Virus record (IMG/VR): IMGVR_UViG_3300050821_009780
Location: 1-64,000 of that record
DNA length: 64,000 nucleotides
Reading direction: 5' to 3' (one strand)
Origin: a virus
Both the position numbers and the translations under genes were made by a program. The notes under the pieces are model-generated. The model saw only the letters and a list, made by a program, of their open reading frames with translations. It was not told where the DNA came from and made no database searches. Shown here piece after piece: positions 1 to 64,000 of this stretch (positions are counted from its first letter, which is position 1; every line of letters starts with the position of its first letter).

Positions 1-545
1 GTTGCGGTGGAGGACGTGACCAGGTACCCGAGAACGGCCAGGTACGTCCCGCCCGAGCTGCCGATTGAAGCGAACCCGCCGGTCCAGGTAACGGTCGCCG
101 AGGTGATCTGCAGCGCGGAGATCGCCAGCTCGTTCGCCTGGCCCAGCGTCCCGGAGGCGTTGGAGGCCGCTGAGGTGGTGGAACCGAAGGTGGCGGTCGG
201 GGATTGGTCGAACGCGACGGGCTGAAGGCCGGAGCAGGCGGCGGCCTCCATCTGCCCGCCGGAAGTCGTGGTGATGGTGATGGTGTCGGTACCGGAGGTC
301 AGCTTGGCGGTCGGCGTGCCGGAACTGCCCTTGTAGGTGGCAGCGAACAGGTAGCAGTCCGCAGAAGCGTCGCTGCTGCACTGCTGGTAGGTGTTGCCCT
401 GGGAGTCGCTGACGGCGGTGATGGCCGCGTTGCCGTTGACGGAGAGGAAGATGGCGTCGCCGGGGGCGGTGGTGGCGGAGACGGTGATCGAGGTGGCGGT
501 GCCGGTGCTATCACTGCCGATCACATACGGAACACCGATAGTCAC
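1..545 (-). CDS. adhesin/tail-fibre-like protein, 5' part only
   Basis: An open frame of 181 codons starts at a GTG (545) whose bases overlap the TGA of the upstream gene (GTGA). It runs off the left edge, so its C-terminus is unseen. The visible part is Thr/Ser/Gly-rich and beta-strand-like, with segments such as PGDAIFLSVNG, AVSDSQGNTY and LFAATYKGSSGTPT. The same kind of module occurs around residues 620-780 of the neighbouring 1124-residue protein and is common in secreted adhesins and phage fibres. A virion or cell-surface role is inferred; no enzymatic motif is visible. Confidence 0.7.
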   Translation of the reverse strand, partial: MTIGVPYVIGSDSTGTATSITVSATTAPGDAIFLSVNGNAAITAVSDSQGNTYQQCSSDASADCYLFAATYKGSSGTPTAKLTSGTDTITITTTSGGQMEAAACSGLQPVAFDQSPTATFGSTTSAASNASGTLGQANELAISALQITSATVTWTGGFASIGSSGGTYLAVLGYLVTSSTA

Positions 546-3500
546 GGGCGGTCCCCTATCTCCAGCCGGACGGCGAGCGCCGGGACCATGTGCAGCGTGA
601 CGGGCAGCGAGCCGGCCTCCTCGTGCTCGGCGGCAGGGCCGGACGCGTCGGCGTCGGCCACGAACAGCAGCTTCCCGGCGGCGTGCGCGGCGGCGAGCCG
701 GAACGCAGTACCGTCCGGGCGCTCACCCCGCCACAGCTCCAGCAGCCGGTGGACGTCGTCCTCCGGGTCCAGCGGGGGCACCGGCAGGACCAGGCTGTAC
801 CCGCCGCCGTTCCAGCGGAACGGGGGCTGGAACGTGTACACATCGAGAACGAGGCTCTCGGCCCCGTGGCCGCCGTCGCTGTCCGCGAACGGGAACGGCA
901 GCACGGTGTCGGTGCCCTGGGCGGACTCGGGGACCGGGTCAGTCAGCAGCCCGGACCAGTACCCGGCGTCGGCACCGCGGCCAGCGTCGGCGTCGGCGGG
1001 CCACGCGGTCAGCTCGACATCCGCGCCGGCGGTGCGCTCAACGGAGGAAACGCCGACCAGGTGGCTGTCGGTGCCGGTGGCCGTGTCGGTGCCGGCCTCG
1101 TCGTAGAACCCGCTGTCCTCGCCGTGGGCGGAATCTGTGTCGATCGGGTGGGTGGAGCCGGCGATGAACTCCCCGGCATCGGTGCCGTGGATAGTATCCG
1201 AGCTGCTGAGGGTGGCCGCGACCAGCTCGCCCGCATCAGTGCCGTGGCCGGTGTCGGTGTCGGACAGAGCGACGGCGAGGTGCTCGCCCGCATCGGTGCC
1301 CGTGCCCGTGTCGCTGAGCGGCGTGACCGCCAGGTTTTCGCCGGCGTCCGTGCCGTGGCCGCTGTCGGTGTCGATCGGGGCGTAGGGCGGGCAGTAGACC
1401 GGCGTCTGCAGCTTCTGCCTAGGCTTGAACCGCTCCAGCCAGGTGCGGGACACCTGGGCGGCAGCCGGGGGCGGCAGGAGCGGCAGGAGGGCCAGCAGCT
1501 CAAGGGCAAGCGCGCCGTACCAGTCGTTGGTCTGGGTCCAGGCAACGGACACCGCCCCGACGGCGGACGCCTTGTCGAACGCGGCGGAGTTGCCGGCCGC
1601 GCTGGCGGTGTTGATGTCGGCCTTGTACCGCAGGGTGTCGCTGCTGGCGGCCTCGCCGCCCGACCCGGTCGCGACCAGGCCGAACAGCATGTTGACGGCG
1701 TTGGTGCCGGTCAGGGAGACCGAGGCGCTAGAGACCCCGGAGCCGCCGGAGGTGCCGGTGGACACGGGGCCGCAAGCGGTGGCCAGTGTCGTGCCGGTGC
1801 CGGTGTAGGTCAGCGACCCGGCCCCGACCGTGTGCCCGGAGCCGCTGGCCACCGTCACCTGCACGGTCTGCGCTCCGGCGGGCGGCGAGGCCAGGGCGAA
1901 CACCTGGGCGTACCCGAACGAGCCGGTGCCCACCTCCTGCCGGCCGAGGCTGGTCATGGCGGTCCCGCCGTAGGTCACCGAGGCGATGACGCCGGTGTCG
2001 CCGCCCGAGACGACGCCGACGGTGACGCCGACGATGGCGAGGGTGGGAGTGTTGGACGGGGTGTGCGTCCAGGTAATGGGCGCGCTGTAGGAGGCGGTCT
2101 GCGACCCGGTGGAGGACGGGGCGAGGGCGTCGAAGTACACACCGGGCGGGATCACGGGGGCGCCGGAATCGGTGCCCGAGCAGGAGTCTGAGTCGGAGAC
2201 GACGGCGTTCTGCGGGAAGGTCACCGGGACCTGGAGCTTGCGGAACGGCCGGAACTCCTCCAGCCAGGTGCGGGAAGTCCTGGCAACAGCACTGAACAGC
2301 GGGGGCGGTCCGGTGTCGAAGTGCAGGAAGGTGAACGTGCCGGGGTTGGTCTCGGCCTGGAAGCAGGCTCCCTGGGCGACCGCGTCCAGCGTGGCGATGG
2401 TGACGTTGTGCACGGAGTCCAGGGCGGAGCCCTGGTTGGTCCACGCCCGTCCATCCGGGGAGGTATCCCAGTAGGTGGTCCCGGCGGACTCCCGGATGCG
2501 CCACCACCGGTGCGTCGTGGCGGAGTAGGTCAGCGTCGCGAGGGTGGTGACCGAGCCGTTGCTGTAGGACGCGACCAGGGAGCCGTTCTCGACCTGCCAC
2601 TGCAGGTAGTTGCCGCTGAGGGTGTCCGTCAGCTTCAGCGCGCCGAAGGCGTGGGTGGCCGCCGACGGCACGGCGGTGACCTCCATGCTGGCGGCGCCCT
2701 CGGTGAGGTCGTAGGCCGCGGCGGAGGTGACCTTGCCGCTATCGCTGCTGGTGGCCGAGGACGGCAGGGTGACGGTGGCCCCGGCGGCGCTGTACGACAT
2801 GGTGGTGCTGCCGCCGGTGGACTGGGTCCACAGGCCGGTGTTGAGCGCGTTCCCGGTGAACGGGTCCACCAGGGCCGAGATGGGGGTGCCGATGAGCGGC
2901 GCGGACGCCTGCCGGGGGGTCCCGCCGCCGCCGACGGCGTTGGCAGCGTTGTTGTCCACCAGCCACAGCGCGCCCATGCACGTCTGGAAGTCGTTCGTCC
3001 ACGGCGTGTTGTCGCTGATCCGCCCGAAAAGGCTGTATCCCCAGTCGTTGAGGAACTCGGTGTTCTTGACCCCGGCCGGGCTGTCCTCGGCGCAGAGCAC
3101 GTACATCGGGGAGCCGGTGTCCACGATGTACATGCCGTAGTTCTGCAGCGTCCAGGCGAGCTGCAGGCCGGGGGCGGAGACCAGCCCGAGCGCGTTGATG
3201 TTCACGCTGGCCGGGATGGCGAGCAGCGCGCCCATCCGCATGCCGCTGTACTGGGTCGCGTTGGTGCTGCCGTAGTTGGACCAGTCGCTGTCGGCAGTGG
3301 TGGCGGGCCAGCGGTAGGAGTTGGCCAGGCTGGTCTGCGGGGCCAGCACCCCGGCGCCGTCCACCGCGACCTTGAGCGCGTGGTTCATCCCCGTCTGGCC
3401 GGGGCGCAGCTCCCCCATCCGGATGGACCCGCCGATGGAGGACAGGGCCGACCCGCCGTGGCTGCCGCCGATGCCCTGCCCGTACAGGTCCACATTGGGA

Positions 3501-3916
3501 AACCCGACGATGCTGGTGCCGTTCCCGGCGGCGGTGCAGAGGGCCAGCGGCTGGGACTGAGAGATGGTCCGGCCGTCAGACTGCAGGAACGACGCGCAGC
3601 TGTTGGTGTTGTCGCTCGGCACCGTGTAGGTGGCGGGCACCGGTGCCGTGAAGGGCAGCCCGGTGGCGCTGCCGCCGGTCGCCGAGCAGCGGCTGCCCCC
3701 GCCCCAGCCCGCCGAGGAGTAGGCGATGGTGACCGTCGGCCCCGCAGCGTCCTGCACGATGTGCTCGGGGTCGATGTTCGGCATCGGGGTGAAGTTGCTG
3801 CCGCCGTTAGGCCCGTACGTGGGCATGCCCACGTTGACGTAGACCGCACCGGAGCCGATGGGCGTGTTCCACGGGCTGGCGGCGGCAAACGGCCACTGCA
3901 GCGCGTTGCGGCTCAA
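542..3916 (-). CDS. large adhesin-like structural protein with Asp/Gly-Thr-Asp repeats
   Basis: This protein has 1124 residues and starts at TTG, 6 nt after a GGAGGG ribosome-binding site. The N-terminal ~330 residues contain SPWNTPIGSG and a Trp/Gly/Asn-rich domain that I cannot assign to an enzyme family with confidence. Residues ~350-560 look like a concanavalin-like beta-sandwich (YLQWQVENGSL, WWRIRESAGTTYW). Residues ~600-790 hold an Ig-like module shared with the next gene. Residues ~810-1010 carry acidic repeats of the type SDTDTGHGTDAGE. There is no signal peptide. Its neighbours are virion-type proteins, so a tail fibre or host-binding protein is likely; a polysaccharide hydrolase is possible but unsupported. 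Confidence 0.65.
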   Translation of the reverse strand: MSRNALQWPFAAASPWNTPIGSGAVYVNVGMPTYGPNGGSNFTPMPNIDPEHIVQDAAGPTVTIAYSSAGWGGGSRCSATGGSATGLPFTAPVPATYTVPSDNTNSCASFLQSDGRTISQSQPLALCTAAGNGTSIVGFPNVDLYGQGIGGSHGGSALSSIGGSIRMGELRPGQTGMNHALKVAVDGAGVLAPQTSLANSYRWPATTADSDWSNYGSTNATQYSGMRMGALLAIPASVNINALGLVSAPGLQLAWTLQNYGMYIVDTGSPMYVLCAEDSPAGVKNTEFLNDWGYSLFGRISDNTPWTNDFQTCMGALWLVDNNAANAVGGGGTPRQASAPLIGTPISALVDPFTGNALNTGLWTQSTGGSTTMSYSAAGATVTLPSSATSSDSGKVTSAAAYDLTEGAASMEVTAVPSAATHAFGALKLTDTLSGNYLQWQVENGSLVASYSNGSVTTLATLTYSATTHRWWRIRESAGTTYWDTSPDGRAWTNQGSALDSVHNVTIATLDAVAQGACFQAETNPGTFTFLHFDTGPPPLFSAVARTSRTWLEEFRPFRKLQVPVTFPQNAVVSDSDSCSGTDSGAPVIPPGVYFDALAPSSTGSQTASYSAPITWTHTPSNTPTLAIVGVTVGVVSGGDTGVIASVTYGGTAMTSLGRQEVGTGSFGYAQVFALASPPAGAQTVQVTVASGSGHTVGAGSLTYTGTGTTLATACGPVSTGTSGGSGVSSASVSLTGTNAVNMLFGLVATGSGGEAASSDTLRYKADINTASAAGNSAAFDKASAVGAVSVAWTQTNDWYGALALELLALLPLLPPPAAAQVSRTWLERFKPRQKLQTPVYCPPYAPIDTDSGHGTDAGENLAVTPLSDTGTGTDAGEHLAVALSDTDTGHGTDAGELVAATLSSSDTIHGTDAGEFIAGSTHPIDTDSAHGEDSGFYDEAGTDTATGTDSHLVGVSSVERTAGADVELTAWPADADAGRGADAGYWSGLLTDPVPESAQGTDTVLPFPFADSDGGHGAESLVLDVYTFQPPFRWNGGGYSLVLPVPPLDPEDDVHRLLELWRGERPDGTAFRLAAAHAAGKLLFVADADASGPAAEHEEAGSLPVTLHMVPALAVRLEIGDRP

Positions 3917-3921
3917 CTTGG

Positions 3922-3942
3922 CTCCCTCCTTCCGGGAGGGAG
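3922..3942 (-). promoter_or_regulatory. hairpin overlapping a ribosome-binding site
   Basis: CTCCCTCC (3922-3929) and GGGAGGGAG (3934-3942) can form an 8-bp stem with a 5-nt loop on either strand. On the minus strand the GGAGGG in the downstream arm is the ribosome-binding site of the TTG-initiated 1124-residue gene, so folding would hide it. It also sits just after the previous stop codon and could be a weak terminator. Confidence 0.35.
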
Positions 3943-3947
3943 GGAGA

Positions 3948-4547
3948 CTAGTTCAGGCCGAAGATCATGTGCCGCTGGCACGCCGAGTGAGTCGCGGCGG
4001 TGCTCCAGGTGAAGGACGCTTCCCACCAGTAGGCCGTCGTGCCGGTCAGCGCCACCACCGTCGGCGTGGTGTTCGCCGCAGCCGCCAGCGGGATGACGAC
4101 CCCGGCTGCGGTGCCTCCGGCGACGCCCAGGGTCATGAAGCCATCGCTGTAGACGTTAACGGTGGAGCTGGTGCCGGTGCTGACGACGGTCAGGTCGATC
4201 TGCGCGGTCCAGATGCCGGTGGTCGTCACGGGAACGGCTGCGGTGACCAGGGCGCCGGTGGCTGCCACGGTGGTCGGCGCGTTGATGGTGGCCTGGGCAG
4301 TGTCCAGCGCGTACTTGAAGGTCAGGGTGGGGGTGCCGGTGATGTCGTAGGTGCCGCCGAGGCTGATGTGGAAGCCCTTGCCAACAATGGCGGACGGCTG
4401 CCAGATGGAGAACAGGGGCGGCAGGTACGCCGGCGGGTTGGTGGAGCTGTTCGCCGTCATGATGGTCGCGACGGAGGTGGCGTTGTCCGCGCCCGCCGAG
4501 TCCATGTTGTAGATCAGCTCGGTGTTAGTGGCAGTCAGGAAGCTCAT
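3948..4547 (-). CDS. putative virion structural protein, 199 aa
   Basis: The protein is rich in Thr, Ala, Val and Gly with alternating hydrophobic strands and no membrane segment or catalytic motif, as in decoration or minor tail proteins. It begins MSFLTATNTELIYNMDS, and a central stretch resembles a jelly-roll (FHISLGGTYDITGTPTLTFKY). It is flanked by the large adhesin downstream and a terminator-like hairpin upstream. A structural role is inferred from composition and neighbours only. Confidence 0.5.
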   Translation of the reverse strand: MSFLTATNTELIYNMDSAGADNATSVATIMTANSSTNPPAYLPPLFSIWQPSAIVGKGFHISLGGTYDITGTPTLTFKYALDTAQATINAPTTVAATGALVTAAVPVTTTGIWTAQIDLTVVSTGTSSTVNVYSDGFMTLGVAGGTAAGVVIPLAAAANTTPTVVALTGTTAYWWEASFTWSTAATHSACQRHMIFGLN

Positions 4548-4559
4548 GCCGTATAAAGC

Positions 4560-4594
4560 GGCAGCCCTCCCGGACCAAGAACGAGAGGGCTGCC
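4560..4594 (-). terminator. 10-bp stem hairpin
   Basis: GGCAGCCCTC (4560-4569) pairs perfectly with GAGGGCTGCC (4585-4594) around a 15-nt loop. It lies between the TAG at 4604 and the next minus-strand gene. The plus side is followed by ATCTTTT, so it could work in either direction. Confidence 0.6.
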
Positions 4595-4603
4595 ATCTTT
4601 TCG

Positions 4604-5113
4604 CTAGGCTTCAGCGGTCAGGTGCCGTACCGGAGGCTGGTGCTCGTGCCAGGAGTACCCGGTGGCCAGCAGCGTGCGGAACACCGGCCCGTCGATGTGG
4701 TCCCAGCGCAGCACGCCAGGAGCCGCCCAGCCGTGGGCAGGGTGGTCGTCCAGCCGGGCGCGCTCCAGGATGTCCGAGGACCGCGCCCGGGCGCGCAGGG
4801 CGGCGGAGAACCGGGTGCACCCGAGGCTCATCTGCATCATGGACCGGATGTCCTCGCGGTTCGGGTGCGGGAACTCGCACCACGGCTCCGGGCAGGACTC
4901 CAGCTGCGGGACCACCTGCTCGTGCAGGACGACATCCTGCTCGACGACCAGCAGGTCGCCGTCCGGGTTATCCCAGTGCCGGGCGAACGGCCTCCAGTAG
5001 TCCCCGTCGCCGGGACCGGTATAAACCACCTCGCAGTCCGCCCAGGCATGCCGGCGCAGCGCGTCGAACGCCTCCGGGAACATGGTGAAGGCGAACATCA
5101 CGGTCCGTATCAC
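4604..5113 (-). CDS. GT-A-like glycosyltransferase
   Basis: 169 residues from a GTG (5113) that overlaps the upstream TGA. The order resembles short GT-A (family 2-like) glycosyltransferases of phages: an N-terminal strand (RTVMFAFTMF), an acidic DLLVVEQDVV segment where a DXD-type metal/nucleotide-sugar site is expected near residue 55, then LGCTRFSAALR and a C-terminal DGPVFRTLLATGYSWHEH. Sugar transfer to virion proteins or host surface polymers is inferred. The call rests on motif resemblance, and the acidic triplet (EQD) is non-canonical. Confidence 0.5.
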   Translation of the reverse strand: MIRTVMFAFTMFPEAFDALRRHAWADCEVVYTGPGDGDYWRPFARHWDNPDGDLLVVEQDVVLHEQVVPQLESCPEPWCEFPHPNREDIRSMMQMSLGCTRFSAALRARARSSDILERARLDDHPAHGWAAPGVLRWDHIDGPVFRTLLATGYSWHEHQPPVRHLTAEA

Positions 5114-5430
5114 TCCGGGTCCCCCTCCGCCGCCACGGCCGGGCCGATGCCGCCGGGCTTGTCGTGCATGGCGTTGATCCGGCGCACCACCTCGGCCTGC
5201 ACCTCGTGCCGGTACGCCTCCTCGGTGTCCTCCTCGGTCAGGGTCAGCGGGTAGGGGATGGCGGCCTCCCAGCCGAACGTCCCGGTCAGCCGCCCGCCCA
5301 TGAGCGCCCCGGTGACCTGAGCGGTGGCGTGGTCGGCGGCATCGCGCACGGCCTTCTGCCACGCGGCGGCGAAGTCCGGGCGGTCCGCGGCGAACGCCCG
5401 GACGGCGGCGAGGGCCTCCTCAGCTTCCAC
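5110..5430 (-). CDS. hypothetical protein, 106 aa
   Basis: Helical, Ala/Glu-rich N-terminus (EAEEALAAVRAFAADRPDFA) followed by a GTFGWEAAIPYPLTLTEED segment and a helix with HEVQAEVVRRINAMHDK. No recognised family. The stop overlaps the GTG of the glycosyltransferase-like gene, so the two are probably translationally coupled. Confidence 0.6.
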   Translation of the reverse strand: MEAEEALAAVRAFAADRPDFAAAWQKAVRDAADHATAQVTGALMGGRLTGTFGWEAAIPYPLTLTEEDTEEAYRHEVQAEVVRRINAMHDKPGGIGPAVAAEGDPE

Positions 5431-6013
5431 TGCTCTCCTCCGGGTGCTGCTGCCTGTCGAGCTGCTCCCAGGCAGCGCGGCGCACGTCGTCCCACACAGC
5501 CTCCAGGGCCTTCCGGAAAGCCTCCTCGCCCCCGGAAGGCAGGCAGGAGAGCACCTCGCAGACCGCCTCCGCCGCCCGGCGCCACACCGTGGCAGGCAGC
5601 TCCGGCCCGCACCGGTGCCAGTCCGCGTAGCTGTGCAGCTCGTCCAGGTCGCCGGGCAGCTCGCGGGAGAGGTGCCCGCACCGGGAGCAGCGCACCTTCG
5701 CGCCGCCGGGGCTGAAGGTCACGGCGAAGCGGCGCCCCCGCGAGCGGGGAGGATTGTCCGCGCGCATCACAGGCTCGTCCTCGCCGAACAGCTCCCGGTG
5801 AGACCGCTTCGCCTCCTGCTGCTCCCGCAGCTGCTTCGCGTTCCAGTGCTCCTGCCGGCCCGTCTCCGGCTCCCCGGCCTCCTGCCGCTCGCGGAGCTTG
5901 TCCCGGAAATTCCGGGCCAGGCCGCCGTGCGCGGAGCACGGAGGGCCGTCCAGCTTGCGGGTCATGCAGGTGCAGGCCATCACGCCGCCGCCAGCTTCGC
6001 CAGCCAAGGTCAC
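5420..6013 (-). CDS. Cys-rich hypothetical protein
   Basis: 197 residues from a GTG overlapping the upstream TGA, with AGGAGG just 5'. An ATG at 5980 is an alternative start. The N-terminus has a small Cys/His cluster (ACTCMTRKLDGPPCSAHGG) and the middle has a CSRCGHL zinc-knuckle followed by a distant HRCG, so metal binding is likely. The first 90 residues after the cluster are charged (RDKLRERQEAGEPETGRQEH). The C-terminal ~60 residues are helical. Function unknown. Confidence 0.6.
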   Translation of the reverse strand: MTLAGEAGGGVMACTCMTRKLDGPPCSAHGGLARNFRDKLRERQEAGEPETGRQEHWNAKQLREQQEAKRSHRELFGEDEPVMRADNPPRSRGRRFAVTFSPGGAKVRCSRCGHLSRELPGDLDELHSYADWHRCGPELPATVWRRAAEAVCEVLSCLPSGGEEAFRKALEAVWDDVRRAAWEQLDRQQHPEESSGS

Positions 6014-6198
6014 TTCCTCCTGCTCGAAAAGGCCCGGACGGCGAGCATGCCGGCCAGGACGAGGAACGCGGTCAGGAACGGCCTGCCGGGCAGCAGGACG
6101 GTCCCGAGGGCCCCCGCCGCGAGTACGCCCAGCACCCACCCGGCGCGGGCCAGCTGCTGGGCCGGGGAGTAGTACCGCCTGCGCCGGGCTGCGGACAT
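6010..6198 (-). CDS. small two-TM membrane protein, 62 aa
   Basis: Start ATG 6198 shares bases with the upstream TGA (TGATG). A basic N-terminus (SAARRRRYYS) precedes two hydrophobic segments (about residues 19-33 and 36-54), and the protein ends in SSRRK. It is probably an inner-membrane protein of unknown role. Confidence 0.6.
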   Translation of the reverse strand: MSAARRRRYYSPAQQLARAGWVLGVLAAGALGTVLLPGRPFLTAFLVLAGMLAVRAFSSRRK

Positions 6199-6518
6199 CA
6201 CGCCGGCCCCGCTTCCTCGACCCGGGTGACGTGGAAGCCCTTCTCCTGCCAGGTATCCCGCACGGCCTCCGCCGACTCGCCGAGCTCCAGGAGACTGTGG
6301 TGCGCGCCGGTCACGTCGGTGCAGTACGGCGACACGGCGCACTCCCCCGTCTTCTTGTCCGCCGGGTCGTGGCCCGGGTTCCCCGGCACCTTGACAGTCA
6401 CGATGTACGTGCTCACGGCTCTCCTGCGGTCACGGAACGCGCTCGCCCCCGGGTGCAGGGCGCACGGCGCGTCCCCCGGCCTCCGCGCGGCACATGCCGG
6501 GCAGACAGGCTCTGTCAT
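6198..6518 (-). CDS. hypothetical protein with N-terminal CxxC, 106 aa
   Basis: The start overlaps the preceding TGA. The N-terminus has VCPACAAR followed by a PCALH, a possible small zinc site. From about residue 35 the sequence changes to STYIVTVKVPGNPG and a compact alpha/beta stretch ending FHVTRVEEAGPA. An internal GTG at that junction could start a separate 71-residue protein. No family recognised. Confidence 0.5.
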   Translation of the reverse strand: MTEPVCPACAARRPGDAPCALHPGASAFRDRRRAVSTYIVTVKVPGNPGHDPADKKTGECAVSPYCTDVTGAHHSLLELGESAEAVRDTWQEKGFHVTRVEEAGPA

Positions 6519-6730
6519 CACTCGATCCCGTCCAGCTCGGCCAGGGCGCGCTCGACCACGAGCCGGGCCATGGCCAGCTGCTCGGGCCCGGCGGGGACGG
6601 TCTTCCCCCGGGCAATCGCGGCCACCGCCTTCCGGAGCTGGGCGGCCAGGGCCTCGCCGGACCCCGCCTTCTCCCGGGCCTGCCGCAGCAGGGTCTCGTC
6701 TACGCGGAACGACACGGGCACGGTACTCAC
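6518..6730 (-). CDS. ribbon-helix-helix-like DNA-binding protein
   Basis: 70 residues from GTG with a GGAGG site 8 nt upstream. The N-terminal VPVSFRVDETLLRQARE has the strand-then-helix pattern of Arc/CopG ribbon-helix-helix proteins, with two further helices behind it. It is the first gene after a good sigma-70-type promoter and a 12-bp palindrome, so autoregulation is a reasonable inference. An antitoxin role is not supported because no toxin-like partner is adjacent. Confidence 0.55.
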   Translation of the reverse strand: MSTVPVSFRVDETLLRQAREKAGSGEALAAQLRKAVAAIARGKTVPAGPEQLAMARLVVERALAELDGIE

Positions 6731-6772
6731 GGAGCGCCTCCAGGGGCTATTACCGCTGCTGTCACTGCTGAC

Positions 6773-6801
6773 AGGCTACCCGGTCCGGGGACGTGCGTCA
6801 A
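6773..6801 (-). promoter_or_regulatory. sigma-70-type promoter
   Basis: On the minus strand TTGACG (6801-6796), a 17-nt spacer and TAGCCT (6778-6773) match the housekeeping consensus. They lie about 40 nt upstream of the GTG of the ribbon-helix-helix gene, and probably drive 6730 to 3.9 kb. Confidence 0.65.
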
Positions 6802-6812
6802 TGGCACTGACG

Positions 6813-6824
6813 GTAATTAATTAC
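6813..6824. promoter_or_regulatory. 12-bp AT-rich palindrome
   Basis: GTAATTAATTAC is a perfect palindrome in otherwise GC-rich DNA, 11 bp upstream of the -35 box. It could be an operator for the ribbon-helix-helix protein or an UP-like element. Confidence 0.45.
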
Positions 6825-7411
6825 AGGGGCTGCGGGGCGGGAATTCCGGGAAACGGGGACTGCGGAAATTCAGAGGGGGAAATTCCGGGAGTCCCTCATC
6901 GCGCACGGGCGAGGGGTCGGGCCATGCGACAGCCACGGCACTGAGCGACCATCCTTTTGCATGTTCGCGTACCGCTCACGCGTGCTGCGCACATGCATGC
7001 CGAGCGGGCCACGTTGCACGGTGCTAGCGGGTGCGGGCATGGCGATGCCCGCTCACGGTCCAGAACGGCATTGCTGCCGCTCACCCGTGGCCGGGCGGGG
7101 GTCTGCGTACGGCGGGCCGGACTAGAGCCGGGGGCTGCGCCGTGCGGTCGTGTTCTGCGGTTGGCGGTACCTGTCGTGCGCGTGCGGTTGGTGGCCTTGA
7201 CGCTGCCATCCCCTGCTTTGCCTTCGTGGCACCGTCGGTTGGCCTAGGCTCTGCGGGCATGGTCTGTCTGCCGTGTCCCATGCTACCGCATGCGAGGGGC
7301 CGGGAGGGGCGTTGACTGGCATTCCGCCCGTATGGGGCCTGTACGGGCCGCAGAGCCACGCTGCGGGGTTGGGGCACGCTGCCTAGGCAATGACACCAGC
7401 GGGCATGAGTT
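6825..7411. other. gene-poor region
   Basis: No convincing gene on either strand; the open frames here have Arg/Pro-biased, shadow-like translations. It contains three close copies of AATTC-type words (gaattccggga, gaaattcagag, aaattccggga at 6840-6890). It also has an inverted repeat GCGGGCAT/ATGCCCGC near 7036-7055 and CCTAGG palindromes near 7244 and 7384. Confidence 0.5.
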
Positions 7412-7438
7412 AGCCCCGGAGGATTGCCCTCCGGGGCT
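7412..7438 (-). terminator. 11-bp stem hairpin
   Basis: AGCCCCGGAGG and CCTCCGGGGCT form a perfect 11-bp stem with a 5-nt loop, just downstream of the stop of the 61-residue gene. No long U tract follows, as is usual in high-GC actinobacterial terminators. Confidence 0.65.
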
Positions 7439-7458
7439 TGGGTGTCGGGGAGGCTAGC

Positions 7459-7644
7459 TCACCACTCGTCTGCCTCACTGGCCGACACGGTCGTGGTCAT
7501 GGTAACCGAGTCGTGGTGGTCCATCGTGCCGGCCACGGCCCACGCCCACTGGATTTCCATAACGCGCCTGATCTCTGTCCAGTCGTGGGCGGGGGTGTCT
7601 GTGCTGACTGTCTGCGCGTTCTGTGTGGTCTGCGTGGCGTTCAT
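7459..7644 (-). CDS. hypothetical protein, 61 aa
   Basis: ATG 7644 follows a strong GGGGAGG site. The N-terminus is Thr/Gln-rich (NATQTTQNAQTVSTD), followed by HDWTEIRRVMEIQWAWAVAG and a Thr/Asp-rich end. It stands alone between a promoter-like element and a terminator. Such an isolated, well-expressed-looking small gene next to a repeat-rich region suggests an early regulatory protein, but no family is recognised. Confidence 0.6.
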   Translation of the reverse strand: MNATQTTQNAQTVSTDTPAHDWTEIRRVMEIQWAWAVAGTMDHHDSVTMTTTVSASEADEW

Positions 7645-7682
7645 TCTGTGTGCCTCCCCTTGTGTGTACCGCTTACAGTTAC

Positions 7683-7711
7683 AGTTCACATTACGGGGTA
7701 GTGCCTGTCAA
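7683..7711 (-). promoter_or_regulatory. promoter candidate
   Basis: A perfect TTGACA (minus, 7711-7706) is followed after 17 nt by TGAACT (7688-7683), a weak -10. It lies 40-70 nt upstream of the ATG at 7644. Confidence 0.4.
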
Positions 7712-8038
7712 GAGGGGAGTGCACACTTTCTGTCTGTACTTAGGTCACAGACGTGTCTCAGAGGGAGTTCCCCTGAGAGTGCGCGCATCTCTGCGTTGCC
7801 TGCCCGTGACCTAGGCCGGGGAGGGGGGCGGCCCATCTGTGACCCTTGCACGGGAGACCGTGGCCGTACCGTGACCTCTTGCGGTGGGCGGGTATGCGGG
7901 GGGTTTCTGGCCGAAACAGCGTTACAAGCGCAAGAGGTCACCTGCCCTGCCGCCGTTACCCGGCCCCCAGCAACACGGAACAGCGTCACCTCGCACACAC
8001 CAGCGGCCCTACGCGCGTACGAACGCGTGAGGGGGCCC
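7712..8038. other. gene-poor region with GTGACC repeats
   Basis: No supported gene. GTGACC or its complement occurs near 7743, 7807, 7840, 7871, 7936 and 7986, giving an iteron-like spacing of roughly 30-65 bp. Confidence 0.45.
7871..7941. repeat. 13-bp inverted repeat
   Basis: GTGACCTCTTGCG (7871-7883) and CGCAAGAGGTCAC (7929-7941) are perfect inverted copies separated by 45 bp. They could be paired protein-binding sites, or the base of a stem-loop in an origin or control region. Confidence 0.6.
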
Positions 8039-8473
8039 TTATGCCTCTGGGGCAGGCTTCCCCTGCGCACGGGAGGCAGGGGAGGACGGGCCGGGAGGAT
8101 AGTGGACATGCCCGCATGTGCACGTGTGGCGCTTAGTGGTCTTGGCCCTTTGCCTGTATCTCTGCTGCCTCTCCGCTCCTGTGAGGGGAATGCTGTAGGC
8201 AGGCACGGGGGAGGGTGTGTGCACGCTAGGTGTCTGCACAGAGGGGGCTGTATCAGGGGAAGGGGGCTGTACCGGGGCGGCGTCACGGTCGGGCAGGGGG
8301 GTGGTGCCCATGCGGGCACGCTGCCACGGGGGAAGGGAGTTATCAGGATGAGGGGGTGCCATGCCAGGTGACGTTACCACGGGGGAGGCAGGGGAGGTTA
8401 AGGAACTTTCCTCGGGAAGGGGGTGCATCAATGCATCCTTCGGTGCCTGCCCTGTTTCAGCCTTGGCACGCAC
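8039..8473 (-). CDS. Pro/Ser-rich hypothetical protein, 144 aa
   Basis: GTG 8473 overlaps the upstream gene end; an ATG at 8428 with AAGGA upstream is an alternative. Residues ~25-95 are low-complexity Pro/Ser/Thr. The conserved-looking part is TGAERQQRYRQRAKTTKRHT followed by CTCGHVH. AERQxxYRxR helices recur in phage DNA-binding and small hypothetical proteins. It is probably nucleic-acid binding; no specific function is seen. Confidence 0.5.
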   Translation of the reverse strand: MRAKAETGQAPKDALMHPLPEESSLTSPASPVVTSPGMAPPHPDNSLPPWQRARMGTTPLPDRDAAPVQPPSPDTAPSVQTPSVHTPSPVPAYSIPLTGAERQQRYRQRAKTTKRHTCTCGHVHYPPGPSSPASRAQGKPAPEA

Positions 8474-8642
8474 TGCCCTCAGAGGTACCCCTATCGGAAG
8501 GGCAGGCCGTAACCAGGTGGCGGAACTCGCCGGCGTAGTACGCGACAGGCTCGCCGCACACGGCGCACGTCCGCAGCTCGGTCATCATCATGGTAGCCAT
8601 GCCCGTCAGAGTACGCGACGGCTCCCCGCCGCACTGGCACAC
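8457..8642 (-). CDS. small zinc-ribbon-like protein, 61 aa
   Basis: GTG 8642 is chosen because GAGG lies 7-8 nt upstream. GTG 8651 and ATG 8600 are alternatives. Two Cys pairs are visible (CQC near the start and CAVC at about residue 28), giving a possible zinc ribbon. Function unknown. Confidence 0.5.
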   Translation of the reverse strand: MCQCGGEPSRTLTGMATMMMTELRTCAVCGEPVAYYAGEFRHLVTACPSDRGTSEGSACQG

Positions 8643-8659
8643 CTTTTGCACCTCGGGCC

Positions 8660-9052
8660 TTAGCCGTACCCGTGGTAGCGCGCGCCCACGTGGGCGAGAT
8701 GCAGCACGTGGAGCGCATGCCAGTGCTCAAGGTGGAGCACGTGGGCCAGGTGGAGCTCGTGAGCTTGAATCAGCCCCCTATCAGGGGCGGGTGCTCCGCT
8801 CCCGGGCGCGGACGTTTTATTATCCTTGTTCCGGCCGGCCTGGGCTGCCGCGGCGTGCCCGGGCGGTAGGGGCGCGAGCACAGCGGCATGCGGGCCCGTG
8901 TGCTGCCGCAGCGCGGTGCCGGCCCCGTACCCGGCGGCCAGCACCGTTGCCGCTATCCCAGCAACCGCGAGCATCCTGCCCAGCCTGCGGCGCCGGCGCG
9001 GCAGGGCGTGCCTCGGCACGTACCTTACCGGGTGAAGGTGAAGGGGTACCAT
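8660..9052 (-). CDS. membrane-anchored histidine-rich protein
   Basis: 130 residues. A basic N-terminus (HALPRRRRRLGR) precedes one TM segment at about residues 27-46, then a Pro/Ala-rich spacer. The C-terminal ~35 residues have His at regular 3-4 residue steps (HELHLAHVLHLEHWHALHVL), a pattern that would line one face of a helix. Basic residues before the TM suggest the His helix is outside the membrane. Metal binding is inferred; no family recognised. Confidence 0.55.
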   Translation of the reverse strand: MVPLHLHPVRYVPRHALPRRRRRLGRMLAVAGIAATVLAAGYGAGTALRQHTGPHAAVLAPLPPGHAAAAQAGRNKDNKTSAPGSGAPAPDRGLIQAHELHLAHVLHLEHWHALHVLHLAHVGARYHGYG

Positions 9053-9426
9053 CTCGGCTCGCCGTCCGGCCCGTGCGTGTGCGGGTCGAACCCGCCGGCA
9101 TGAGCGTGCTCGGTACCGTCATCCGTGTGTGTGTGCCGCACGGCGTCCCCCGTATCGGTGTGTCTGTGCCGCACGGCGTCCCCCGCCGTGTAGCTGTGCC
9201 CGTGGGCCAGCGCGTCAACCTCGGCCTCGGTAGCCTCACCGATGCGAACGCGCACGTAGCGCCCGTTGGACACATCCCGGTAAACCGCTTCCACGGTGAC
9301 GCCTGCCAGCTCGGACGTACCGACCAGCTCGAAATCGTGGTAGTCGGCCACCACCTCGGCCAGCATCGCCGCCGTGGAGGCGAACGAGTACAGCCCGGAC
9401 GCGTACTCGGGCTTTTCGCCGCTCAT
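9025..9426 (-). CDS. hypothetical protein with His-rich tail, 133 aa
   Basis: An N-terminal alpha/beta domain (GLYSFASTAAMLAEVVADYH, then YVRVRIGEATEAEVDAL) is followed by a tail with two near-repeats, GDAVRHRHTDT and GDAVRHTHTDD, and then EHAHAGGFDPHTHG. It overlaps the preceding membrane-anchored His-rich gene by 28 nt, so the two may share a metal. Function unknown. Confidence 0.6.
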   Translation of the reverse strand: MSGEKPEYASGLYSFASTAAMLAEVVADYHDFELVGTSELAGVTVEAVYRDVSNGRYVRVRIGEATEAEVDALAHGHSYTAGDAVRHRHTDTGDAVRHTHTDDGTEHAHAGGFDPHTHGPDGEPRWYPFTFTR

Positions 9427-9620
9427 GACCCATCCTTGACGCTCGCCGCCCGCAGCACGCTCAGCCTGAGATCGTACGTCTGCTCGATATGGTGCATGGC
9501 CTCGGCGTGCCGCCGCAGCTCGGCCATGGTGTTCTCACGGTGCTTGTCGCGCTCGTGATCGATGGACCGGATGCGCTCACTCTCAGCCTCGGCCCTGATC
9601 TCTTCCTCGGTGTAGCTCAC
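9423..9620 (-). CDS. hypothetical coiled-coil protein, 65 aa
   Basis: Almost entirely charged helix (SYTEEEIRAEAESERIRSID ...), predicted coiled coil with no Cys and no membrane segment. Both ends overlap neighbours by 4 nt, so it belongs to the same translationally coupled string. Function unknown. Confidence 0.65.
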   Translation of the reverse strand: MSYTEEEIRAEAESERIRSIDHERDKHRENTMAELRRHAEAMHHIEQTYDLRLSVLRAASVKDGS

Positions 9621-9901
9621 GACACCTCCTGACGGGCATTGCGGTGCGCCTCGATAGTGAAGCCGCGCATGCCGTCGCTGTGCATGTCCAACCCCTCGGC
9701 CGACGTCGCCGTCAGCGTGAGGTTGCCGTCCTTGTCGGCGAACCCGTGCACCCGCAGCGCCACCACGGACTCGCCGTGGTGCCAGACGCGGACCTCGGTC
9801 TCGAAGCCGCCCTCTTTTCCGCGCGGCCCGGTCGCCTGTGCCGTCTTGGCCCCGTCTACTACCGTCGTGATCCAGAAGTTCCTGCCAGGTCCCATGCCCA
9901 T
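9617..9901 (-). CDS. hypothetical protein, 94 aa
   Basis: Beta-rich small protein (RNFWITTVVDGAK, TEVRVWHHGESVVALRVHGF, GNLTLTATSAEG) with no catalytic motif. It is stop-start coupled with the coiled-coil gene downstream. No family recognised. Confidence 0.65.
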   Translation of the reverse strand: MGMGPGRNFWITTVVDGAKTAQATGPRGKEGGFETEVRVWHHGESVVALRVHGFADKDGNLTLTATSAEGLDMHSDGMRGFTIEAHRNARQEVS

Positions 9902-9907
9902 GTCACT

Positions 9908-10171
9908 TCAGTTCCCCTCGGTAGTTGTCTCGTTTTCGCTGTGCCCCGCAGCAAGCCACGGGGCGAACCCTGCCGGGTCGTTTCCGGCCGCACACCAGCG
10001 GTAGAACGCTGCCTCACGGCGCACCGCCGCAACCCCGCCGTGCGGGTCGTAGTCCGCGCCTAGGTAGCGCGCCCGCCATGCCTTCCGCAGCGTGTCCAGC
10101 TCATCCTGCGCGTCGCGGTCTCTCAGGTTGAGGACCGGCCGGCCGTGCGTGCTGTGCTCGGGGTAGCTCAC
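9908..10171 (-). CDS. hypothetical protein, 87 aa
   Basis: Helical and charged, with LRDRDAQDELDTLRKAWRAR and AVRREAAFYRWCAAG. The start MSYPEHST resembles starts of nearby genes (MSYTEEE, MSYETVN), hinting at small-gene duplication. It overlaps the next gene by 4 nt. Function unknown. Confidence 0.65.
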   Translation of the reverse strand: MSYPEHSTHGRPVLNLRDRDAQDELDTLRKAWRARYLGADYDPHGGVAAVRREAAFYRWCAAGNDPAGFAPWLAAGHSENETTTEGN

Positions 10172-10416
10172 GGTGCCTCCTGCAGTGTCGAAAGGTCTAC
10201 GTACCGCGCGGCGTCGGCCACGCTGGCCACGTCGGCCACCAGCCAGCCGTGGGCGGTGCGGTCGATGCCCGCCCGCTTGGCCGCATCCTGGTGGACGGGG
10301 ACGGTGTGCCCGTCGGGCAGCTTCACCGTGTCGTGCTCGACCCGGATGACCTGCCGGCCGTCGATGCTGATGACGCTCAGGTGCCAGTGGCCGTCTTTCG
10401 AGACGTAGCCGCTCAC
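10168..10416 (-). CDS. hypothetical protein, 82 aa
   Basis: Two-part alpha/beta protein: KDGHWHLSVISIDGRQVIRV then a loop with KLPDGHTVPVHQD and a helix. No known motif. Start and stop overlap neighbours by 4 nt. Confidence 0.65.
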   Translation of the reverse strand: MSGYVSKDGHWHLSVISIDGRQVIRVEHDTVKLPDGHTVPVHQDAAKRAGIDRTAHGWLVADVASVADAARYVDLSTLQEAP

Positions 10417-10625
10417 AGCGGCCTCACCCGCGAGAAACTGACCATCTCGGTACCGTGGCCGAAACGGACGCGCGCCCAGTGGCCCGACTCCGCCTCGAAA
10501 AGCTCGGTGATGCTGCCGTAGCGGACGAACCGGCCGGCCTTGACCGATACGCCGTCGCCGGGCCGGTAGGTGACCTCGCCGTGCCGTACGGCCTCGACCT
10601 TGCGGTAACTGTCGGTCCTGGTCAT
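10413..10625 (-). CDS. SH3-like small protein, 70 aa
   Basis: First gene after a palindromic promoter-like element, with AGGGGG upstream of ATG 10625. The pattern GDGVSVKAGRFVRYGSITELFE and SGHWARVRFGHGTEMVSFSRVRPL is that of a small SH3-like beta barrel. Role unknown. Confidence 0.6.
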   Translation of the reverse strand: MTRTDSYRKVEAVRHGEVTYRPGDGVSVKAGRFVRYGSITELFEAESGHWARVRFGHGTEMVSFSRVRPL

Positions 10626-10656
10626 TTCGCGCCCCCTGCGTGTTGCCCTGTACCCT

Positions 10657-10686
10657 CTACAACTTGGTCAAGGCCAAGTCTATTCC
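10657..10686 (-). promoter_or_regulatory. palindromic intercistronic element, copy 1
   Basis: On the minus strand: GGAATA, then ACTTGG-CCTTGA-CCAAGT, then TGTAGA. It starts inside the stop region of the upstream gene and ends 32 nt before ATG 10625. The inverted ACTTGG/CCAAGT and flanks recur at 11.2, 12.4, 13.3 and 16.3 kb, which argues for a shared operator/promoter. Confidence 0.65.
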
Positions 10687-10949
10687 TCAGTCGGAACCCA
10701 CTTGCCGTCTCGCCACTCGGCGTTGCTCACCCGCATGTACCCGCCGGTGGACAGCCCCTTCATGTAGCGCACGTCCGGCCACCTGTACTCGACCGGCCGC
10801 AGCCCCAGCCTGCGGCGGTGCGCCATGTGCGGGACGTGCTGCATTGACATGCGGGCCGGGGGACGCTTCGGTGCCCACCCGCACTCGCAGCCGATGAGGT
10901 GGTTCGCCGCGAACGGCCAGTGGCCATCCGTCTCGGCCTCGGTACTCAC
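10680..10949 (-). CDS. hypothetical protein, 89 aa
   Basis: GTG 10949 overlaps the upstream TGA. HWPFAANHLIGCECGWAPKR has a His/Cys cluster, followed by a basic stretch (HMAHRRRLGLRPVEYRWPDV) and ending SNAEWRDGKWVPTEE. Probably a small metal- or nucleic-acid-binding protein; no family recognised. Confidence 0.6.
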   Translation of the reverse strand: MSTEAETDGHWPFAANHLIGCECGWAPKRPPARMSMQHVPHMAHRRRLGLRPVEYRWPDVRYMKGLSTGGYMRVSNAEWRDGKWVPTEE

Positions 10950-11173
10950 GCTGTTGCTTCCTTCCTTGCCCGCCACGCCCGGCACACCTTGACCAGGACG
11001 ATTAGCCCCAGCTCGTCGGCCGGGCCGGGTATGGCCAGGCACAGCAGGCACAGCAGCAGCTTGAGCCACCACGGGCCGGGCAGCGCCCGCCACATCTCGC
11101 GCGCCTCGTCCTTGAGCCACCACCACAGCCAGGATGCGTAGAAGCTCCCGTACTCTCTCATGCTCTCGCTCAT
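10946..11173 (-). CDS. small membrane-associated protein, 75 aa
   Basis: A Trp-rich amphipathic N-terminus (FYASWLWWWLKDEAREMWRA) precedes a hydrophobic segment at about residues 36-62 and a basic C-terminus. First gene after palindromic element copy 2. Role unknown. Confidence 0.55.
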   Translation of the reverse strand: MSESMREYGSFYASWLWWWLKDEAREMWRALPGPWWLKLLLCLLCLAIPGPADELGLIVLVKVCRAWRARKEATA

Positions 11174-11178
11174 GCCCT

Positions 11179-12282
11179 CTATAACTTGGCCTGAGCCAAG
11201 TTTATTTCCCTTTCGTCGGGCAGCACGGAGAAGAACAGGAACCCGCCCGACTCGTCGGTGGTCTGCGCCCCCGAGCTGTCCGCGACCGGGCCGGCCTGCC
11301 AGGTCAGCTTGTGGCCGGTCAGCTTCTCCGCGTGCGACTGCGCCTCGGCCGGGGTGGCGAACTCCCCTTCCACTTTCGCGGTGCGGTGCCCGCCGCCGGA
11401 CTGGTACAGCTCCCAGAAGCGCTCGGCGTGCCCTTCAGCGTCGTCGGCCGGCACAGCGGAATCCTCGCTGATCTCGTACCCGCGCGAGGACTTCATTTTC
11501 TCGGCCAGCTCCTCGACCTCGACCGGCCACACCAGGCAGGTGTCGTTCCCCGTGCCCGTGATGACGTAGCGGATGCCCGTTTCGCTATCCGAGAGAGCAT
11601 TGGCCTTCTCCACCGTCAGCGCCCGCGCGCTGCTCGCCTTGTCCTTGTCCGGGCGGCCGATGCGCAGCACCACCCGGCAGGCATCTGTCAGCCCCTTGCT
11701 GCCGGCGGTCGCGCCCGACTTGACCGAATGGTGCGTCAGCACCAGCGCTGCGCGCTGCTTGGCCGCGAACACCTCCAGCGGGTCGATGACGGCCCGCGCC
11801 CCCTTGTTGGTGGCCAGGTTGACCGACGACACGGCGTACAGCGGGTCGATGACGATGAGCCCCACGTGCCGCCCGGTCAGCTGCTCGACCTCGGCCACGG
11901 CGCGCTGCAGGGTGCCGTCGTTCACGCTCTCGGGCAGGGTGAAGCGGGTGCCGTCCGCGAACACGGTGAGGTTGAACACCAGCGCCTGGTCAGCCCCAGC
12001 GGCGGTCAGACGCCACGCTACGGCCTCGTTGGGGTCATCCTCGGGTGCAACCAGGATGACGGCCTCCGGCTCGCGTACGGCGCTCTCCGGCTCGCCGGGG
12101 AAGGGCCGGCCCGTCGTCACCCGCGCGGCCATGTCGATGGTCAGCAGCCCCTTGCCGGTGCCGCCGGGGGCCACCAGCAGCGTGACGTGCCGGCGGAGGA
12201 ACCACCCCTCCCACAGCGGGTCCACTTCCTTGGTCGGAATATTGGTGAACGGGACGGCCAGAAGCTTGCTCACGTCGGTCAT
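11179..12282 (-). CDS. RepA-like/AAA_25 RecA-fold ATPase
   Basis: 367 residues. VTLLVAPGGTGKGLLTIDMA (about residues 33-52) is a Walker A and HVGLIVIDPLYAVSS (about 138-152) a Walker B. VLTHHSVKSG at about 179 matches the Thr-His-His sensor of RSF1010 RepA-type hexameric helicases. In phages this family acts in replication as helicase or helicase loader. The extra C-terminal ~110 residues (ELYQSGGGHRTAKVEGEFAT) look like a small separate domain. It is the only recognisable replication gene here and is surrounded by tiny coupled genes. The 3' codons lie inside palindromic element copy 2. Confidence 0.8.
   Translation of the reverse strand: MTDVSKLLAVPFTNIPTKEVDPLWEGWFLRRHVTLLVAPGGTGKGLLTIDMAARVTTGRPFPGEPESAVREPEAVILVAPEDDPNEAVAWRLTAAGADQALVFNLTVFADGTRFTLPESVNDGTLQRAVAEVEQLTGRHVGLIVIDPLYAVSSVNLATNKGARAVIDPLEVFAAKQRAALVLTHHSVKSGATAGSKGLTDACRVVLRIGRPDKDKASSARALTVEKANALSDSETGIRYVITGTGNDTCLVWPVEVEELAEKMKSSRGYEISEDSAVPADDAEGHAERFWELYQSGGGHRTAKVEGEFATPAEAQSHAEKLTGHKLTWQAGPVADSSGAQTTDESGGFLFFSVLPDEREINLAQAKL
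11180..11209 (-). promoter_or_regulatory. palindromic intercistronic element, copy 2
   Basis: Minus strand: GGAAATAA, ACTTGG-CTCAGG-CCAAGT, TATAGA. It overlaps the last codons of the ATPase gene and ends 6 nt before the next ATG. Confidence 0.65.
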
Positions 12283-12356
12283 GACCGGTCACCCCTCACG
12301 TAAGCCTCACGAACTAGCTCACCGGCATCCCTGTAATTCCTGCGCTGCCTGCTCAT
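12279..12356 (-). CDS. 25-residue peptide gene
   Basis: ATG 12356 has a strong GGGGAGG site 7 nt upstream. The peptide (SRQRRNYRDAGELVREAYVR) is basic and helical, and its TGA overlaps the ATG of the ATPase gene. It may be a leader that couples ATPase translation to the upstream promoter-like element, or a functional micro-protein. Confidence 0.5.
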   Translation of the reverse strand: MSRQRRNYRDAGELVREAYVRGDRS

Positions 12357-12379
12357 ATCCTGCCTCCCCTGCTTGCCTC

Positions 12380-12410
12380 GTATAACTTGGTACGAGCCAA
12401 GTCTTATTCC
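12380..12410 (-). promoter_or_regulatory. palindromic intercistronic element, copy 3
   Basis: Minus strand: GGAATAAG, ACTTGG-CTCGTA-CCAAGT, TATACG. It begins at the TAA of the 49-residue gene and lies 24 nt before the ATG of the 25-residue peptide that leads into the ATPase. Confidence 0.65.
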
Positions 12411-12553
12411 GCAGACTGCCTCCCGAGCAAAGCCAGCTTCCACAGCGCCTCGAAGGCCAGCCCGTCGGTCACCGCCTGCTCACCGGAGGTCGGCACTTCC
12501 GCCATCCTGCGCTCCAGGTAGCGGAGCGCCTGGTTCGGTGTCATGTCGCTCAT
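12404..12553 (-). CDS. hypothetical protein, 49 aa
   Basis: Start ATG 12553 overlaps the upstream TGA. A small helical protein (MTPNQALRYLERRMAEVP ... FEALWKLALLGR). No family recognised. Its stop codon lies in palindromic element copy 3. Confidence 0.6.
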   Translation of the reverse strand: MSDMTPNQALRYLERRMAEVPTSGEQAVTDGLAFEALWKLALLGRQSAE

Positions 12554-12885
12554 GCGGACGGTGCCTCCTCGGGCTGGACGTGGTTCGCGTTCATGACCTC
12601 GACCATGCGCAGCGCGCACGCCGCACAGTACGGACCCCACTTCATGCCGTCGTCGATGTGCGGGTAGACACGCCAGAGCGCGCCGTCCCACAGCAGTGCG
12701 CGCTGGTCGGTCGTCTGAATGAGGCAGTTATGGCACGTAGTCGCCTCGGCTCCTGCCCGTTCCGCGTAGCGCGGGTCGCAGTCGATGATGAACGGGCACG
12801 CGTCATCGAAGACGCAGGTATCAGCCGCATGACACCGGCTGGCCTTCGCCTGGTCCAGGGTGTCGCCTAGGTTGTCGTCGCTCAT
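12550..12885 (-). CDS. Cys-rich probable zinc protein, 111 aa
   Basis: ATG 12885 follows GGGGAG by 8 nt. Eight Cys are arranged as CHAADTC, then C and C around CPFIIDC, then CHNC and CAAC pairs, so one or two zinc sites are likely. It ends NHVQPEEAPSA. Function unknown; a nucleic-acid or protein adaptor is plausible. Confidence 0.6.
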   Translation of the reverse strand: MSDDNLGDTLDQAKASRCHAADTCVFDDACPFIIDCDPRYAERAGAEATTCHNCLIQTTDQRALLWDGALWRVYPHIDDGMKWGPYCAACALRMVEVMNANHVQPEEAPSA

Positions 12886-12917
12886 GTTGTTGCTCCCCTT
12901 GCCTTGAGACAAGTCTA

Positions 12918-12949
12918 GCAGGGCACTTGACTTTGGCCAAGTGCCCTGC
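12918..12949 (-). terminator. 12-bp stem hairpin
   Basis: GCAGGGCACTTG and CAAGTGCCCTGC pair perfectly around an 8-nt loop, 6 nt past the TAA of the 33-residue gene. Directly after it on the minus strand is ACTTGTCTCAAGGCAAG, a degenerate relative of the palindromic elements. The site may therefore end one transcript and start the next. Confidence 0.65.
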
Positions 12950-12954
12950 TGACG

Positions 12955-13056
12955 TTACGGTTCGGTGTGCTGCTTGACTTCGTTGCGGACGCTCAGTGCC
13001 AGCGCGATGCCGCCGATGCCGGCGTCAAACCTGAAACCGGACTCCGTGGATGACAA
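12955..13056 (-). CDS. 33-residue peptide gene
   Basis: TTG 13056 with AAGGTG 4-6 nt upstream; it overlaps the end of the previous gene by 32 nt. The peptide SSTESGFRFDAGIGGIALAL plus SVRNEVKQHTEP has a short hydrophobic middle. Coding status is tentative: the frame is protein-like and is closed by a terminator. Confidence 0.35.
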   Translation of the reverse strand: MSSTESGFRFDAGIGGIALALSVRNEVKQHTEP

Positions 13057-13267
13057 GCCGCACCTTGTCGTTCATGCGCGCGGTGAACTCGAAGGGAACC
13101 TCGTGCAGCCCCTGGTTGCGCCTACGGGCAGCCTGGTCCCTGTTACGCTCAGTGGCAGCCAGGGCCAGCGGATGGCGCTCAGCTACCTGCTCGCGCCACG
13201 CAACATCGCGCTGCTCTTGCGCGGCTTCCTGCAGTTCCTCTTCGGTGAGACTGTCGTCTAGGTACAT
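13025..13267 (-). CDS. hypothetical protein, 80 aa
   Basis: Acidic N-terminal helix (YLDDSLTEEELQEAAQEQ), a basic middle (RNRDQAARRRNQGL) and a beta-rich end (PFEFTARMNDKVRLVIHGVR). First gene after palindromic element copy 4. No family recognised. Confidence 0.6.
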   Translation of the reverse strand: MYLDDSLTEEELQEAAQEQRDVAWREQVAERHPLALAATERNRDQAARRRNQGLHEVPFEFTARMNDKVRLVIHGVRFQV

Positions 13268-13315
13268 GGCTGCGACCTTTCGCCCCGGCCCGGCTCCCCC
13301 GGACCTTCGTGCTCA

Positions 13316-13345
13316 GTATAACTTGGCTTGAGCCAAATGTATTCC
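13316..13345 (-). promoter_or_regulatory. palindromic intercistronic element, copy 4
   Basis: Minus strand: GGAATACA, then TTTGG-CTCAAG-CCAAGT, then TATACT. TATACT is a good -10 sequence. It lies 48 nt before ATG 13267. One arm has a T for C, so this copy is slightly asymmetric. Confidence 0.65.
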
Positions 13346-13359
13346 GCTGGCGAAAAGTA

Positions 13360-13572
13360 TTATCCGACCTTCGCCGGGCCTGCGTAGACGTTGATGCAGC
13401 CCTGCGCGCACGCGTCGAAGCCCTCGCGGGCATACCAGCAGCCGGCGTCCTTGCAGGTGACCGCTTTCGGCGGCTCGGGCGGGCGGCCCCACAGGTGGTG
13501 CCAGGACACGGCGACAGCCGCATGGCGCTCGGTGCTGATCGCGGTGCAGGCATCGCTGTCCGAGACGTTCAC
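13360..13572 (-). CDS. Cys-rich hypothetical protein, 70 aa
   Basis: GTG 13572 overlaps the upstream TGA. The C-terminal half has CKDAGCWYAREGFDACAQGC, a four-Cys pattern suggesting a zinc site. The N-terminal half has TERHAAVAVSWHHLWGRPPE. Function unknown. Confidence 0.6.
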   Translation of the reverse strand: MNVSDSDACTAISTERHAAVAVSWHHLWGRPPEPPKAVTCKDAGCWYAREGFDACAQGCINVYAGPAKVG

Positions 13573-13688
13573 CTCGCCAGGACCTGGCAGCCGCAGCCGG
13601 CGTGAGCGCACACCAGCCACGGGAAGGTGTCCTCAGTTCCGGTGTGCGCGGTCAGCGGGTGAGTGCAATCGTGCTCAGGGGGGTTCAT
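13569..13688 (-). CDS. 39-residue Cys/His protein
   Basis: ATG 13688 with AGGAC upstream; the stop overlaps the next GTG (GTGA). The peptide has HDCTHPLTAH and then VCAHAGCGCQVLAR, giving four Cys and several His, probably one zinc site. Confidence 0.55.
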   Translation of the reverse strand: MNPPEHDCTHPLTAHTGTEDTFPWLVCAHAGCGCQVLAR

Positions 13689-13706
13689 GTCCTGTTAATA
13701 CGGCAG

Positions 13707-14006
13707 TCACAGCCTGGCCACCTGGCGCTGCGCCCACTCAAGCACCCGGTCCACGCTCAGGTCGCTGCCGTATTTCTCGTCGTACTCGTCGCCCCAGAAG
13801 TCTGCCCGGTCGGGGTTGTCCCTGAGCTGACTGCGGATGCAGTGCTCAATGTGCGCCTTGCTGTAGTTGCGCAGATCAGATTCCTCCCTCGGCCTCGTGT
13901 AGGCGATGAACAGGGAAGCGGCCTTGTTCCTGCTCACCACGTGCTGGACGGATATCTTGGCCACCGGCGTGCCGTCAGACTGGCGCTTCCAGTTGAACCT
14001 GATCAC
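13707..14006 (-). CDS. hypothetical protein, 99 aa
   Basis: GTG 14006 (MIRFNWKRQSDGTPVAKISV). Alpha/beta N-terminus, then a charged helical region with DFWGDEYDEKYGSDLSVDR and an amphipathic C-terminus. It overlaps the upstream gene by 32 nt. No family recognised. Confidence 0.6.
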   Translation of the reverse strand: MIRFNWKRQSDGTPVAKISVQHVVSRNKAASLFIAYTRPREESDLRNYSKAHIEHCIRSQLRDNPDRADFWGDEYDEKYGSDLSVDRVLEWAQRQVARL

Positions 14007-14268
14007 TTCCGTGCCCCCTTCCCCTCTTGCCCCGGTACCAGATGGCACCCAGCAGCGGCATAGAGCCGACCAGCGTGCCGATGCGCAGCGGGACCACGGC
14101 CCCGTGGCGCTTGCCGTGCACCGCCGCCGCCTGGGGGGCCTGGGGAGCGGCGCTCTCCCGGCTGCCGAAGATGCCCGCCAGAATCGGGGCGGCATCGTCC
14201 GGCCCGTCTGCGGCGTAGACGGCGTAGACGAACACCTGGCGGCCCAGCCCCACGCTCTTCCTAGGCAC
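13975..14268 (-). CDS. hypothetical protein, 97 aa
   Basis: GTG 14268 is chosen because GAGGGAA lies 4 nt upstream and the start overlaps the previous TAG. It has QVFVYAVYAADGPDDAAPIL, an Ala/Pro/Gln linker, and a possible short membrane segment (GTLVGSMPLLGAIWYRG) with a basic end. Function unknown. Confidence 0.5.
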   Translation of the reverse strand: MPRKSVGLGRQVFVYAVYAADGPDDAAPILAGIFGSRESAAPQAPQAAAVHGKRHGAVVPLRIGTLVGSMPLLGAIWYRGKRGRGHGSDQVQLEAPV

Positions 14269-14509
14269 TAGCTTCCCTCGCGTTGACCAGTGCCGTCCTG
14301 AACGCGACAAGGTCGTCAACCGTTCCGGTGTTGACGAGAACCTGGTAGTACCGCCTCTGCGCCGTATCAGCCGACGACTCCAGCTTCCCGAGCGCCTCCA
14401 GCGCGCGGCCGAGAGAGCACTCCAGCTTCTCAGCGTACGGCTGACCGAAAGTGACCAGGTACTTGGTTTCCCGCCTGATCTCGATCACAGGATCTACCTC
14501 TACTCGCAT
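14261..14509 (-). CDS. hypothetical protein, 82 aa
   Basis: MRVEVDPVIEIRRETKYLVT starts a strand-rich part, followed by a helix (AEKLECSLGRALEALGKLES) and VDDLVAFRTALVNAR. Soluble, no motif recognised. It overlaps both neighbours. Confidence 0.6.
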   Translation of the reverse strand: MRVEVDPVIEIRRETKYLVTFGQPYAEKLECSLGRALEALGKLESSADTAQRRYYQVLVNTGTVDDLVAFRTALVNAREASA

Positions 14510-14658
14510 GTCCGTGCCGTCCATTCCGGGGTGTCTTCCAGGCCAGTGCCTCGCGGGCCGCCCATGCGGGACATAGTGGCCAGCAGGTCCAGCTCGTCGA
14601 TGCTGTAGTTGCGCATGACCAGCAGTGCGAACTGGCCCTGCAGCGGGTCCAGGTTCAC
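14500..14658 (-). CDS. hypothetical protein, 52 aa
   Basis: GTG 14658 overlaps the preceding TGA. The sequence NLDPLQGQFALLVMRNYS is followed by DELDLLATMSRMGGPRG, a small helical protein. No family recognised. Confidence 0.55.
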   Translation of the reverse strand: MNLDPLQGQFALLVMRNYSIDELDLLATMSRMGGPRGTGLEDTPEWTARTCE

Positions 14659-14849
14659 GGGACGGCGCTCCCGTCATCGATGCCGTACCCGCCCCGGCGC
14701 ACCTTCTCGGCCGTGGTGGTGCCGCCGTGCTCCTCCAGGTAGCCGATAAACCACTCGGCCTGCTCGGCGGTGGGGTAGCGGGTGACTACGCACGGCGGAT
14801 CGCTTTCCTCATCCACCACGGCCACCGGGTTGACTGTCTCGTAGCTCAC
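14655..14849 (-). CDS. hypothetical protein, 64 aa
   Basis: GTG 14849 (GTGA overlap). MSYETVNPVAVVDEESDPPC and VVTRYPTAEQAEWFIGYLEE read as a strand-helix protein of the kind often encoded in phage early regions. Function unknown. Confidence 0.6.
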   Translation of the reverse strand: MSYETVNPVAVVDEESDPPCVVTRYPTAEQAEWFIGYLEEHGGTTTAEKVRRGGYGIDDGSAVP

Positions 14850-15079
14850 CAGTTGGTCCCATCCTTCACGTTGCGCGCGGCCTCGGCGGCATCCCCGATG
14901 AGACTGCACACGTCGCGGGCCAGCGCCCGTGCCTCGGTCTTCTCGGCCTCGGTCAGCGGCCCGCGCTTCATGAGAGCCAGCTCGCGGATGCGCCTGGCCT
15001 TGGCCAGCGCGTCATCCAGGTAGTCGCACAGCTCGTCGGCGAACGGGTACAGCTCCTCCTCAAGCGGGTAGCCGCTCAC
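14846..15079 (-). CDS. hypothetical helical protein, 77 aa
   Basis: GTG 15079 overlaps the upstream TGA. Mostly charged helix (EEELYPFADELCDYLDDALA ... TEAEKTEARALARDVCSLIG). No family recognised. Confidence 0.6.
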   Translation of the reverse strand: MSGYPLEEELYPFADELCDYLDDALAKARRIRELALMKRGPLTEAEKTEARALARDVCSLIGDAAEAARNVKDGTNW

Positions 15080-15336
15080 GACACGCTCACCCACGCACTG
15101 GCCGTGTTCAGCGCCTCGACGTAGCTCGCCGCAGCCACCACCTCGCCGATGAACTCGGAAACAAGATCGCCGTGGCCGTGGTTCCGCAGAGCCGCGCCCA
15201 CCTGGCCGGCCACGGCGAAGATGCTGCCGTTGCTGGTCAGCCTGACCGTGATGCCGGGGAACCTCGGCACGGGGCGATCGGTGCCGCCCGCGCCCTGCGC
15301 GTAGTGGAACAGCAGCTCCCTGTCTTTTCCGCTCAC
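15076..15336 (-). CDS. hypothetical protein, 86 aa
   Basis: MSGKDRELLFHYAQGAGG, then beta-rich FPGITVRLTSNGSIFAVAGQ and a helical end (FIGEVVAAASYVEALNTASA). Start and stop overlap neighbours by 4 nt. Function unknown. Confidence 0.6.
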   Translation of the reverse strand: MSGKDRELLFHYAQGAGGTDRPVPRFPGITVRLTSNGSIFAVAGQVGAALRNHGHGDLVSEFIGEVVAAASYVEALNTASAWVSVS

Positions 15337-15917
15337 TGCTGCCTCACCACCTCGTCCGGGCTGACCACGTGCAGGATGGAGTGCGACAGCCGCGCGTACG
15401 CGCCGCCGTGGCCGCCCAGCCTGGCCACGTTGACCAGCCGGCCCTTGTCGGCCAGCACCACGGCCAGGTCGCCGTCGGACACCCCGCCGTAGCTCTTGCC
15501 CTTGGGCAGGGTGACCCGGACCAGCGTGCCGGGGTGCAGCGTCACCTGTGCCGCCTCGGCCTCGGCGTACATGTGCGCGGCCATGGCGCTCCCGGCGGGA
15601 ACGCAGCGGCGCAGCTCCACGAAGTGCCGCCCGCCGTCGCCTTCCGCGACGGTCACGTACATGTAAGGACTGGCGGCGTCACGCTCGAAACTCAGGATGT
15701 TGCCCGTGTGCGCCCGCTGGTAGCGGTCCAGGAACGTCACCTCATGACCAGGGCGGTACATGTGCGGGCCGCCGTCTTTCTTGGGGAACTTGACCACGGC
15801 GCTGGTAATGGGAGCCTTAGCCGGTTTCGATGACGGTGCCGTGTACGGCTCAAGCGGGTCTTCCCGCTTGGCGAACTTGCTCTGGCCGAACAGGTCTGAT
15901 GTGCTCTTGGCGGTCAT
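15333..15917 (-). CDS. hypothetical protein with SH3/KOW-like segments, 194 aa
   Basis: A disordered basic N-terminus (TAKSTSDLFGQSKFAKRED ... SSKPAKAPI) precedes two small-barrel-like segments: YRPGHEVTFLDRYQRAHTGN (about 53-72) and LHPGTLVRVTLPKGKSYGG (about 125-143) with DLAVVLADKGRLVNVARL. The repeated pattern suggests tandem KOW/SH3 folds that bind nucleic acid or protein. ATG 15917 follows the TAA of the previous gene directly. Confidence 0.6.
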   Translation of the reverse strand: MTAKSTSDLFGQSKFAKREDPLEPYTAPSSKPAKAPITSAVVKFPKKDGGPHMYRPGHEVTFLDRYQRAHTGNILSFERDAASPYMYVTVAEGDGGRHFVELRRCVPAGSAMAAHMYAEAEAAQVTLHPGTLVRVTLPKGKSYGGVSDGDLAVVLADKGRLVNVARLGGHGGAYARLSHSILHVVSPDEVVRQQ

Positions 15918-16097
15918 TTACCTCGCCACCCTTACCTGCTCGGTCACCGAGCGGGGGTTGAAGCCGATGTGGATGCGCCTCGGCTGGTCGTCCTGCTCGT
16001 GCTGCGCGCCCAGCATGCGCATGAGCTGCTGCAGCTGGTCGCGCTCGCTGTATTCGTTCTGGTAGCCGTATCCGGGCTCGTGCCTGAGAATGTTCAT
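15918..16097 (-). CDS. hypothetical protein, 59 aa
   Basis: ATG 16097 after GGGAG. MNILRHEPGYGYQNEYSERD, then a Gln-rich helix (QLQQLMRMLGAQHEQDDQPR) and HIGFNPRSVTEQVRVAR. About 190 nt of apparently untranslated leader separate it from palindromic element copy 5. No family recognised. Confidence 0.6.
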   Translation of the reverse strand: MNILRHEPGYGYQNEYSERDQLQQLMRMLGAQHEQDDQPRRIHIGFNPRSVTEQVRVAR

Positions 16098-16290
16098 TGT
16101 GCCGCTCCCTTTTCTCTCTGTTACGAGAGCCGCAGGTGCCCGAGTTGAACGGGAGTGCGCGGTAACCCTCCGCGCCGACTGTGACGGGGGAACCGTCCCC
16201 ACCGAATGTCACCTGCGTAGTCGGGGGAGCGGGACCGGGCGGGGACTGTTGTTTTCGCTGTCCCCCTGTGCCCTGTTCCCCCTGCGCCCC
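16098..16290 (-). other. leader between palindromic element and gene
   Basis: No gene with a clear start; one frame is open and partly protein-like (TQVTFGGDGSPVTVGAEGYR) but lacks its own stop. Stretches GGGGGAACAGGGC and GGGGGACAGCG recur close together. Confidence 0.35.
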
Positions 16291-16320
16291 GTATAACTTG
16301 GTCAAGGCCAAGTCTATTCC
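16291..16320 (-). promoter_or_regulatory. palindromic intercistronic element, copy 5
   Basis: Minus strand: GGAATAG, ACTTGG-CCTTGA-CCAAGT, TATACG. Its core is identical to copy 1. It lies 5 nt past the stop of the 29-residue gene. Confidence 0.65.
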
Positions 16321-16325
16321 CTCTG

Positions 16326-16415
16326 CTACGACAGAGACAAGGCGGCGAACACGAACACGGCGGCGGCGAGCGCGACGGCCCCGTACGCCAGCACCGACAG
16401 CCAGAAGCGCCTCAC
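16326..16415 (-). CDS. 29-residue single-TM peptide
   Basis: GTG 16415 overlaps the upstream TGA. MRRFWLSVLAYGAVALAA followed by AVFVFAALSLS is one hydrophobic segment with a basic N-terminus. Small membrane peptide of unknown role. Confidence 0.55.
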   Translation of the reverse strand: MRRFWLSVLAYGAVALAAAVFVFAALSLS

Positions 16416-16999
16416 TTGAAGTGCCGGTCCGCGTCGGCCAGCAGGAACCGCAGCCGCCCCGCCAGCCGCAGCACCGTGCGCTCGCGCACGGTCGCCCAGC
16501 CGCCCCGCAGCTTGGTGTGCAGCGACGCCTCGTCCAGCTCCAGCGCGGCCTTCAGCAGCTGCGCCATGAGGTCGTCCCACAGCGGGACGGGCACGCTGTC
16601 CCCGGTCACATCCGCCGCCCGCCCGCCGGACCGCTGAATCATCTCGGCGACGTAGTGCCGCTGGAACTCGGACGGGAACTGGCGCCTCAGCTGCAGCAGC
16701 GCCGCCTGGCGGGCGGAATCGCGGAGGTGCCGCAGCTCGACGTTCTCCGGGATTTCGCGGATCTTGCGGTTGTACTCCTGGTTGGCCTCCCGGCACCCGC
16801 AGGTGCCCGCCGCGAGCGGCCATCCCCAATCCCCGCTGCGCTGGCGCTTGTGCTTCTGGTAGCCCCGGTTGGTGCCGTGCCGGAACTTGGCCTTGGGCGA
16901 ACTGAACGTCTTGCCGCAGTCGCCGCAGTGCACCTTGCCGCCCGGCAGCTTGGTGCGGTTCTTGGCATGGCGGCACGGCCACTGCTTGGTGGTGGGCAT
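16412..16999 (-). CDS. zinc-finger protein, 195 aa
   Basis: ATG 16999. The N-terminus has C9, H11 and then CGDCGKTFSSPKAK, a short zinc finger resembling a transposase or helicase zinc knuckle, followed by basic HGTNRGYQKHKRQRSGD and a CGCRE. The remaining ~110 residues are helical and charged. Nucleic-acid binding is inferred; no catalytic motif is seen. Confidence 0.6.
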   Translation of the reverse strand: MPTTKQWPCRHAKNRTKLPGGKVHCGDCGKTFSSPKAKFRHGTNRGYQKHKRQRSGDWGWPLAAGTCGCREANQEYNRKIREIPENVELRHLRDSARQAALLQLRRQFPSEFQRHYVAEMIQRSGGRAADVTGDSVPVPLWDDLMAQLLKAALELDEASLHTKLRGGWATVRERTVLRLAGRLRFLLADADRHFK

Positions 17000-17196
17000 A
17001 ACAGCTGATCTCCCGTGACGTAGTCGCGCAGCCAGCCGAACGTCTGCTCGCGGCCGGACCACTCCGCGTTGAACGGGGACCAGCCGGCCAGGGCGCGGTC
17101 GGTGGGCTGCTGCCACAGCAGCAGCATGCAGCTGGCGGCACTGACATCCAGCTCGGGCTTGCGGCGCAGGACATAGGACGGAAGCTCGAAGTTCAT
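16687..17196 (-). CDS. truncated or overprinted ORF (MNFEL...)
   Basis: ATG 17196 follows an AGGGAGC site. The first ~70 residues are protein-like (ELPSYVLRRKPELDVSAASC, LLLWQQPTDRALAGWSPFNA, then GREQTFGWLRDYVTGDQLL). From about residue 72 the frame is overprinted by the zinc-finger gene (start 16999), and its translation becomes Ser/Arg/Ala-rich and shadow-like down to a stop at 16687. The real gene probably lost its 3' end, or ends at a frameshift near 16990. Confidence 0.4.
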   Translation of the reverse strand: MNFELPSYVLRRKPELDVSAASCMLLLWQQPTDRALAGWSPFNAEWSGREQTFGWLRDYVTGDQLLCPPPSSGRAAMPRTAPSCRAARCTAATAARRSVRPRPSSGTAPTGATRSTSASAAGIGDGRSRRAPAGAGRPTRSTTARSAKSRRTSSCGTSAIPPARRRCCS

Positions 17197-17212
17197 GCTC
17201 CCTGGTACGGCC

Positions 17213-17374
17213 TCACAGCGCCTTGAGCGTGTTGTAGGTATCCCAGTGCTCGTGGCAGCAGAAGTACAGGTAGCCGCCGTGCTCGTAGTGCGTGTCACGG
17301 CGCGCGTCGCCGTCCATGCGGCCATCCCGGTCCTCGACCGGCTTCTCGCACAGCCAGCAAAAGAAGACGCTCAC
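17213..17374 (-). CDS. 53-residue Cys/His zinc protein
   Basis: GTG 17374, 3 nt after the sortase TAA. CWLCEKPVEDRDGR, then GGYLYFCCHEHWDTYNTLKA, gives a CxxC...CCxxH zinc-binding pattern. Frame, start context and tight spacing support it. Confidence 0.6.
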   Translation of the reverse strand: MSVFFCWLCEKPVEDRDGRMDGDARRDTHYEHGGYLYFCCHEHWDTYNTLKAL

Positions 17375-17376
17375 CG

Positions 17377-18039
17377 TTACGGCACCAGGTGGGCGTAGGC
17401 GATGATCGAATCCAGGTAGTGCCCGGTGGCGGCGTCGAACGGCCCGCCGCAGGTGACCAGCCGGAGCTCCGGCGCTCCCGCGGACGCGAACACCCGGGAC
17501 GGCTGGAAGGAATCCTTGGCAATCACCTGCACCCCGTCGGTGTCGAAGCGGGCGGTCCGGCCATCTTCCAGCACGACTTCGACGAGGTCGCCCCTGACGA
17601 GGTTCTTGAGCCGGTAGAACACCGAGGGCCCCTGGTAGCTGTCCACGTGGCCGAGGATGACGGCGGTGCCCTGCTGGCCGGGGGTGACGCTGCCGTCGTA
17701 CCAGCTCGCCAGGTTGTGGTTGCCCAGGGGCGGGACGGCCATGGTGCCATCGCTGTTCAGGCCGAGGGGCTCCACCGGCGCGTCCACCCCGAGCACCGGG
17801 ATCTCTATCCGGTCCGGAGCCGAGCGGGCCAGCGCGACCGCCCGGGAGGCGGGTGCCCGGGGCGGCGGCGTCGGCGAGACGGTGGTCGGAATCACCTGGG
17901 CCGCCGCGGGCGGCAGCTGGACCTTATCCAGTACCGCCCGCGCGACCAGGAACCCTCCGGCTGCCAGCAGCACCACGGCGGCGGCGACAGCCGCCTTGCC
18001 GTGCCACCGGGAACTGCGGTGGTGCCTGCCCCTGCTCAC
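17377..18039 (-). CDS. sortase (class E/F-like, actinobacterial)
   Basis: 220 residues. Basic N-terminus, one TM at about 16-35, a Pro-rich spacer, then the catalytic barrel from about 77. His131 (VILGHVDS) and Cys197 (LRLVTCGGPFD) are the catalytic His and Cys of transpeptidase sortases. The usual Arg is not where I expect it (GHYLDSIIAY instead of an Arg-containing strand). Sortases cleave an LPXTG-like signal and attach the protein to peptidoglycan. GTG 18039 overlaps the TGA of an LPXTG-like substrate gene, so enzyme and substrate are co-transcribed. A sortase is unusual in a phage genome. Confidence 0.85.
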   Translation of the reverse strand: MSRGRHHRSSRWHGKAAVAAAVVLLAAGGFLVARAVLDKVQLPPAAAQVIPTTVSPTPPPRAPASRAVALARSAPDRIEIPVLGVDAPVEPLGLNSDGTMAVPPLGNHNLASWYDGSVTPGQQGTAVILGHVDSYQGPSVFYRLKNLVRGDLVEVVLEDGRTARFDTDGVQVIAKDSFQPSRVFASAGAPELRLVTCGGPFDAATGHYLDSIIAYAHLVP

Positions 18040-18881
18040 TGCTGGCGGCGGAGCCTCCGCACCAGCAGCAGGCCGCCGGCCGCCGCGGCCAGGCCGCCGG
18101 CCGAAGCCATCACAATCAGGCCGGCACCGGGCCCGGTGCCGCCGCCGGTAGCGGGAGCCCCGACCGGCACGGCAGTGGACGCGGGAGCCGTCGTGACCGG
18201 AACCGTAACCGGGGTCGTGGCCGGCGTCGCGGGCATGGTGGTGCCGTTCCCGTTGCCGTTAACCACGGCGACGGCGGCGAACCCGGCCTGCTCGATCTGC
18301 GCGGTGCTCAGCCCCTGGCACTGGGCCAGCACGCGCGCCTCGGAGAAGGCCACCGCATCGGTCATGGCGGTGCTGTGCGTGCGGGCGAAGGCCACCAGCG
18401 CGGCGGTGCAGTCGGCCACGGTGGGGGTCGTCATGGTTGCGCTTGCGGAGGCGCTGGGGGTCATGCTGGGGGTCGCGGTGGCGGTCGCCCCGGACACCAG
18501 GGTGGTGAACGACATGTCCCCGCCGGGGACGGTCACGCCGCCGGACACCGCGTCCACCCGGAAGTGGTAGGTGGTGCTGGGGGCCAGCCCGGTGACGCCG
18601 GCGGACACCACCTCGGTGGTGAACCCGTTGCCCGCGTTGACGGAGCCGGTGGTGGAGCCGTACGCGACCGTGGTCCCGTACTCGAACTGGTAGGTGGTGT
18701 CGTTTCCCTCGGGGTTGACGGTGCCGTTCAGCGTCGCGCTCGTGGCGGCGACGTTGGTGGCGGGCAGCGTGCCGGCGGTCTGCGGCACGGCGGCCGAAGA
18801 CGGCCCGGCGGCGACCGCCAGCCCGGCCATCGCCAGGAGCGGGGCAACCGCCAGCCGGCGGCAGAACTTAGCTAGCATCAT
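18036..18881 (-). CDS. secreted Fn3-domain protein with LPXTG-like sorting signal
   Basis: 281 residues. Signal peptide at 1-30 (RRLAVAPLLAMAGLAVAAGP). A fibronectin-III-type domain at about 38-125 (SATLNGTVNPEGNDTTYQFE, LAPSTTYHFRVDAV), then a Thr/Ser/Pro linker and a helical Cys pair region. The C-terminus has APATGGG at 242-248, a hydrophobic stretch and RRLRRQQ, the layout of a cell-wall sorting signal with Ala replacing the first residue of L-P/A-x-T-G. It is immediately upstream of, and overlaps, the sortase gene, and is its likely substrate. Surface display on the infected cell is inferred. Confidence 0.75.
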   Translation of the reverse strand: MMLAKFCRRLAVAPLLAMAGLAVAAGPSSAAVPQTAGTLPATNVAATSATLNGTVNPEGNDTTYQFEYGTTVAYGSTTGSVNAGNGFTTEVVSAGVTGLAPSTTYHFRVDAVSGGVTVPGGDMSFTTLVSGATATATPSMTPSASASATMTTPTVADCTAALVAFARTHSTAMTDAVAFSEARVLAQCQGLSTAQIEQAGFAAVAVVNGNGNGTTMPATPATTPVTVPVTTAPASTAVPVGAPATGGGTGPGAGLIVMASAGGLAAAAGGLLLVRRLRRQQ

Positions 18882-18894
18882 GGTCGTCCGATCG

Positions 18895-20220
18895 TCAGGT
18901 CGGCATATCTGTTGGTGTGCCCGTGGCGGGAGTGGCGGGTGCGGCAGGCGGGGCAGGAGCAGGTGCCGCAGCGCCCGGTACCGGCTGCGCAGCGGAGACG
19001 GTGACGCCGCCCGGGTACGCGGCGGAGACGACGATCCCGGCCCCGTCGGCGGTCGGCGTGATCGGTGACGGCTGGCCGGTCAGCGCGGGGCAGCCCAGCA
19101 GCATCCAGGTGAGGCTGAACCGCCCGGCCAGCACCAGGGCCAGGCTGTTGCCGATCATGGCGAACCCCGGTGCGGGGAACTTGTTCTCGATCGCCGCGTC
19201 GGCGGCGAGCCGGACCGCGCCGGTGCGGGACAGCTCGCCGCACCAGGCGGCGGTGTCCTGGTCGTTGAGGGTGAACGGCTGGTCCACCTGGGCGCGGTAG
19301 AGGTCGTCGAGCGGGAGGTTCGGCACCCCGTTGCCGGCGGGCGCGACGAAATTGCCGTTGTTCGTGACGAACTCGTCGCTTCCGGGCACCAGCGCGACGG
19401 GCGCGGCCTGCCAGTAGGCCGCCTGCGCCTCCTGCAGCGCCCCGGACGGGCTGGTGGCCGCGCCGCTGACGGCAGGATCGAGGCTGGGCACCTGCCACTC
19501 GGCGCAGCCGAGCGCCTGCTGCAGGAAGTTCAGCAGATGTTCGTCTGAGCCGTTGGAGACCCCGTTATCGAAGGCGTAGGTGACCGGGACGTTGTCGGAC
19601 GGGTCCTGATCCACCACGGAGAAGTCGCGGGTGGTAGGGCAGGGCATGTGGTCGGCGGTGGACGTGCCGGGGGCGGGGACAGTGACCTGCCCGCGCTGCA
19701 CCGCCGCGTTCAGCGCCCGGAAGAACGGCACCGAACCGGCGTAGGACTGCTGGGCGAAGTTGACGAAGCTGCCCGCGCCTGGGCCGGTGAGCTTCAGCAC
19801 GTTGCCGTTGAACCCGGTCCAGATGCTGACGACATCCCCGTGGCGCAGCCTGGGCACGGGCGGGACGACGGGAGGCTGCTGCCCGGTGCTGACCACCACC
19901 GGGTCGTAGACGGACAGCTGCCCGGTGGACGGGCTGTAGACGGTCGCCTGCACGAACGCGGCGGTGCCCTGGTCCATCTCGCTGCACGCGGTGGCGGCCG
20001 AGCTGAGCACGTACGGGGTGGCCAGGCCCTCGGCCGACAGCGGATCGCGCGGGACGGTGAGGGTGCACTGGGGCGCGGCGGTCAGCGGCGCGGTCAGCGC
20101 GAAATCAGCGGTCGGCTGGCTTTGTCCGGGCTGGTCGGCGGAGGCGGCGCCGCCGAGCGCGGTCACGGCCAGGACGACGGCCGAGGCGAGCGCGGCGGTG
20201 CGCGCGGTTAGCCTGCTCAT
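18895..20220 (-). CDS. secreted protein, 441 aa
   Basis: A signal peptide at 1-28 (AALASAVVLAVTALGGAASA) is followed by a Cys-containing extracellular domain (QCTLTVPRDPLSAEGLATPY, GDVVSIWTGFNGNVLKLTGP). The second half has NFVAPAGNGVPNLPLDDLYR and a Pro/Ala-rich tail ending AAPATPATGTPTDMPT. The terminal PATG has no hydrophobic stretch after it, so it is not a sorting signal by itself. No enzyme family recognised. It lies between the ferredoxin gene and the sortase substrate. Confidence 0.7.
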   Translation of the reverse strand: MSRLTARTAALASAVVLAVTALGGAASADQPGQSQPTADFALTAPLTAAPQCTLTVPRDPLSAEGLATPYVLSSAATACSEMDQGTAAFVQATVYSPSTGQLSVYDPVVVSTGQQPPVVPPVPRLRHGDVVSIWTGFNGNVLKLTGPGAGSFVNFAQQSYAGSVPFFRALNAAVQRGQVTVPAPGTSTADHMPCPTTRDFSVVDQDPSDNVPVTYAFDNGVSNGSDEHLLNFLQQALGCAEWQVPSLDPAVSGAATSPSGALQEAQAAYWQAAPVALVPGSDEFVTNNGNFVAPAGNGVPNLPLDDLYRAQVDQPFTLNDQDTAAWCGELSRTGAVRLAADAAIENKFPAPGFAMIGNSLALVLAGRFSLTWMLLGCPALTGQPSPITPTADGAGIVVSAAYPGGVTVSAAQPVPGAAAPAPAPPAAPATPATGTPTDMPT

Positions 20221-20464
20221 GGCCGGTTAAATCGGTGAAGTGCCCGGCGTTGGCCTGCCGGTAGTGCGCCAGCTCCGCCGGCAGGTCGGCCGCGTAGTAG
20301 ATGGCGTCAGACGGGCAGGCGGGCTCGCACGCCCCGCAGTCGATGCACGACTGCGGGTTGATGAACATCATGCTGGTGCCCTCGGCCAGGCAGTCCACCG
20401 GGCACACGTCCAGGCAGGAACGGTCCAGGCTGTCCGCGCAGGCGGCGGTCACCACATAGGTCAC
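20105..20464 (-). CDS. fdxA-like: FdxA-type 7Fe ferredoxin (3Fe-4S/4Fe-4S)
   Basis: 119 residues. Cys at about 9, 17, 21 and 25 (ACADSLDRSCLDVCPVDC) and CIDCGACEPACPSDAIYY carry the two clusters of bacterial 7Fe ferredoxins. HYRQANAGHF matches the conserved end of the actinobacterial family. After about residue 80 the frame runs on into Arg-rich sequence and overlaps the secreted-protein gene by 116 nt. A one-base shift would give a natural TAA at the expected end, so the 3' end may be frameshifted. It would donate electrons to a host or phage enzyme that is not identified here. Confidence 0.8.
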   Translation of the reverse strand: MTYVVTAACADSLDRSCLDVCPVDCLAEGTSMMFINPQSCIDCGACEPACPSDAIYYAADLPAELAHYRQANAGHFTDLTGHEQANRAHRRARLGRRPGRDRARRRRLRRPARTKPADR

Positions 20465-20784
20465 GGGCCGGCGGGCGGGGCGGGCGGGGTCTCCAGCCCC
20501 TTCACCTGCTCGTCCACGGCCTGCAGGGCGGCGACGGCGGCGGTCAGCCCGGACGTGTCCACCGGCTGCCCGGCGGCGAGCTGGCCCTGAATAGCGGAAA
20601 CGGCGGCGACGAGGTCGGCGGTAACCGCCTGGATGGCGGAGATTGCCGACCTGATGTCATCCTGTGCAGCCATGAGCTTGCCTACTTTCTGGGAGAGTCC
20701 TGCGACCGCAGCCTGCAGGGCACCGACCTGCTTCGTCAGTGCCGTGATAGCCGGCTGCCACGGTGCCCACGTAAACGGCGACAT
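20461..20784 (-). CDS. coiled-coil protein, 107 aa
   Basis: ATG 20784 (MSPFTWAPWQPAITALTKQV). Long heptad-rich helix with small residues (GALQAAVAGLSQKVGKLMAA, IRSAISAIQAVTADLVAAVS) and a Pro-rich end. An internal ATG (20673) is an alternative start. Its 5' end is overprinted by the endonuclease VII gene for 49 nt, as if that gene had inserted there. Likely structural or scaffold-like; no family recognised. Confidence 0.55.
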   Translation of the reverse strand: MSPFTWAPWQPAITALTKQVGALQAAVAGLSQKVGKLMAAQDDIRSAISAIQAVTADLVAAVSAIQGQLAAGQPVDTSGLTAAVAALQAVDEQVKGLETPPAPPAGP

Positions 20785-21368
20785 GCCCTGGTGATCGGTG
20801 CAGTAGCACCATGCTCGTAGAGGTAGTTGATTCCTGCCTCCAGCACCTCGACGTTGTCGCGGGCATGGCCAATCATAAGGTTGCAATGCTTGCACAGCAG
20901 CCCCCGGAGCGCACCGCCCTCCTCATGGTCATGGTCGATGCAGAAATACTCATCCTCCTGACCGCTAAACCCACGCCACGGCTTGCTAGTACCGCAGATG
21001 GCACACTTGCCTTCTTGCTTCGCGAACTGCTCGGCGTACCACTCAGGAGTAGCCCCGATCTCAGCCCAGCGACGCTCACGGCTGTACTGACGCATGTGTG
21101 CACGACGAGCTTCCAGCTGCTCATCAGTGAGGCTGTCGCCCCAGTGCTGACCTGACGCCTTACGTTCACGCCTAAGTGCCCTATTGGCATCTCGGACCTT
21201 AACACGTACGTCCTGTGCATTCTCCGTACGATGCGCCTTCTTACGGTCACGGTCGCACGGCTTGCACCGCTCCATGATCCCGCGCTTACGGCTAGCGTCC
21301 TTGACTGACTCTTCCACCGGGAACTTCTCGTGGCAGTCCCGGCACACGAACGTCTCTCTGTTCTGCAT
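20736..21368 (-). CDS. endonuclease VII-family (HNH) homing-type nuclease
   Basis: 210 residues. A Cys-rich N-terminus (CRDCHEKFP, CKPCDRDRKK) precedes a basic helical linker. The recombination endonuclease VII core is KQEGKCAICGTSK ... FCIDHDHEEGGALRGLLCKHCN (about 120-175), with the catalytic DHDH and zinc Cys. Free-standing members in phages behave as homing or mobile endonucleases. It starts after a hairpin and overprints the next gene, consistent with insertion. An upstream GTG at 21386 is possible. Confidence 0.85.
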   Translation of the reverse strand: MQNRETFVCRDCHEKFPVEESVKDASRKRGIMERCKPCDRDRKKAHRTENAQDVRVKVRDANRALRRERKASGQHWGDSLTDEQLEARRAHMRQYSRERRWAEIGATPEWYAEQFAKQEGKCAICGTSKPWRGFSGQEDEYFCIDHDHEEGGALRGLLCKHCNLMIGHARDNVEVLEAGINYLYEHGATAPITRACRRLRGHRGSRLSRH

Positions 21369-21394
21369 TGAACGAGAATAGCACACTAGCGAAG

Positions 21395-21442
21395 GTAAAC
21401 ACCCACCAGATTATTTTCCCTGGTCAGCGCTTGGGTGTTTAC
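21395..21442 (-). terminator. long inverted repeat after tail-fibre gene
   Basis: GTAAACACCCA (21395-21405) and TGGGTGTTTAC (21432-21442) are perfect 11-bp inverted copies with a 26-nt interior that contains a smaller CCAG/CTGG stem. It follows the stop of the 247-residue gene and separates the tail operon from the cargo block. Confidence 0.55.
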
Positions 21443-21444
21443 GA

Positions 21445-22188
21445 CTATAAGCTGAAAACGATCGTGGTCGAGAAGACCCAGCTCGCGCCTGATGCCTTCG
21501 TTCCAAGGCTGGAGATCTTGTGGTTGATCATGGACCGAAGCGTGGTGAACACATGCCCGGAGGCAAGTTGGGTACCTGCCGCGATAGTGGTCCCGGTCGC
21601 CCAGCACCACTCGTTCCAGGCGAAGTTGGCGTTGCCCGACGCGAACGTGCACTGATTGTTGATAGTGGCCGGACCGGTAATAGACGGGAACGTCGCATCC
21701 GACCCCTGGTAATAGGCATTGGCCGTGTTGTCGGAGCCGAGCGCGGTATCGGAGGTGGTCGCGGCGGTCGCAGTGGTGCCAACGCCGACGACGGTCTGCG
21801 TGGTGGTCATCGTGGTGGCAGAGCCGCCGCCTGTGCAGTAGTTGATGATCTGGGTGAGTCCGCCGTTGACGAGGATGTTGCCGTCGTCGTAGGCGTACCC
21901 GTCCTCCGGGCCCTCCGGGAACAGCTCGCGGAGCCAGTTGCCGTGCAGGTCGTGGACGTAGTGCGACTTCGCCTCACCGTGTGCACGGTGACTGCGCAGG
22001 GTGGCGACGGGGGCACCATCCCGCTCGCCTAGGGGGATGTGCTTCAGCAGGGGGAGGCGGCGCCAGCCGATCGCATCCGCCAGCTTCTTCTCCGCCCAGC
22101 TCGTCTGGTCGATCGAGTACTTCGAGATCGTGCTGTACGGGTGCCAGTGGATGTGCTCCGCGCACTCGCGGTCGATCAGGGCAGGCAT
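21445..22188 (-). CDS. minor tail/fibre protein, 247 aa
   Basis: ATG 22188 follows GGAGGA at 4 nt. An N-terminal domain (RECAEHIHWHPYSTISKYSI, GEAKSHYVHDLHGNWLRELF) is followed by a Thr/Ala/Gly-rich beta region (TTTQTVVGVGTTATAATTSD) with conserved-looking INNQCTFASGNANFAWNEWC and a C-terminal TKASGASWVFSTTIVFSL. Such endings occur in tail-fibre and head-fibre tips. Last gene of the tail operon. Confidence 0.6.
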   Translation of the reverse strand: MPALIDRECAEHIHWHPYSTISKYSIDQTSWAEKKLADAIGWRRLPLLKHIPLGERDGAPVATLRSHRAHGEAKSHYVHDLHGNWLRELFPEGPEDGYAYDDGNILVNGGLTQIINYCTGGGSATTMTTTQTVVGVGTTATAATTSDTALGSDNTANAYYQGSDATFPSITGPATINNQCTFASGNANFAWNEWCWATGTTIAAGTQLASGHVFTTLRSMINHKISSLGTKASGASWVFSTTIVFSL

Positions 22189-22355
22189 GGGTCCTCCGGC
22201 GAGGTGAATGATGAATTCTCCTCGCAGGTAATCGGTCCCGCGGCGGCCCGGAGCTTGCGGTCCGGGGCATCTCGCTGGTACCAGTCGCGGAACCAGGCCG
22301 GGCGGCGGCCGAGGCAGCTCGCGAGCTGCAGCAGGGTGTCCAGCAGGCCGCACAT
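22176..22355 (-). CDS. hypothetical protein, 59 aa
   Basis: ATG 22355 shares bases with the upstream TGA (TGATG). MCGLLDTLLQLASCLGRRPA followed by WFRDWYQRDAPDRKLRAAAG; the first 14 residues could be a short amphipathic or lipoprotein-like segment. Overlaps the next start by 13 nt. Function unknown. Confidence 0.55.
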   Translation of the reverse strand: MCGLLDTLLQLASCLGRRPAWFRDWYQRDAPDRKLRAAAGPITCEENSSFTSPEDPCLP

Positions 22356-22915
22356 CACGTGATGGTCTCGCCGCCGTCGGTGCCCGCGACCGTCTCGCGA
22401 TCGGGGACGGCAGCGCTGGTCCAGTTGAACTCGGTGGCGGCGACGGCATCCCCCGCGACGCCGCCCAGCACGACGGGAGCCGAGCTGTCGGTGCCGGCCG
22501 CCGTCTCGAAGCCCAGCGCAGGCACCGGGTAAGTCATGGTGTCCTGAACGTTGTACTGGACGCCGGCGGACAGGCTGGTCCAGCCCACCGTCCGGGCGAC
22601 GATCACCAGGGCCTGGAGAGAGCCGAGGGTGAGCCCGGACATCGAGGCCATCACCGTCAGCACGGCGGTGACGGCGGCGGCGAAGGCCGCTTCGGCGGTG
22701 GCCTGATTGAAGGACCCGAAGCTGCCGGCGGGGGTGAAGGTGAAGGACACGCCCATCGTCGTCTGCTGCTGATCCCACAGCAGGGAAGTGCTCACCCCGG
22801 CACCGAAGTCCATCGAGGCGCCGGTGCCCGCGGTGAACTGCGGCTGCGGGAGCCGGGCGGTGTAGTAGAGCGAGCTGACCTGGAAATCGCGCAGCGGCGG
22901 GGGCGGGAAGCTCAT
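22355..22915 (-). CDS. putative minor tail protein, 186 aa
   Basis: Soluble, beta- and Ala-rich. It starts MSFPPPPLRDFQVSSLYYTA, with TASMDFGAGVSTSLLWDQQQ-like strands. Its C-terminus carries two acidic words, AGTDSSAPVVLGG and VAGTDGGETIT, matching the GTD motif of the 1124-residue protein. This shared motif and the location support a virion role. Confidence 0.55.
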   Translation of the reverse strand: MSFPPPPLRDFQVSSLYYTARLPQPQFTAGTGASMDFGAGVSTSLLWDQQQTTMGVSFTFTPAGSFGSFNQATAEAAFAAAVTAVLTVMASMSGLTLGSLQALVIVARTVGWTSLSAGVQYNVQDTMTYPVPALGFETAAGTDSSAPVVLGGVAGDAVAATEFNWTSAAVPDRETVAGTDGGETIT

Positions 22916-23094
22916 TTCGGTGCGGGCCTCCCTCCGGGCGCTGGCGACTGCCTGAGTTTCTCCAGCTCGGCCCTGGCCGTCGCCAGCTCCTGCTCCAGCT
23001 GCTCCACCCCGGCGGAGAGCAGCGCGCTCTCCGCCATGAGATCGGCCATCCGGGTCTTCAGCTTGTCGATTACCCGCATGGGGTCAACGTTCAT
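22912..23094 (-). CDS. coiled-coil hypothetical protein, 60 aa
   Basis: ATG 23094 (MNVDPMRVIDKLKTRMADLM) with GGAAGG upstream. One long heptad helix, then a Pro/Gly tail. The 4-nt overlap with the next gene shows coupling. Possibly a fibre chaperone or trimerisation partner; unproven. Confidence 0.6.
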   Translation of the reverse strand: MNVDPMRVIDKLKTRMADLMAESALLSAGVEQLEQELATARAELEKLRQSPAPGGRPAPK

Positions 23095-23119
23095 TCCCGC
23101 CTGCTTCCCTTCCGTAAAA

Positions 23120-26100
23120 TCACGTCGTGCCCAGCGCCGCCGCGATGGCGTTGATGACGTGGAGCACGTTGTTCCCGTAGGCCGTGCCGTCGGCAATCGG
23201 GGCCCCGGCGATGGCGGGGGCCTTGAACCCGCCGTCGGCCTCGCAGATCCCGGTGACGTGGAGGGAATCGAACCCGTCGATGCCGCCGGCGCCGCCGAGG
23301 CCGCCGTCGAACTCCCCGCTGCCGGTGAAGTGGCAGGAGACGAACCCGGTGACGGTGCCGCCCGCGCCGTCCCCGCTGATGCTGGAGTTCACGTAGAGGG
23401 TGCTGTTCAGCGTGGTGCTGCCGGTGACGGTGAGGCCTCCCGAGCAGGTGACGCTATCAATGCTGAGGTTCCCCGAGCAGGAAATGGAATCGCCGACGGT
23501 GATGGTGCCGCCGGTGCCGAACAGCGACGCGGTCACGTGCACGCCGCCGGAATCCCAGTAGGCGGAGTAGCTGGACGAGTTGTAGTACATGCCGACGGCG
23601 GTCCCCGACTGCGGGTAAACCCCGTTGGTCTCCACGAGCCCGTCGAACCGGCCGACGCCCGAGGTGTGGATGGACGCGGCGCTGACGCCCACCCCGGAGG
23701 CGAACGTGCCGGTGGCGAACTGGGCCGAGCTGTTGATCACCGAGGTGGAGCCGACCTGGACGCCGCCGTTGAACTGGCCGTAGCCGTCGGTCAGCAGCGC
23801 CAGGGAGCCCGAGCTTCCGAAGTGCGCCGACACGGCGCTGACGCCCACCGTCGGCGCGAACACGCCGGTAGCCAGCTGGGCGGAGCTGTTGACCACGGAG
23901 GTGGAGCCGACCTGGACGCCGCCGTCGAACTCCCCGATGCCGCTGGTGTGGATGGAGGTGAACCCGCTGATGCCGCCCGTGGAGTTCCCGCCGATGCCCC
24001 CGTTGACGGTCAGGGTGCCATCTACCTGCCCGTTCCCGCTGACGTGGAAGGACGCGGCGGTGATGCCCACCCCGGTGGCGAACACCCCGACGGCGAACTG
24101 GGCGGAGCCGTTGATCACCGTCGTGGAATCTACCTGCACGCCGTTGTCGAACTCGCCGATGCCGCTGGTGTGGATGGCCGCGGCGCCGATGCCCCCGGTG
24201 ACGCTGACGCCCCCGGCGGTCCACGACAGCACCGCAGAGCCGCCGCTGGTCAGGGTGCCGATGCCGGGGTTCGCGCCGTTGGCGGTCGCGCTGCTCAGGG
24301 TGACCGTCATCGCGGTGCTGTCGTAGGTGGACGCCGGGCCGCGGAGGATGGTCTGCATGTACTCGGTCGCCGTGTTGGGGTTGACCGTGTGGCTGACCAC
24401 CTGGCCGGAGGCGTTCTCGCTGCCGGCCCCGGTGATCATGTTGAAGACCGGGTCGAAGGCGGTGGACGACAGCTGCGCGGTGGCCGGCCCGGTGCCGCCG
24501 GGCGGGGTGTACCCGTACGCGGTGATGCCGTTCAGGTAGGGGTTGGTGTGCGGATCGGTGCCCGAGGTGGGGGTAATGGAGATAGCCAGGTCGCCGGCGG
24601 CGGGGGTGCTGCTGTAGAAGAACTCCCCGGCGGCGTTCTCCAGCCAGTTGGTGCCCACGAAGGTGGAGCCGCTGAACGTGGCGGCGGTGACCGTGGTGGC
24701 ATCGATGATGCCAGCCACCACGATGCCGGACACCAGCCGGTCAGCGGTAACGGACCCGGCAACGATGCTGGCGCCCTCGATGGTGCCGGCCTCGATGATC
24801 CCGCCGTTGACCGGGCTGAAGAGGCGCACCTCGGTGGCGTACAGCACGGTGCCGTTGGGCGGGACGGACGGCAGGGTGCAGAAGACCAGCCCGGAGACGG
24901 TCCCGGCAGGGGCCAGGGAAAGGGTGCTGATCTGCGTCCACGCGCTGGCGGTGACGGTGTTGGTGGTGCTTCCGGCACCGAGCGAGGCACCGGTGGCGTC
25001 GTACCAGTCGATGCCGACCCCGACGGAGGTCATCGCGGTGAACACCCACGCGGTGACCAGGTAGTACTGCCCGGCGGTGACCGGGAACTTCGCGGTGCCG
25101 TAGAAGGACGGCCCGGCGGAGGTGCCGTCGGTGACGATCTCGACGGCGGACGGGAACGGGGCGCCGGCGGGCGGGCTGGTGGTGCCGGAGATGGTGCTGC
25201 CGTAGGAGTCCCACCCGGTGGTGTCCCCGCCGGCGAAGTAGACGTTCTGGTTGACCAGGTTGCCGACCGCCAGCAGGTCGGCGCTGATGGTCCGGGCGGC
25301 AATCTGCCCGGCGGTGATGGTGTTCGCGGCGATCTGCGACGCGGTGATGGTGTTCGCGGCGATCTGCGACGCGGTGACGGACAGCGCCGCAATCGCGTTG
25401 GTGCCGAACTGGTAGGGCACCCAGGCGGCACCGTTCCACTGCTTCAGCTCGTTGCCGTTGGACCCGTCGTACCACAGGTCGTTGAGGTGCGGGCTGCCCG
25501 GCGCGAAGCTGGAGAAGGTGGCGTTGGCGACGGTGAACGACAGCTGGCCCTGGCCGATGGACCCGGCGGGGATGTTCTGCGTGACGCTGGTCGGGCTGCC
25601 GGCCTGCTGCGCGCTGGGCGGGGACAGGATGCCGGCGTCGTTCTCCGCCAGCAGCACGATGTAGTAGGCGGTCCCGGAGTTCAGCTGCATGATGGTGATG
25701 TTGCCGGGCCGGGACAGGGTGGCCTGCAGCGTGGCGGCGGACGGGGTGAACCCGCTGGTGGTGGAGGCGTGCACCTGGACGTGCAGGAAATCGAGCATCG
25801 GCTCGCTGCCGAGCCCGAAGCCGGTGCCGCCGAGCAACCCGTCCCAGGCGACGTTGACGCCGAGGAGGGTGCTGGAGACCAGCGGCGGGTCGGGAGCGAG
25901 CGGCGGCGGCGAGTTGTAGCTGCGGGTGGTAATGCTGCCGTCGCCCTGCGTGCCGGAGATGATCCTGGTGGTGCCAGACCCGTCCATGATGGCGGTGCCG
26001 CCGGGGCCGACCACGGTGGTGCCGCCGGTCGCCGTGGAGCTGCTGCCGAACGCGGAGTTGTAGATGTAGAAGTCGGTGACGCACAGCGGGTTGCCGACCA

Positions 26101-28744
26101 CGGCGGTGTACGGCCCGATGAACAGGTTGCCCTGGGTGGCCCCGGCCGGGGCGGTGACCCCGAGGGTGAGCTGCTGCCAGGCGGACGCCGCGACGGTGCC
26201 GGGCACCGTGACGGTGCTGAGGAACTGGCCGTGCGCGTTGTACCAGTCCACCCGGCTGGTGACGCGCATATCGGACTGGGCGGCGAGGTAGACGTAGGCG
26301 GTGACGCCGTAGGCGGTGCCCGGCACCAGCCCGGAGACGGTCGGGACCCCCGCCGACACCTGCGTGGTGAGGTAGACGTTGGCCGCCGGCCCGGAGGGGT
26401 TCAGGAAGGCGGCGTAGGCGGCGGGGACGCCCGCCGGGGCGGAGCCGGCCGGGACCACCGCCAGGGTGCCGTTCTGCGCCGCCCAGCCCGAGGAGGAGCC
26501 GCCCGGGAACGCGTAGTTTGCGTTGAGCGGGCCGGGGCTGCTGGCCGCCGCGCTGACGGACACCCCGCCGGGGCCGACCACGGTGGCCCCGCCGAACCCG
26601 CCGATGCCCAGGTTGACGACCTCCCCGGAGACCGGGTCCACCGACCCGGCGGGCACCCACTGGCCGGTCAGCGAGTTGTACACCATCGGGGCGCCGGTGC
26701 CCCCGGAGGTGCCCAGGTAGCCGTAGGTCTCGGTGAACACGGTCGGGGTGACGTTGGAGCTGGCGTTGTCCGCGACCGCCGTGGTGCCGGGGGCGGCGAC
26801 GAACCCGCCGCCCATCTTGGTCTGGATGTAGGTGAGCCGCTGCTGCAGCCACTGCAGGTAGGAGACGAGCACCAGCTCGTGCGTCTCGACGCCGTTGGAG
26901 TCGATGCTGACGGTGATGCCGACCACCCGCACCGCGTCCACGGCGGTGTAGTCCGGGCGCTCCAGGCCGACCCAGTCCCCGACGTTGAAGTCGCGGAAGA
27001 CGGTGCGGCCCGGCTGGTTCGGGGTGATCTGCAGGGTCCAGGTGAGGATCTCGTCGGCGTTGGCCTCGACGGCGGCCTCGGCGACGACCTCCAGATCCAG
27101 CTCGGTCACCTGGGCGGCGGCCTGCACCCACGCCTCGCGCTGCTTCCACTCGCTGATGGAGGTGGAATCGCTGGCGACGATGGTGCGCCCGTCGGCGTTG
27201 ATGGCGGCGACCAGGTTGGCTATCTGGTTGCGGGCGCGCTGCCGCTGCTTGGCGGTCTCCCCGCCGGCCTCGTAGAACCGCACGTAGGCGCTGCGGTCGT
27301 AGCCGAGGGTGACGTTGGTTTGGTTGGGGGTGACGGGGGCCGGGATGCCGATCAGCAGCTCGAACCCGGGGGTCATCATCCAATCCGCGTCGATGGTGGC
27401 GGCCTGCCCCTGCAGCAGCGCGTACAGGGTGGTGCCGTTCTGGATCTGCACCGAGACGCTGTCGGTCCACGGGCTGCCGTAGCTGTCGTGGGCGGTGGTC
27501 GCCTTGGTGCCGACCCAGGGGATGGTGCCGCGGGCCTTGGCGGCGGCCAGGGTCTGCAGCCACGTGCTCATGACGGGGGTGTTCAGGTAGACGGGGCCGC
27601 CGAGCGAGCTGACCACCTCGGCGGAGTTGATGCTGGTGACGGTGGCGTACTCGGTGGTGGTGCCGCCGTAGGCGGCGGCGAAGTACGCCCCGACGGAGCT
27701 GGGCGTCCACTCGGCGGTGACCGTCCACACCTTGGTCCAGGTCTGCCCGTCGGGGCTGGTCCAGAAGCTGAAGACGCCGCCGGCCTCGGTGATCTGCCAG
27801 TTGCTGTAGTTGCTGGTGGAGCCCTGCACGGACGTGTACTGCGCGGCGGAGGCGATGGTGTGGGCGATGGTGGCGTTGGGGCCCTTGTACTGCGCGTAGA
27901 AGCTGCTGCCGCTCAGCCCCATCATCACGTAGTAGCCGGAGCCGGAGGTGTCCTCCAGGTACATCTGGGTGACCTGGCTGCCGTTGAGCACCTTGTTCAG
28001 CGCATCGGGGCTGATGATGGGCGTCACCTGGGCGGAGAACACCGACTGGGTCAGGTCCCAGGCGGTGGAGCCGAGCACGGTGCCGCCGCTGGTGGCCTTG
28101 AGCTGCACCGACCCGGCGGGGTTGATGGACACCGGCCCGCTGATGGCGTTCCACAGCCCGGTGTCGATGACGTAGTTCCCGTTGACGTCTACCTCGTCGA
28201 AGCTGTCCACCAGCGCGTCGGTCTTGTAGACGATGCTGATGGGGAAGCCGGTCGGCATGGCCGACGCCCAGCCGAGCATCGCGCTGGTATCGGGTCCGGT
28301 GGTGGTAGCCAGCCGCTGCTCGCCCTGCTGGACGAGCTGCTCGGTGACGGTCTCCCCGAGCCACTCGAACCGCAGCACGCCGTCCTGCCACACCTGCCAG
28401 CAGTGCTCGGCGTCGAACAGGTAGTGCGCGGGGTGGGTGCCGGCCGAGTCGGTGACGGTGGTGGTCTTCCACCACGGGTCGTCCAGGGCCAGCACGAGGG
28501 TACCGGACCCCTGGGTGCCCTCCGCCTCGCTGTTGAGCATGACGGAGAAGGTGTTGCTGTTCCACAGCCGGTGCGGCACCCAGCACAGCACGGTGCTGTA
28601 GTCCACGGCGCTGATGACGCGCATCTCCCAGCCGGTGCCTGGGGTGGGCGGGGGCGGGCCCAGCGGGCCGCCGGGAGCTCCGGGGGTGCCGGGCTTCAGG
28701 ACGCAGGTGCCGAATGCCTCGGGAATCAGGGACTTAATGGGCAC
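23120..28744 (-). CDS. large tail-tip/fibre protein, 1874 aa
   Basis: The N-terminal ~620 residues resemble siphovirus tail-tip hub proteins of the ReqiPepy6 gp37 type (WQVWQDGVLRFEWLGETVTE; GYDRSAYVRFYEAG; FNVGDWVGLERPDYTAVDAV). Then follow two CBM4-like sandwich modules (around 760-900 and 1170-1310), an Fn3-like domain (about 955-1055) and the fibre heptads QIAANTITASQIAANT (about 1125-1150). A C-terminal third has beta repeats of the form IHTSGIGEFDGGVQVGSTSV. It probably forms the tail tip and central fibre and binds cell-wall glycan. ATG 28744 overlaps the previous stop. Hub and fibre are fused in one chain. Confidence 0.75.
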   Translation of the reverse strand: MPIKSLIPEAFGTCVLKPGTPGAPGGPLGPPPPTPGTGWEMRVISAVDYSTVLCWVPHRLWNSNTFSVMLNSEAEGTQGSGTLVLALDDPWWKTTTVTDSAGTHPAHYLFDAEHCWQVWQDGVLRFEWLGETVTEQLVQQGEQRLATTTGPDTSAMLGWASAMPTGFPISIVYKTDALVDSFDEVDVNGNYVIDTGLWNAISGPVSINPAGSVQLKATSGGTVLGSTAWDLTQSVFSAQVTPIISPDALNKVLNGSQVTQMYLEDTSGSGYYVMMGLSGSSFYAQYKGPNATIAHTIASAAQYTSVQGSTSNYSNWQITEAGGVFSFWTSPDGQTWTKVWTVTAEWTPSSVGAYFAAAYGGTTTEYATVTSINSAEVVSSLGGPVYLNTPVMSTWLQTLAAAKARGTIPWVGTKATTAHDSYGSPWTDSVSVQIQNGTTLYALLQGQAATIDADWMMTPGFELLIGIPAPVTPNQTNVTLGYDRSAYVRFYEAGGETAKQRQRARNQIANLVAAINADGRTIVASDSTSISEWKQREAWVQAAAQVTELDLEVVAEAAVEANADEILTWTLQITPNQPGRTVFRDFNVGDWVGLERPDYTAVDAVRVVGITVSIDSNGVETHELVLVSYLQWLQQRLTYIQTKMGGGFVAAPGTTAVADNASSNVTPTVFTETYGYLGTSGGTGAPMVYNSLTGQWVPAGSVDPVSGEVVNLGIGGFGGATVVGPGGVSVSAAASSPGPLNANYAFPGGSSSGWAAQNGTLAVVPAGSAPAGVPAAYAAFLNPSGPAANVYLTTQVSAGVPTVSGLVPGTAYGVTAYVYLAAQSDMRVTSRVDWYNAHGQFLSTVTVPGTVAASAWQQLTLGVTAPAGATQGNLFIGPYTAVVGNPLCVTDFYIYNSAFGSSSTATGGTTVVGPGGTAIMDGSGTTRIISGTQGDGSITTRSYNSPPPLAPDPPLVSSTLLGVNVAWDGLLGGTGFGLGSEPMLDFLHVQVHASTTSGFTPSAATLQATLSRPGNITIMQLNSGTAYYIVLLAENDAGILSPPSAQQAGSPTSVTQNIPAGSIGQGQLSFTVANATFSSFAPGSPHLNDLWYDGSNGNELKQWNGAAWVPYQFGTNAIAALSVTASQIAANTITASQIAANTITAGQIAARTISADLLAVGNLVNQNVYFAGGDTTGWDSYGSTISGTTSPPAGAPFPSAVEIVTDGTSAGPSFYGTAKFPVTAGQYYLVTAWVFTAMTSVGVGIDWYDATGASLGAGSTTNTVTASAWTQISTLSLAPAGTVSGLVFCTLPSVPPNGTVLYATEVRLFSPVNGGIIEAGTIEGASIVAGSVTADRLVSGIVVAGIIDATTVTAATFSGSTFVGTNWLENAAGEFFYSSTPAAGDLAISITPTSGTDPHTNPYLNGITAYGYTPPGGTGPATAQLSSTAFDPVFNMITGAGSENASGQVVSHTVNPNTATEYMQTILRGPASTYDSTAMTVTLSSATANGANPGIGTLTSGGSAVLSWTAGGVSVTGGIGAAAIHTSGIGEFDNGVQVDSTTVINGSAQFAVGVFATGVGITAASFHVSGNGQVDGTLTVNGGIGGNSTGGISGFTSIHTSGIGEFDGGVQVGSTSVVNSSAQLATGVFAPTVGVSAVSAHFGSSGSLALLTDGYGQFNGGVQVGSTSVINSSAQFATGTFASGVGVSAASIHTSGVGRFDGLVETNGVYPQSGTAVGMYYNSSSYSAYWDSGGVHVTASLFGTGGTITVGDSISCSGNLSIDSVTCSGGLTVTGSTTLNSTLYVNSSISGDGAGGTVTGFVSCHFTGSGEFDGGLGGAGGIDGFDSLHVTGICEADGGFKAPAIAGAPIADGTAYGNNVLHVINAIAAALGTT

Positions 28745-28916
28745 GCCGCATCACCGCCCCGGTCGGCACCTTGTTGCGCTGCTGCGGCCCCGGCTCGGGG
28801 TGCGGGAGCGGCGGCGGGGCGGCGGGGTACGGGATGTGGTCCCGCCCGGTGTGCAGCCGGGCGAATCCCTCGGTGCCGACAGCCGTGTCGCTGTCGCTGA
28901 CGGTGCGGCGGGCCAC
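28734..28916 (-). CDS. small virion-associated protein, 60 aa
   Basis: Basic and Pro-rich (YPAAPPPLPHPEPGPQQRNK), starting ARRTVSDSDTAVGTEGFARL, which carries the DSD...GT motif seen in several other structural proteins of this phage. Its start abuts the previous stop and its end overlaps the tail-tip gene. Function unknown. Confidence 0.55.
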   Translation of the reverse strand: MARRTVSDSDTAVGTEGFARLHTGRDHIPYPAAPPPLPHPEPGPQQRNKVPTGAVMRRAH

Positions 28917-29846
28917 TTAGCTGACCCCGTAAAGCGACAGTACCGTCCCGGCCTGGAAGTACAGCCCACCCGGTGCCGTGAGGGTGAGCGAGGTGATCGC
29001 GGCGGCGGAGGCGGGGTGGAACCAGCCGCTGCGGGTCCGCATGTCCACGAACGCGGAGGACCCGTCTCCGGCCCCGGAATTGGAGGTGAACGACTTGTCG
29101 AAGGTGGCGGAGGTGTAGTTGGGGATGAGCGCCCAGCCGCCGCCTGCGTTGGACGCGGCCCCGGACTCGCTCGCGGCCAGCCGCAGCATAGGCCAGCCGG
29201 TCATCGCGTAGCCGCTGTTGGTCCCGCTGACCAGCGTCCCGGTGCCGGCCCCGGACACGTTGGTGACGAACTGCTCGACGTAGGAGTACACGGCGGCGGT
29301 GGACCCGTTGACGGTGACGGTGATGTCGTCGGACTGCAGCGAGGTCTCGGTGAACTTGCCCTGCGCCATGATCATGAGGTGGCTGTAGGTGCCGGGGATC
29401 GCGGACCAGTTGACTGACGATGTGGTCGAGTTGGCCAGCACGTTCTCATCGAGCGCGGCGACGATGGCGGTGGCCCACGCCCCGGCAGGCAGCCCATGGG
29501 CACCGGACGCGGACCCGGACAGCGCCTCGTGCTGCCGGGAGAGGGTCACGTCCTCGGCGGTGATGTAGTGCGCAACCACGGCGCTGGTACTGTGCGCCTG
29601 CCCGAGAGTTCCGTCCCAGGCACGGACGATGGTCCACGGGGTGCCGGAGGTGCCGTTGCCGGCGGTGACCTTGACAATCTCCTCGGTGGACAGCCCCTGG
29701 TCAATGACCAGCTTGAAGGGGAACGAGCCGGGGTAGTTGGTCGGCGTAGCGGCCAGGTACAGGGAGGTGCCGGAGTTGGTGATCCCGCCCGTGTTGCCGA
29801 CGACGCCCGGGACTGCGGTATTGCTGTAGTAGTATGCCTGGCTCAC
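28917..29846 (-). CDS. minor tail protein, 309 aa
   Basis: GTG 29846 after GAGGAGG. The first ~110 residues (FKLVIDQGLSTEEIVKVTAG, TIVRAWDGTLGQAHSTSAVV) match a common N-terminal module of actinophage adsorption fibres. A hinge with SRQHEALSGSASGAHGLPAG leads to a jelly-roll-like C-terminus (YSHLMIMAQGKFTETSLQSD; GLYFQAGTVLSLYGVS). Likely a receptor-binding fibre or tip component. Confidence 0.7.
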   Translation of the reverse strand: MSQAYYYSNTAVPGVVGNTGGITNSGTSLYLAATPTNYPGSFPFKLVIDQGLSTEEIVKVTAGNGTSGTPWTIVRAWDGTLGQAHSTSAVVAHYITAEDVTLSRQHEALSGSASGAHGLPAGAWATAIVAALDENVLANSTTSSVNWSAIPGTYSHLMIMAQGKFTETSLQSDDITVTVNGSTAAVYSYVEQFVTNVSGAGTGTLVSGTNSGYAMTGWPMLRLAASESGAASNAGGGWALIPNYTSATFDKSFTSNSGAGDGSSAFVDMRTRSGWFHPASAAAITSLTLTAPGGLYFQAGTVLSLYGVS

Positions 29847-29906
29847 GGCAGCGGCCTCCTCATGGTCCTCTCCGGGACTCTGGAGGAGTAATCGGGCCTG
29901 CCGGGC

Positions 29907-30788
29907 CTACGAGTACGCATCACACCAGTTGAACGTGGCGGTGCCGGCCGACACCGTGATGGCGTTGCTGCCGCTCACCAGCGCCATCCACAGCCGCGAG
30001 CCGGCGTGCGAGAAGTAGCGGACCTGGTTGGCCGAGCCGGCGTCGATCACGGTCTGGTTGAGTATGTCCACCGTGACCGGGAAGAACGGCCCGGACGCGA
30101 CGGTGAAGGAGCAGCCCGCCGTGACGTTGGTGACGGTGCAGGGGGCGCTGACCTGGACGTTGAAGGCGTTGACGGCACTGGGCCAGCCCTCGCCGACGAC
30201 GCCCTCGCCGAGCGCGGTGATGCTCCCGGACGTGACAACGCTCTGCGACTGCTGCGTCCCGTAGAAGTAGGGGTCGGCCAGCAGCAGGTCCACGCTGAAC
30301 GCGGCGTTGGTGCGCCCGTTCATGGTCAGGTCCATGGACCCGGCAATCTCCGCCATGGCGGTGGAGGTGACCAGGGTCGCGGTGCCGCCCTGCTTGAAGT
30401 ACCAGTTGCGCTTCAGCTGCCCCTGCACCGACCCGGAGGCGCCGCGGGAGAAGAACAGCGCGCGCAGCTGCTGGATGTTGGAGTTGAACGCGAGCCGGGG
30501 GTCGTTGCCCGAGGGGTAGCTGCCGCTGCTGCCGCCGAAGCCCTGCCCGTCGGCCCACATGGTCAGGGTGACGGTGCGCGCATCGGGGAACTTCGGGGAG
30601 TAGGACTGGCCGGCCCGGTACGGGACGGCGATGTTCTGGCCGCGCAGCACCGGGAGGCCGAACCGGCTTCCTCCCATCGTGCTGATGTTCCAGGCCCCGT
30701 GGGGGTCCTGCAGCGGGGTCCCGTTGAAGTACCACAGCTCGGCCGGGTTGGACCAGGCGGTCTGGCTCGGCGGGTTGTAGACGGGCAC
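29907..30788 (-). CDS. distal tail protein (Dit-like)
   Basis: 293 residues directly downstream of the tape measure, the standard place for the distal tail protein. NPAELWYFNGTPLQDPHGAW and GQNIAVPYRAGQSYSPKFPD, then TVTLTMWADG, are typical of the N-terminal ring domain. A variable galectin-like C-terminal half follows (TVTNVTAGCSFTVASGPFFP). It connects the tail tube to the tip. Confidence 0.75.
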   Translation of the reverse strand: MPVYNPPSQTAWSNPAELWYFNGTPLQDPHGAWNISTMGGSRFGLPVLRGQNIAVPYRAGQSYSPKFPDARTVTLTMWADGQGFGGSSGSYPSGNDPRLAFNSNIQQLRALFFSRGASGSVQGQLKRNWYFKQGGTATLVTSTAMAEIAGSMDLTMNGRTNAAFSVDLLLADPYFYGTQQSQSVVTSGSITALGEGVVGEGWPSAVNAFNVQVSAPCTVTNVTAGCSFTVASGPFFPVTVDILNQTVIDAGSANQVRYFSHAGSRLWMALVSGSNAITVSAGTATFNWCDAYS

Positions 30789-30793
30789 TCAGC

Positions 30794-33700
30794 TCACCCC
30801 CTTCCGCTGAGGTAGGCAAGCTTGTTGCTCGCCCGGGTGATGGAATCAGAAGGCTTCTCGGGGACCGGATTAATAATGTTGACATCGCCGGTGACGTTGA
30901 CGCCGACCCGCGACTGCGCGGCCCCGGCCTCGGACAGCGACCGGGACGGCTCGGCCTTGCGGGTGCTGCGGTCCATCCCCCGGCCGAACGCGTCGGGCAG
31001 GGCCACCGGCATGTAGCCGTTGGTGCCGGGCACCACGATGGAGAACCGGCCGGCCACGTCCCGCAGGGTGGGCGTCACCAGCCCGCCCCCGGCGAAGCCG
31101 AGCCCGCCGTCGCCGGGGGAGACGGGCGTGCCGGGGCCGCCGAGAATCACCTCGGGGGTGAGGTTCTGCGGCGCGACCGTGACGGGGTAGGTGGTGCCGA
31201 CGGGACCGGCGGGGGCGGGGGTGCCGCCGCCCCCGCTGCTGCTGCCGAACGCGTACTTGGTCAGCGGGCTGACCGGGCCCCAGCCGCCGGCGTTGCCTGC
31301 CTGCATCTGCCAGTCCACGGCGGTGCGGTCCCCGTAGATGCCCAGGGTGGTGGGGGAGTGGACGTGGCCCTGCCAGATCTTGCCGCCGTGCACGTCGTCC
31401 ACGGCCAGCATGTAGTCGGTGGCGCCGGAGACCGGCGGCCACTTCCAGGTGACCTGGTCGCCCGCGTTGGACACGGCCACGTGGCCGGGGAAGGTCTGCG
31501 GTTCCCGGCCGGCCGAGGAGGACCCGGTCACCCCGGTCAGGGTGTAGGCGTGCACGGCGCTCGGCGGCCCCCAGCCGCGGCCGTTCAGTGCCTGCAGCTG
31601 CCAGCTGACGATCTTGTGGCCGTCGAACGCGAGGGTGACGGGCGACGACACGAAGCCCTGCCACAGCCCGTCGGTCGGGCCGGCGGTCACCGTCAGCCAG
31701 TAGGCGGTGGCCCCGCCGACGGGCGGGAACTTCCAGGTGACGGCGTAGCCCTTGTTGGTCACGGTGACCGGGCCGGGCGAGGTGCGCGGCGCCCCGGCGG
31801 GGGTGGCGTAGCCGGGCTTCGGCGCGGTCGTGCCGGGCGGGGACGGCTTGGGGTTGACGGGGGGCGGGGTGACGGGGGGCGGGGGCGGCTGCTTGGTGGC
31901 CGGGGCGGGGACGGTGCTGGCGATCCCGCCGCTGGCCAGGCCGGGGATGATCAAGCCGCCGGCGGCGTTGTTGGGGATGCCGGCGATGGACGCGGCCATC
32001 GCCAGGCCGGCCGGGTGCACGTCGTTGACCCCGGCCCGCTCCACCCCGGTATCCCAGTCCTGGGCGGCCGAGTTGAGCGAGGTCTCCCCCTCCATCGTGG
32101 TGATCGTGGCCTGGTCCCCGCTGGAGTTGACGAAGGCGATGATGGCCGGAAGCTGGGTCTTCATGCCGCCGCTGAAGTCGGCGTCGGAGATGGCGGAAGG
32201 CGGGGTCCAGCCGATCAGGCCGCGCCCGCCGGAACCGGACGCGGCCGGGTTCCAGCCCGACTCGCCGTCAATGGACGCCACCGCGCCGGCGGCGGCGACC
32301 TTGTGGCCGCCGAACAGGTTGGCCAGCAGGTAGCTGTAGCCCTCCTTGGCGTTGGCCAGGTCGGACCCGGTGGCCCCGCCGGCCGCTGCCGCCGCCGCGG
32401 CGGCCTTGGCGGCCTGGGCGGCGGAGATGGCCGCCGTGAGCGCGGCGGTGTTCAGGTTCAGGTTGACGGCGAAGGCGGCGCCGCCGGAGGCCAGCCCGGG
32501 CACCATCAGGGGCACCATCATGCTGGACCCGTCGCCGCCGACCGCGCCGCCGCCGGCCCACTGCTGACTGGCCGCGATGCCCCGGCTGCCGGCCCCGAGC
32601 CAGGAGTCGGCCTGGTTCAGGCGGTGCAGGTAGCCGGGGCCGTACTGCTGCTCCAGCGCCATCCGGGCGGACTTGCGGACCACGAACTCGCCAGGCATGA
32701 GCATGGCGTGCACGCTGTCGTGCTCCCCGGCCCCGGCGACGGAGCCGTGCTGCGCCTGGCGGCTGGCCCCGATGGGGCCGCCGGATGCCTTGACGGTGAC
32801 GGTGACGTTGCCAGACGCGTTCTTGATGCCGGTGTCGATGTCGTTGGTGATGGCGGTCTCGGCACCCTGGGCGGCGTTCCCCAGCGCGGTGGTAATCGCG
32901 GTGCCTGCCTTGGTGACGGCAGCGGGCAGGGTGCTGTTGAAATAGGTATTCATCGGGGTCTCGACCTGACCCACGAACACCAGCATGGCCGAGGCCCAGG
33001 CGGTGCCCCAGGTCGAGACCATCTTGGTGAGGTAGCTGTTCATGGTGACGGTGAAGAACAGCCCGAGCGGGGTCTCCACGGCCTTCTGGAAGTCGGCGGC
33101 GGCGTTGGACCAGGTAGAGGTCCACAGCGCAGCCGTCTTGCTGAAGTACCCGGCGATGGTGACGGTGAAGAACAGCCCGAGCGGGGTGATCACGGCCTTC
33201 TGGAAGTCGCCGGCGGCGTTGGACCAGGAGGTGTTCCACAGCGAGACGGCCTTGTTCAGGTACCCGGACATGGTGACGGTGAAGAACAGCCCGAGCGGGG
33301 TCTCGACCGCCTTCTGGAAGGTGCTGGCGGCGGTGGACCAGGTAGAGGACCAGAGCGCGCCCGCCTTGCTCAGGTAGCCGGCCAGGGTGGAAGTGAAGAA
33401 GGTCTGGACGGGGGTGACGACATCCTTGGCGAAGCTGGTTCCCGCCCCCGTCCACAGCGTGCTCATCTCGGTGGTGGCGCTGCCCGCCCACCCCTTGAGG
33501 CTGCTGGTAAAGAACGTCTGCACGGGCGTGGCGACGTCCTTGGCGAAACTGGTTCCCGAGCCGCTCCAGAGCGTGTTCATCTCGGTCGTGGCCGAGCCGC
33601 TCCAGCCCTTGAGGCTGGAGGTGAAGAAGGTCTGGACCGGGGTAACGACATCCTTGTTGAAGCTGCTCTGCGCGCCGGACCAGAGCGTGCTCATCTCGCT

Positions 33701-36700
33701 GGCGGCGCTGCCGGTCCACCCCTTGAGGCTGGAAGTAAAGAACGTCTGGGCCGGGGTAACGACGTCCTTGGCAAACGCGCTCTGCGAACCGGACCACATG
33801 GTGGTCATCTCAGAGCTGGCGCTGCTGCTCCAGCTCTTGAGGCTGGAGGTAAAGAACGTCTGGACGGGGGTGACGACGTCCTTGGTGAACGCCCCCTGGG
33901 AACTCGACCAGGCGGCGCTGACCTCGGTGCCCGCGCTGCCGGTCCAGCCCTTGAGGCTGCTGGTAAAGAACGTCTGCGCCGGGGTGACGACATCCTTGGT
34001 GAACGCGGCCTGCGAGCCAGACCAGGCGGTGCTGACCTCGGTGCCCGCCGTTCCCGCCCACCCCTTGAGACTGGAGGTAAAGAAGGTCTGGGCGGGGGCG
34101 CTGACATCCTTGGCGAACGCGCTCTGCGACCCGGCCCAGGCGGCGGTCACCGAGCTCTGCGCGGTCTTGGCCCAGCCGGGGAGCTGGCTGGCGAAGAAGG
34201 TCTTCGCCGGATCTGCGACGTTCTTGGTCAGGGCCGAGCCGGAAGCGGTCCACAGGGCGGCGACCGAGGCCTGCGCGGCCTTGACCCAGCCGGGGAGCTG
34301 CCCGGTCAGGAGGTTCTTGACCGGGGTCGTCAGGTCGGCGTTGAGCGAGGTGCCGGCCTTGGTCCACATGCCGGCCAGGATGGTGGAGTCCGCCGCGACG
34401 TCCGCCTTGAGCACGCCGCCGAACGCCGTGTTGAACTCCACCCCCATGAGGGTGGCGGCGACCTTCCACAGGTTCGCAATCTGCCCGAGGGCGGTCTGGA
34501 ACTCCCCGACGAGGCCGCCGCCCGCGAAGTGCTGCACGCCGCCCTTGACGGTGCCCGCGGCTGCGGGCTGCGGACCCTGCTTCTTCGCCTGCTGGGCGGC
34601 CATCTGGGCCGGGGTGAGCTGCGCCGTCGTCCCCTTGTGCGCCTGGTTGAGCTGGTCCAGCACGCCGGGGCCGTGCTGCGCCTTCAGCGCGTCGGCGGCG
34701 GGCTTCTGCAGGACGAACTCGCCGGGGGTGAGCATCGCGGGCACGGTGTCGCCCTGGCCCTGGCCGGGGACGTGGCCGCCCGCCGCCTTCTTGACCGGCG
34801 GGGGAGGGCCGCCGCCGGGGAGGCCGGGGAGGCTGCTCCCCGCCCCGGCCGGGATGGAGCCGAAGAGCGTGTTGAAGCTGGCCGCGAAGTTGGCCGCCGC
34901 CTGCGCGCCGGCCTTCGAGAACGCCTGGGTGAGCGGGTTGGTGTTGGCCTGCGGCGTGATGATGGTCTTGTTGATGGTGGCGATTGCCTGGTTGCTGAAG
35001 CCCAGCGAGTGGAGCAGGGTGTCCAGCTGCGTCAGGTCGGTCTTGGGACTGATGTTCAGCGAGTTGAGGAAATCAATCTGCTGCTTGTTGAGGTTCAGCT
35101 TGTCGTAAGTCTTTTGCAGGTTGTCCTGGAACGTAACGGTGCTTGCCCCGACGACCAGCCCGTCGATAATCTTGATTTGCGCTGTGGTAAGACCCAGGTT
35201 GCTCAGCAGCTTGTTAACCGACTGCAAATTAGCACCCGGCTTAATCTGCATCTGGTTGATTTTATCGATTATGCCCTGGGGAAGACCGAGGTCATGGAGA
35301 ACGGTGTTCAAGTCGTTCTGGAACGGGGTCATATTCGGGTTGATAACCTGAGCATTGATTTTCCCGATTTCCGTCGGGGTCAGCTTCAGGTCGGACAGCA
35401 TTTTATCCAGCTGGGTCAGGTCGGTCTTGGGCGTCAGCTGGAGCTTGTCCACCGCCTGTATCTGGGCCGGGGTCAGCCCGATCTGCTTGAAGAACGTGTT
35501 CCAGGCGGTGAAGTTGGTCCCCGGCCCGATGATCAGCTTGTTGATGGCGGCGATGTTCTTCTGCGATATCCCGAGGCTCGACAGCCAGGCATCGTAGACG
35601 TGGAAGTCGGTCTTCGGCCCGATCGTGAACTTGTTGATGGCGGTGATCTGGGCCGGGGTCAGGCCGAGCTTGACGTAGTAGTTGTCGAAGGCCTGCGCCC
35701 CGACCGGCGGCGCGATGACCATTGCATCGATCTTGGAAATGGCGGCCGGGGTCAGGTGCAGCTGGCTGAGCAGCTTGTTGATGTCGGTAAGGTTGGCGCC
35801 CGGCTTGATAACCAGCGCGTTGACGGCGGATATCTGCTTGGGAGTGAGCTTCAGGGTGTTGAGGTAGGCGTCGATGGCGGTCGTGCTGACCGGGACGTGC
35901 ATAATGAGCTGGTTGATAGCGGCGACCTGCGGCGGAAGGAGCCCTATCTTCGCCAGCATGGCGTCGATGGCGGTCACGCTGGTGGTCGGGGCAATCCGCA
36001 GCTTGTTGATCGCAGTTATCTTCTGGATGGACACGCCCGTGTGCGCGGCCAGCTCGTCGATTCCGGCCCAGTCCACCTGGGGCTTGATGACCTGCTTGTT
36101 GGCCGCGACGACGTTATCCGACCAGAGGGTCAGCGCAGTCTGCCGGGCCACGCCCATCGCGCTCAGGGTGGTCAGGAACTCGGCCTTGGCCTGGGCCATC
36201 CCCGTCGGGGTGGTCCCGTACACGGCAATCAGCGCGTTGGCGATGGCGTTGGCACCGGTGATGTCCTGGGGGGAGATGATCCCCTGCTTGAGCTGATCCT
36301 GGGCCGAGTGGATGGTCGTCTCGAAGTTCGCGACGGCCTTGGTCATGCCCGGCATGTTGACCAGCGCCGCGCCGATCGCCTGGTTGAGGTCGGTGTTGAC
36401 GGCGGCAGCCAGGTTGATGGTGTCCTGCTGCAGGTTGGACGACGAGGTCTCCAGGTACCCGACCTGCTTGTTGAGGTCCGCCGTCGTCTTGGACGCCTGC
36501 TGGTTGCCGCCCGACCACTTCACCAGGGCCGCGTAGGTGTCCGCCCCGGTGTAGCCCATCTGCTGCGCCAGGGCGTAGGCGGCGTTGGTCGCCTCCTTCG
36601 AGCCGTCGCCCTGGGCCAGCAGCACGTTGACCATGTCCTGCCCGGCGTGCTGCAGGGAGCCGTAGGACGCGGCGGTGTTGCCGGCGGCGGCGTTCTGCAG

Positions 36701-39700
36701 CTGGAGCTGGCTGTAGAGTCCCTGCGCCGCAGTGGCGTTCTGCTCCCAGGACTGGCGCAGCGTGAGGCTGTTGGCGTTCAGCCCGGTCATGGACGCGCCG
36801 GCCGCCTTGGCGTTCGTGCTGACGGTGTTGATGCCCGTCAGGAACGTCTCCAGCTTGGTCTCGCCGCCGGTGACCATGGTGTAGAACTGGGTGAAGTCGC
36901 CGGTGAGGGTGGTGATCTGGCTGTTGGTGGTCTCGCTGGCCAGGGCGACGGCGTCGATGGAGTTGCCGACCTGGTTCATGTGAGTCGAGACCTGGTAGCC
37001 GGCGACCCCCATGTTGGTCCAGCCGGTGACCAGCGCGTTGACCTTGCTTATCTGGACCGACATGCTGTCGGTGACCTTGACCCCGGCCAGGTCCATCAGG
37101 GCGAACGCCTGGTCGCCGGTCACCCCGAACTTCTTCATGCTGTACGAGACCGTCTGGATGGCGGCGTCCCACCGGTCGTTATCCGCGACCAGGGCCGCGT
37201 AAGCGGCGCCGCTCTGCGCCTTCAGCTGCTGGAACGACCCGAACAGGTCGGTGATGGCGCTCTGGAAGTGCCCCGAGGTGATGTCGCCCCAGAAGCTGAC
37301 GGCACCCCCGGCTCCCGTCTGGTTGACCGGCTGGTTGAGCTCCTGCCGCAGCACGCCGTACTGCGTGCCGAGCTTCTGCATGTCGGTCTGGAGCTGACTG
37401 AACCCCTGGGCGGCGTTGAGGTTGTTCAGCTGGGTGTTCATGGCGGAGATCTCGGCCGGGATCGCGCCGCTGGCCTTGTTGAACTGGTAGAACTCGTAGG
37501 CCGCGCCGCCGACGGCACCGGCGATGGCGAGCCAGGCCCCGGCCGAGATGCCGGCCAGCGCCCCACCGATCTTCTGGATGGTGCCGCCGAGCCCGGCCGC
37601 CTCCGGCTCGGCGTCCTTGGCAGCGCCGCCCAGCTTGGCGACGCCCGACTCCAGCTGGCTCACGTTCGCGCCGCCGACCAGGGCCATGGAGGCGGTGGCC
37701 TTCTCCACGCCGCCCAGCCCGGACATCGCGGCCTGGGTCTCCGGGGTAATCTTCCCCAGGTCGGCCGCCAGGCCCTCGGCGCTCTTGCCGGATGCCGCGA
37801 CGGAGATGGCCGCGGCGGCAGCCTGCTTGTCGGTCAGCCCGAACGCGTCGGCCAGGGCCTGGACATCGCTGTTCTGCGACGTGACCTTGACCATCTGGTC
37901 GTAGGTCAGGCCCAGGTTCCCGGCCATGGCCAGGGCGGCGCTGTCGCCCTTGGCGAACAGGGTGCCGATGTTCTCCAGTTCCGGGGTGAGCTGCCCCATC
38001 TGGATCAGCTTGGCGTTGGACGCGCCGACCGAGCTGGCGAGCCCGCCGAAGACGTTGCTGCCGCCCGTGATCTTGGCGACCAGGCCGCCGAACTGGGTGA
38101 TGAGGGTGCCCGTGTACCGGGTCAGGTCGATGAGGGCGGTGGAGAGCAGCCCGCCGTAGTGGACGACGGCGAAGACGGCGATGCCGAAGGCAATCACCTG
38201 CGGGCCCATGGCGTTCATGGCCTTGGCCAGCAGCGAGAAGGCGTAGGCGAGTCCCTCGAAGAGCAGCTCGGAGACGTGGGTCATCTGCCCGGCCTGGAGG
38301 AACTCGGCCCCGATCTTGAGGATGGAACCGCCGATGGAGCCGAGGATCTTCAGGTCGTTGACGGCGGTCTCGATGAGACCGGACAGCTGCCCCGAGTGGG
38401 AAGTGAGCGCCTGATCTACCTTGATGAAGGTGTCGGTGATGAAGGTGCCGGTCTTCTGGGCAACCCCCTGCATCAGGCCGAGGACGCTGGTGAACGTCTG
38501 GCCGAACGCCTTGATGGGCGCGGTCTTCTGGGTCAGGGCGTCGATGGCGGCCCCGTACATGGTGACCACGGTCGGGGCCATGGCCGCCTGGATGGACCGG
38601 ATGGTCACCGGCATGGGCTTCATGGTCGAGTCGAGCGTGCCCATCTTGGTGCTCAGCGGGCCGATGTGATCGGTGCCGAGCACGTCCGCGCCGGTGCCGA
38701 GGGCGTCCAGCGCGGTGTGCAGCCCCTGGACGTGCGCGAGCAGGTCCAGGACGGACGGCTCGGCGGCGACGCCGAACGCGCCGAGGGCGGTGCCGGCGGC
38801 GATGACCGCGGGCACCAGGACGATGAAGAAGTCGATCAGGGTGTGCAGGGCGACGGCCCACACGCTGATGGTGGCGGCGAACGGGATGCTCTTGAACGCC
38901 CCGCCGAACAGGGTCAGGTCCTTGGTCCAGCCGCCCCAGGCGGCGATGGCGAGGTTGACCAGGCCGGTGGTCTTGGCTACGGAGGCGCCGCCCTGGTCTA
39001 CGGACTGCGTGGCGCCATCCTGCGCGTTCTTGACGAGGAGGGCGGCGGCTGCCGCGTTCTTGGCCGCTTCGGCAGCGCTCATCGTGGACTGGCCGAGCTT
39101 GTCGTAGCTGCCGGAGGCCCCGCTGACGGCGTCCCCGGCCTGCTGCGCGGCCAGCGCCTCGGCGACCATGCTCTTGGCGAACTGCGCCGCCGTCGGCGGC
39201 CCCTGGGCCTGGAGGCCGAACCAGTGCTCGTACTGCGCGGCGTTGGACTCCAGCGCAGCACCGTTCGCGTTCAGCGCGGCATCGGCCTGCTGCACCACCG
39301 GGATGAACCGGGCCATGGACAGCTCGCCGGACTGCACGGAGCCGACGAACCGGGTCCAGTCCACGTCGTTCGCGGCACTGCCGACCTGCTTCAGCGCGGC
39401 GGCGTCGGCCATGGCAGCGGCGGCGTTGGCGTTGAACCCCTTGGCCGAATCGTCGGCGTCGGTGCCGGCCGTCTGGGCGGCCTTTCCCGCGGCCAGCAGC
39501 GCGGCCTGGGTGTACAGCTGGCGGTTGCCCAGGTCGGTGGTGGCCTGGCCCATCTTCGCCAGCTTGGCGGACGCCTCGTCGGCCGACATGCCGGTGGCCA
39601 GGAACGCGTCGGCCAGCTTCCTGGCGGCGGCGGCCTGGATGCCGGCGGAATCACTGGTGAACTTGGCGGCGTTGGAGGCCCGCGCGGCCTCGTAGTCGAA

Positions 39701-41710
39701 GGAGTCGCCCGCCTGGTGAATCTCGTCGGCGGCACCGTGCACGGCCCCGCCCAGCCGGGTCCAGGCGGCATCGTCGTTAGGGTTGGGTGCCGACTTGTCC
39801 ACGTCACTGCCCAGCGTGGACAGCACGGCCTCAGCCTGCCGGACAACAGGGATGAACCGGGCCATGGACAGCTCGCCGGACTGCACGGAGCCGACGAACC
39901 GGGTCCAGGCGGCATCATCCGCCGGGTTGGGCGCGGCCTTGGCCAGGGCGGCGGCTTGCTCGGCCAGGGCGGCGTCGGCCTGCTTCACCACCGGGATGAA
40001 CCGGGCCATGGACAGCTGGCCGGACTGGACCAGAGCGATGAACTTCGCCCAGTCGTCGTCATCCGCCGGGGTGGGGACCGGGATGTCCGGCGGAGGCCCG
40101 CCGCCGCCCCCGGCGTGGCCGGCCGTGACCAGTTCCTCGGTGACCAGCTCGGTGACGTGATCGTTGGCGTGAAGGCGGGCCTGGAACGCCATCCACTCGG
40201 CGATGGCCTTGTTGATGCCCGTCAGCTGGACGGCGGTCTTGGCGTAATCGGGAACCTCGTTCAGCTTGGCAATCCAGGCTTCCAGCTGGGCCTTGGCCTG
40301 GTCGTCGGTGAACCGGGCGGTGGTGTCGAGCACCTCGGGGACGATGCCCAGGTCGCGGAGCCAGATCTCCAGGTCTCCCTCGGCCGCTGCCGCGCTGAAG
40401 ACGGCGTTCACGGTGACGCTATCCGGGAGCGCCTCCAGCTGGGCTATCAGGGCGGTGAGATCGGCCTTGGCCTTCTCGTCGTCGAAGACCACCCGGACGG
40501 TCACCTCGGCGGGAACGGACCGCAGCTGGGCCAGCAGCGCGGCGAGGTCATCCTTGGACGCCCGGTCGTTGAAGACCGCGTTGATGGTGACGTTCTCGTT
40601 CTCCGGGGTCTTGCCGACCGCGATAAGCGACGTGGTGATGTGCTCGGGGATGCTGTGGAGCACGGACTTCCACAGCGCGACGTCGGCCAGGCCCTGCTCC
40701 GGGTCGGCCTTCAGCTCGGTGGTAACCGAGGTCGGCACCCCGGCCAGGGCGGAGTTCAGGGCCTGCGCCCCGGCGACGCTGCCCTCCTCGCCCAGCTGGG
40801 TAACGGACTTGTGGGTACCCTCGATCGCGTTGTAGTAGGCGAGGGCGGCGTCGGTGTTGGACTTGTACAGCGCCGCCCGGCGCTCCAGCTCGGCGTTGAA
40901 GTCACGGTACAGGGCGGTCTGCTTCTGCAGGTACTGCAGGTACTGGTCGGCGGTGAAGTACCCGGCCCACTCGGCACGGTTCATGAGGAGCTTCTGGGTG
41001 TACTCGGTCTGGCGCCACGCGTAAGCCTGCTGGGGCGTGGTGAACATGAGCCAGCGCTGCCGGTTCAGCAGCGTCTCGTACTCCAGCTCCTTGCGCATGT
41101 CGGCCAGGTGCGTGCCCATGTCCGACCGTCCGCCGAACAGCGACTGCTCGTTGTACCGCTTGTAAGCATCCGACGTCGTGTTAACGGCGGCGGTCTCATC
41201 CTTTAGTACACTTATTTCTTCCTTGCGGACGGAGATAAGCCGCTGCTCGTCCGATATCTCGTCAACAACAGCCCGGTCCAGCTTCTCCAGCGTGCTGGTG
41301 ACATTCCGGTACGCCTCGTCGGTCGCCGTGACCTTGTTTACCGTCTCGTCCCGGACGGTAAACGAAGAAATAGTATCCTTGTACCGCTTATAGGACTCAC
41401 TGGCCAGGTCAACGGCCGACACTTCTTCTTTAAGTCCGTCAAGAACAGAACTGTGGTAGCTCTTGTAAGAAGCAGCAAGGGCCTCAATCGAATTCTTCTG
41501 CAGCTTCAGCGACTCGATTGAGGTGTCGCTGTAGTCCTTGGATGCCGCCGCCAGCGAGTCAAGTGCAGTCCGCTCCTCGGTGAGCTTGCTGATCTCATCC
41601 TTGTGAGCGTCTACCAGCTTCTGGTACTCGGCAGTCTGCGCCTTAGCGGCGTCGCCTCCGGCCTTTCCCAGTGCCTCCAGGGCAGCCTTAGCCTCGGCTG
41701 CCTTGCGCAT
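30794..41710 (-). CDS. tail tape measure protein, 3638 aa
   Basis: Sets tail length and spans the tail lumen. Residues 1-330 are coiled coil. About 550-810 hold three near-identical segments with SGELSMARFIPVV, and about 940-990 are hydrophobic. About 1890-2250 hold roughly 15 repeats of the form LGLTPAQIAAINKLVI-GP. About 2470-2890 hold repeats around TFFTSSLKGW. About 3120-3225 resemble the phage tail-lysozyme family (VASIDGESGWNPAASGSGGR, LIGWTPP), so it may cut peptidoglycan during entry. Two Fn3-like domains at about 3315-3495 end the chain. At ~0.15 nm per residue the tail would be about 0.5 micrometre. ATG 41710 has no ribosome-binding site and the true 5' end appears disrupted. Confidence 0.9.
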   Translation of the reverse strand: MRKAAEAKAALEALGKAGGDAAKAQTAEYQKLVDAHKDEISKLTEERTALDSLAAASKDYSDTSIESLKLQKNSIEALAASYKSYHSSVLDGLKEEVSAVDLASESYKRYKDTISSFTVRDETVNKVTATDEAYRNVTSTLEKLDRAVVDEISDEQRLISVRKEEISVLKDETAAVNTTSDAYKRYNEQSLFGGRSDMGTHLADMRKELEYETLLNRQRWLMFTTPQQAYAWRQTEYTQKLLMNRAEWAGYFTADQYLQYLQKQTALYRDFNAELERRAALYKSNTDAALAYYNAIEGTHKSVTQLGEEGSVAGAQALNSALAGVPTSVTTELKADPEQGLADVALWKSVLHSIPEHITTSLIAVGKTPENENVTINAVFNDRASKDDLAALLAQLRSVPAEVTVRVVFDDEKAKADLTALIAQLEALPDSVTVNAVFSAAAAEGDLEIWLRDLGIVPEVLDTTARFTDDQAKAQLEAWIAKLNEVPDYAKTAVQLTGINKAIAEWMAFQARLHANDHVTELVTEELVTAGHAGGGGGPPPDIPVPTPADDDDWAKFIALVQSGQLSMARFIPVVKQADAALAEQAAALAKAAPNPADDAAWTRFVGSVQSGELSMARFIPVVRQAEAVLSTLGSDVDKSAPNPNDDAAWTRLGGAVHGAADEIHQAGDSFDYEAARASNAAKFTSDSAGIQAAAARKLADAFLATGMSADEASAKLAKMGQATTDLGNRQLYTQAALLAAGKAAQTAGTDADDSAKGFNANAAAAMADAAALKQVGSAANDVDWTRFVGSVQSGELSMARFIPVVQQADAALNANGAALESNAAQYEHWFGLQAQGPPTAAQFAKSMVAEALAAQQAGDAVSGASGSYDKLGQSTMSAAEAAKNAAAAALLVKNAQDGATQSVDQGGASVAKTTGLVNLAIAAWGGWTKDLTLFGGAFKSIPFAATISVWAVALHTLIDFFIVLVPAVIAAGTALGAFGVAAEPSVLDLLAHVQGLHTALDALGTGADVLGTDHIGPLSTKMGTLDSTMKPMPVTIRSIQAAMAPTVVTMYGAAIDALTQKTAPIKAFGQTFTSVLGLMQGVAQKTGTFITDTFIKVDQALTSHSGQLSGLIETAVNDLKILGSIGGSILKIGAEFLQAGQMTHVSELLFEGLAYAFSLLAKAMNAMGPQVIAFGIAVFAVVHYGGLLSTALIDLTRYTGTLITQFGGLVAKITGGSNVFGGLASSVGASNAKLIQMGQLTPELENIGTLFAKGDSAALAMAGNLGLTYDQMVKVTSQNSDVQALADAFGLTDKQAAAAAISVAASGKSAEGLAADLGKITPETQAAMSGLGGVEKATASMALVGGANVSQLESGVAKLGGAAKDAEPEAAGLGGTIQKIGGALAGISAGAWLAIAGAVGGAAYEFYQFNKASGAIPAEISAMNTQLNNLNAAQGFSQLQTDMQKLGTQYGVLRQELNQPVNQTGAGGAVSFWGDITSGHFQSAITDLFGSFQQLKAQSGAAYAALVADNDRWDAAIQTVSYSMKKFGVTGDQAFALMDLAGVKVTDSMSVQISKVNALVTGWTNMGVAGYQVSTHMNQVGNSIDAVALASETTNSQITTLTGDFTQFYTMVTGGETKLETFLTGINTVSTNAKAAGASMTGLNANSLTLRQSWEQNATAAQGLYSQLQLQNAAAGNTAASYGSLQHAGQDMVNVLLAQGDGSKEATNAAYALAQQMGYTGADTYAALVKWSGGNQQASKTTADLNKQVGYLETSSSNLQQDTINLAAAVNTDLNQAIGAALVNMPGMTKAVANFETTIHSAQDQLKQGIISPQDITGANAIANALIAVYGTTPTGMAQAKAEFLTTLSAMGVARQTALTLWSDNVVAANKQVIKPQVDWAGIDELAAHTGVSIQKITAINKLRIAPTTSVTAIDAMLAKIGLLPPQVAAINQLIMHVPVSTTAIDAYLNTLKLTPKQISAVNALVIKPGANLTDINKLLSQLHLTPAAISKIDAMVIAPPVGAQAFDNYYVKLGLTPAQITAINKFTIGPKTDFHVYDAWLSSLGISQKNIAAINKLIIGPGTNFTAWNTFFKQIGLTPAQIQAVDKLQLTPKTDLTQLDKMLSDLKLTPTEIGKINAQVINPNMTPFQNDLNTVLHDLGLPQGIIDKINQMQIKPGANLQSVNKLLSNLGLTTAQIKIIDGLVVGASTVTFQDNLQKTYDKLNLNKQQIDFLNSLNISPKTDLTQLDTLLHSLGFSNQAIATINKTIITPQANTNPLTQAFSKAGAQAAANFAASFNTLFGSIPAGAGSSLPGLPGGGPPPPVKKAAGGHVPGQGQGDTVPAMLTPGEFVLQKPAADALKAQHGPGVLDQLNQAHKGTTAQLTPAQMAAQQAKKQGPQPAAAGTVKGGVQHFAGGGLVGEFQTALGQIANLWKVAATLMGVEFNTAFGGVLKADVAADSTILAGMWTKAGTSLNADLTTPVKNLLTGQLPGWVKAAQASVAALWTASGSALTKNVADPAKTFFASQLPGWAKTAQSSVTAAWAGSQSAFAKDVSAPAQTFFTSSLKGWAGTAGTEVSTAWSGSQAAFTKDVVTPAQTFFTSSLKGWTGSAGTEVSAAWSSSQGAFTKDVVTPVQTFFTSSLKSWSSSASSEMTTMWSGSQSAFAKDVVTPAQTFFTSSLKGWTGSAASEMSTLWSGAQSSFNKDVVTPVQTFFTSSLKGWSGSATTEMNTLWSGSGTSFAKDVATPVQTFFTSSLKGWAGSATTEMSTLWTGAGTSFAKDVVTPVQTFFTSTLAGYLSKAGALWSSTWSTAASTFQKAVETPLGLFFTVTMSGYLNKAVSLWNTSWSNAAGDFQKAVITPLGLFFTVTIAGYFSKTAALWTSTWSNAAADFQKAVETPLGLFFTVTMNSYLTKMVSTWGTAWASAMLVFVGQVETPMNTYFNSTLPAAVTKAGTAITTALGNAAQGAETAITNDIDTGIKNASGNVTVTVKASGGPIGASRQAQHGSVAGAGEHDSVHAMLMPGEFVVRKSARMALEQQYGPGYLHRLNQADSWLGAGSRGIAASQQWAGGGAVGGDGSSMMVPLMVPGLASGGAAFAVNLNLNTAALTAAISAAQAAKAAAAAAAAGGATGSDLANAKEGYSYLLANLFGGHKVAAAGAVASIDGESGWNPAASGSGGRGLIGWTPPSAISDADFSGGMKTQLPAIIAFVNSSGDQATITTMEGETSLNSAAQDWDTGVERAGVNDVHPAGLAMAASIAGIPNNAAGGLIIPGLASGGIASTVPAPATKQPPPPPVTPPPVNPKPSPPGTTAPKPGYATPAGAPRTSPGPVTVTNKGYAVTWKFPPVGGATAYWLTVTAGPTDGLWQGFVSSPVTLAFDGHKIVSWQLQALNGRGWGPPSAVHAYTLTGVTGSSSAGREPQTFPGHVAVSNAGDQVTWKWPPVSGATDYMLAVDDVHGGKIWQGHVHSPTTLGIYGDRTAVDWQMQAGNAGGWGPVSPLTKYAFGSSSGGGGTPAPAGPVGTTYPVTVAPQNLTPEVILGGPGTPVSPGDGGLGFAGGGLVTPTLRDVAGRFSIVVPGTNGYMPVALPDAFGRGMDRSTRKAEPSRSLSEAGAAQSRVGVNVTGDVNIINPVPEKPSDSITRASNKLAYLSGRG

Positions 41711-41733
41711 GAGGTCGCCGAAATCGGCAATTG

Positions 41734-41832
41734 CTTTATAAAGGACAACTCAGGAGGTAACCAGTATTCCTCTCCGGCCATAACTCAGCCGCCAGGGAAT
41801 ACTGCAACAGGGTGGAATTCACCCCGGCTCAC
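41734..41832 (-). other. displaced 5' end of the tape-measure gene
   Basis: GTG 41832 sits behind a very strong GGAGGAGGGAG and reads SRGEFHPVAVFPGG before a TGA. In the same frame, ATG 41781 reads AGEEYWLPPELSFIK. A -1 shift at 41734 would continue as AIADFGDLM into the tape-measure ATG at 41710. This looks like the original N-terminus interrupted by a stop and a one-base deletion, or a recoding site. Confidence 0.5.
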
Positions 41833-41845
41833 CTCCCTCCTCCAC

Positions 41846-42502
41846 TCAGCCGACCGTCTTGATGTCGAACGACTGCTTCCCGTGCCCGTCCGTCCAGCCG
41901 CTCCGCAGGGCCTCGTAGGAGCCCTGCGCGTTCTTCCGGGCCGCCGCCTCCGTGTCTCCCTGGAACACCCACGCCGGGAGCACGTCGTCCGCCTCCGGCC
42001 CGTACTGCACCAGCTTGTCCAGCCCCGGGTCGGGGGGCGGGTTCAGCCGCGGGTCGTCGCGGTAATCTGCCGCGACCACCGGGCCGCGCATCTCCTCCAG
42101 CTCCCGCTCCTCCGGGGTCAGCTTCCGGACGCTGCCGGTTCCGTCTATGGAAATCGCCCGCACCGCCTCCAGCAAGGGGTTCTCCTTCCTGCCCCAGTCC
42201 ACCAGCCCCAGGCCCGCCTGCGCGGCGACGAACAGCGAGACGGTCTTGGCCTGCCACTCGGCCAGGCTGGCCCGCTCCTTCTGCTCTAGACGGCGGCGGG
42301 TGCCCGCCGCTTCCGCGCACTGCCGGAGCCGGCAGACGGGGAGATCGAGGAGGTACTCGTCGCTCCATCCGTACTCGGCGCTGAGGAGGTCGAAGAGGCT
42401 GGCGTAGGCTCCGGCAAGTGAAGATCCTGGGCTTCGGGTGCCGTCTCCGCCTGGCCCATCCCGGTGGCCTTCTTCGCCACCGTCCACAGGGCCCGGAGCT
42501 TT
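41846..42502 (-). CDS. tail assembly chaperone, gpT-type frameshift extension
   Basis: This frame has no good start of its own and is reached by a -1 shift from the upstream chaperone at 42499-42508. That gives a fusion of about 367 residues (149 + 218). After a Gly/Glu-rich join it reads YASLFDLLSAEYGWSDEYLL, then a helical region and GDTEAAARKNAQGSYEALRS. In lambda the equivalent gpG-T product recruits the tape measure and tail-tube subunits during assembly. Its position between major tail protein and tape measure is diagnostic. Confidence 0.85.
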   Translation of the reverse strand, partial: KAPGPVDGGEEGHRDGPGGDGTRSPGSSLAGAYASLFDLLSAEYGWSDEYLLDLPVCRLRQCAEAAGTRRRLEQKERASLAEWQAKTVSLFVAAQAGLGLVDWGRKENPLLEAVRAISIDGTGSVRKLTPEERELEEMRGPVVAADYRDDPRLNPPPDPGLDKLVQYGPEADDVLPAWVFQGDTEAAARKNAQGSYEALRSGWTDGHGKQSFDIKTVG

Positions 42503-42948
42503 TTTCCCAGGGACTGCAGCTCGGGTGCCTCGTTCGCGACAATCACCTCGAACAGCGCGAGGGTGTCCCCGACCTCCGGGTTAAACAGCTCCTCGTTGAA
42601 CCGGTCCCACAGCTCCTGGTTGTGCTCGGACTCCTGCTTGGTGATGTGCTGCGGCTTCTTCTCGCTCAGCCCGGCGGGCTTGCACATGGACTGCAGGAAC
42701 GCGACGGTCTCCTGCTCGGCGTCGGGGACGGAGACCAGCAGCAGGCCGAGCAGCTTCTGCCCGAACGCGGCCTGGTCCTCGTTGAAATCGAGCTGGGCGA
42801 TGGCGGGTCCGGCACCGCGGGTGAGGATGCGGAGCAGCCGGAACATCTGCCGGGTCTTCAGCCGCACCACCTCGACGGGGAACCCCGACTCCAGCTTGAC
42901 GGTGACTGCTTCCGGATCGATTCTGTCCAGCTCGGACTCTGCTGCCAC
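42286..42948 (-). CDS. tail assembly chaperone, gpG-type
   Basis: 220 residues when read without frameshifting. The body is alpha-helical (VKLESGFPVEVVRLKTRQMF; AFGQKLLGLLLVSVPDAEQE; SLGKKLRALWTVAKK) and the end is a Ser/Pro/Thr-rich tail. It lies directly downstream of the major tail protein and terminator. It acts with the -1 frameshift product as a chaperone for the tape measure and is absent from mature virions in characterised phages. Confidence 0.85.
   Translation of the reverse strand: MAAESELDRIDPEAVTVKLESGFPVEVVRLKTRQMFRLLRILTRGAGPAIAQLDFNEDQAAFGQKLLGLLLVSVPDAEQETVAFLQSMCKPAGLSEKKPQHITKQESEHNQELWDRFNEELFNPEVGDTLALFEVIVANEAPELQSLGKKLRALWTVAKKATGMGQAETAPEAQDLHLPEPTPASSTSSAPSTDGATSTSSISPSAGSGSARKRRAPAAV
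42499..42508 (-). promoter_or_regulatory. programmed -1 frameshift slippery site
   Basis: The minus strand reads CTG GGA AAA AAG. Both G-GGA-AAA (42508-42502) and A-AAA-AAG (42505-42499) fit the X-XXY-YYZ slippery pattern in the gpG frame, and the gpT frame is exactly -1 relative to gpG. Confidence 0.85.
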
Positions 42949-43019
42949 TGGCCCTCCCGGGGACTCTGTGCTTGGCGGACGGCGCTAGCTGCGCTCTACG
43001 GCCCGGTAGATCGGCACCG

Positions 43020-43049
43020 GAACGAAGAAAGGGAGCCCGCAGGCTCCCT
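43020..43049 (-). terminator. intrinsic terminator after major tail protein gene
   Basis: AGGGAGCC, loop TGCG, GGCTCCCT, then TTTCTTCGTT on the minus strand. Unlike most hairpins here it has a U-rich tail. It would attenuate transcription so that tube protein exceeds downstream tail proteins. Confidence 0.75.
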
Positions 43050-43066
43050 CCCTCACGCTGTCAGGA

Positions 43067-43699
43067 CTAGATGACCGCGCCGGAACCGAACTGGCCGATT
43101 TCGGCGGCGGTGAAGGCACCGGTGTTGTTGCCCGGGTAGGAGACCAGGCGGCCGAGCCGGTTGCTGGTGTCGGTGCCGGTGAACGAGCTGCCCTGCTCGT
43201 TCGTGGACGAGAACAGCGCCCTTGCGGAGATTGATACGGAAAGTCCCGTCTTGTACGAGGGTCCCGTGAAGTTGAAGGGCTGGAACTGGCACTTGTACAG
43301 CACGAAGTCCAGCGTGCGGATCGCGCCGCCTGAGTCCTTCGACGGCACCCGCAGCGCCAGCGGCTGCGTCGGCTGGTTCATGGAGTTCAGCGTCCACAGC
43401 GCGACACCGTAGTAGTCGTTCGGCGTGCCGCCGGACGAGGCCACCTGGGTGCCGGTGATCAGGGCGATCGTGGCGAAGGGGACGTAGCCTTCTTCAATGG
43501 TGATGTTGGCGAAGTTGATCCAGAAGTGCTCAGAAAGCACCACGTCGTCGCCGGTGTTCTCGAAGTTGCCCTGGTCGGTGGCGATTGAGCCGTTGCGCAC
43601 CCCGTAGATGCTGGCGTTCTCGGCGCCGGTGCCCTGGGTCAGGATCGCGGCGTGGCTCAAGGAGAAGCCCTCGAAATAGAGGGCATTAGCAGCAGTCAC
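43067..43699 (-). CDS. major tail (tube) protein
   Basis: 210 residues, beta-rich, just upstream of the frameshifting chaperones and followed by a terminator. MTAANALYFEGFSLSHAAIL starts it, with EGYVPFATIALITGTQVASS and LDFVLYKCQFQPFNFTGPSY in the middle. Size and position match siphovirus tail-tube subunits that stack around the tape measure. Confidence 0.8.
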   Translation of the reverse strand: MTAANALYFEGFSLSHAAILTQGTGAENASIYGVRNGSIATDQGNFENTGDDVVLSEHFWINFANITIEEGYVPFATIALITGTQVASSGGTPNDYYGVALWTLNSMNQPTQPLALRVPSKDSGGAIRTLDFVLYKCQFQPFNFTGPSYKTGLSVSISARALFSSTNEQGSSFTGTDTSNRLGRLVSYPGNNTGAFTAAEIGQFGSGAVI

Positions 43700-43737
43700 T
43701 GGCCGGTCCTTTCTCGGCTAACACAGTCCTGCCAGGT

Positions 43738-44127
43738 CTAATCGGCGGAGCGCCGGTCCAGCCAGCGCTGCACGAACGCGGGCTTCTTCTCCAGCCACCA
43801 CACGACGCAGCGCCAGCACATGACGGCGGCGGCCCCGCCGAGGACGAAGATGTCGATCCACGCGGAGGTGACCGGGGTGATGAGGTGCGGGAAGAACACC
43901 AGGAGCGAGCCGGGGACCAGGATGCAGAGCAGCACGATGTCCTTGAGGACGATGGTGGTGCCCACCCGGTCCTTCCACCACGGGGAGGTGAGGGTGTACT
44001 GGACGACGAACAGCAGGAACGCGGCAGTGGCGGCCAGGGTCACATCGCTGACCGCCGTGAGCATCCACGACGGGACCATCGCGTAGGCGGTCACCGTGTC
44101 GTGGACCGGGGCGTGCGATGCCATCAT
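43738..44127 (-). CDS. holin-like multi-TM membrane protein, 129 aa
   Basis: ATG 44127 overlaps the upstream TAG. Three hydrophobic segments at about 22-43, 58-80 and 86-108, with the motif TAAFLLFVVQYTLTSPWWKD followed by RVGTTIVLKDIVLL. The same architecture occurs in the plus-strand protein at 51852-52334. Such proteins are frequent in actinophage lysis regions. With the peptidase and two partners upstream it may form the lysis cassette. Confidence 0.6.
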   Translation of the reverse strand: MMASHAPVHDTVTAYAMVPSWMLTAVSDVTLAATAAFLLFVVQYTLTSPWWKDRVGTTIVLKDIVLLCILVPGSLLVFFPHLITPVTSAWIDIFVLGGAAAVMCWRCVVWWLEKKPAFVQRWLDRRSAD

Positions 44128-44345
44128 AGCTTCCTGCCGTTCCCTTCCGTCTTGTCGTACCCGAGCTGCAGCGCGTCCCGGATGATATCTGAGTAGTGGT
44201 TGCGCTGGTTGGCCCGGAGAAGCGGGTGCGCCAGGCGCTGCTCGGTCTCCGCCAGCGCCGCCTGGGAGCGGGCCACCTCGGTCTCGGCGTGCTGCTGCTG
44301 GTCGCGGGCATGCGAAGCGAGGCGCCACAGCCACGGGATCCTCAT
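44124..44345 (-). CDS. DUF7620-like small protein, 73 aa
   Basis: ATG 44345 overlaps the upstream TGA. IPWLWRLASHARDQQQHAET then a coiled coil (EVARSQAALAETEQRLAHPL) and the NQRNHYSDIIRDALQLG end. Actinophage lysis regions often hold short proteins with this rNHf..iir.al ending. Role unknown; linked by overlap to two membrane proteins. Confidence 0.55.
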   Translation of the reverse strand: MRIPWLWRLASHARDQQQHAETEVARSQAALAETEQRLAHPLLRANQRNHYSDIIRDALQLGYDKTEGNGRKL

Positions 44346-44662
44346 GAGGCGGCACCCTCCTCCGGCACGACGGCCCGCTGGCGGTCCTTCGTGAGATCGC
44401 CGTACGCGTCGCCGGCACGGCTGGCCCGGTGCTCCTCGGCCAGCTGGGTCAGCGCCTGCATGGCCTGCGCCCCGGTCGTCGCCACCTGCTGGAGCCCCTG
44501 GTTGCGCTCCCGCTCCAGGGTCAGCGCATCCTGGAGCTTGTCGTTCGCATCCTTGAGGTTGCGGTAGACCCAGCCGGGCACCAGCATCCCCGACACCATC
44601 AGGACGAACACGAGCCCGAGCGCCCCGAAGTTGAGCAGCCACTGGATGGTCGTAGGATCCAA
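44342..44662 (-). CDS. single-TM lysis-region protein, 106 aa
   Basis: TTG 44662 is chosen because AAGGGGAG lies 5 nt upstream. One TM at about 9-32 (LLNFGALGLVFVLMVSGML) is followed by a long charged helix (NLKDANDKLQDALTLERERN). The layout matches holin-like or accessory membrane proteins encoded next to actinophage lysins. Function inferred from location. Confidence 0.6.
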   Translation of the reverse strand: MDPTTIQWLLNFGALGLVFVLMVSGMLVPGWVYRNLKDANDKLQDALTLERERNQGLQQVATTGAQAMQALTQLAEEHRASRAGDAYGDLTKDRQRAVVPEEGAAS

Positions 44663-44709
44663 TGCGCTCCCCTTTTGCGGCAGGATGTTCCCTTTTGCTA
44701 ATCGGGGAG

Positions 44710-45627
44710 TCAGCCGCGGAGCCATTCGAGCAGCCGGGCCAGCACGCTGCGCCGGCGATGATGGTGCGCAGGAGGTACAGGAGGCGCAGGGGGCACCGGA
44801 GGCTCCGGCGCGGGGGGCGGGGACGGGAACGGCACCGGGGGCGGCGGCACGGTGGAGGGGAACGGGTTCTGCCCGACGGCCGACTGGAACTCGGCGCCGA
44901 GCACGGCCAGGCTCACGCCCTCCGGGTCGTTCTGGGAGGCAGCGCTCACCCAATCCTGCGACACTACCGGCCACGCCTCGGAGAAGTACCTATCCCAGAA
45001 CGGCCAGGTCACCTGGACGGGGCGGTCCCAGGTCCAGATGACGGGGCCGTTGGCGTTGTATCCGCACACGCAGACGCAGTGCCCGCCGAGAATCCCGCCG
45101 TCGTTCGCCACCACATCCCACTCGTGCCCGGCGTTGAACTGATCCATGGCGGACTGCGGCAGGCCCAGCCCGGCCGACAGGTAGCCGAACTCGGCGACGC
45201 AGACCATGACGCTGTTGTGGTTGGCGAGGCCGGCCAGCTGCCCGTAGGCGGCGACCCGGTGGCCGCCCATCCCCTGGGCCTTGAGCAGGGCGAGGGCGCT
45301 GGAGATCATCCATCCCTGGTCGGTCGGGTTGTTCCCGGGCGGGCCGGCGTTAGGGCTGAACCCGGACTGCTCGTACGCCTGCTCGACCACGACATCGGGG
45401 ACGACAGCCTCGGTGCCCTGCCCGTAGAAGGTGATGCCCTGGACGATGTTCGCATCGCAACTGCAAGTGCAGCACCCGTACAAATCATTAAGGTGCATCC
45501 CGATGACCGGGACCTGGCTGTACCAGTCGGCCGAGTCGGGCGGGGCGACGGCGCGCAGCGCGGTGTCGAACCGCGGCCGGGGCAGCTCGCGGGGGGTTGG
45601 GTTCCACCCGTGGCGGAAGGTGACCAC
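44710..45627 (-). CDS. papain-like cysteine peptidase, candidate endolysin
   Basis: 305 residues, GTG 45627 after GGAG. LNDLYGCCTCSCDANIVQGI (about 47-66) provides the Cys environment of the papain fold. GGILGGHCVCVCGYNANGPV then IWTWDRPVQVTW (about 175-210) matches the GGHAvvvvGY...W block with the catalytic His. The last 60 residues are Pro-rich with HHHRRRSVLARLLEWLRG, possibly a wall- or membrane-binding tail. Three small membrane/DUF genes follow, so an amidase/endopeptidase-type lysin is plausible. A host-targeting peptidase is the alternative. Confidence 0.6.
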   Translation of the reverse strand: MVTFRHGWNPTPRELPRPRFDTALRAVAPPDSADWYSQVPVIGMHLNDLYGCCTCSCDANIVQGITFYGQGTEAVVPDVVVEQAYEQSGFSPNAGPPGNNPTDQGWMISSALALLKAQGMGGHRVAAYGQLAGLANHNSVMVCVAEFGYLSAGLGLPQSAMDQFNAGHEWDVVANDGGILGGHCVCVCGYNANGPVIWTWDRPVQVTWPFWDRYFSEAWPVVSQDWVSAASQNDPEGVSLAVLGAEFQSAVGQNPFPSTVPPPPVPFPSPPPAPEPPVPPAPPVPPAHHHRRRSVLARLLEWLRG

Positions 45628-45687
45628 GCAGGCTCCAGACGCGAATGAGGGCCGGGCCTTCCGGCCTGACCCTCAGATCGTCTGTTG

Positions 45688-45755
45688 AGCGGCCCCGGTG
45701 AGGTCGTCGCCGGCAGGGGCCATCCACCGCCGCGTGGGCCTTTCCCGGGGCCGCT
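45688..45755 (-). promoter_or_regulatory. long-loop inverted repeat
   Basis: AGCGGCCCCGG (45688-45698) and CCGGGGCCGCT (45745-45755) are perfect 11-bp inverted copies with a 46-nt loop. They fill the gap between the zinc-protein stop and the peptidase GTG; terminator or leader structure. Confidence 0.35.
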
Positions 45756-46011
45756 AGTCACTGGTACGGCCGGCGAAGCCCGCCCCCGTCCTGCGCCAGC
45801 ACCCGCAGCTGACGGTGGGGTAATCGCGGCGGGTCAGGTTCACGATGGCCACCAGCTTCACGGTGCCGCAGCGCAGGCACCGCACCTTCGCGGCCCGGCA
45901 CCCCTTCGGCCTGGCCCGGGTGCGGGCGACGCGGCCGGCCTCCGGGTCCAGCACCTGCAGGAAGCCGAACATGTCTCCCGCAGCCAGGTAGACCTCGATA
46001 CGTCTGCCCAC
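45754..46011 (-). CDS. zinc-ribbon-like protein, 85 aa
   Basis: GTG 46011. VYLAAGDMFGFLQVLDPEAG, then KVRCLRCGTVKLVAIVNLTR and VSCGCWRR form a four-Cys ribbon. It resembles the N-terminal ribbon found in some phage HNH proteins, without the nuclease part. DNA binding is inferred. Confidence 0.6.
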   Translation of the reverse strand: MGRRIEVYLAAGDMFGFLQVLDPEAGRVARTRARPKGCRAAKVRCLRCGTVKLVAIVNLTRRDYPTVSCGCWRRTGAGFAGRTSD

Positions 46012-46014
46012 GGC

Positions 46015-46290
46015 TTACCAGGACCGGTACCAGATGTGCATGGTGATCGCTGCCACGAAGAACCCCCAGAGAACGAGCGACGCCCACCAGGCGGCACCGT
46101 GCCCGCTGACCTCCAGCGCCCGGGTCACGCCCAGCTCGTGCCAGCAGTAGTCGCTGAGCGTGTTCTTCGCCTGGCCCGCAGCGAGCGCGAACACCTCGAC
46201 GGGCAGGAACAGGCTGAGCGAGACGAGCAGGTACGCAGGCCAGTAGACCAGGCCCCAGGTCGGCGCGGGCATGTCCGGGGAAATCGTCAC
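46015..46290 (-). CDS. holin-like membrane protein, 91 aa
   Basis: GTG 46290 overlaps the upstream TGA (ATG 46272 is an alternative). Two TM segments (WGLVYWPAYLLVSLSLFLPV; AAWWASLVLWGFFVAAITMH) flank NTLSDYCWHELGV, a pattern common in actinophage membrane proteins near lysis genes. No direct evidence of pore function. Confidence 0.55.
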   Translation of the reverse strand: MTISPDMPAPTWGLVYWPAYLLVSLSLFLPVEVFALAAGQAKNTLSDYCWHELGVTRALEVSGHGAAWWASLVLWGFFVAAITMHIWYRSW

Positions 46291-46631
46291 TCCGGCCGGC
46301 CGTAGCCGAACCAGCACTTGATATCTCCGACCGCGTAGCCGGAAATGCTGTCCTGCCTGAACGGGTACGCGGCCAGCAGGGACGTGTACGGACGCTGCCC
46401 CCAGGTGGCGCTGAACCCGACCGGTTCACCATCGCGGTTCCGCACCAGGTCCCAGCGCGCCCCGCAGTCCGGGCACCGGCCCTCCAGGTCCAGCGGCCAC
46501 TGCGCCCGGCCCGGCCCGGTGACGAAGAACGGGCAGAACCCCTCCGCGATCATGCACAGTGCCTCGCGGGCCTCGGCGGTCGGGGTGAACCACTCCTGCG
46601 GGAACGCCCGGAGACGGGCGGGCTTGCTCAC
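46287..46631 (-). CDS. hypothetical protein with CPDCG knuckle, 114 aa
   Basis: GTG 46631 overlaps a TGA. PQEWFTPTAEAREALCMIAE, GRCPDCGARWDLVRNRDGEP, then a beta-rich end with DIKCWFGYGRPE. The Cys pairs suggest a small zinc site. Function unknown. Confidence 0.55.
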   Translation of the reverse strand: MSKPARLRAFPQEWFTPTAEAREALCMIAEGFCPFFVTGPGRAQWPLDLEGRCPDCGARWDLVRNRDGEPVGFSATWGQRPYTSLLAAYPFRQDSISGYAVGDIKCWFGYGRPE

Positions 46632-46817
46632 AGGCCGGACACCTCCAGCATCATGCCCATCACGTACGCCACGTTGTAGTCGGCCTGCAGGCAGCGGCGG
46701 CAGACGCTAGGAGACGCTGCAGTAGCGCAGCCTCGGGCACTCGTCGTACGACCGCCGCTCGTACCAGTCCACGGCGGTATCCAGGTAACGGCTCTCACGC
46801 CGCTCGGCACTAACCAC
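46628..46817 (-). pseudogene. small zinc-protein gene split by a 10-bp duplication
   Basis: GTG 46817 opens a frame reading VSAERRESRYLDTAVDWYER, then ECPRLRYCSVS and TAG at 46707. AGCGTCT occurs twice with period 10 (46718-46712 and 46708-46702). Removing one 10-bp unit joins YCS to VCRRCLQADYNVAYVMGMML and gives an intact 59-residue protein with a CxxCxxC site ending at 46628. The gene therefore looks recently frameshifted. Confidence 0.5.
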
Positions 46818-47232
46818 CCGGCAGCTCTCCGCCGAACTCGCCGTCAACTCCCGGGAGGCAGGCGAGCCACTGCCCGGCCTCCGCCGGCAGAGGGCTGCCG
46901 CTGCCCAGGACAGCGCAGTGCGCCAGGCTGATGCCGACAACCCCGTGCTCCTCCGCCATCGCGGTATCGGTGGTCTTCTCGTACCCCTCGCGGACCTCCA
47001 GCAGCCAGCCGGCCGCGTCGCTCCACGGGGTGAGCACCTGCGGGAACTCGCCGGTGGCAGGGTACGCCCGCCACCGGCGTGATCCGGGGAGCCGCTCGGT
47101 GCGGCCCAGCAGGACCGAGCCGTCGGCGTGCGGCTCCCCGAGCCACACCGCGTACCAGGTGGGGTAGCGGGAGTACGCGGCGGTGCCGCGCTTCAGCACC
47201 TCGCGGTGCAGGTCCGGCCGCTGCCTGCGCAT
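46810..47232 (-). CDS. hypothetical protein, 140 aa
   Basis: ATG 47232 (a GTG at 47241 is possible). Alpha/beta, with YSRYPTWYAVWLGEPHADGS, VLLGRTERLPGSRRWRAYPA and a helical middle (LLEVREGYEKTTDTAMAEEH). No family recognised. Overlaps the broken gene downstream. Confidence 0.55.
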   Translation of the reverse strand: MRRQRPDLHREVLKRGTAAYSRYPTWYAVWLGEPHADGSVLLGRTERLPGSRRWRAYPATGEFPQVLTPWSDAAGWLLEVREGYEKTTDTAMAEEHGVVGISLAHCAVLGSGSPLPAEAGQWLACLPGVDGEFGGELPGG

Positions 47233-47243
47233 CCCGCCCACGG

Positions 47244-47714
47244 CTACTTCTTCTTGCTCTTGGTGCGGCGCGCGTCGATGGCGCGCTGCTTGGCCAGGGA
47301 CGTGCCGCGGGCGGCGAAGCCGCGCTCCAGCAGCTCCAGCCGCACTTCCGCACGGCGCTCCCGGCTCATGGCCGCGCCGTCGCAGGCTTCCGGGGGCAGC
47401 AGATAACCGGGCACCAGGGTGTAATCGTAGCCGCTGCGCCCGCCCGGCATCAGCGTGCCATCCTTGACGCCGACGAGCTTGCGCAGCACCACGCCGCACC
47501 GCTCGCACGGGGCCTCGATGACGCAGACACCGCGCCGCACCTCCAGGCTAGTCCTCGGGTCGTTGTACCCGGGGATGATGTGCCGTCCGTTGCGGCACTC
47601 CAGGTAGCTGGTGTCCGCCGTCTCCAGCCACGCGCGGAACGACTCCTCGCGCTGGCGGGCGATTTCCGGCGGCGTGCTGCCGACGAGGGTGAACTTCCTT
47701 CTTGCTGCGGTCAT
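47244..47714 (-). CDS. hypothetical protein, 156 aa
   Basis: ATG 47714 after GGGAGG. KFTLVGSTPPEIARQREESF, then CRNGRHIIPGYNDPRTSLEV and APCERCGVVLRKLVGVKDGT. The Cys-containing central part could bind zinc. The C-terminus is basic (RRTKSKKK). It sits right after WhiB. Function unknown. Confidence 0.55.
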   Translation of the reverse strand: MTAARRKFTLVGSTPPEIARQREESFRAWLETADTSYLECRNGRHIIPGYNDPRTSLEVRRGVCVIEAPCERCGVVLRKLVGVKDGTLMPGGRSGYDYTLVPGYLLPPEACDGAAMSRERRAEVRLELLERGFAARGTSLAKQRAIDARRTKSKKK

Positions 47715-47731
47715 TTGCGACCGACCTCCCT

Positions 47732-47986
47732 TTAAGCGGTGGCACTCCGCCTGCTGCGGTGCAGCTGCCTTTCCCTCGGCGTCGTGCCTCCCCATATTCC
47801 ATACGCCTCCGGGTAGCCGATGGCGTAGTCCCGGCATGCCAGCCGGACCGGGCACGCACTGCACACCGCCTTGGCGGCGATGACCCGCTTGCGGTAGCGG
47901 CGGTCGGTGAGGTCGGTGAACTCGATGAAGAACATCTCGGTCGGCAGCCCGGTGCAGGCCGCTCCCTCTGCCAGGTGCTGCAGCAT
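47732..47986 (-). CDS. whiB-like: WhiB-family iron-sulfur transcriptional regulator
   Basis: 84 residues from ATG 47986, 4 nt after the previous stop. One Cys (AACTGLPTEMFF), then AVCSACPVRLACRDYA gives the C-xn-CxxC-x5-C [4Fe-4S] site. GIWGGTTPRERQ is the family's GVWGG turn and the basic tail contacts DNA. WhiB proteins are restricted to actinobacteria and their phages; phage copies can alter host septation or block superinfection. This supports the host assignment. Confidence 0.9.
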   Translation of the reverse strand: MLQHLAEGAACTGLPTEMFFIEFTDLTDRRYRKRVIAAKAVCSACPVRLACRDYAIGYPEAYGIWGGTTPRERQLHRSRRSATA

Positions 47987-47990
47987 GCGG

Positions 47991-48218
47991 TCAGCCCTTC
48001 CGGGCGGTCTTCCACGCACAGGTGCACCAGGGAAACTCACTGCCCTCCCGGCGGGCCACAGGGTAACGGGTCACCAGGCAGAACTCACGGTGCCCGGCTA
48101 TCCGGGCGGCCCGCACGGCAGCCTCCTCGCGCTGCTGGGCCGCCTCCTCGGCCAGCGACCGGGCGATGGTGTAGCCGGCGAACGCGACGCAGGCTCCGAC
48201 GAACAGCCACTCGAACAC
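47991..48218 (-). CDS. single-TM hypothetical protein, 75 aa
   Basis: N-terminal TM (FEWLFVGACVAFAGYTIA), a charged coil (LAEEAAQQREEAAVRAARIA), then CLVTRYPVA and EFPWCTCAWK. Small membrane-anchored protein of unknown role, directly upstream of whiB. Confidence 0.55.
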   Translation of the reverse strand: MFEWLFVGACVAFAGYTIARSLAEEAAQQREEAAVRAARIAGHREFCLVTRYPVARREGSEFPWCTCAWKTARKG

Positions 48219-48224
48219 AGGGGC

Positions 48225-48503
48225 TCACTCTTCCACTATCAGGGTCTCGATCAGGAGGCCGAGGAAGTCGTACCGGTGCAGCACGCGCTTCACCCTCCTG
48301 CCTGTTTTACGCATCTTGCGGGTGCAGTCGTCGCAGTACAGCTCGATGTGATTATCCGGGTGCACGTACGTCTCCCGCTCGCCGCGCTGCCGGAGCTTGA
48401 ACAGCAGCCGCCCGGGCTGGCAGGTGCCGTCCGCCTTGCGGTAGCCGTCCGGGCAGCGGACAAGGAAGACCTGCTCGTCGGTCACCTCCTGGCGATCGTC
48501 CAT
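48225..48503 (-). CDS. hypothetical protein with CDDC pair, 92 aa
   Basis: DEQVFLVRCPDGYRKADGTC, then YCDDCTRKMRKTGRRVKRVL, ends in a hydrophobic helix (FLGLLIETLIVEE). Four Cys suggest zinc binding. It follows the glycosyltransferase gene directly. Confidence 0.55.
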   Translation of the reverse strand: MDDRQEVTDEQVFLVRCPDGYRKADGTCQPGRLLFKLRQRGERETYVHPDNHIELYCDDCTRKMRKTGRRVKRVLHRYDFLGLLIETLIVEE

Positions 48504-49808
48504 CTACCGCACCGGGACGGGGCCGAGTTCCTCCTCGCGGCGGCAGGCCATGGCGGTGTCGTAGACCTGCGCGCCGACGCCGTTGCTGGTCACCTCGTCG
48601 CGGATGCGGCGGAAGAGGTTCTCCACCACCACCGACCAGTCGCACAGCTTCGGGATCAGCTCGGCGGCCTTCTGCCCCTTATCCCTGGCCTCGCTGCGGT
48701 GCGTGTAGATGTGCCAGATGGTCTCGGCGAGGTGCTCCACGCTGACCTTGGCATCGTGCGCGCCCCACGGGCAGTATCCGAAGGTGGCGCCGAGCTTGTA
48801 GTCCAGCGGGTAGGCCCAGTCCCCGCCCATCCACATGGTGTGGCCGCCGAAGTTGGTGGCCGCGACCGCCCCGGCGGTGGACATGAACTCCAGGGCGGGC
48901 AGGTTCTTGCCCTCGCCGCGGCTGGGGGCGAGCAGGCAGTGGCTGGCGGCGTACATGTCCTTGACGCCCTGCACGTCCAGGGACGACACGAACACCTTGA
49001 TGCCGGCGTGCGCGAACGGCAGGTTCAGCTCAGGGAACAGGGTGCCGGGAAGGCTGGTGTGCAGCGCGAGGCGGGCATCGGCGAACGCCCCGCCCTTCTC
49101 GTCCTTGAGCTTGTGCCACGCCTCGATGACGAGCCACGGCTGCTTGCGGGCGTTGAGCGCCCCGTGCATGAGGAACTGGAACCGGTCACTGTGCCAGTCG
49201 CGCTCGACCGGGCGCCACAGCGAGGAGTCGTAGCCGCCCTGGAGGATGCCGGACTTGACGGTCTTGGGGATGAACGGCGCGAACGAGGCGAGGGACACCG
49301 GGTCGTAGCCGAGCACCAGATCGTACCAGCGGAGCCGCTCGCGGAAGCTGGACTTCTGCTTGGCGTGCGGGTACAGCCCGGAGGCCGGGGGCTTCCGGCA
49401 GTTCCGGCAGCCGGGGACGCCCAGCTCGTTCTTGCCGTTCTCCTTCAGGTGCCTGGCGCACGGGCGGAGGATGGGCACGCCATCCTCGCGGAACTCCGGC
49501 GGCGGGGCGAACTCCCACATGGACCAGCCGACCGCGACCCGGGCGCTGGCCCGGGCCTCGCGGGTGATGAGCAGGTGGTCGGGGTCCCAGTGGTTGATGA
49601 GCAGGTCCCACGGGCCGTACAGGGTCTTGCCGAACAGCGGCATGAGGTCGGCCGGGATGGGCACATCCAGCCAGGTGGGCTGGACGTACACGTCGCAGCC
49701 CCAGCGGTGCAGCGCGCGGACCAGGCCGAAGCCGTCGTTGCCGTATCCGGAGTACTGCGAGAAGGGGGCTAAAGCCTTAACACAGACCTTCAAAGGCCGG
49801 TTAAGCAT
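48504..49808 (-). CDS. GT4-family glycosyltransferase
   Basis: 434 residues with a two-domain GT-B layout. The N-terminal domain opens RPLKVCVKALAPFSQYSGYG. The donor-binding domain has QFLMHGALNARKQPWLVIEA and SRGEGKNLPALEFMSTAGAV (about 300-319), the Glu-x7-Glu motif of GT4 enzymes, followed by TNFGGH. It would move a sugar from a nucleotide donor to a virion protein, DNA or host glycan; actinophages are known to glycosylate capsid and tail proteins. Its present ATG (49808) is provided by sequence behind the endonuclease VII gene. Confidence 0.8.
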   Translation of the reverse strand: MLNRPLKVCVKALAPFSQYSGYGNDGFGLVRALHRWGCDVYVQPTWLDVPIPADLMPLFGKTLYGPWDLLINHWDPDHLLITREARASARVAVGWSMWEFAPPPEFREDGVPILRPCARHLKENGKNELGVPGCRNCRKPPASGLYPHAKQKSSFRERLRWYDLVLGYDPVSLASFAPFIPKTVKSGILQGGYDSSLWRPVERDWHSDRFQFLMHGALNARKQPWLVIEAWHKLKDEKGGAFADARLALHTSLPGTLFPELNLPFAHAGIKVFVSSLDVQGVKDMYAASHCLLAPSRGEGKNLPALEFMSTAGAVAATNFGGHTMWMGGDWAYPLDYKLGATFGYCPWGAHDAKVSVEHLAETIWHIYTHRSEARDKGQKAAELIPKLCDWSVVVENLFRRIRDEVTSNGVGAQVYDTAMACRREEELGPVPVR

Positions 49809-49814
49809 TGGGCA

Positions 49815-50402
49815 TCACCTCTTCGTCGCGGCCAGATAGGCCGCTATCTCGTCGGAGAACTGCTCGTACCAGCCCAGCGAACCATTGCACTTCGTGCACA
49901 ACAGTCCCCGGACACACTTGCCGCAGGAAGTAGGGCCTGAGCAACAGCGCCTATCGTGATCAACAGCAAAGTGCATGAACACGAACTTAGAACCGCGACG
50001 CTCGCCCTCAGCCATCTCCTGCAAGGACCGACTGCATATCCGACAACGTCCTTGCTGCTCGTCGTACATGCGCCAGTAGTCATCAGGATCTATGTTGAAC
50101 TGACGACGCAGCTTCCGCTCCCAGCGGGCATCAGCTTCCCGGGCTACCCGCTCAGTATCACGAGCATGCCAGGAAGCCTTCGCGTACTCGCGCCTACAGT
50201 CCTTGCACGGCACCATGAGACGACCATCTGGATACTTATAGAAGTCGTCTCTATCCTTCTCACGAGTGCACTGATAGCACGTCTTACGAGTCGGACGACA
50301 GGAAGGCCCGCAGTGCTTCTGAACTGAGCCTGTCGGCTGAAACTCTTCTCCGCAGCCAACGCACACCCTAGTAGGCCACTTAAAGTCAGGAGGTCTAACC
50401 AT
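49815..50402 (-). CDS. endonuclease VII-family (HNH) homing-type nuclease
   Basis: 195 residues. N-terminal zinc ribbons (CVGCGEEFQPTGSVQKHCG; CYQCTREKDRDDFYKYPDG) lead to a basic linker. The endonuclease VII core is QQGRCRICSRSL ... HFAVDHDRRCCSG then CGKCVRGLLCTKCNGSLGWY. Base composition is less GC-rich than its neighbours, supporting recent acquisition. It is inserted at codon ~9 of the glycosyltransferase gene. Confidence 0.85.
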   Translation of the reverse strand: MVRPPDFKWPTRVCVGCGEEFQPTGSVQKHCGPSCRPTRKTCYQCTREKDRDDFYKYPDGRLMVPCKDCRREYAKASWHARDTERVAREADARWERKLRRQFNIDPDDYWRMYDEQQGRCRICSRSLQEMAEGERRGSKFVFMHFAVDHDRRCCSGPTSCGKCVRGLLCTKCNGSLGWYEQFSDEIAAYLAATKR

Positions 50403-50439
50403 TCTCCTGCCTACAGACCTTAAGCGGGCGCTGCTGCAC
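50395..50439 (-). pseudogene. severed 5' end of the glycosyltransferase gene
   Basis: GTG 50439 behind a strong GGAGGA reads QQRPLKVC and then RQENG stop. RPLKVC is also the start of the GT4 gene on the other side of the nuclease (MLNRPLKVCVKAL). The nuclease insertion thus appears to have cut off the original start and replaced it. Confidence 0.6.
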
Positions 50440-50504
50440 TTGCTCCTCCAGGGAGTCTCTGTTGAATGCTGCGCCCTTCGCGTATCGTCCGGGTTCTCCG
50501 GCGA

Positions 50505-50666
50505 TCAGCCCATCTCGGCGAACAGCCGCTCGACGGCGGTCAGGTTCCGCTCCCCGGCGCGGGGCAGCCGGCCATGGTAGCCGAAGAACTGCAGGCACCA
50601 GCCGCAGTAGACCCGGTCGGGCAGCACGCTCCAGTGCCGGCAGTTGAAGCAGTAGTTCTCAGGCAC
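50505..50666 (-). CDS. 53-residue zinc-ribbon protein
   Basis: GTG 50666 overlaps nearly with the TGA of the membrane gene. NYCFNCRHWSVLPDRVYCGW plus CLQFFGYHGRL gives two CxxC pairs. Function unknown. Confidence 0.6.
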   Translation of the reverse strand: MPENYCFNCRHWSVLPDRVYCGWCLQFFGYHGRLPRAGERNLTAVERLFAEMG

Positions 50667-50871
50667 GACCCACCTCGCCGGGCCAGCGCGCTATCTGCCG
50701 CTGCAGGTAGTGCACGTCCACCGCGAACGCCGCCAGCAGAACGGCCTCGACCGCCCAGTAGCGGCAGCTCAGCTCGGAGACGGTCGGCACCCTGCCCGAG
50801 GCGATGGCCGCGATCTCGTAGCCGCACAGCAGCAGGACTGCCCCCTTGAGGACGGACCCCGGCTGCCTCAC
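50659..50871 (-). CDS. two-TM membrane protein, 70 aa
   Basis: GTG 50871 overlaps a TGA. TM segments SVLKGAVLLLCGYEIAAIAS and YWAVEAVLLAAFAVDVHYLQ; ends RWPGEVGRA. Unknown role, second gene of the operon opposite the XRE regulator. Confidence 0.55.
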   Translation of the reverse strand: MRQPGSVLKGAVLLLCGYEIAAIASGRVPTVSELSCRYWAVEAVLLAAFAVDVHYLQRQIARWPGEVGRA

Positions 50872-51134
50872 GGCTCCACTGCCAGCTGCTCCCCCTCGCA
50901 CGACTGCCTCCCGGCCACGTACTCGCCCCGCGCGAACAGCTCCGCGCAGAGATTGAGGTAACTGCACTCAGCGTCGGTCAGGGCCGTGGAAAAGCCCACC
51001 AGGTGCGTGCTGGCATCTGCGGGAACAGGCCCGGCTACCTGAGCCTGCTCCGCCTGCAGTGCGAGTCTCCGCAGGTCCGGTGTGCTCAGGTGAGCGTACG
51101 GTCCCGCCATGACTGGAGAATCGGTGAATCCCAT
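50868..51134 (-). CDS. hypothetical protein, 88 aa
   Basis: ATG 51134 with GGGGAGG upstream. Helical (HLSTPDLRRLALQAEQAQVA; DAECSYLNLCAELFARGEYV), no motif recognised. It is the first gene of the minus operon that diverges from the XRE repressor, so it is a probable repressor-controlled gene. Confidence 0.6.
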   Translation of the reverse strand: MGFTDSPVMAGPYAHLSTPDLRRLALQAEQAQVAGPVPADASTHLVGFSTALTDAECSYLNLCAELFARGEYVAGRQSCEGEQLAVEP

Positions 51135-51209
51135 CGCAGCCTCCCCAGGTGCGACTGAAGACTTCCCGGACCGGGCTCCCCACCACGGGGCCCGGTCAGG
51201 TTGACTCTG

Positions 51210-51239
51210 TTTCTACACTCTAGTATCCCTCAGTGTCAA
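51210..51239 (-). promoter_or_regulatory. minus-strand promoter of the divergent region
   Basis: TTGACA (51239-51234), an 18-nt spacer and TAGAAA (51215-51210) on the minus strand. The spacer contains half of the inverted repeat, so repressor binding would block it. Confidence 0.6.
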
Positions 51240-51255
51240 CGGTTCAGGGATACTA
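51221..51255. promoter_or_regulatory. operator-like inverted repeat
   Basis: TAGTATCCCT (51221-51230) and AGGGATACTA (51246-51255) are perfect 10-bp inverted copies 15 bp apart, inside the divergent promoter region in front of an XRE repressor gene. Confidence 0.65.
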
Positions 51256-51287
51256 AGGGCTACTGAGTAGGCGGCGATCACCCGAAG

Positions 51288-51316
51288 TTGACTCAAGACA
51301 ACGTTGGAACTAGGCT
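51288..51316 (+). promoter_or_regulatory. plus-strand promoter of the XRE gene
   Basis: TTGACT (51288-51293), 17-nt spacer, TAGGCT (51311-51316). The -10 box lies inside the palindrome ACTAGGCTCAAGCCTAG (51309-51325). Confidence 0.6.
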
Positions 51317-51411
51317 CAAGCCTAGCCGGTACCGCTCACGGCTGAGCACGGCCGGCTCCGGAATTAGATTCCTCCGGACCCTGCGGGAATCTTGAACAGA
51401 GATGTACCCGA

Positions 51412-51855
51412 ATGACAGGAACCATCACCACCAACGCCCCCCTGCGCGGACTGCTGCGCACCGCACGGCGCCACACGCGGCTGTCGCAGAAGGAAGCGGC
51501 AGCGAAGGCCGGGGTGTCCTCGGCCTGGTGGAAGCGCGTGGAATCCGCCTACGAAACCTCAGTCTCCGCCGAGACCCTGGCCGACATGCTCGACGCCGTC
51601 GGCGTCCTGCCGGGCCACCTGGACGACCTGGGCGAGCACGTCCTGGCCGAGCTGATCATTGCCCGGCAGTCGTTCCGCGACACGGTCACCTCCTCCCAGG
51701 AAAGCCTGGAGGAGTACCTCATGAACGCCCCCGCTGCGGACGACCTGCGGCACGAACTTATCACCTACGTCCGCACGAGAAGCGTGCTGCGTACTATACG
51801 TAGTGACCCGTTCACCGACCAGTTCCATCCCGATTCGGCGGAGAAGCACAGATGA
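51412..51855 (+). CDS. XRE-family helix-turn-helix regulator
   Basis: 147 residues, on the opposite strand to almost all other genes. LRGLLRTARRHTRLSQKEAA then AKAGVSSAWWKRVES (about 10-45) is a Cro/cI-type HTH. VSAETLADMLDAVGVLPGHL completes the DNA-binding domain. The C-terminal ~75 residues are helical and may dimerise. With its own promoter and an adjacent inverted-repeat operator it is placed like a phage repressor. No protease or peptidase motif of LexA-type repressors is present. Confidence 0.8.
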   Translation: MTGTITTNAPLRGLLRTARRHTRLSQKEAAAKAGVSSAWWKRVESAYETSVSAETLADMLDAVGVLPGHLDDLGEHVLAELIIARQSFRDTVTSSQESLEEYLMNAPAADDLRHELITYVRTRSVLRTIRSDPFTDQFHPDSAEKHR

Positions 51856-52334
51856 TATTCAACGCAGTCACCGCCGTGACACTCGCCCCGACGGCAGTCA
51901 GCGCATCCTACTCGGCCCTGCAGGCAGAGACGAGACTGCTCATCCAGCTGAGCTTCTACGCCGCCCTGCTGTTCCTGGTGCTCTACACCATCCGCACCGC
52001 CTGGTGGCACACCGTGCACGGCCGGACGCTCGCGGCGCTGGCAGCCGCCTTCATCATCGTGATGCTGCGCGTCATGCTGGTGTACTGGCACCTCCTCGGC
52101 TCCCCCGACAAGGCCCCCGACGCCCTGGACTGGGGGTCCACCAGCTGCCTGCTGCTGGCTCCGCTGGCGTTCCTCACGATGAGCTGGCAGCTGGCGCGCA
52201 AGCCGGTCCGGCGCTGGGCGGCGAAGCTGCGGCCGAGGCACCCGGCACCGGGCGACGACCCGCTGGGTCCCGGGGCACCGGAGAAGAAGCTGAGCGAGTA
52301 CCCGGAGCGCAACCCGCGGCACAGCCAGGACTAG
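51852..52334 (+). CDS. multi-TM membrane protein coupled to the XRE gene
   Basis: 160 residues; ATG overlaps the XRE stop (ATGA). Three or four TM segments at about 37-57, 67-90 and 100-118, with FLVLYTIRTAWWHTVHGRT resembling the holin-like protein at 43738-44127. The C-terminal 45 residues are basic/Pro-rich and cytoplasm-like. Pairing with a repressor suggests superinfection exclusion, but a lysis role is equally possible. Confidence 0.65.
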   Translation: MIFNAVTAVTLAPTAVSASYSALQAETRLLIQLSFYAALLFLVLYTIRTAWWHTVHGRTLAALAAAFIIVMLRVMLVYWHLLGSPDKAPDALDWGSTSCLLLAPLAFLTMSWQLARKPVRRWAAKLRPRHPAPGDDPLGPGAPEKKLSEYPERNPRHSQD

Positions 52335-53326
52335 GACAGCGCGTCGGTCCAGCCGCCGATGTACACCGCGTAGACCGCGCTCCCGGACAGCATCCAGTCG
52401 CCGTCGGGCACGGCTGTCCAGTCCGGCTCGGTGAGCAGCGCGCAGCCGAAGGTCACCAGGTCGCCCCAGGCGACGGTGTCCGCATCGCGGCGGTGCAGGT
52501 GGTTGTTGACGGCGGTGAACAGGGCGTTGGCCCGGTTGGCGGTGTCGGAGCTGGTGCGGATGACGCCCCCGGCCTGGTCGCGCACCGGGTCGGCCCAGAT
52601 GTCCACCCGGAGCCGGCGGAATCGCTGGCTGCCGCCCAGGGGCGGCGCGGACCAGCCGCCGTAGTCGGAGCAGACCACGGCCAGCTGGCTGGTGCCCTTC
52701 ATGTTGACCAGGATGTCCCCGGCGAACAAGTACGGCTGCCCCTGGTTGCCGCCCACCGGGTCGGACAGGCTGAAGCTGCCGAGCAGCGAGGTCACGTCGC
52801 TGAACTGGGACAGGTACTTCCGGCCGCCGGTGCCGACATCGTCAGGCACGGTACTCGTCCCCCGCGCGCCTGACCGCCTGGGCGGTGCAGGCCGCGCAGC
52901 GGCAGCGGAAGAAGCGCCGCCGCTTCCGGGGCGGCGGCTCCTGCTCGGGCTCCTGCTCGGGCTCCTGCGGTTCCTCGTCGGCCATAACGTCCCTACCAGG
53001 ATGCCGGTGTCGGTGCCGTCGCCGGCAACCCAGGTGAACTCGCCCTCGGCCCCGACCGGCCGGTGCATCATGCAGCGGCAGCAGTAGGTGGCCCCGTAGA
53101 AGCCGGGCCGCCGGGCGTACGTCTCGCACAGCGCCAGGCCCATGGTGGTGACCGCGCCGCACTCCGGGTCGTGGTGGAGGTAGGAGCGGTACACCGGGCG
53201 GACGAACCCCTTGGCCCGCTCCTCCTCGCTGAGCACCAGGTACTTGCTGTTCATGCCCTTGGGCTCGCGGTCGGCCCCGTGACCCAGCTCCGGGTCGTCC
53301 GGGTCGGTGGTCAGTCCCGTACCCAT
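52331..53326 (-). CDS. fused ORF: Cys-rich protein plus tail terminator
   Basis: ATG 53326 follows GGGAGG. Residues 1-~113 match a small actinophage protein type (KGFVRPVYRSYLHHDPECGA, TTMGLALCETYARRPGFYGA, CCRCMMHRPVG) that usually ends near GTDTGILVGT. Residues ~114-157 are Arg/Ser/Pro shadow-like. From GTG 52855 on (VPDDVGTGGRKYLSQFSDVT) the sequence is tail-terminator-like (RVDIWADPVRDQAGGVIRTS; NNHLHRRDADTVAWGDLVTF). There are probably two genes in one accidental open frame. The terminator caps the tail tube and contacts the neck. Confidence 0.6.
   Translation of the reverse strand: MGTGLTTDPDDPELGHGADREPKGMNSKYLVLSEEERAKGFVRPVYRSYLHHDPECGAVTTMGLALCETYARRPGFYGATYCCRCMMHRPVGAEGEFTWVAGDGTDTGILVGTLWPTRNRRSPSRSPSRSRRPGSGGASSAAAARPAPPRRSGARGTSTVPDDVGTGGRKYLSQFSDVTSLLGSFSLSDPVGGNQGQPYLFAGDILVNMKGTSQLAVVCSDYGGWSAPPLGGSQRFRRLRVDIWADPVRDQAGGVIRTSSDTANRANALFTAVNNHLHRRDADTVAWGDLVTFGCALLTEPDWTAVPDGDWMLSGSAVYAVYIGGWTDALS
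52842..52985 (-). CDS. nested 47-residue acidic/Cys protein
   Basis: ATG 52985 with AGGGA 6 nt upstream; the stop overlaps GTG 52855 of the tail-terminator part. ADEEPQEPEQEPEQEPPPRK then RCRCAACTAQAVRRAGDEYR. Its codons read more naturally than the overlapping long frame, so it is probably the real gene in this interval. Confidence 0.5.
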   Translation of the reverse strand: MADEEPQEPEQEPEQEPPPRKRRRFFRCRCAACTAQAVRRAGDEYRA

Positions 53327-53327
53327 G

Positions 53328-53798
53328 TCAGCCTCCCGAGCGCGGCGCAAGGCCGCCGGCCGGGGCGGCACCGCCACTGCCGTCGGTCACGTAGTCCCAG
53401 ACCGCCTGCCGCACGCCCCGCTCGAACTGGGGGCCGCCGCCGTCGGTGTAGGCGCCGAAGAAGTTGTGGCCTCCCTCGGGATGGTTGTGCGTGGCGCGGT
53501 GGCCGCGGGCCAGCTCGTAGATGCCGGGGTAGCGGGAGTAGTCGATCTCTCCCTCCCAGTCATCGATGCCGGCGCTGGACCGGGTGATGCCGGACCCCTT
53601 GAGGTACCCGGTGATCACGTGCACGTGGGCCTCGGTGAGGACGGCGCCGAGCGCGAGCGCCGCCTCCATGGCGAGCAGGGTCTCCCCGGCCGGGCCCTTG
53701 ATGAGCCGGTCCAGCTCCGGCCCGGCGGCGTGGGGGAAGCCGTAGAGCTCGGAGTTCACCTGCCAGGAGACGCTGACGTGGCTGAAGCTGATGGCCAT
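53328..53798 (-). CDS. HK97 gp10-like neck protein
   Basis: 156 residues between stopper and tail terminator genes. FSHVSVSWQVNSELYGFPHA, then ETLLAMEAALALGAVLTEAH, and GYLKGSGITRSSAGIDDWEG; the YPGIYELARGHRATHN part matches the arm common in gp10-like (minor tail/neck) proteins. Position and size support a head-tail joining role. Confidence 0.65.
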   Translation of the reverse strand: MAISFSHVSVSWQVNSELYGFPHAAGPELDRLIKGPAGETLLAMEAALALGAVLTEAHVHVITGYLKGSGITRSSAGIDDWEGEIDYSRYPGIYELARGHRATHNHPEGGHNFFGAYTDGGGPQFERGVRQAVWDYVTDGSGGAAPAGGLAPRSGG

Positions 53799-53824
53799 GC
53801 CTGTCCAATCGGGGGCTTGCCGGG

Positions 53825-54259
53825 CTAGTGGATGTGCTGGATAACGGCGATGATGACCTCGGTCACGATGACGACAACAGATATCACCGCACCGATGATG
53901 AGCATGCGCTGCTGCACGACCGCCTGGTCTTTCCGGCGGATCTCCTTCTCGGTCCGGGCCCCGGTCTCGATGACCGACAGCCGGTCCTCGATGGCGCGCA
54001 GCCGGAGATCGACCGAGACGGCATGCTGGTCGAACAGGTCGCGTCCTACCTTGGTCCCCGCGATATCCCCCATCGCGTCCCGGAACTCGTTCATCCCGCC
54101 CAGCCGCACGGCGAGGTCAGCCGCGGTCTGGGACACCTGGGCACGCTGCTCACTGAACCGCCGGTCCATCTCCCCCTGCAGCTCGCGGTAGATGTGGTCG
54201 ATGTACTCGCGGAAAGAAACGCCGTCAGCTGGCGCCTCCTGGTGACGATGGATGGCCAT
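53825..54259 (-). CDS. C-tail-anchored coiled-coil membrane protein, 144 aa
   Basis: A long charged helix (VSFREYIDHIYRELQGEMDR, then RLRAIEDRLSVIETGARTEK) ends in a C-terminal TM (MLIIGAVISVVVIVTEVIIA, about 119-140). Proteins of this shape occur in phage lysis or membrane-interaction functions. It is next to the potassium channel gene; the two could form a membrane complex. Confidence 0.6.
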   Translation of the reverse strand: MAIHRHQEAPADGVSFREYIDHIYRELQGEMDRRFSEQRAQVSQTAADLAVRLGGMNEFRDAMGDIAGTKVGRDLFDQHAVSVDLRLRAIEDRLSVIETGARTEKEIRRKDQAVVQQRMLIIGAVISVVVIVTEVIIAVIQHIH

Positions 54260-54275
54260 GCCTGTCCCATCGGGG

Positions 54276-54611
54276 CTATCTGGGCTGCGCCAGGTGCTTC
54301 TTCAGCTCCTCGTGCCGCTTGTCGATGTGCAGCTTGATGTCCCCGGAGGTGAGCCCGGTGGTGACGAGGGAGAACGTGGCCGCGAACAGCGGGATGACGG
54401 TGAGCATCATGGCGACGGCGATGGCGTGCGGGGCCCAGCCGTGCGGGGCGACATCGCCGTAGCCGACCGTGGTGGCGGTGGTGACGGCGAAGTACAGGCC
54501 CACGGCAGCGGAGACATGCTGGGCGGCGGCGAACAGCAGGCCGAGAACGATGTCCAGTGCCACGGCGGCGGCCATGATGCCCGCCGCCCGCCTGTGGTGC
54601 CTGTTGCCCAT
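54276..54611 (-). CDS. two-TM potassium channel (KcsA/Kcv-like)
   Basis: 111 residues, ATG 54611 overlapping the upstream TGA. TM1 at about 11-33 (GIMAAAVALDIVLGLLFAAA), then a pore helix and filter VGLYFAVTTATTVGYGDVAP with TTVGYGD at 47-53, the signature of K+ selectivity. TM2 is at about 63-88 and a charged C-terminal helix (HIDKRHEELKKHLAQ) probably supports tetramers. Minimal viral channels are known in chloroviruses, where Kcv depolarises the host on entry. The gene sits among neck genes, so late expression is likely. Confidence 0.85.
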   Translation of the reverse strand: MGNRHHRRAAGIMAAAVALDIVLGLLFAAAQHVSAAVGLYFAVTTATTVGYGDVAPHGWAPHAIAVAMMLTVIPLFAATFSLVTTGLTSGDIKLHIDKRHEELKKHLAQPR

Positions 54612-54973
54612 CAGCCCCCCTGCCCCCCCAGCAGTGCCACTATCTGCTCCAGCAGCTCGCGCTCGGACTTCTCGGGCCTGGCCTTCTCGTGGTGGATGTT
54701 GCACCAGGGGGTGCCGCTGACCTTGTGCCGCCCGATGCGCAGGCAGCCGGGCTCGTGGCAGTTCAGGCTGTGCCACAGGCCGAGGATCATGCCGCTGAAC
54801 CCGAGCGCGGTGATGATCATGGGGCCGACGCCGGACACGAAGTCGTAGTTCTGCGACGCCTGGGTGTCGATGCCGAAGAAGTGCGCCCAGCCGTGCTCGT
54901 ACATGACCAGCGCCCAGGCGCCTCCTGCCCCGAGGAGAATCCCGGAGAGGAACAGGACCGCGAACCGCCTCAC
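54611..54973 (-). CDS. membrane protein with Cys/His C-terminus, 120 aa
   Basis: GTG 54973 overlaps a TGA. Two TM segments (FAVLFLSGILLGAGGAWALV; GVGPMIITALGFSGMILGLW) then NCHEPGCLRIGRHKVSGTPW and CNIHHEKARPE, a CxxxxC...CxxHH zinc-like site seen in actinophage membrane proteins. Its stop and the channel start share bases, so both products should be made together. Confidence 0.65.
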   Translation of the reverse strand: MRRFAVLFLSGILLGAGGAWALVMYEHGWAHFFGIDTQASQNYDFVSGVGPMIITALGFSGMILGLWHSLNCHEPGCLRIGRHKVSGTPWCNIHHEKARPEKSERELLEQIVALLGGQGG

Positions 54974-55461
54974 GGGGCACCTCCGGGGAAGGGCGTCGGG
55001 CTGCCGGGACCGGACTGGGCCGCGACCTCGACGACCTGGGTCTCGCAGTGCGCCGCGCCGCGGTAGGACTGGAGCTGATCGGCCGGGTTGCGCATCTCGA
55101 AGGTACCGGAGACGGGGCCGGAGACGCACAGGAACCGGTCGCCCGCCTTCACCAGCGGCACCCCGCCGGCATCGGTGACCGGGTCGTAGTACATGACGCC
55201 GAACCGGTCCTGCGGGCGGCCCGCCGTCAGCGGCGGCGGCTGATCCTTGCCGGGGCGCAGCCGGCCGAGGGCGATGCGGCAGGCGAGCAGGCCGGGCTGG
55301 TCGAGCACCACGTCCACCACGTCGGGGACCGCGTTCCAGGTGATGGACATGCCGCCGGACTCCTCCAGCACCGGGAGCAGCCGCAGCACCTGCACCACCG
55401 AGGAGTACAGGCCGCGGACCGGGGACAGGCCGGCCTGGTAGGGCTGGTAGGGAGTCGTCAC
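54970..55461 (-). CDS. head-tail connector (stopper-like)
   Basis: 163 residues. VQVLRLLPVLEESGGMSITW, then GLLACRIALGRLRPGKDQPP and RFGVMYYDPVTDAGGVPLVK, GDRFLCVSGPVSGTFEMRNP; a compact beta-barrel-like protein of the size and place of siphovirus stoppers, between adaptor and neck genes. Assignment by position and general pattern. Confidence 0.6.
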   Translation of the reverse strand: MTTPYQPYQAGLSPVRGLYSSVVQVLRLLPVLEESGGMSITWNAVPDVVDVVLDQPGLLACRIALGRLRPGKDQPPPLTAGRPQDRFGVMYYDPVTDAGGVPLVKAGDRFLCVSGPVSGTFEMRNPADQLQSYRGAAHCETQVVEVAAQSGPGSPTPFPGGAP

Positions 55462-55534
55462 GGGTACCTCACGCTTGGGGCAGGAGCAGAGCCCCAGGTC
55501 ACGTCACTGCCCCTGCCGACGTTGACCATCGGGC

Positions 55535-56143
55535 CTACCCGGTGCCGGGGTCGCCGGGGAACGATTCTGCATTCACGTCCGGGCCGAAGCCGGGGATGTC
55601 CACCTTGTTGAAGTCGCCGGGCCCGAGGAGCACCATCTCCCCGGTGCGGCGGTCCTCGCGCAGCATGATGCCGATGTCCCGGTCGGCGCTGTCGCCGCTG
55701 CGGTCGAAGCAGCGGAGCTGGCCGAAGAACACCCCGCCGGCCCGGGTGCGCTTGGACAGGTACTGCACGGCGGTATCCCACAGCTCGACGCCGGTCGAGC
55801 CGATGCCCAGTTCCTGGGCCTGCACGTTGCGGACCTGGATGGGCGGCGGCTTGCTGAAGGTGTAGTCGCCGATGGTCTCGCTCATGGCCGGGCTGGCGAC
55901 CATCTGCTGGTAGGGCTGCTTGAGGTAGGTCCAGTCGGCGTAGGCGAGGATGCCGTACACGGCGAGCTGCTGGTCGTCGCTGTTGAGCGCGGCGAAGTCG
56001 GAGTTGTTGCCGTAGTTGACCTCGGTGACGGTGGTGAAGATGATGGTCGCCTGGATCAGGGCGGACGTGGCGTAGCTGGTGTAGCTGGTCTCCGGGCGGC
56101 CGGAGAACTCGGCCAGCTGCGCGAGGGACGGGACCGGTATCAC
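55535..56143 (-). CDS. head-tail adaptor-like protein, 202 aa
   Basis: GTG 56143 overlaps the upstream TGA. Helical N-terminus (VPSLAQLAEFSGRPETSYTS), QLAVYGILAYADWTYLKQPY and a conserved-looking GVELWDTAVQYLSKRTRAGG. Helix-rich proteins of this size, first after the capsid block, are usually portal-binding adaptors. Ends PGDPGTG. Confidence 0.6.
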   Translation of the reverse strand: MIPVPSLAQLAEFSGRPETSYTSYATSALIQATIIFTTVTEVNYGNNSDFAALNSDDQQLAVYGILAYADWTYLKQPYQQMVASPAMSETIGDYTFSKPPPIQVRNVQAQELGIGSTGVELWDTAVQYLSKRTRAGGVFFGQLRCFDRSGDSADRDIGIMLREDRRTGEMVLLGPGDFNKVDIPGFGPDVNAESFPGDPGTG

Positions 56144-56574
56144 CCCAGCAGCCTCCGGACGTACTCGTAGGCGGCGTAATCGCTCGCGCTGGCGGTGTGC
56201 ACGCCCGCGTTGCCGCGGTGGTGCTTGACGCAGAGCAGCTCCAGGTTCTCCGCGCTCTCGACCCACGCCCCGACGCCCATGGTGGAGACCCCCGGGTAGG
56301 CAGGCTCCAGCAGCGCCAGGTCAACGCTGTTCAGCGTCGCGAACTCGATAATCCGGTGATGGCACTCCAGCGGGTTGGCGTTGTCGCACTCGCTGGTATC
56401 ACCGCCGCGGTAAGCCTTGGCGAAGTCGCAGTAGTACGTCCCCGCCTTGCGGCGCAGCGCCTTGTAGGCGTGGAAGTCGGCGTAGTGCGGATCAGAGGTG
56501 CGCGGGCCGTGCTCGGGATAGGACACCGAGTACGAGTGGGTCACCTTCTGGACGTGCGCCGGGACATCCGTCAT
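56140..56574 (-). CDS. HNH-like nuclease or Cys/His protein, 144 aa
   Basis: TYYCDFAKAYRGGDTSECDN precedes NPLECHHRIIEFATLN, then SAENLELLCVKHHRGNAGVH. The CHHRI...N...CVKHHR order is that of a small HNH/beta-beta-alpha-metal domain. In the connector region it may be an inserted nuclease or a packaging-associated HNH protein. Confidence 0.6.
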   Translation of the reverse strand: MTDVPAHVQKVTHSYSVSYPEHGPRTSDPHYADFHAYKALRRKAGTYYCDFAKAYRGGDTSECDNANPLECHHRIIEFATLNSVDLALLEPAYPGVSTMGVGAWVESAENLELLCVKHHRGNAGVHTASASDYAAYEYVRRLLG

Positions 56575-56590
56575 GTCCTGGTAATCGGGA

Positions 56591-56983
56591 CTACAGCAGG
56601 GCGGAGATGTCCACGACCGGGCCGAGGGTGTGCGGCACGGAGACCCCGGTCACCGGGACCGGGTTGAGGATGTCCGGGGTGTTCAGCCGCTGGGTGATCG
56701 TGTAGGTGAAAGACGGGGACACCGCGTCGGTGCAGACAACGGTGACCGGGACCGCGGTGCCGTTGGTCACGGTGAGCACGGTGCTGCCCTCCAGCACCGC
56801 CCAGCCGGGAATGTACGCCGGCTCGCTCGGGGTCAGGATGATGTCGCCGTCGAGCAGCTCGCCGCCGGTGCCGACCAGGGACTCGCCGGTGACGGTGATG
56901 ACGCCCAGCCAGAACGGGAACGGGACACGGGTGACCACGGCGTCGGCGGCGGTGCCGGCATCGCTGTCGGAGATCGCGGTCAT
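56591..56983 (-). CDS. beta-rich virion-type protein, 130 aa
   Basis: Starts MTAISDSDAGTAADAV, with the DSD motif of other virion proteins here. It continues as a beta sandwich (FWLGVITVTGESLVGTGGEL; GSTVLTVTNGTAVPVTVVCT; LNTPDILNPVPVTGVSVPHT). Probably structural, perhaps a head fibre or connector decoration. Confidence 0.55.
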   Translation of the reverse strand: MTAISDSDAGTAADAVVTRVPFPFWLGVITVTGESLVGTGGELLDGDIILTPSEPAYIPGWAVLEGSTVLTVTNGTAVPVTVVCTDAVSPSFTYTITQRLNTPDILNPVPVTGVSVPHTLGPVVDISALL

Positions 56984-56990
56984 GGCCCTG

Positions 56991-57680
56991 CTACCAGGGG
57001 ACCAGGGACTGGGAGCCGTCCCCGGCCGCGTGCGCGGGCACCGAGACGCCGCGGGACCAGCGGCTGGCCGCGGCGGTGCTCAGGGGGATCTCCGCCCCCG
57101 GCGGCGGCGCGGCACCGGGCCAGGGGCCGAAGTCGAAGAAGATCCGGCCGTACCGGGCGTACTGCTCGGCCTTGGACAGCCTGATCCAGGTCAGCGCGGA
57201 CTCCCACTTGGGGTGCTTCGGGCCGATCTGTAGCATCTCGCCGACCTGCCACACCTTGCCGCCCCAGGTGAAGCCGTCCTCGACGAAGTGCACCATGATG
57301 GTCTTCTCGCTCGGGTCCGCAATCTGGGTGACATCGCGGACCTGCTGCTCGGCGGCGAGGTTGGCGGCGAGCACCTGGGCGTGCTCCCGGTCGCGGGCCG
57401 CCTGCTCCTGGGCGGTCAGCGGGCGCTGCACCGCCTCCCGGACGGCCTCCAGGTCCACCCGGGGGCCGAGGTCCACGGAGCCGAGGGGCAGGCCGCACTC
57501 GCCGCAGAAGCGGGTCCCTGCGGCGTTGGCGTGGCCCAGCGGGCACTCGGCCGAACCGGGCTGCGCCGGGGCGGCAGGGGCCGCCTCCGGGCCGTCCAGC
57601 CGCCTTGCCGCCTTGACCACGTCCACCAGGTAATCCGCCATGTCAGGTCCGATCGTCTGGGGCACGGAGGTTCCGGCCAT
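56991..57680 (-). CDS. hypothetical structural-region protein with zinc ribbon, 229 aa
   Basis: ATG 57680 after GGAG (an earlier in-frame ATG at 57704 exists). CPLGHANAAGTRFCGECGLP (about 46-65) is a zinc ribbon, followed by a long charged helix (LTAQEQAARDREHAQVLAAN). The C-terminal half has TIMVHFVEDGFTWGGKVWQV and HPKWESALTWIRLSKAEQYA. Unknown function, widespread-looking in actinophage head operons. Confidence 0.55.
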   Translation of the reverse strand: MAGTSVPQTIGPDMADYLVDVVKAARRLDGPEAAPAAPAQPGSAECPLGHANAAGTRFCGECGLPLGSVDLGPRVDLEAVREAVQRPLTAQEQAARDREHAQVLAANLAAEQQVRDVTQIADPSEKTIMVHFVEDGFTWGGKVWQVGEMLQIGPKHPKWESALTWIRLSKAEQYARYGRIFFDFGPWPGAAPPPGAEIPLSTAAASRWSRGVSVPAHAAGDGSQSLVPW

Positions 57681-57906
57681 CGTACTGCTCCACGGTGTAA
57701 GCATTGCCAGCCAGGACCCTGATGACCAGCCCCCGGTAGCCGTACAGGTCCAGGGGATAGGCAGCGTAGCGGTACCAGCGCGGGTTCAGCCGGTAGTGGT
57801 GCAGCCACTGCAGGTACCACCGGAGGTTCCGGGCGATGACCGGCACCGGAGGCTGGTTGGCCGCGAGCGCCTGCGCGTGCCCCGGACTGCTGTACTGCTC
57901 ACTCAT
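57643..57906 (-). CDS. hypothetical protein, 87 aa
   Basis: ATG 57906. RNLRWYLQWLHHYRLNPRWY then RYAAYPLDLYGYRGLVIRVL: aromatic- and Arg-rich, soluble. Both ends overlap neighbours. No family recognised. Confidence 0.55.
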   Translation of the reverse strand: MSEQYSSPGHAQALAANQPPVPVIARNLRWYLQWLHHYRLNPRWYRYAAYPLDLYGYRGLVIRVLAGNAYTVEQYDGRNLRAPDDRT

Positions 57907-58366
57907 CCGGGTGCAGCGCCTGCCCGCGCGGTCCCTTGCCATCGCGGGGCAGCCCACACGCCAGGCAGGTCTCCGGGGCCATGGCCCAGGCGGTGAACTG
58001 CTCCGGGTCGGCGGGCGGGGTGTAGGCATGCGGCACCGGGCGGGCATCGACACTGATCCCGCCCTCGGCGGTGCGCTTCACCACGACGCGCAGGGCCGGC
58101 CGGCCGCTGCCCGAGCAGCCGGGGCACGCCTGGGCGGTGGGGCTGTCCGCGCCGAGGACCCCGAAGCCGAGGCAGTCCTCGCACAGGCCGAGGCCGGGGC
58201 AGTCCTCGCGGCGCAGCGGGTGCACCTCGGCCTCGGGGTACATCTGCGGCAGGTGCTGGCCGAGGATGTTGACCTCGGTCCAGTCGGTGTGCTTGCTGTG
58301 CGCCGGGCCGAGCTTCCGGGCCCCGCAGGGCAGCGGGCCGGACAGGACCCACGCGGCGGTGCTCAC
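57899..58366 (-). CDS. DnaJ-type zinc-finger-like protein, 155 aa
   Basis: GTG 58366 (GTGA overlap). CEDCLGFGVLGADSPTAQAC followed by PGCSGSGRP contains two CxxCxGxG units like those of DnaJ's zinc centre. No J-domain (no HPD helix) is present. A further CLACGLPRDGKG pair lies near the C-terminus. A protein-folding or assembly adaptor role is a guess from the motif. Confidence 0.6.
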   Translation of the reverse strand: MSTAAWVLSGPLPCGARKLGPAHSKHTDWTEVNILGQHLPQMYPEAEVHPLRREDCPGLGLCEDCLGFGVLGADSPTAQACPGCSGSGRPALRVVVKRTAEGGISVDARPVPHAYTPPADPEQFTAWAMAPETCLACGLPRDGKGPRGQALHPDE

Positions 58367-58500
58367 TGCTCCTCCAGCAGCTCGTCCACCTCGTCCAGGT
58401 CGATGTCCAACCCGGCGGTGTCCAGCGCGGGCAGCGGCCACGCCTGCTCGTGCGGCTCGGCGCGGCGGCTCCGGCGGCGCTGCTTCTGGATGAACTTCAT
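58363..58500 (-). CDS. 45-residue basic/acidic protein
   Basis: ATG 58500 overlaps the glycosyltransferase stop (TATGA). KFIQKQRRRSRRAEPHEQAW then DIDLDEVDELLEEQ: a basic head and acidic tail. Unknown. Confidence 0.5.
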   Translation of the reverse strand: MKFIQKQRRRSRRAEPHEQAWPLPALDTAGLDIDLDEVDELLEEQ

Positions 58501-59240
58501 ACCACTAGTACCCCCGGCTCGCACGGGAACACGATCTCCCGGTAGTCTTGAGGGCCGTATCGCGAAGTATAACAGCCGGAGCGGTGCTGCGCATAGAAGT
58601 ACTCCGACAGCGGCCAGGAGGTCTGGGTGGAGGCCAGCCCGCAGTGCATCACCCGCGACCGGGCCGGGAACACGCTGGCCAGGCCGCTGTTCTTCACCTG
58701 CAGCATCAGGTTCAGGTCCCAGCTCTCCGGGTTGCCGTGATCGCCCGGCCCCCAGTGAGGAGCGATGACGTTCTCCCACCGGTCGCGCCAGGTGCCCCAC
58801 ACCAGGGGGCTGAACCAGGGGGCGCGGGCGACGACGGCGGGATCCTTGAGCCTGCTGGCCCGGGTGTGCGCGCAGACCGCGGCCACGTCCTTGTCCTGCG
58901 CGTAGGCATCCCTGGCCCAGGCGAGGTACTCCAGGGTGTCGTCGGCGACCTCCAGATCCTCCTCGGCGACGACGGCGAAATCCTCCCGCTCCAGCGCCAG
59001 CTCCGCCGCGCGGCGGGTGTTGCGCAGGCAGCCCAGCCGCTCGTCCGCGACGTGCACCGAGGAGCCAGGGAAGCTGCGCGCGGCGAACGCGGCGAACTCG
59101 GCGGCGGGGAAGTTGTTCGCCGGCGGCTCCAGCGCGAACAGCATCGTGGCCTCGCGCACCCCCCGGACCTTCGCCCACGACTCCAGCGCGGCCCGCAGGT
59201 ACTGCTGCCGCAGGCAGGAGACGGTGAACGCGACGATCAC
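58497..59240 (-). CDS. GT-A-fold glycosyltransferase
   Basis: 247 residues from GTG 59240 overlapping a TGA. IVAFTVSCLRQQYLRAALES is the opening strand-helix. DERLGCLRNTRRAAELALER, then DFAVVAEEDLEVADD (about 88-102), is the acidic metal/UDP-sugar site in the usual place. HWGPGDHGNPESWDLNLMLQ follows. Lies between capsid and connector genes, so glycosylation of virion proteins is a reasonable role. Confidence 0.7.
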   Translation of the reverse strand: MIVAFTVSCLRQQYLRAALESWAKVRGVREATMLFALEPPANNFPAAEFAAFAARSFPGSSVHVADERLGCLRNTRRAAELALEREDFAVVAEEDLEVADDTLEYLAWARDAYAQDKDVAAVCAHTRASRLKDPAVVARAPWFSPLVWGTWRDRWENVIAPHWGPGDHGNPESWDLNLMLQVKNSGLASVFPARSRVMHCGLASTQTSWPLSEYFYAQHRSGCYTSRYGPQDYREIVFPCEPGVLVV

Positions 59241-59470
59241 CCGTCCGCGGCCTCCGGCTTGCGGGCACGCGGCCGGCTGCGCGGGCTCTTCGCCCCGTCG
59301 CCGTCGGAGTCCGCTTCCCGCTCCCACATCACCGCGACCTCGGTGAAGTTCATGATGGTGGTGTGCATGTGCCAGCCGTCGGCGGACATCCTGTCCATGG
59401 ACTCCTGCGCGGCGGCGGCCCGGGAGCTGTCCTGGAAGCTGTACATGGAGAACTGGTAGCGGAAGGCCAT
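59237..59470 (-). CDS. DUF4177-like small protein, 77 aa
   Basis: MAFRYQFSMYSFQDSSRAAA, ESMDRMSADGWHMHTTIMNF and TEVAVMWERE follow the strand-helix-W-strand pattern of DUF4177-type proteins. The C-terminus is charged and disordered. Function unknown. Confidence 0.55.
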   Translation of the reverse strand: MAFRYQFSMYSFQDSSRAAAAQESMDRMSADGWHMHTTIMNFTEVAVMWEREADSDGDGAKSPRSRPRARKPEAADG

Positions 59471-59472
59471 GG

Positions 59473-59634
59473 CTAGTGCGTCCCCGCTTCCTGCACGACC
59501 CGCTGCTCGAACAGGTTCGCCTTGGACCCGCTGTTGGAGCCGGCCGTGGCATCGGCCGGGGTGTTCGCCGGGGCGGCGACCTTCTTCTCGGAGCCGCCGT
59601 CGTTCGACACGGACGGCGCGTTCTTTACGCTCAT
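59473..59634 (-). CDS. hypothetical protein, 53 aa
   Basis: ATG 59634 with AGGAG just upstream. Low-complexity Ala/Ser/Asn (VAAPANTPADATAGSNSGSK) and a charged end (LFEQRVVQEAGTH). First gene after the capsid terminator. Confidence 0.5.
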   Translation of the reverse strand: MSVKNAPSVSNDGGSEKKVAAPANTPADATAGSNSGSKANLFEQRVVQEAGTH

Positions 59635-59806
59635 GCTCCTGAGAATCGGGAGGGACAGGCAGCGGCTCTGCCGTCGTGCACGTAGGCCCTGTACTTCAAG
59701 GGCCACGGCCAGCTGTGCTCCCCGCCCCTCCCTCATCTCCGGAGCCGGGCGCGTCTAGTGCCCCACCAGTAGGGTCCGCGTCTCCCGGCACGCACTCCCT
59801 TATACG

Positions 59807-59840
59807 GCAGAGGCCCCCGGATTGCTCCGGGGGCCTCTGC
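59807..59840 (-). terminator. 14-bp stem terminator after capsid gene
   Basis: GCAGAGGCCCCCGG, a 6-nt loop and CCGGGGGCCTCTGC form a perfect 14-bp stem 17 nt past the MCP stop. Between stop and stem lies GGTTCAAGCCAAGC, similar to the palindromic elements. Confidence 0.75.
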
Positions 59841-59856
59841 TTAGCTTGGCTTGAAC

Positions 59857-61014
59857 CTAGTCGATCAGGCCGCCTGCCCAGTAGGAACTTGAGGCCGCAG
59901 ATCCGTTCGAGACGATGCCAGTCGCGACCAACATCTGTTCCGGGCGGTACACGACCGGGAGCAGATGCCACTCAAGCAAATATTGACGAGCTGACGGGTC
60001 CTTTTCCTTCCAGGTCTTGGCGTACTTGCCCGCGAACCCGGAGGGGGCCTCCTCGTCGGCGGTCGGGCCGATCAGCAATTCCAGGGGGCGCTGGTCGGTG
60101 TAGTTGCCGAGGTAGAGCTGGCCGTCGGGGACGAAGAAGGTGAGGTTCCCGCTGTCGTTCTCGTAGACCTGCTCGACGGTGGTCCAGGTGAGGCCCATGA
60201 AGCCGGACAGGATGCCGGTGGAGAAGTACTCGTCCTTCATCCGGTCGCTGATCATGGTGGCGGGGATGTTGACGGTGGACCCGGCGCCGCCGTGCACCCA
60301 GGCTTCCATGAGGGAGGCCATGGTGACGGAGGTGGCGAAGACCTCGCGGGCGGGGACCCGGCCGTGGATCTGGACGATGCGCTTCCAGGAGCGGACGTCC
60401 TCGATGATCTGGAACGGGCTGGCGTAGGTGACGGTGCCGGTGCCGGCACCCAGGTTGACGTTGGCGCTGCCCAGGTCGGTGGCCGCGCCGGTGCCGGTGT
60501 GGTAGGTCAGGGACGTGTTCTGCACCCAGGGCGCGGCCGGGGTGACGAAGTGCGAGCTGGGGAACTTGAAGTCCACCGTCGCCTGGACATCCGCGTAGTT
60601 GTACGCGATGCCGCCGCCGAGGGCCTGCCAGATGCTCCACTCGGCGAAGTTATCGAACCGCATGTTGAGATCGTTGATCTCCCGCAGCACCGACTTCTCC
60701 GCGTTGAGGCGGGCAATCTCGCCCGGCTCGCGCAGCCACCGCAGGGTGGTCGGCTCGAAGACCTTCTTCTCGCGGAGGTAGATGAACGCCGCGGACTCCT
60801 GGCTCCGGCCCAGGCGGCTGATGATGTGCGCCTCGGAGTTGGGGACGTTCGGCTTGGCGACCATCCGCGAGCCCTTGATCACGTCCCACGTGGCGTAGGG
60901 GTACGGGTGCGGGGTCTGGTCCAGGCGGTTGAGCATCATGAGCGACTCGGGGGTCACCCACTTCTCCACCACGCCCCTCAACACCATGGGCTCTAGTAGT
61001 GATATGTCGGGCAC
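59857..61014 (-). CDS. major capsid protein
   Basis: 385 residues, GTG 61014 after AAGGAG. EPMVLRGVVEKWVTPESLMM opens it. EAHIISRLGRSQESAAFIYL, SVLREINDLNMRFDNFAEWS and a C-terminal GMEWHLLPV-like EWHLLPVVYRPEQMLVATGI fit the phage capsid-E-type HK97 fold. It directly follows protease/scaffold and decoration genes and is closed by a strong terminator. It forms the icosahedral shell. Confidence 0.85.
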   Translation of the reverse strand: MPDISLLEPMVLRGVVEKWVTPESLMMLNRLDQTPHPYPYATWDVIKGSRMVAKPNVPNSEAHIISRLGRSQESAAFIYLREKKVFEPTTLRWLREPGEIARLNAEKSVLREINDLNMRFDNFAEWSIWQALGGGIAYNYADVQATVDFKFPSSHFVTPAAPWVQNTSLTYHTGTGAATDLGSANVNLGAGTGTVTYASPFQIIEDVRSWKRIVQIHGRVPAREVFATSVTMASLMEAWVHGGAGSTVNIPATMISDRMKDEYFSTGILSGFMGLTWTTVEQVYENDSGNLTFFVPDGQLYLGNYTDQRPLELLIGPTADEEAPSGFAGKYAKTWKEKDPSARQYLLEWHLLPVVYRPEQMLVATGIVSNGSAASSSYWAGGLID

Positions 61015-61166
61015 GGAGGTCGCTCCTTACACGTCAAGTGTCCACTTGCTCTTGGACAGCGACGCCCTCGGGAGGACGCCCGGCCTGCGCCGCTCATATC
61101 TCAGAGCCACTTGGCTGGCCTTCGTTGCAACTGTTAATCGGCCTGCATCCCCTGCAGGCATGGATC

Positions 61167-61200
61167 AGCCCCGGCCGCGAAGCAGGAAGCGGCCGGGGCT
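61167..61200 (-). terminator. 12-bp stem hairpin after decoration gene
   Basis: AGCCCCGGCCGC and GCGGCCGGGGCT pair perfectly with a 10-nt loop, 15 nt past the decoration stop. A second small stem (GCCTGCA/TGCAGGC) follows at 61141-61159. It may tune the MCP:decoration ratio. Confidence 0.6.
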
Positions 61201-61214
61201 GAGCTGCTACCGGA

Positions 61215-61799
61215 TCAGAAGATCCAAGCGTTGACGCCCTGGTTGGCGCCGGTGCCGCCCTTGTCCATGCCGTCCATCGGGCCGCCGGGGAACGCCCCGC
61301 CGGAGACGCCGTTGCCGAACGGGACGATGCGCGGCTTGAGCTGGGTGTACGCCCCGGTCGCGCTGGAGCCGACGCCGCCGCCGGTGCCGGTGACCAGCGA
61401 GGTGGTGTCGGTCCCGGAGATCAGGTTGGCGTTGAGGATGCCGCGGTAGACCAGGTTGGCCTGGCAGTCGGTGGACGACTTGCCTGCCGGGGAGGACGAG
61501 CCGCCGGTGTCGCGGCCATCGCGCAGGATGCCGAGGGCGGTCTGGGTGCCGTCGCTCGCGGCGGCGCTGTAGGCGTAGTACTTGCCGTTCGCCGTCTGCT
61601 GGGCGAGCACGCAGCCGGTCGGCAGCACGCCCTGGCCGCCTGCGAGGGTGACGCCGCGCTGGGAGTACCCTGCCATGGACAGCAGGAGCTCCTGCACTGC
61701 CTCGGCATGGAACTCGTCCCCGAAGGTCGCACCGAACTCGTGGGTCGGCTTGGTGTAGCCGGGGGTGTAGTCAAACTCGAAGCTGTCGTTGGCTGCCAC
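61215..61799 (-). CDS. head decoration protein
   Basis: 194 residues, GTG 61799 after GAGGAGA. VTLAGGQGVLPTGCVLAQQT (about 50-69) and YSAAASDGTQTALGILRDGR match the HDPD/lambda gpD-type decoration fold. The position between protease and capsid genes is standard. It would stabilise the expanded shell. Confidence 0.75.
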   Translation of the reverse strand: MAANDSFEFDYTPGYTKPTHEFGATFGDEFHAEAVQELLLSMAGYSQRGVTLAGGQGVLPTGCVLAQQTANGKYYAYSAAASDGTQTALGILRDGRDTGGSSSPAGKSSTDCQANLVYRGILNANLISGTDTTSLVTGTGGGVGSSATGAYTQLKPRIVPFGNGVSGGAFPGGPMDGMDKGGTGANQGVNAWIF

Positions 61800-61829
61800 G
61801 GTGTCTCCTCAGCGCCTGTCCGGTTCCGG

Positions 61830-62918
61830 TTACTTCCGCAGCTTGCTGTGGCCGCCGAGGCTGGCGGCCATCTCGCCGAGACGGGTCGTCTCGGAGTCAA
61901 CGTCGAACTCGTGCTTCGCCGCGCCGTCGCCGTCGCCGGTGATGCCGGCGGTCTCGGACATGCGGATGAAGGGGGCGTCCTCGGGGGCGAGCAGCTCGTC
62001 CAGCCCGTCCTGTCCCTCGGAGAGGTACACGTTCACGCCGCGCTTGAACGTCTTGGCCAGCAGCCGGCCGCCGTCCACGTAGGACTGCACGGTGCGCTCG
62101 GCATCCTTGCGGTTCAGCGTCTGGACCGACAGCTCCAGCGTCTCGTTCTTGCGCGCCAGCTCCACGATCGCGCCGACCACGTCGGACTGCTCCAGCGAGT
62201 CGCCGGACAGGGCGACGGCACCGGAGCCGCGGAGGGCGTCGGTGATCGCGGCGGTGAGGGACGCGGTGTCCGTCTGGGCGGTAGCGGCAGCCTGAAGCGC
62301 CTCCACGTCAATGCCGTGGTCGGCCTTGAGGGCCGCAATCAGCTCTTCCCTGGTCGGCACTGGGTCCTCCGTAGATAGCACGACAGGTTCATCAAAGTCC
62401 ATATCGGCGGAGTCCACGGTGGCGGCCACGATTTCCTGGTAGGGTTCCAGGTCCAGCACGTGCGGGCGGTTGGTGAAGCAGTGGTGCAGCAGGGCGGGGC
62501 CGACCTTCTGGCCGGTGCGGCTGTCCTCGTAATCCATGGACAGCATGGCGCTCGCGCCCATGATGGTCTTGTTGCGCAGGCCCTCGGCGACCTGGGGGTT
62601 GCGCACGTCCAGGACGGTGTAGACCTTGTTGCCCTCGCGCTCCAGGCGCACCACCTCGCCGCCGTTGCGCAGCGGATCTTCGGTGTGAGAGTTCTTGGCA
62701 TCGGCAACCGGGGCCTGCACCATAGAAACACGGTTGTCGAAGTTCCGCTTCATCCCGTCCCAGAACTTCTCGTCAAGGTTATAGACCTTACCGTGGAAGT
62801 TCAGTGGGCCGAGATTGAGGATGTGCTTGCGGAACAGTGCCCCAGACGCACCCTGACGGCCCAGCTCGACATAAGACTCAGTGCCTGCGCCGGCAGGGAT
62901 GATAACAAGGTCACTCAT
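61830..62918 (-). CDS. prohead protease/scaffold protein
   Basis: 362 residues from ATG 62918. The N-terminal ~190 residues hold a protease-like domain (NFHGKVYNLDEKFWDGMKRN; KNSHTEDPLRNGGEVVRLER; NKTIMGASAMLSMDYED) with a His and downstream Ser in plausible catalytic order. The C-terminal half is Ala/Asp/Glu-rich and helical (TREELIAALKADHGIDVEAL; IVELARKNETLELSVQTLNR), as in internal scaffolds. It directs shell assembly and is then cleaved out. Confidence 0.7.
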   Translation of the reverse strand: MSDLVIIPAGAGTESYVELGRQGASGALFRKHILNLGPLNFHGKVYNLDEKFWDGMKRNFDNRVSMVQAPVADAKNSHTEDPLRNGGEVVRLEREGNKVYTVLDVRNPQVAEGLRNKTIMGASAMLSMDYEDSRTGQKVGPALLHHCFTNRPHVLDLEPYQEIVAATVDSADMDFDEPVVLSTEDPVPTREELIAALKADHGIDVEALQAAATAQTDTASLTAAITDALRGSGAVALSGDSLEQSDVVGAIVELARKNETLELSVQTLNRKDAERTVQSYVDGGRLLAKTFKRGVNVYLSEGQDGLDELLAPEDAPFIRMSETAGITGDGDGAAKHEFDVDSETTRLGEMAASLGGHSKLRK

Positions 62919-63582
62919 GCACCTGACTATCGGGGACTGCCTGAAGCCTCCGACGCAGCTCACTGTTCTCGGCGGTAAGCTGGCGCACCTGCGCTTCCAG
63001 AGCAGCGATTGTCCGCCTGCTCAACAACTGCTCCGATGCAGTCGCCCACTGCATATTACCCGGCTCATATCCCCGATCATTGTTGACGCGATCAAGCGAC
63101 TGCCCCTGCGGTCGCGGCCCTAGCTCTGCCTCGATGTCGCGGACAAACACCGCCACGTCATGCCACTGCGGAGCCACGCTTATCCCACGTGCACCATAGT
63201 TCCTGTAGGCATCCGCAGAAGGGTTGTAGCAGCGGGACATCATCTTCCGCCAAGCACCATAAAGCGGATGCCTGCTCAAGCCATGGGTGGTATTCGACAG
63301 CCTTAGCCTGTCCAAACTCTCCGCAGTCTGACCTCTGGCGCGCTGAACATCCACCCGCCAGCATCCGCAGGACTTACTAAGTCCTGCGACCAAAGCGGAT
63401 ACGCGTGTAACTAGAACCGCTCCACAGTCACAAACACACTCGGCGTACCGCTGCCCGTTACTGCTCCACCTTGCAGCAGGATCTACTACCTCAAGTCGCT
63501 CGAACCTATCACCTACACGCACCTGAGTTATCCGAGCATTCTTATGCCTGCCGCACTCGCAGCCTGGGTTACACCTCGCCAT
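62911..63582 (-). CDS. HNH homing-type endonuclease with C-terminal coiled coil
   Basis: 223 residues. N-terminal ribbon (CECGRHK; CVCDCGAVLV; KSCGCWR) then the nuclease core HGLSRHPLYGAWRKMMSRCY, YRNYGARGISVAPQW and GQSLDRVNNDRGYEPGNMQW. Unusually it ends in a leucine-zipper-like helix (IAALEAQVRQLTAENSELRR). Free-standing phage HNH genes of this type are mobile. It lies between the first head gene and the protease and overlaps the protease start by 8 nt. Confidence 0.85.
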   Translation of the reverse strand: MARCNPGCECGRHKNARITQVRVGDRFERLEVVDPAARWSSNGQRYAECVCDCGAVLVTRVSALVAGLSKSCGCWRVDVQRARGQTAESLDRLRLSNTTHGLSRHPLYGAWRKMMSRCYNPSADAYRNYGARGISVAPQWHDVAVFVRDIEAELGPRPQGQSLDRVNNDRGYEPGNMQWATASEQLLSRRTIAALEAQVRQLTAENSELRRRLQAVPDSQVHE

Positions 63583-63609
63583 GATTACAGATTACACCTC
63601 GCCATGATT
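63569..63609 (-). repeat. 18-bp direct repeat at HNH start
   Basis: TTACACCTCGCCATGATT occurs at 63569-63586 and 63592-63609 (period 23). On the minus strand each copy holds ATG GCG AGG TGT AA, so the HNH start codon region is duplicated. The upstream copy reads MARCNL and stops. Confidence 0.7.
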
Positions 63610-63617
63610 GCACAAGA

Positions 63618-63653
63618 AGAAGGGCTGCCCCGTTGCGCGGGGACAGCCCTTCT
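63618..63653 (-). terminator. intrinsic terminator upstream of HNH gene
   Basis: AGAAGGGCTG(T)CCCCG pairs with CGGGGCAGCCCTTCT (one bulge) around a 5-nt loop, followed by TCTTGTG on the minus strand. It separates the 89-residue gene from the HNH gene. Confidence 0.7.
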
Positions 63654-63687
63654 CTCGCAGCGGTAGCGCCCGCCCGTACGCCTTGCG

Positions 63688-63957
63688 CTACCGCACGCTG
63701 AAGGTCGTCGGCCCCTCGCCGAGGGGGACGTTGTGCTTGATGTAGTGGTTACCGGTGAAGCTGAACACCATGAGGTGCACGGTGCCCGGCTCGGGCCGGG
63801 AGGTCCCGGACTGCGCATCGTACATGTCGCCGATGGTCTCGGGCGTGGCCACGATGAAGGCGGCCTTGCGCCGGCCGTCGCGGTCGCGGTACTCGACGCC
63901 GGTGCTGAGGGCCAGTCCGCTGACCAGGGCGCTCGTGGCTTCGGTTGTCTCACTCAT
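63688..63957 (-). CDS. head-region hypothetical protein, 89 aa
   Basis: ATG 63957 with GGGGAG upstream. SETTEATSALVSGLALSTGV, then RKAAFIVATPETIGDMYDAQ and VHLMVFSFTGNHYIKHNVPL: a small beta-rich protein upstream of the protease, where actinophages often encode a small capsid-associated protein. Function unknown. Confidence 0.6.
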   Translation of the reverse strand: MSETTEATSALVSGLALSTGVEYRDRDGRRKAAFIVATPETIGDMYDAQSGTSRPEPGTVHLMVFSFTGNHYIKHNVPLGEGPTTFSVR

Positions 63958-64000
63958 GGGCTGCTTCTCCCCTTTTTCCTGTTCCGGAGCCTTCCCCCGG

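Follow-up and report, generated by a model that had tools for sequence, protein, structure and literature searches.

A K+-channel-type pore in a tailed phage, its coupled Cys/His partner, and altered selectivity filters among its relatives

The window analysed here is a stretch of 64,000 nucleotides (positions 1 to 64,000) of the IMG/VR record IMGVR_UViG_3300050821_009780, which is 143,503 bases long, has a GC content of ∼69% and was found to contain no tRNA genes. With genes called by a simple GC3 rule, the late genes of this phage were located on the minus strand and were colinear with those of Microbacterium phage Magritte (OR553905) through terminase, portal, capsid (50% identity), connectors, tail terminator, glycosyltransferase and major tail protein. 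Judging from this likeness and from the GC content, the host is probably an actinobacterium. Three genes for membrane proteins were observed between the homologues of Magritte gp28 and gp29 (Table 1). Because gp28 and gp29 are directly joined in Magritte, with an overlap of 4 nt, the trio was either inserted at a conserved junction or lost there in Magritte.

Table 1. Positions of the pore gene, its neighbours and their features in the window
Feature	Position	Strand	Basis or remark
K+-channel-type pore, 111 aa, two-TM (TM1, pore helix, TTVGYGD, TM2, C-terminal helix)	54276..54611	(-)	Pfam, PHROG, AF2, Foldseek
Selectivity filter TTVGYGD, residues 47–53	54453..54473	(-)	Translation and KcsA alignment
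Partner: two-TM membrane protein with C-terminal Cys/His knuckle	54611..54973	(-)	Pairs with pore across phages
Cys/His motif of partner (C72 H73 ... C77 ... C91 ... H94 H95), probable metal site	54689..54760	(-)	
TGATG stop-start overlap, partner to pore	54609..54613	(-)	
Third gene: coiled coil and C-terminal TM; inside insertion, outside conserved pair	53825..54259	(-)	
Flank: Magritte gp28 homologue (head-tail region protein, unannotated)	54970..55461	(-)	E=1e-18
Flank: Magritte gp29 homologue (minor capsid protein)	53328..53798	(-)	E=2e-9

Several other features of the phage were recorded (loci are denoted below by L numbers). A two-gene plus-strand island, consisting of an HTH_31 regulator and a Phage_holin_2-like membrane protein, lies at 51412–52334 (+) within the minus-strand late operon. 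A very long ORF of 3638 aa at 30794–41710 (-) matches the tape-measure-type ORF of L023, and another one, of 2797 aa, was seen in the record of L009 (68558–76951, -). L023 (IMGVR_UViG_3300036790_000048, 139,587 bases) is a relative of the window phage with tail genes 50–66% identical; its pore-partner pair occupies a different junction, directly before the tape-measure gene, and has the altered filter TAGADI.

The original prediction described the first gene as a minimal potassium channel encoded by a phage. Translation gave the 111-residue reading frame and the filter as claimed, and the channel identity was upheld by both family and fold matches. The protein matched Pfam Ion_trans_2 (PF07885) with 44.8 bits (E=1.2e-11; cut-off 22.5), phrog_14690 with E=2.9e-12 and, in a profile comparison, KcsA with E=1e-12. 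Its AlphaFold2 model (pLDDT 81.7, 13-row alignment) contained helices at residues 2–31 (TM1), 35–46 (pore helix) and 59–107 (TM2 and C-terminal helix), and Foldseek aligned the model with the MthK and KcsA pores (TM-score by target ∼0.8, probability 1.00, E∼0.002), in agreement with the predicted two-TM layout. In the alignment with KcsA, Y40/F41 of the window pore correspond to W67/W68, T44 to E71, Y51 to Y78 and D53 to D80, and the filter has the T-x-G-Y/F-G form. A cytoplasmic domain is nearly absent, as the protein consists of the pore and a short C-terminal helix. The evidence for the channel identity of the window protein is strong.

The predicted stop-start coupling was also seen: the TGA of the partner gene and the ATG of the pore gene share one base. 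The partner, expected to be a two-TM Cys/His protein, was modelled as two long helices followed by a hairpin-helix knuckle (pLDDT 88.6). No family was found for it in Pfam, PHROG or NCBIfam. A fold search returned nothing with E<1; several of its 12 weak matches were zinc-finger domains, which is no proof of metal binding. C72, C77 and C91 were invariant in 37 aligned members, and the motif is probably a metal site.

Scans of IMG/VR that used either the pore or the partner as query yielded 45 distinct pores once duplicate contigs had been discarded, including that of the window and one from a bacterial MAG contig (L007), apart from which all close relatives came from uncultured viral contigs. 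An intact Cys/His partner was located just upstream of the pore in 41 of the 45; it was frameshifted in L004, and none was seen in L013, L014 and L062. The two genes overlapped at start and stop or lay within 2 nt of each other in 36 of 40 measured pairs. When the partner profile A5 was used in a scan blind to the pore, a pore ORF was found immediately downstream at all 21 new loci (19 distinct). The membrane module of three genes put forward in the original prediction therefore stood in part: pore and Cys/His protein form a conserved cassette, but the third gene, although present as an ORF, had no family match and is not a regular member. A second partner subfamily (FWSGFGSD type) was mostly solo, with a pore following at 2 of 49 loci (L120 and L164), so that the partner belongs to a wider phage family and the pore goes with one part of it. 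The motif of this subfamily, FWSGFGSD...NCHxxGCWRxGRH...CxxHH (L118–L166), is common in IMG/VR without a pore, often before endolysin-type or tail genes.

Two Kv-like candidates without a partner (L081 and L082) were dropped from the collection. A check of 50,697 phage database records brought up distant ion transporters of the Lactobacillus type but no close relatives of the window pore; two further pores and four partner queries drew no match in this phage collection, and plasmids yielded no close relatives of the window pore. The Cys/His protein was common in IMG/VR contigs only; the phage collection did not bear out the idea that sequenced actinophages often carry it. A literature search, lying mostly outside subscription journals, gave no paper on phage-encoded K+ channels.

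VGYGD was present in 22 of the 45 pores, and the filter was non-canonical in 23. The altered filters were mostly one residue shorter; the position of the gap in these is ambiguous, and "filter Cys" here means a Cys as the residue after T-x-G. The forms observed included TVGC-D (L017, L026, L032, L048), TDGC-D (L033, L037, L057, L068), TVGC-NP (L038, L041), TVGA-D (L002), TAGA-D (L023), TVGG-D (L027), TLGG-D (L018), TDGG-D (L051) and TVGTG- (L005, L006), together with TSGNSP in L003, which is not short. The 22:23 ratio is no estimate of frequency, because one scan targeted GC[DP] patterns. Nevertheless, the distinct loci of the pore-blind partner scan comprised 8 canonical and 11 altered filters, indicating that altered filters are common even when unsought.

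A pore-only tree was made with the filter columns excluded and rooted on canonical bacterial channels; with 82–84 columns and 44–48 rows, parts of it are weak, and the branches of L021 and L027 are long. A single origin of the altered filters was rejected by the AU test both with the outgroup (p=0.001) and without it (p=0.0016). At least 3–4 filter changes were forced by well-supported branches, and the best trees needed 6–7. The dN/dS values of altered pores were 0.11 (L040/L041), 0.17 (L038/L041), 0.175 (L005/L006) and 0.25–0.57 for other pairs, and were below 1 for both filter types, indicating that the altered pores are under purifying selection and not in decay. Since roughly every second relative in the collection has an altered filter, the family as a whole does not have K+ selectivity as its function; what the members have in common may be cation permeation or the pore fold itself.

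It was found that all 14 members with a filter Cys have a second Cys in the pore helix, at the position of KcsA Trp68. The pore-helix Cys occurred alone in 3 members, and 28 had neither. This coupling gave p=4e-9 in Fisher's test, and p=8e-4 within the altered filters, with kinship ignored in both; two kinship-aware pairs tests gave 4.9 pairs the same way and 0 opposite of 6, and 2.8 the same way and 0 opposite of 3, each with too few pairs for significance. A single origin of the Cys pair was rejected (AU p=1.7e-5), and 5 changes were needed on the tree, 3 of them forced. In KcsA, Trp68 and Tyr78 both take part in a hydrogen-bond network that stabilises the filter (PMC8217747). The replacement of both positions by Cys suggests a disulfide or a redox-sensitive contact in these members. 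A natural pair for a comparison of selectivity is formed by L070 and L120: their pores are related and their partners alike, with TVGYGD as the filter of one and a Cys-Cys filter in the other.

These data bear on the possibility that the pore does not conduct and is a scaffold, its fold being kept for the partner as a sensor or an anchor in the membrane, and the filter changes reflecting a relaxed need for conduction. The several origins of altered filters in about half of the collected members would agree with such a role, as would the frequent absence of a pore beside the partner family (47 of 49 loci in the FWSGFGSD subfamily). But TVGYGD is kept exactly in 22 deeply divergent members, a few recurrent altered forms with a coupled Cys pair are unlike free decay, and the dN/dS range is 0.11–0.57, so this explanation appears improbable.

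Bacterial relatives were sought in 397 genomes from the phylum to which the L007 MAG belongs. Leaving L007 aside, the pore was matched best by actinobacterial two-TM channels 330–355 aa long (L088–L090), whose filters are canonical and whose TM2 is the same as in the phage pores: they share with these GLYWAVTTATTVGYGD and LTAIPLFGA in TM2. Their large C-terminal region, which looks RCK-like by eye, is missing from the phage proteins, and the partner motif was not found in the DNA examined around them. The altered-filter profile matched five of the 397 genomes only, where it hit the same canonical channels. The partner itself was present in five genomes, with the pore adjoining in L007, whose contig has the same pair among chromosomal neighbours; no pore was seen beside the partner in the remaining four (the DNA near L115 is partly masked). 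This distribution fits a scenario in which phages captured the core of an actinobacterial channel. The long chromosomal relatives and the L007 contig would also suit a bacterial channel picked up by the phage and of little or no use to it; against that stand its occurrence on unrelated phage backbones, the conserved pairing and the purifying selection, and we regard this reading as highly improbable.

In the window and at many other loci the cassette was located among head-tail genes; elsewhere it was found before the terminase gene, beside an endolysin gene or at other late-block sites, the late block being the common denominator. The next gene after the pore encodes an endolysin in L003 and L018, and a LysM/transglycosylase endolysin gene lies within ∼3 kb upstream in L046, L047, L054, L056, L057 and L068. 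By eye, all of these six endolysins except that of L057, whose called start is later, have an N-terminal hydrophobic segment. Solo members of the partner family in L124 and L143 precede endolysin-type glycoside-hydrolase genes. Beside the window cassette no endolysin gene was found, Amidase_2, the family searched, being absent from the record, and the Phage_holin_2-like gene is separate, at a distance of 2 kb. It was also observed that a VIT/CCC1-like membrane protein is encoded beside or near the cassette in ∼10 loci (L003, 5157–5612; L073, 4288–4773, PF01988 E=1.3e-10; L075, 6377–6832; L083, 4848–5483; and about six more), the window being without such a gene.

From the pore homology, the canonical window filter, the coupled partner, the late-operon position, the filter changes and the Cys pair, all of them read from sequence, we tentatively propose that the pair is a late-expressed cation leak, of K+ in the window, which depolarises the host to time or trigger lysis; we hold this to be possible, at somewhat less than an even chance. 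The window pore would be a tetrameric, K+-selective two-TM channel, and the partner, made together with it, an auxiliary two-TM subunit in complex with the pore that probably binds metal. The pair would be a mobile accessory cassette inserted in the late (structural or lysis) operon of probable actinobacterial phages. Its late expression would produce a cation leak in the host membrane, with K+ efflux and a clamped membrane potential, and in relatives with rebuilt filters the leak would probably be non-selective. Because K+-selective and probably non-selective forms occupy the same slot, their common effect would be a cation leak. The resulting depolarisation would help to time or trigger lysis in the manner of a pinholin, and may also hinder superinfection. 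Pinholins form small holes, and SAR endolysins are released from the membrane by them (PMC9239132).

A role in lysis or depolarisation is plausible because some copies adjoin endolysin genes. What counts against lysis is the lack of an endolysin gene beside the window cassette, the nearby Phage_holin_2-like gene and the many copies among head-tail genes; moreover, a K+-selective pore alone would shift the potential to the K+ equilibrium and not abolish it. Instead of taking part in lysis, the pore might serve superinfection exclusion or host takeover, lowering the potential and so blocking incoming phage DNA or host transport. In support, depolarisation by the chlorovirus channel Kcv reportedly keeps the host from being infected a second time (PMC7019647); in addition, the cassette is an accessory element that moves from phage to phage, and many copies are far from recognised lysis genes. 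Exclusion nevertheless seems unlikely, as the cassette belongs to the late operon and not to early or lysogeny genes, has endolysin neighbours at eight loci and gave no defence-family match, PADLOC detecting no defence system. The late-block position, the endolysin neighbours and the analogy with pinholins lead us to favour lysis timing over exclusion with moderate confidence.

Adjustment of ions or metals was considered as well, whereby pore, partner and often a VIT-like transporter would tune K+ or divalent cations, for example for DNA packaging or virion assembly. The VIT-family genes at ∼10 loci, the probable metal site of the partner and the binding of Ca2+ by filters of the NaK C-DI type (PMC9976283) point in this direction, but such a gene is missing at most loci, the window included, and these phages have no known need for such adjustment, which leaves homeostasis with a low probability. 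Carriage in the virion, another suggestion of the original prediction, found no support in this analysis. It is unlikely for the window phage, which is tailed and would have no virion membrane.

The proposed leak could be extended to a more speculative scheme, which we consider rather doubtful as a whole. Phages would have repeatedly made a K+ channel into a non-selective pore of the glutamate-receptor type, with the Cys pair replacing the aromatic contact as a disulfide or redox switch, and would use it with a metal-binding subunit as a channel-based holin, of which the window has the K+-selective form.

As a channel, the phage-encoded window protein is of a known kind; the coupled partner and the rebuilt filters are what is new. 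With its size and variety, this phage channel family makes it possible to test what use a bacteriophage has for a channel; for algal viruses, Kcv first raised that question. TVGYGD, TVGTG-, TVGA-D, TVGG-D and TVGC-D on one scaffold of ∼110 aa amount to evolutionary experiments on ion selectivity, and natural phage sequences carry the same letters as an engineered AMPA-receptor filter. Should the pair turn out to control lysis, it would represent a type of holin derived from a true ion-channel fold. The Cys/His partner represents an unnamed family that is frequent among uncultured phages.

Compared with known channels, the window pore shares TM1, pore helix, TTVGYGD and TM2 with KcsA and MthK. 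It differs from KcsA in having shorter N- and C-termini, four extra residues (PLFA) inserted in TM2 and a Thr at the position of E71, and from both in its phage location, the coupled partner gene and the altered filters of 23 of the 45 relatives. Kcv belongs to an algal virus with an internal virion membrane, and we know of no partner gene for it. Like the window pore, Kcv (∼82–94 aa) is a minimal, virus-encoded K+ channel (PMC7019647), but the phage pore is homologous to bacterial channels, and it comes from a tailed phage. Channel-type phage proteins were already on record as phrog_14690 and as ion-transporter genes of the Lactobacillus phages PLE2 and JNU_P5. The Lactobacillus phage genes are distant from the window pore (33–39% over 75–77%), and that of JNU_P5 encodes a larger protein and lies beside Cro/CI-type regulators, not in a late operon, without a partner.

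For the altered filters, several non-selective channels offer counterparts. The CNG filters TIGE, TVGD and TIGG are non-selective (PMC10761061) and are resembled by TVGG-D and TLGG-D of the phages, although CNG channels have six TM segments and a nucleotide-binding domain. NaKTs, a two-TM channel from actinobacteria whose filter is unusual, is also non-selective (PMC5052707), but it differs from the phage pores in its filter LPMGNGPLSP and its gating by Ca2+. When a profile of altered members was compared with the PDB, NaK C-DI constructs came out on top (7PA0, E=6e-6; also 7OOR and more); these carry the AMPA-receptor residues C-DI where NaK has DGNF (PMC9976283). According to the same paper, the TTV stretch of NaK C-DI holds monovalent ions, and Ca2+ occupies three sites and passes through the pore in simulations. 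L032 and L048, with pore ORFs of 99 and ∼112 aa, have the filter TTVGCDI, identical in letters to that of these constructs, and no paper printing TVGCDI was found in the literature search, which lay mostly outside subscription journals. The window pore, with TVGYGD, has no GCDI-type filter, and its 111 aa leave no room for the ligand-binding domain of an ionotropic glutamate receptor. Unlike AMPA receptors, the phage pores are built on a two-TM scaffold without that domain, and on present evidence the likeness of the short filters in L032 and L048 is convergent. By analogy with NaK C-DI and the AMPA receptor, CNG channels and NaKTs, K+ selectivity is expected to be lost in the altered phage pores.
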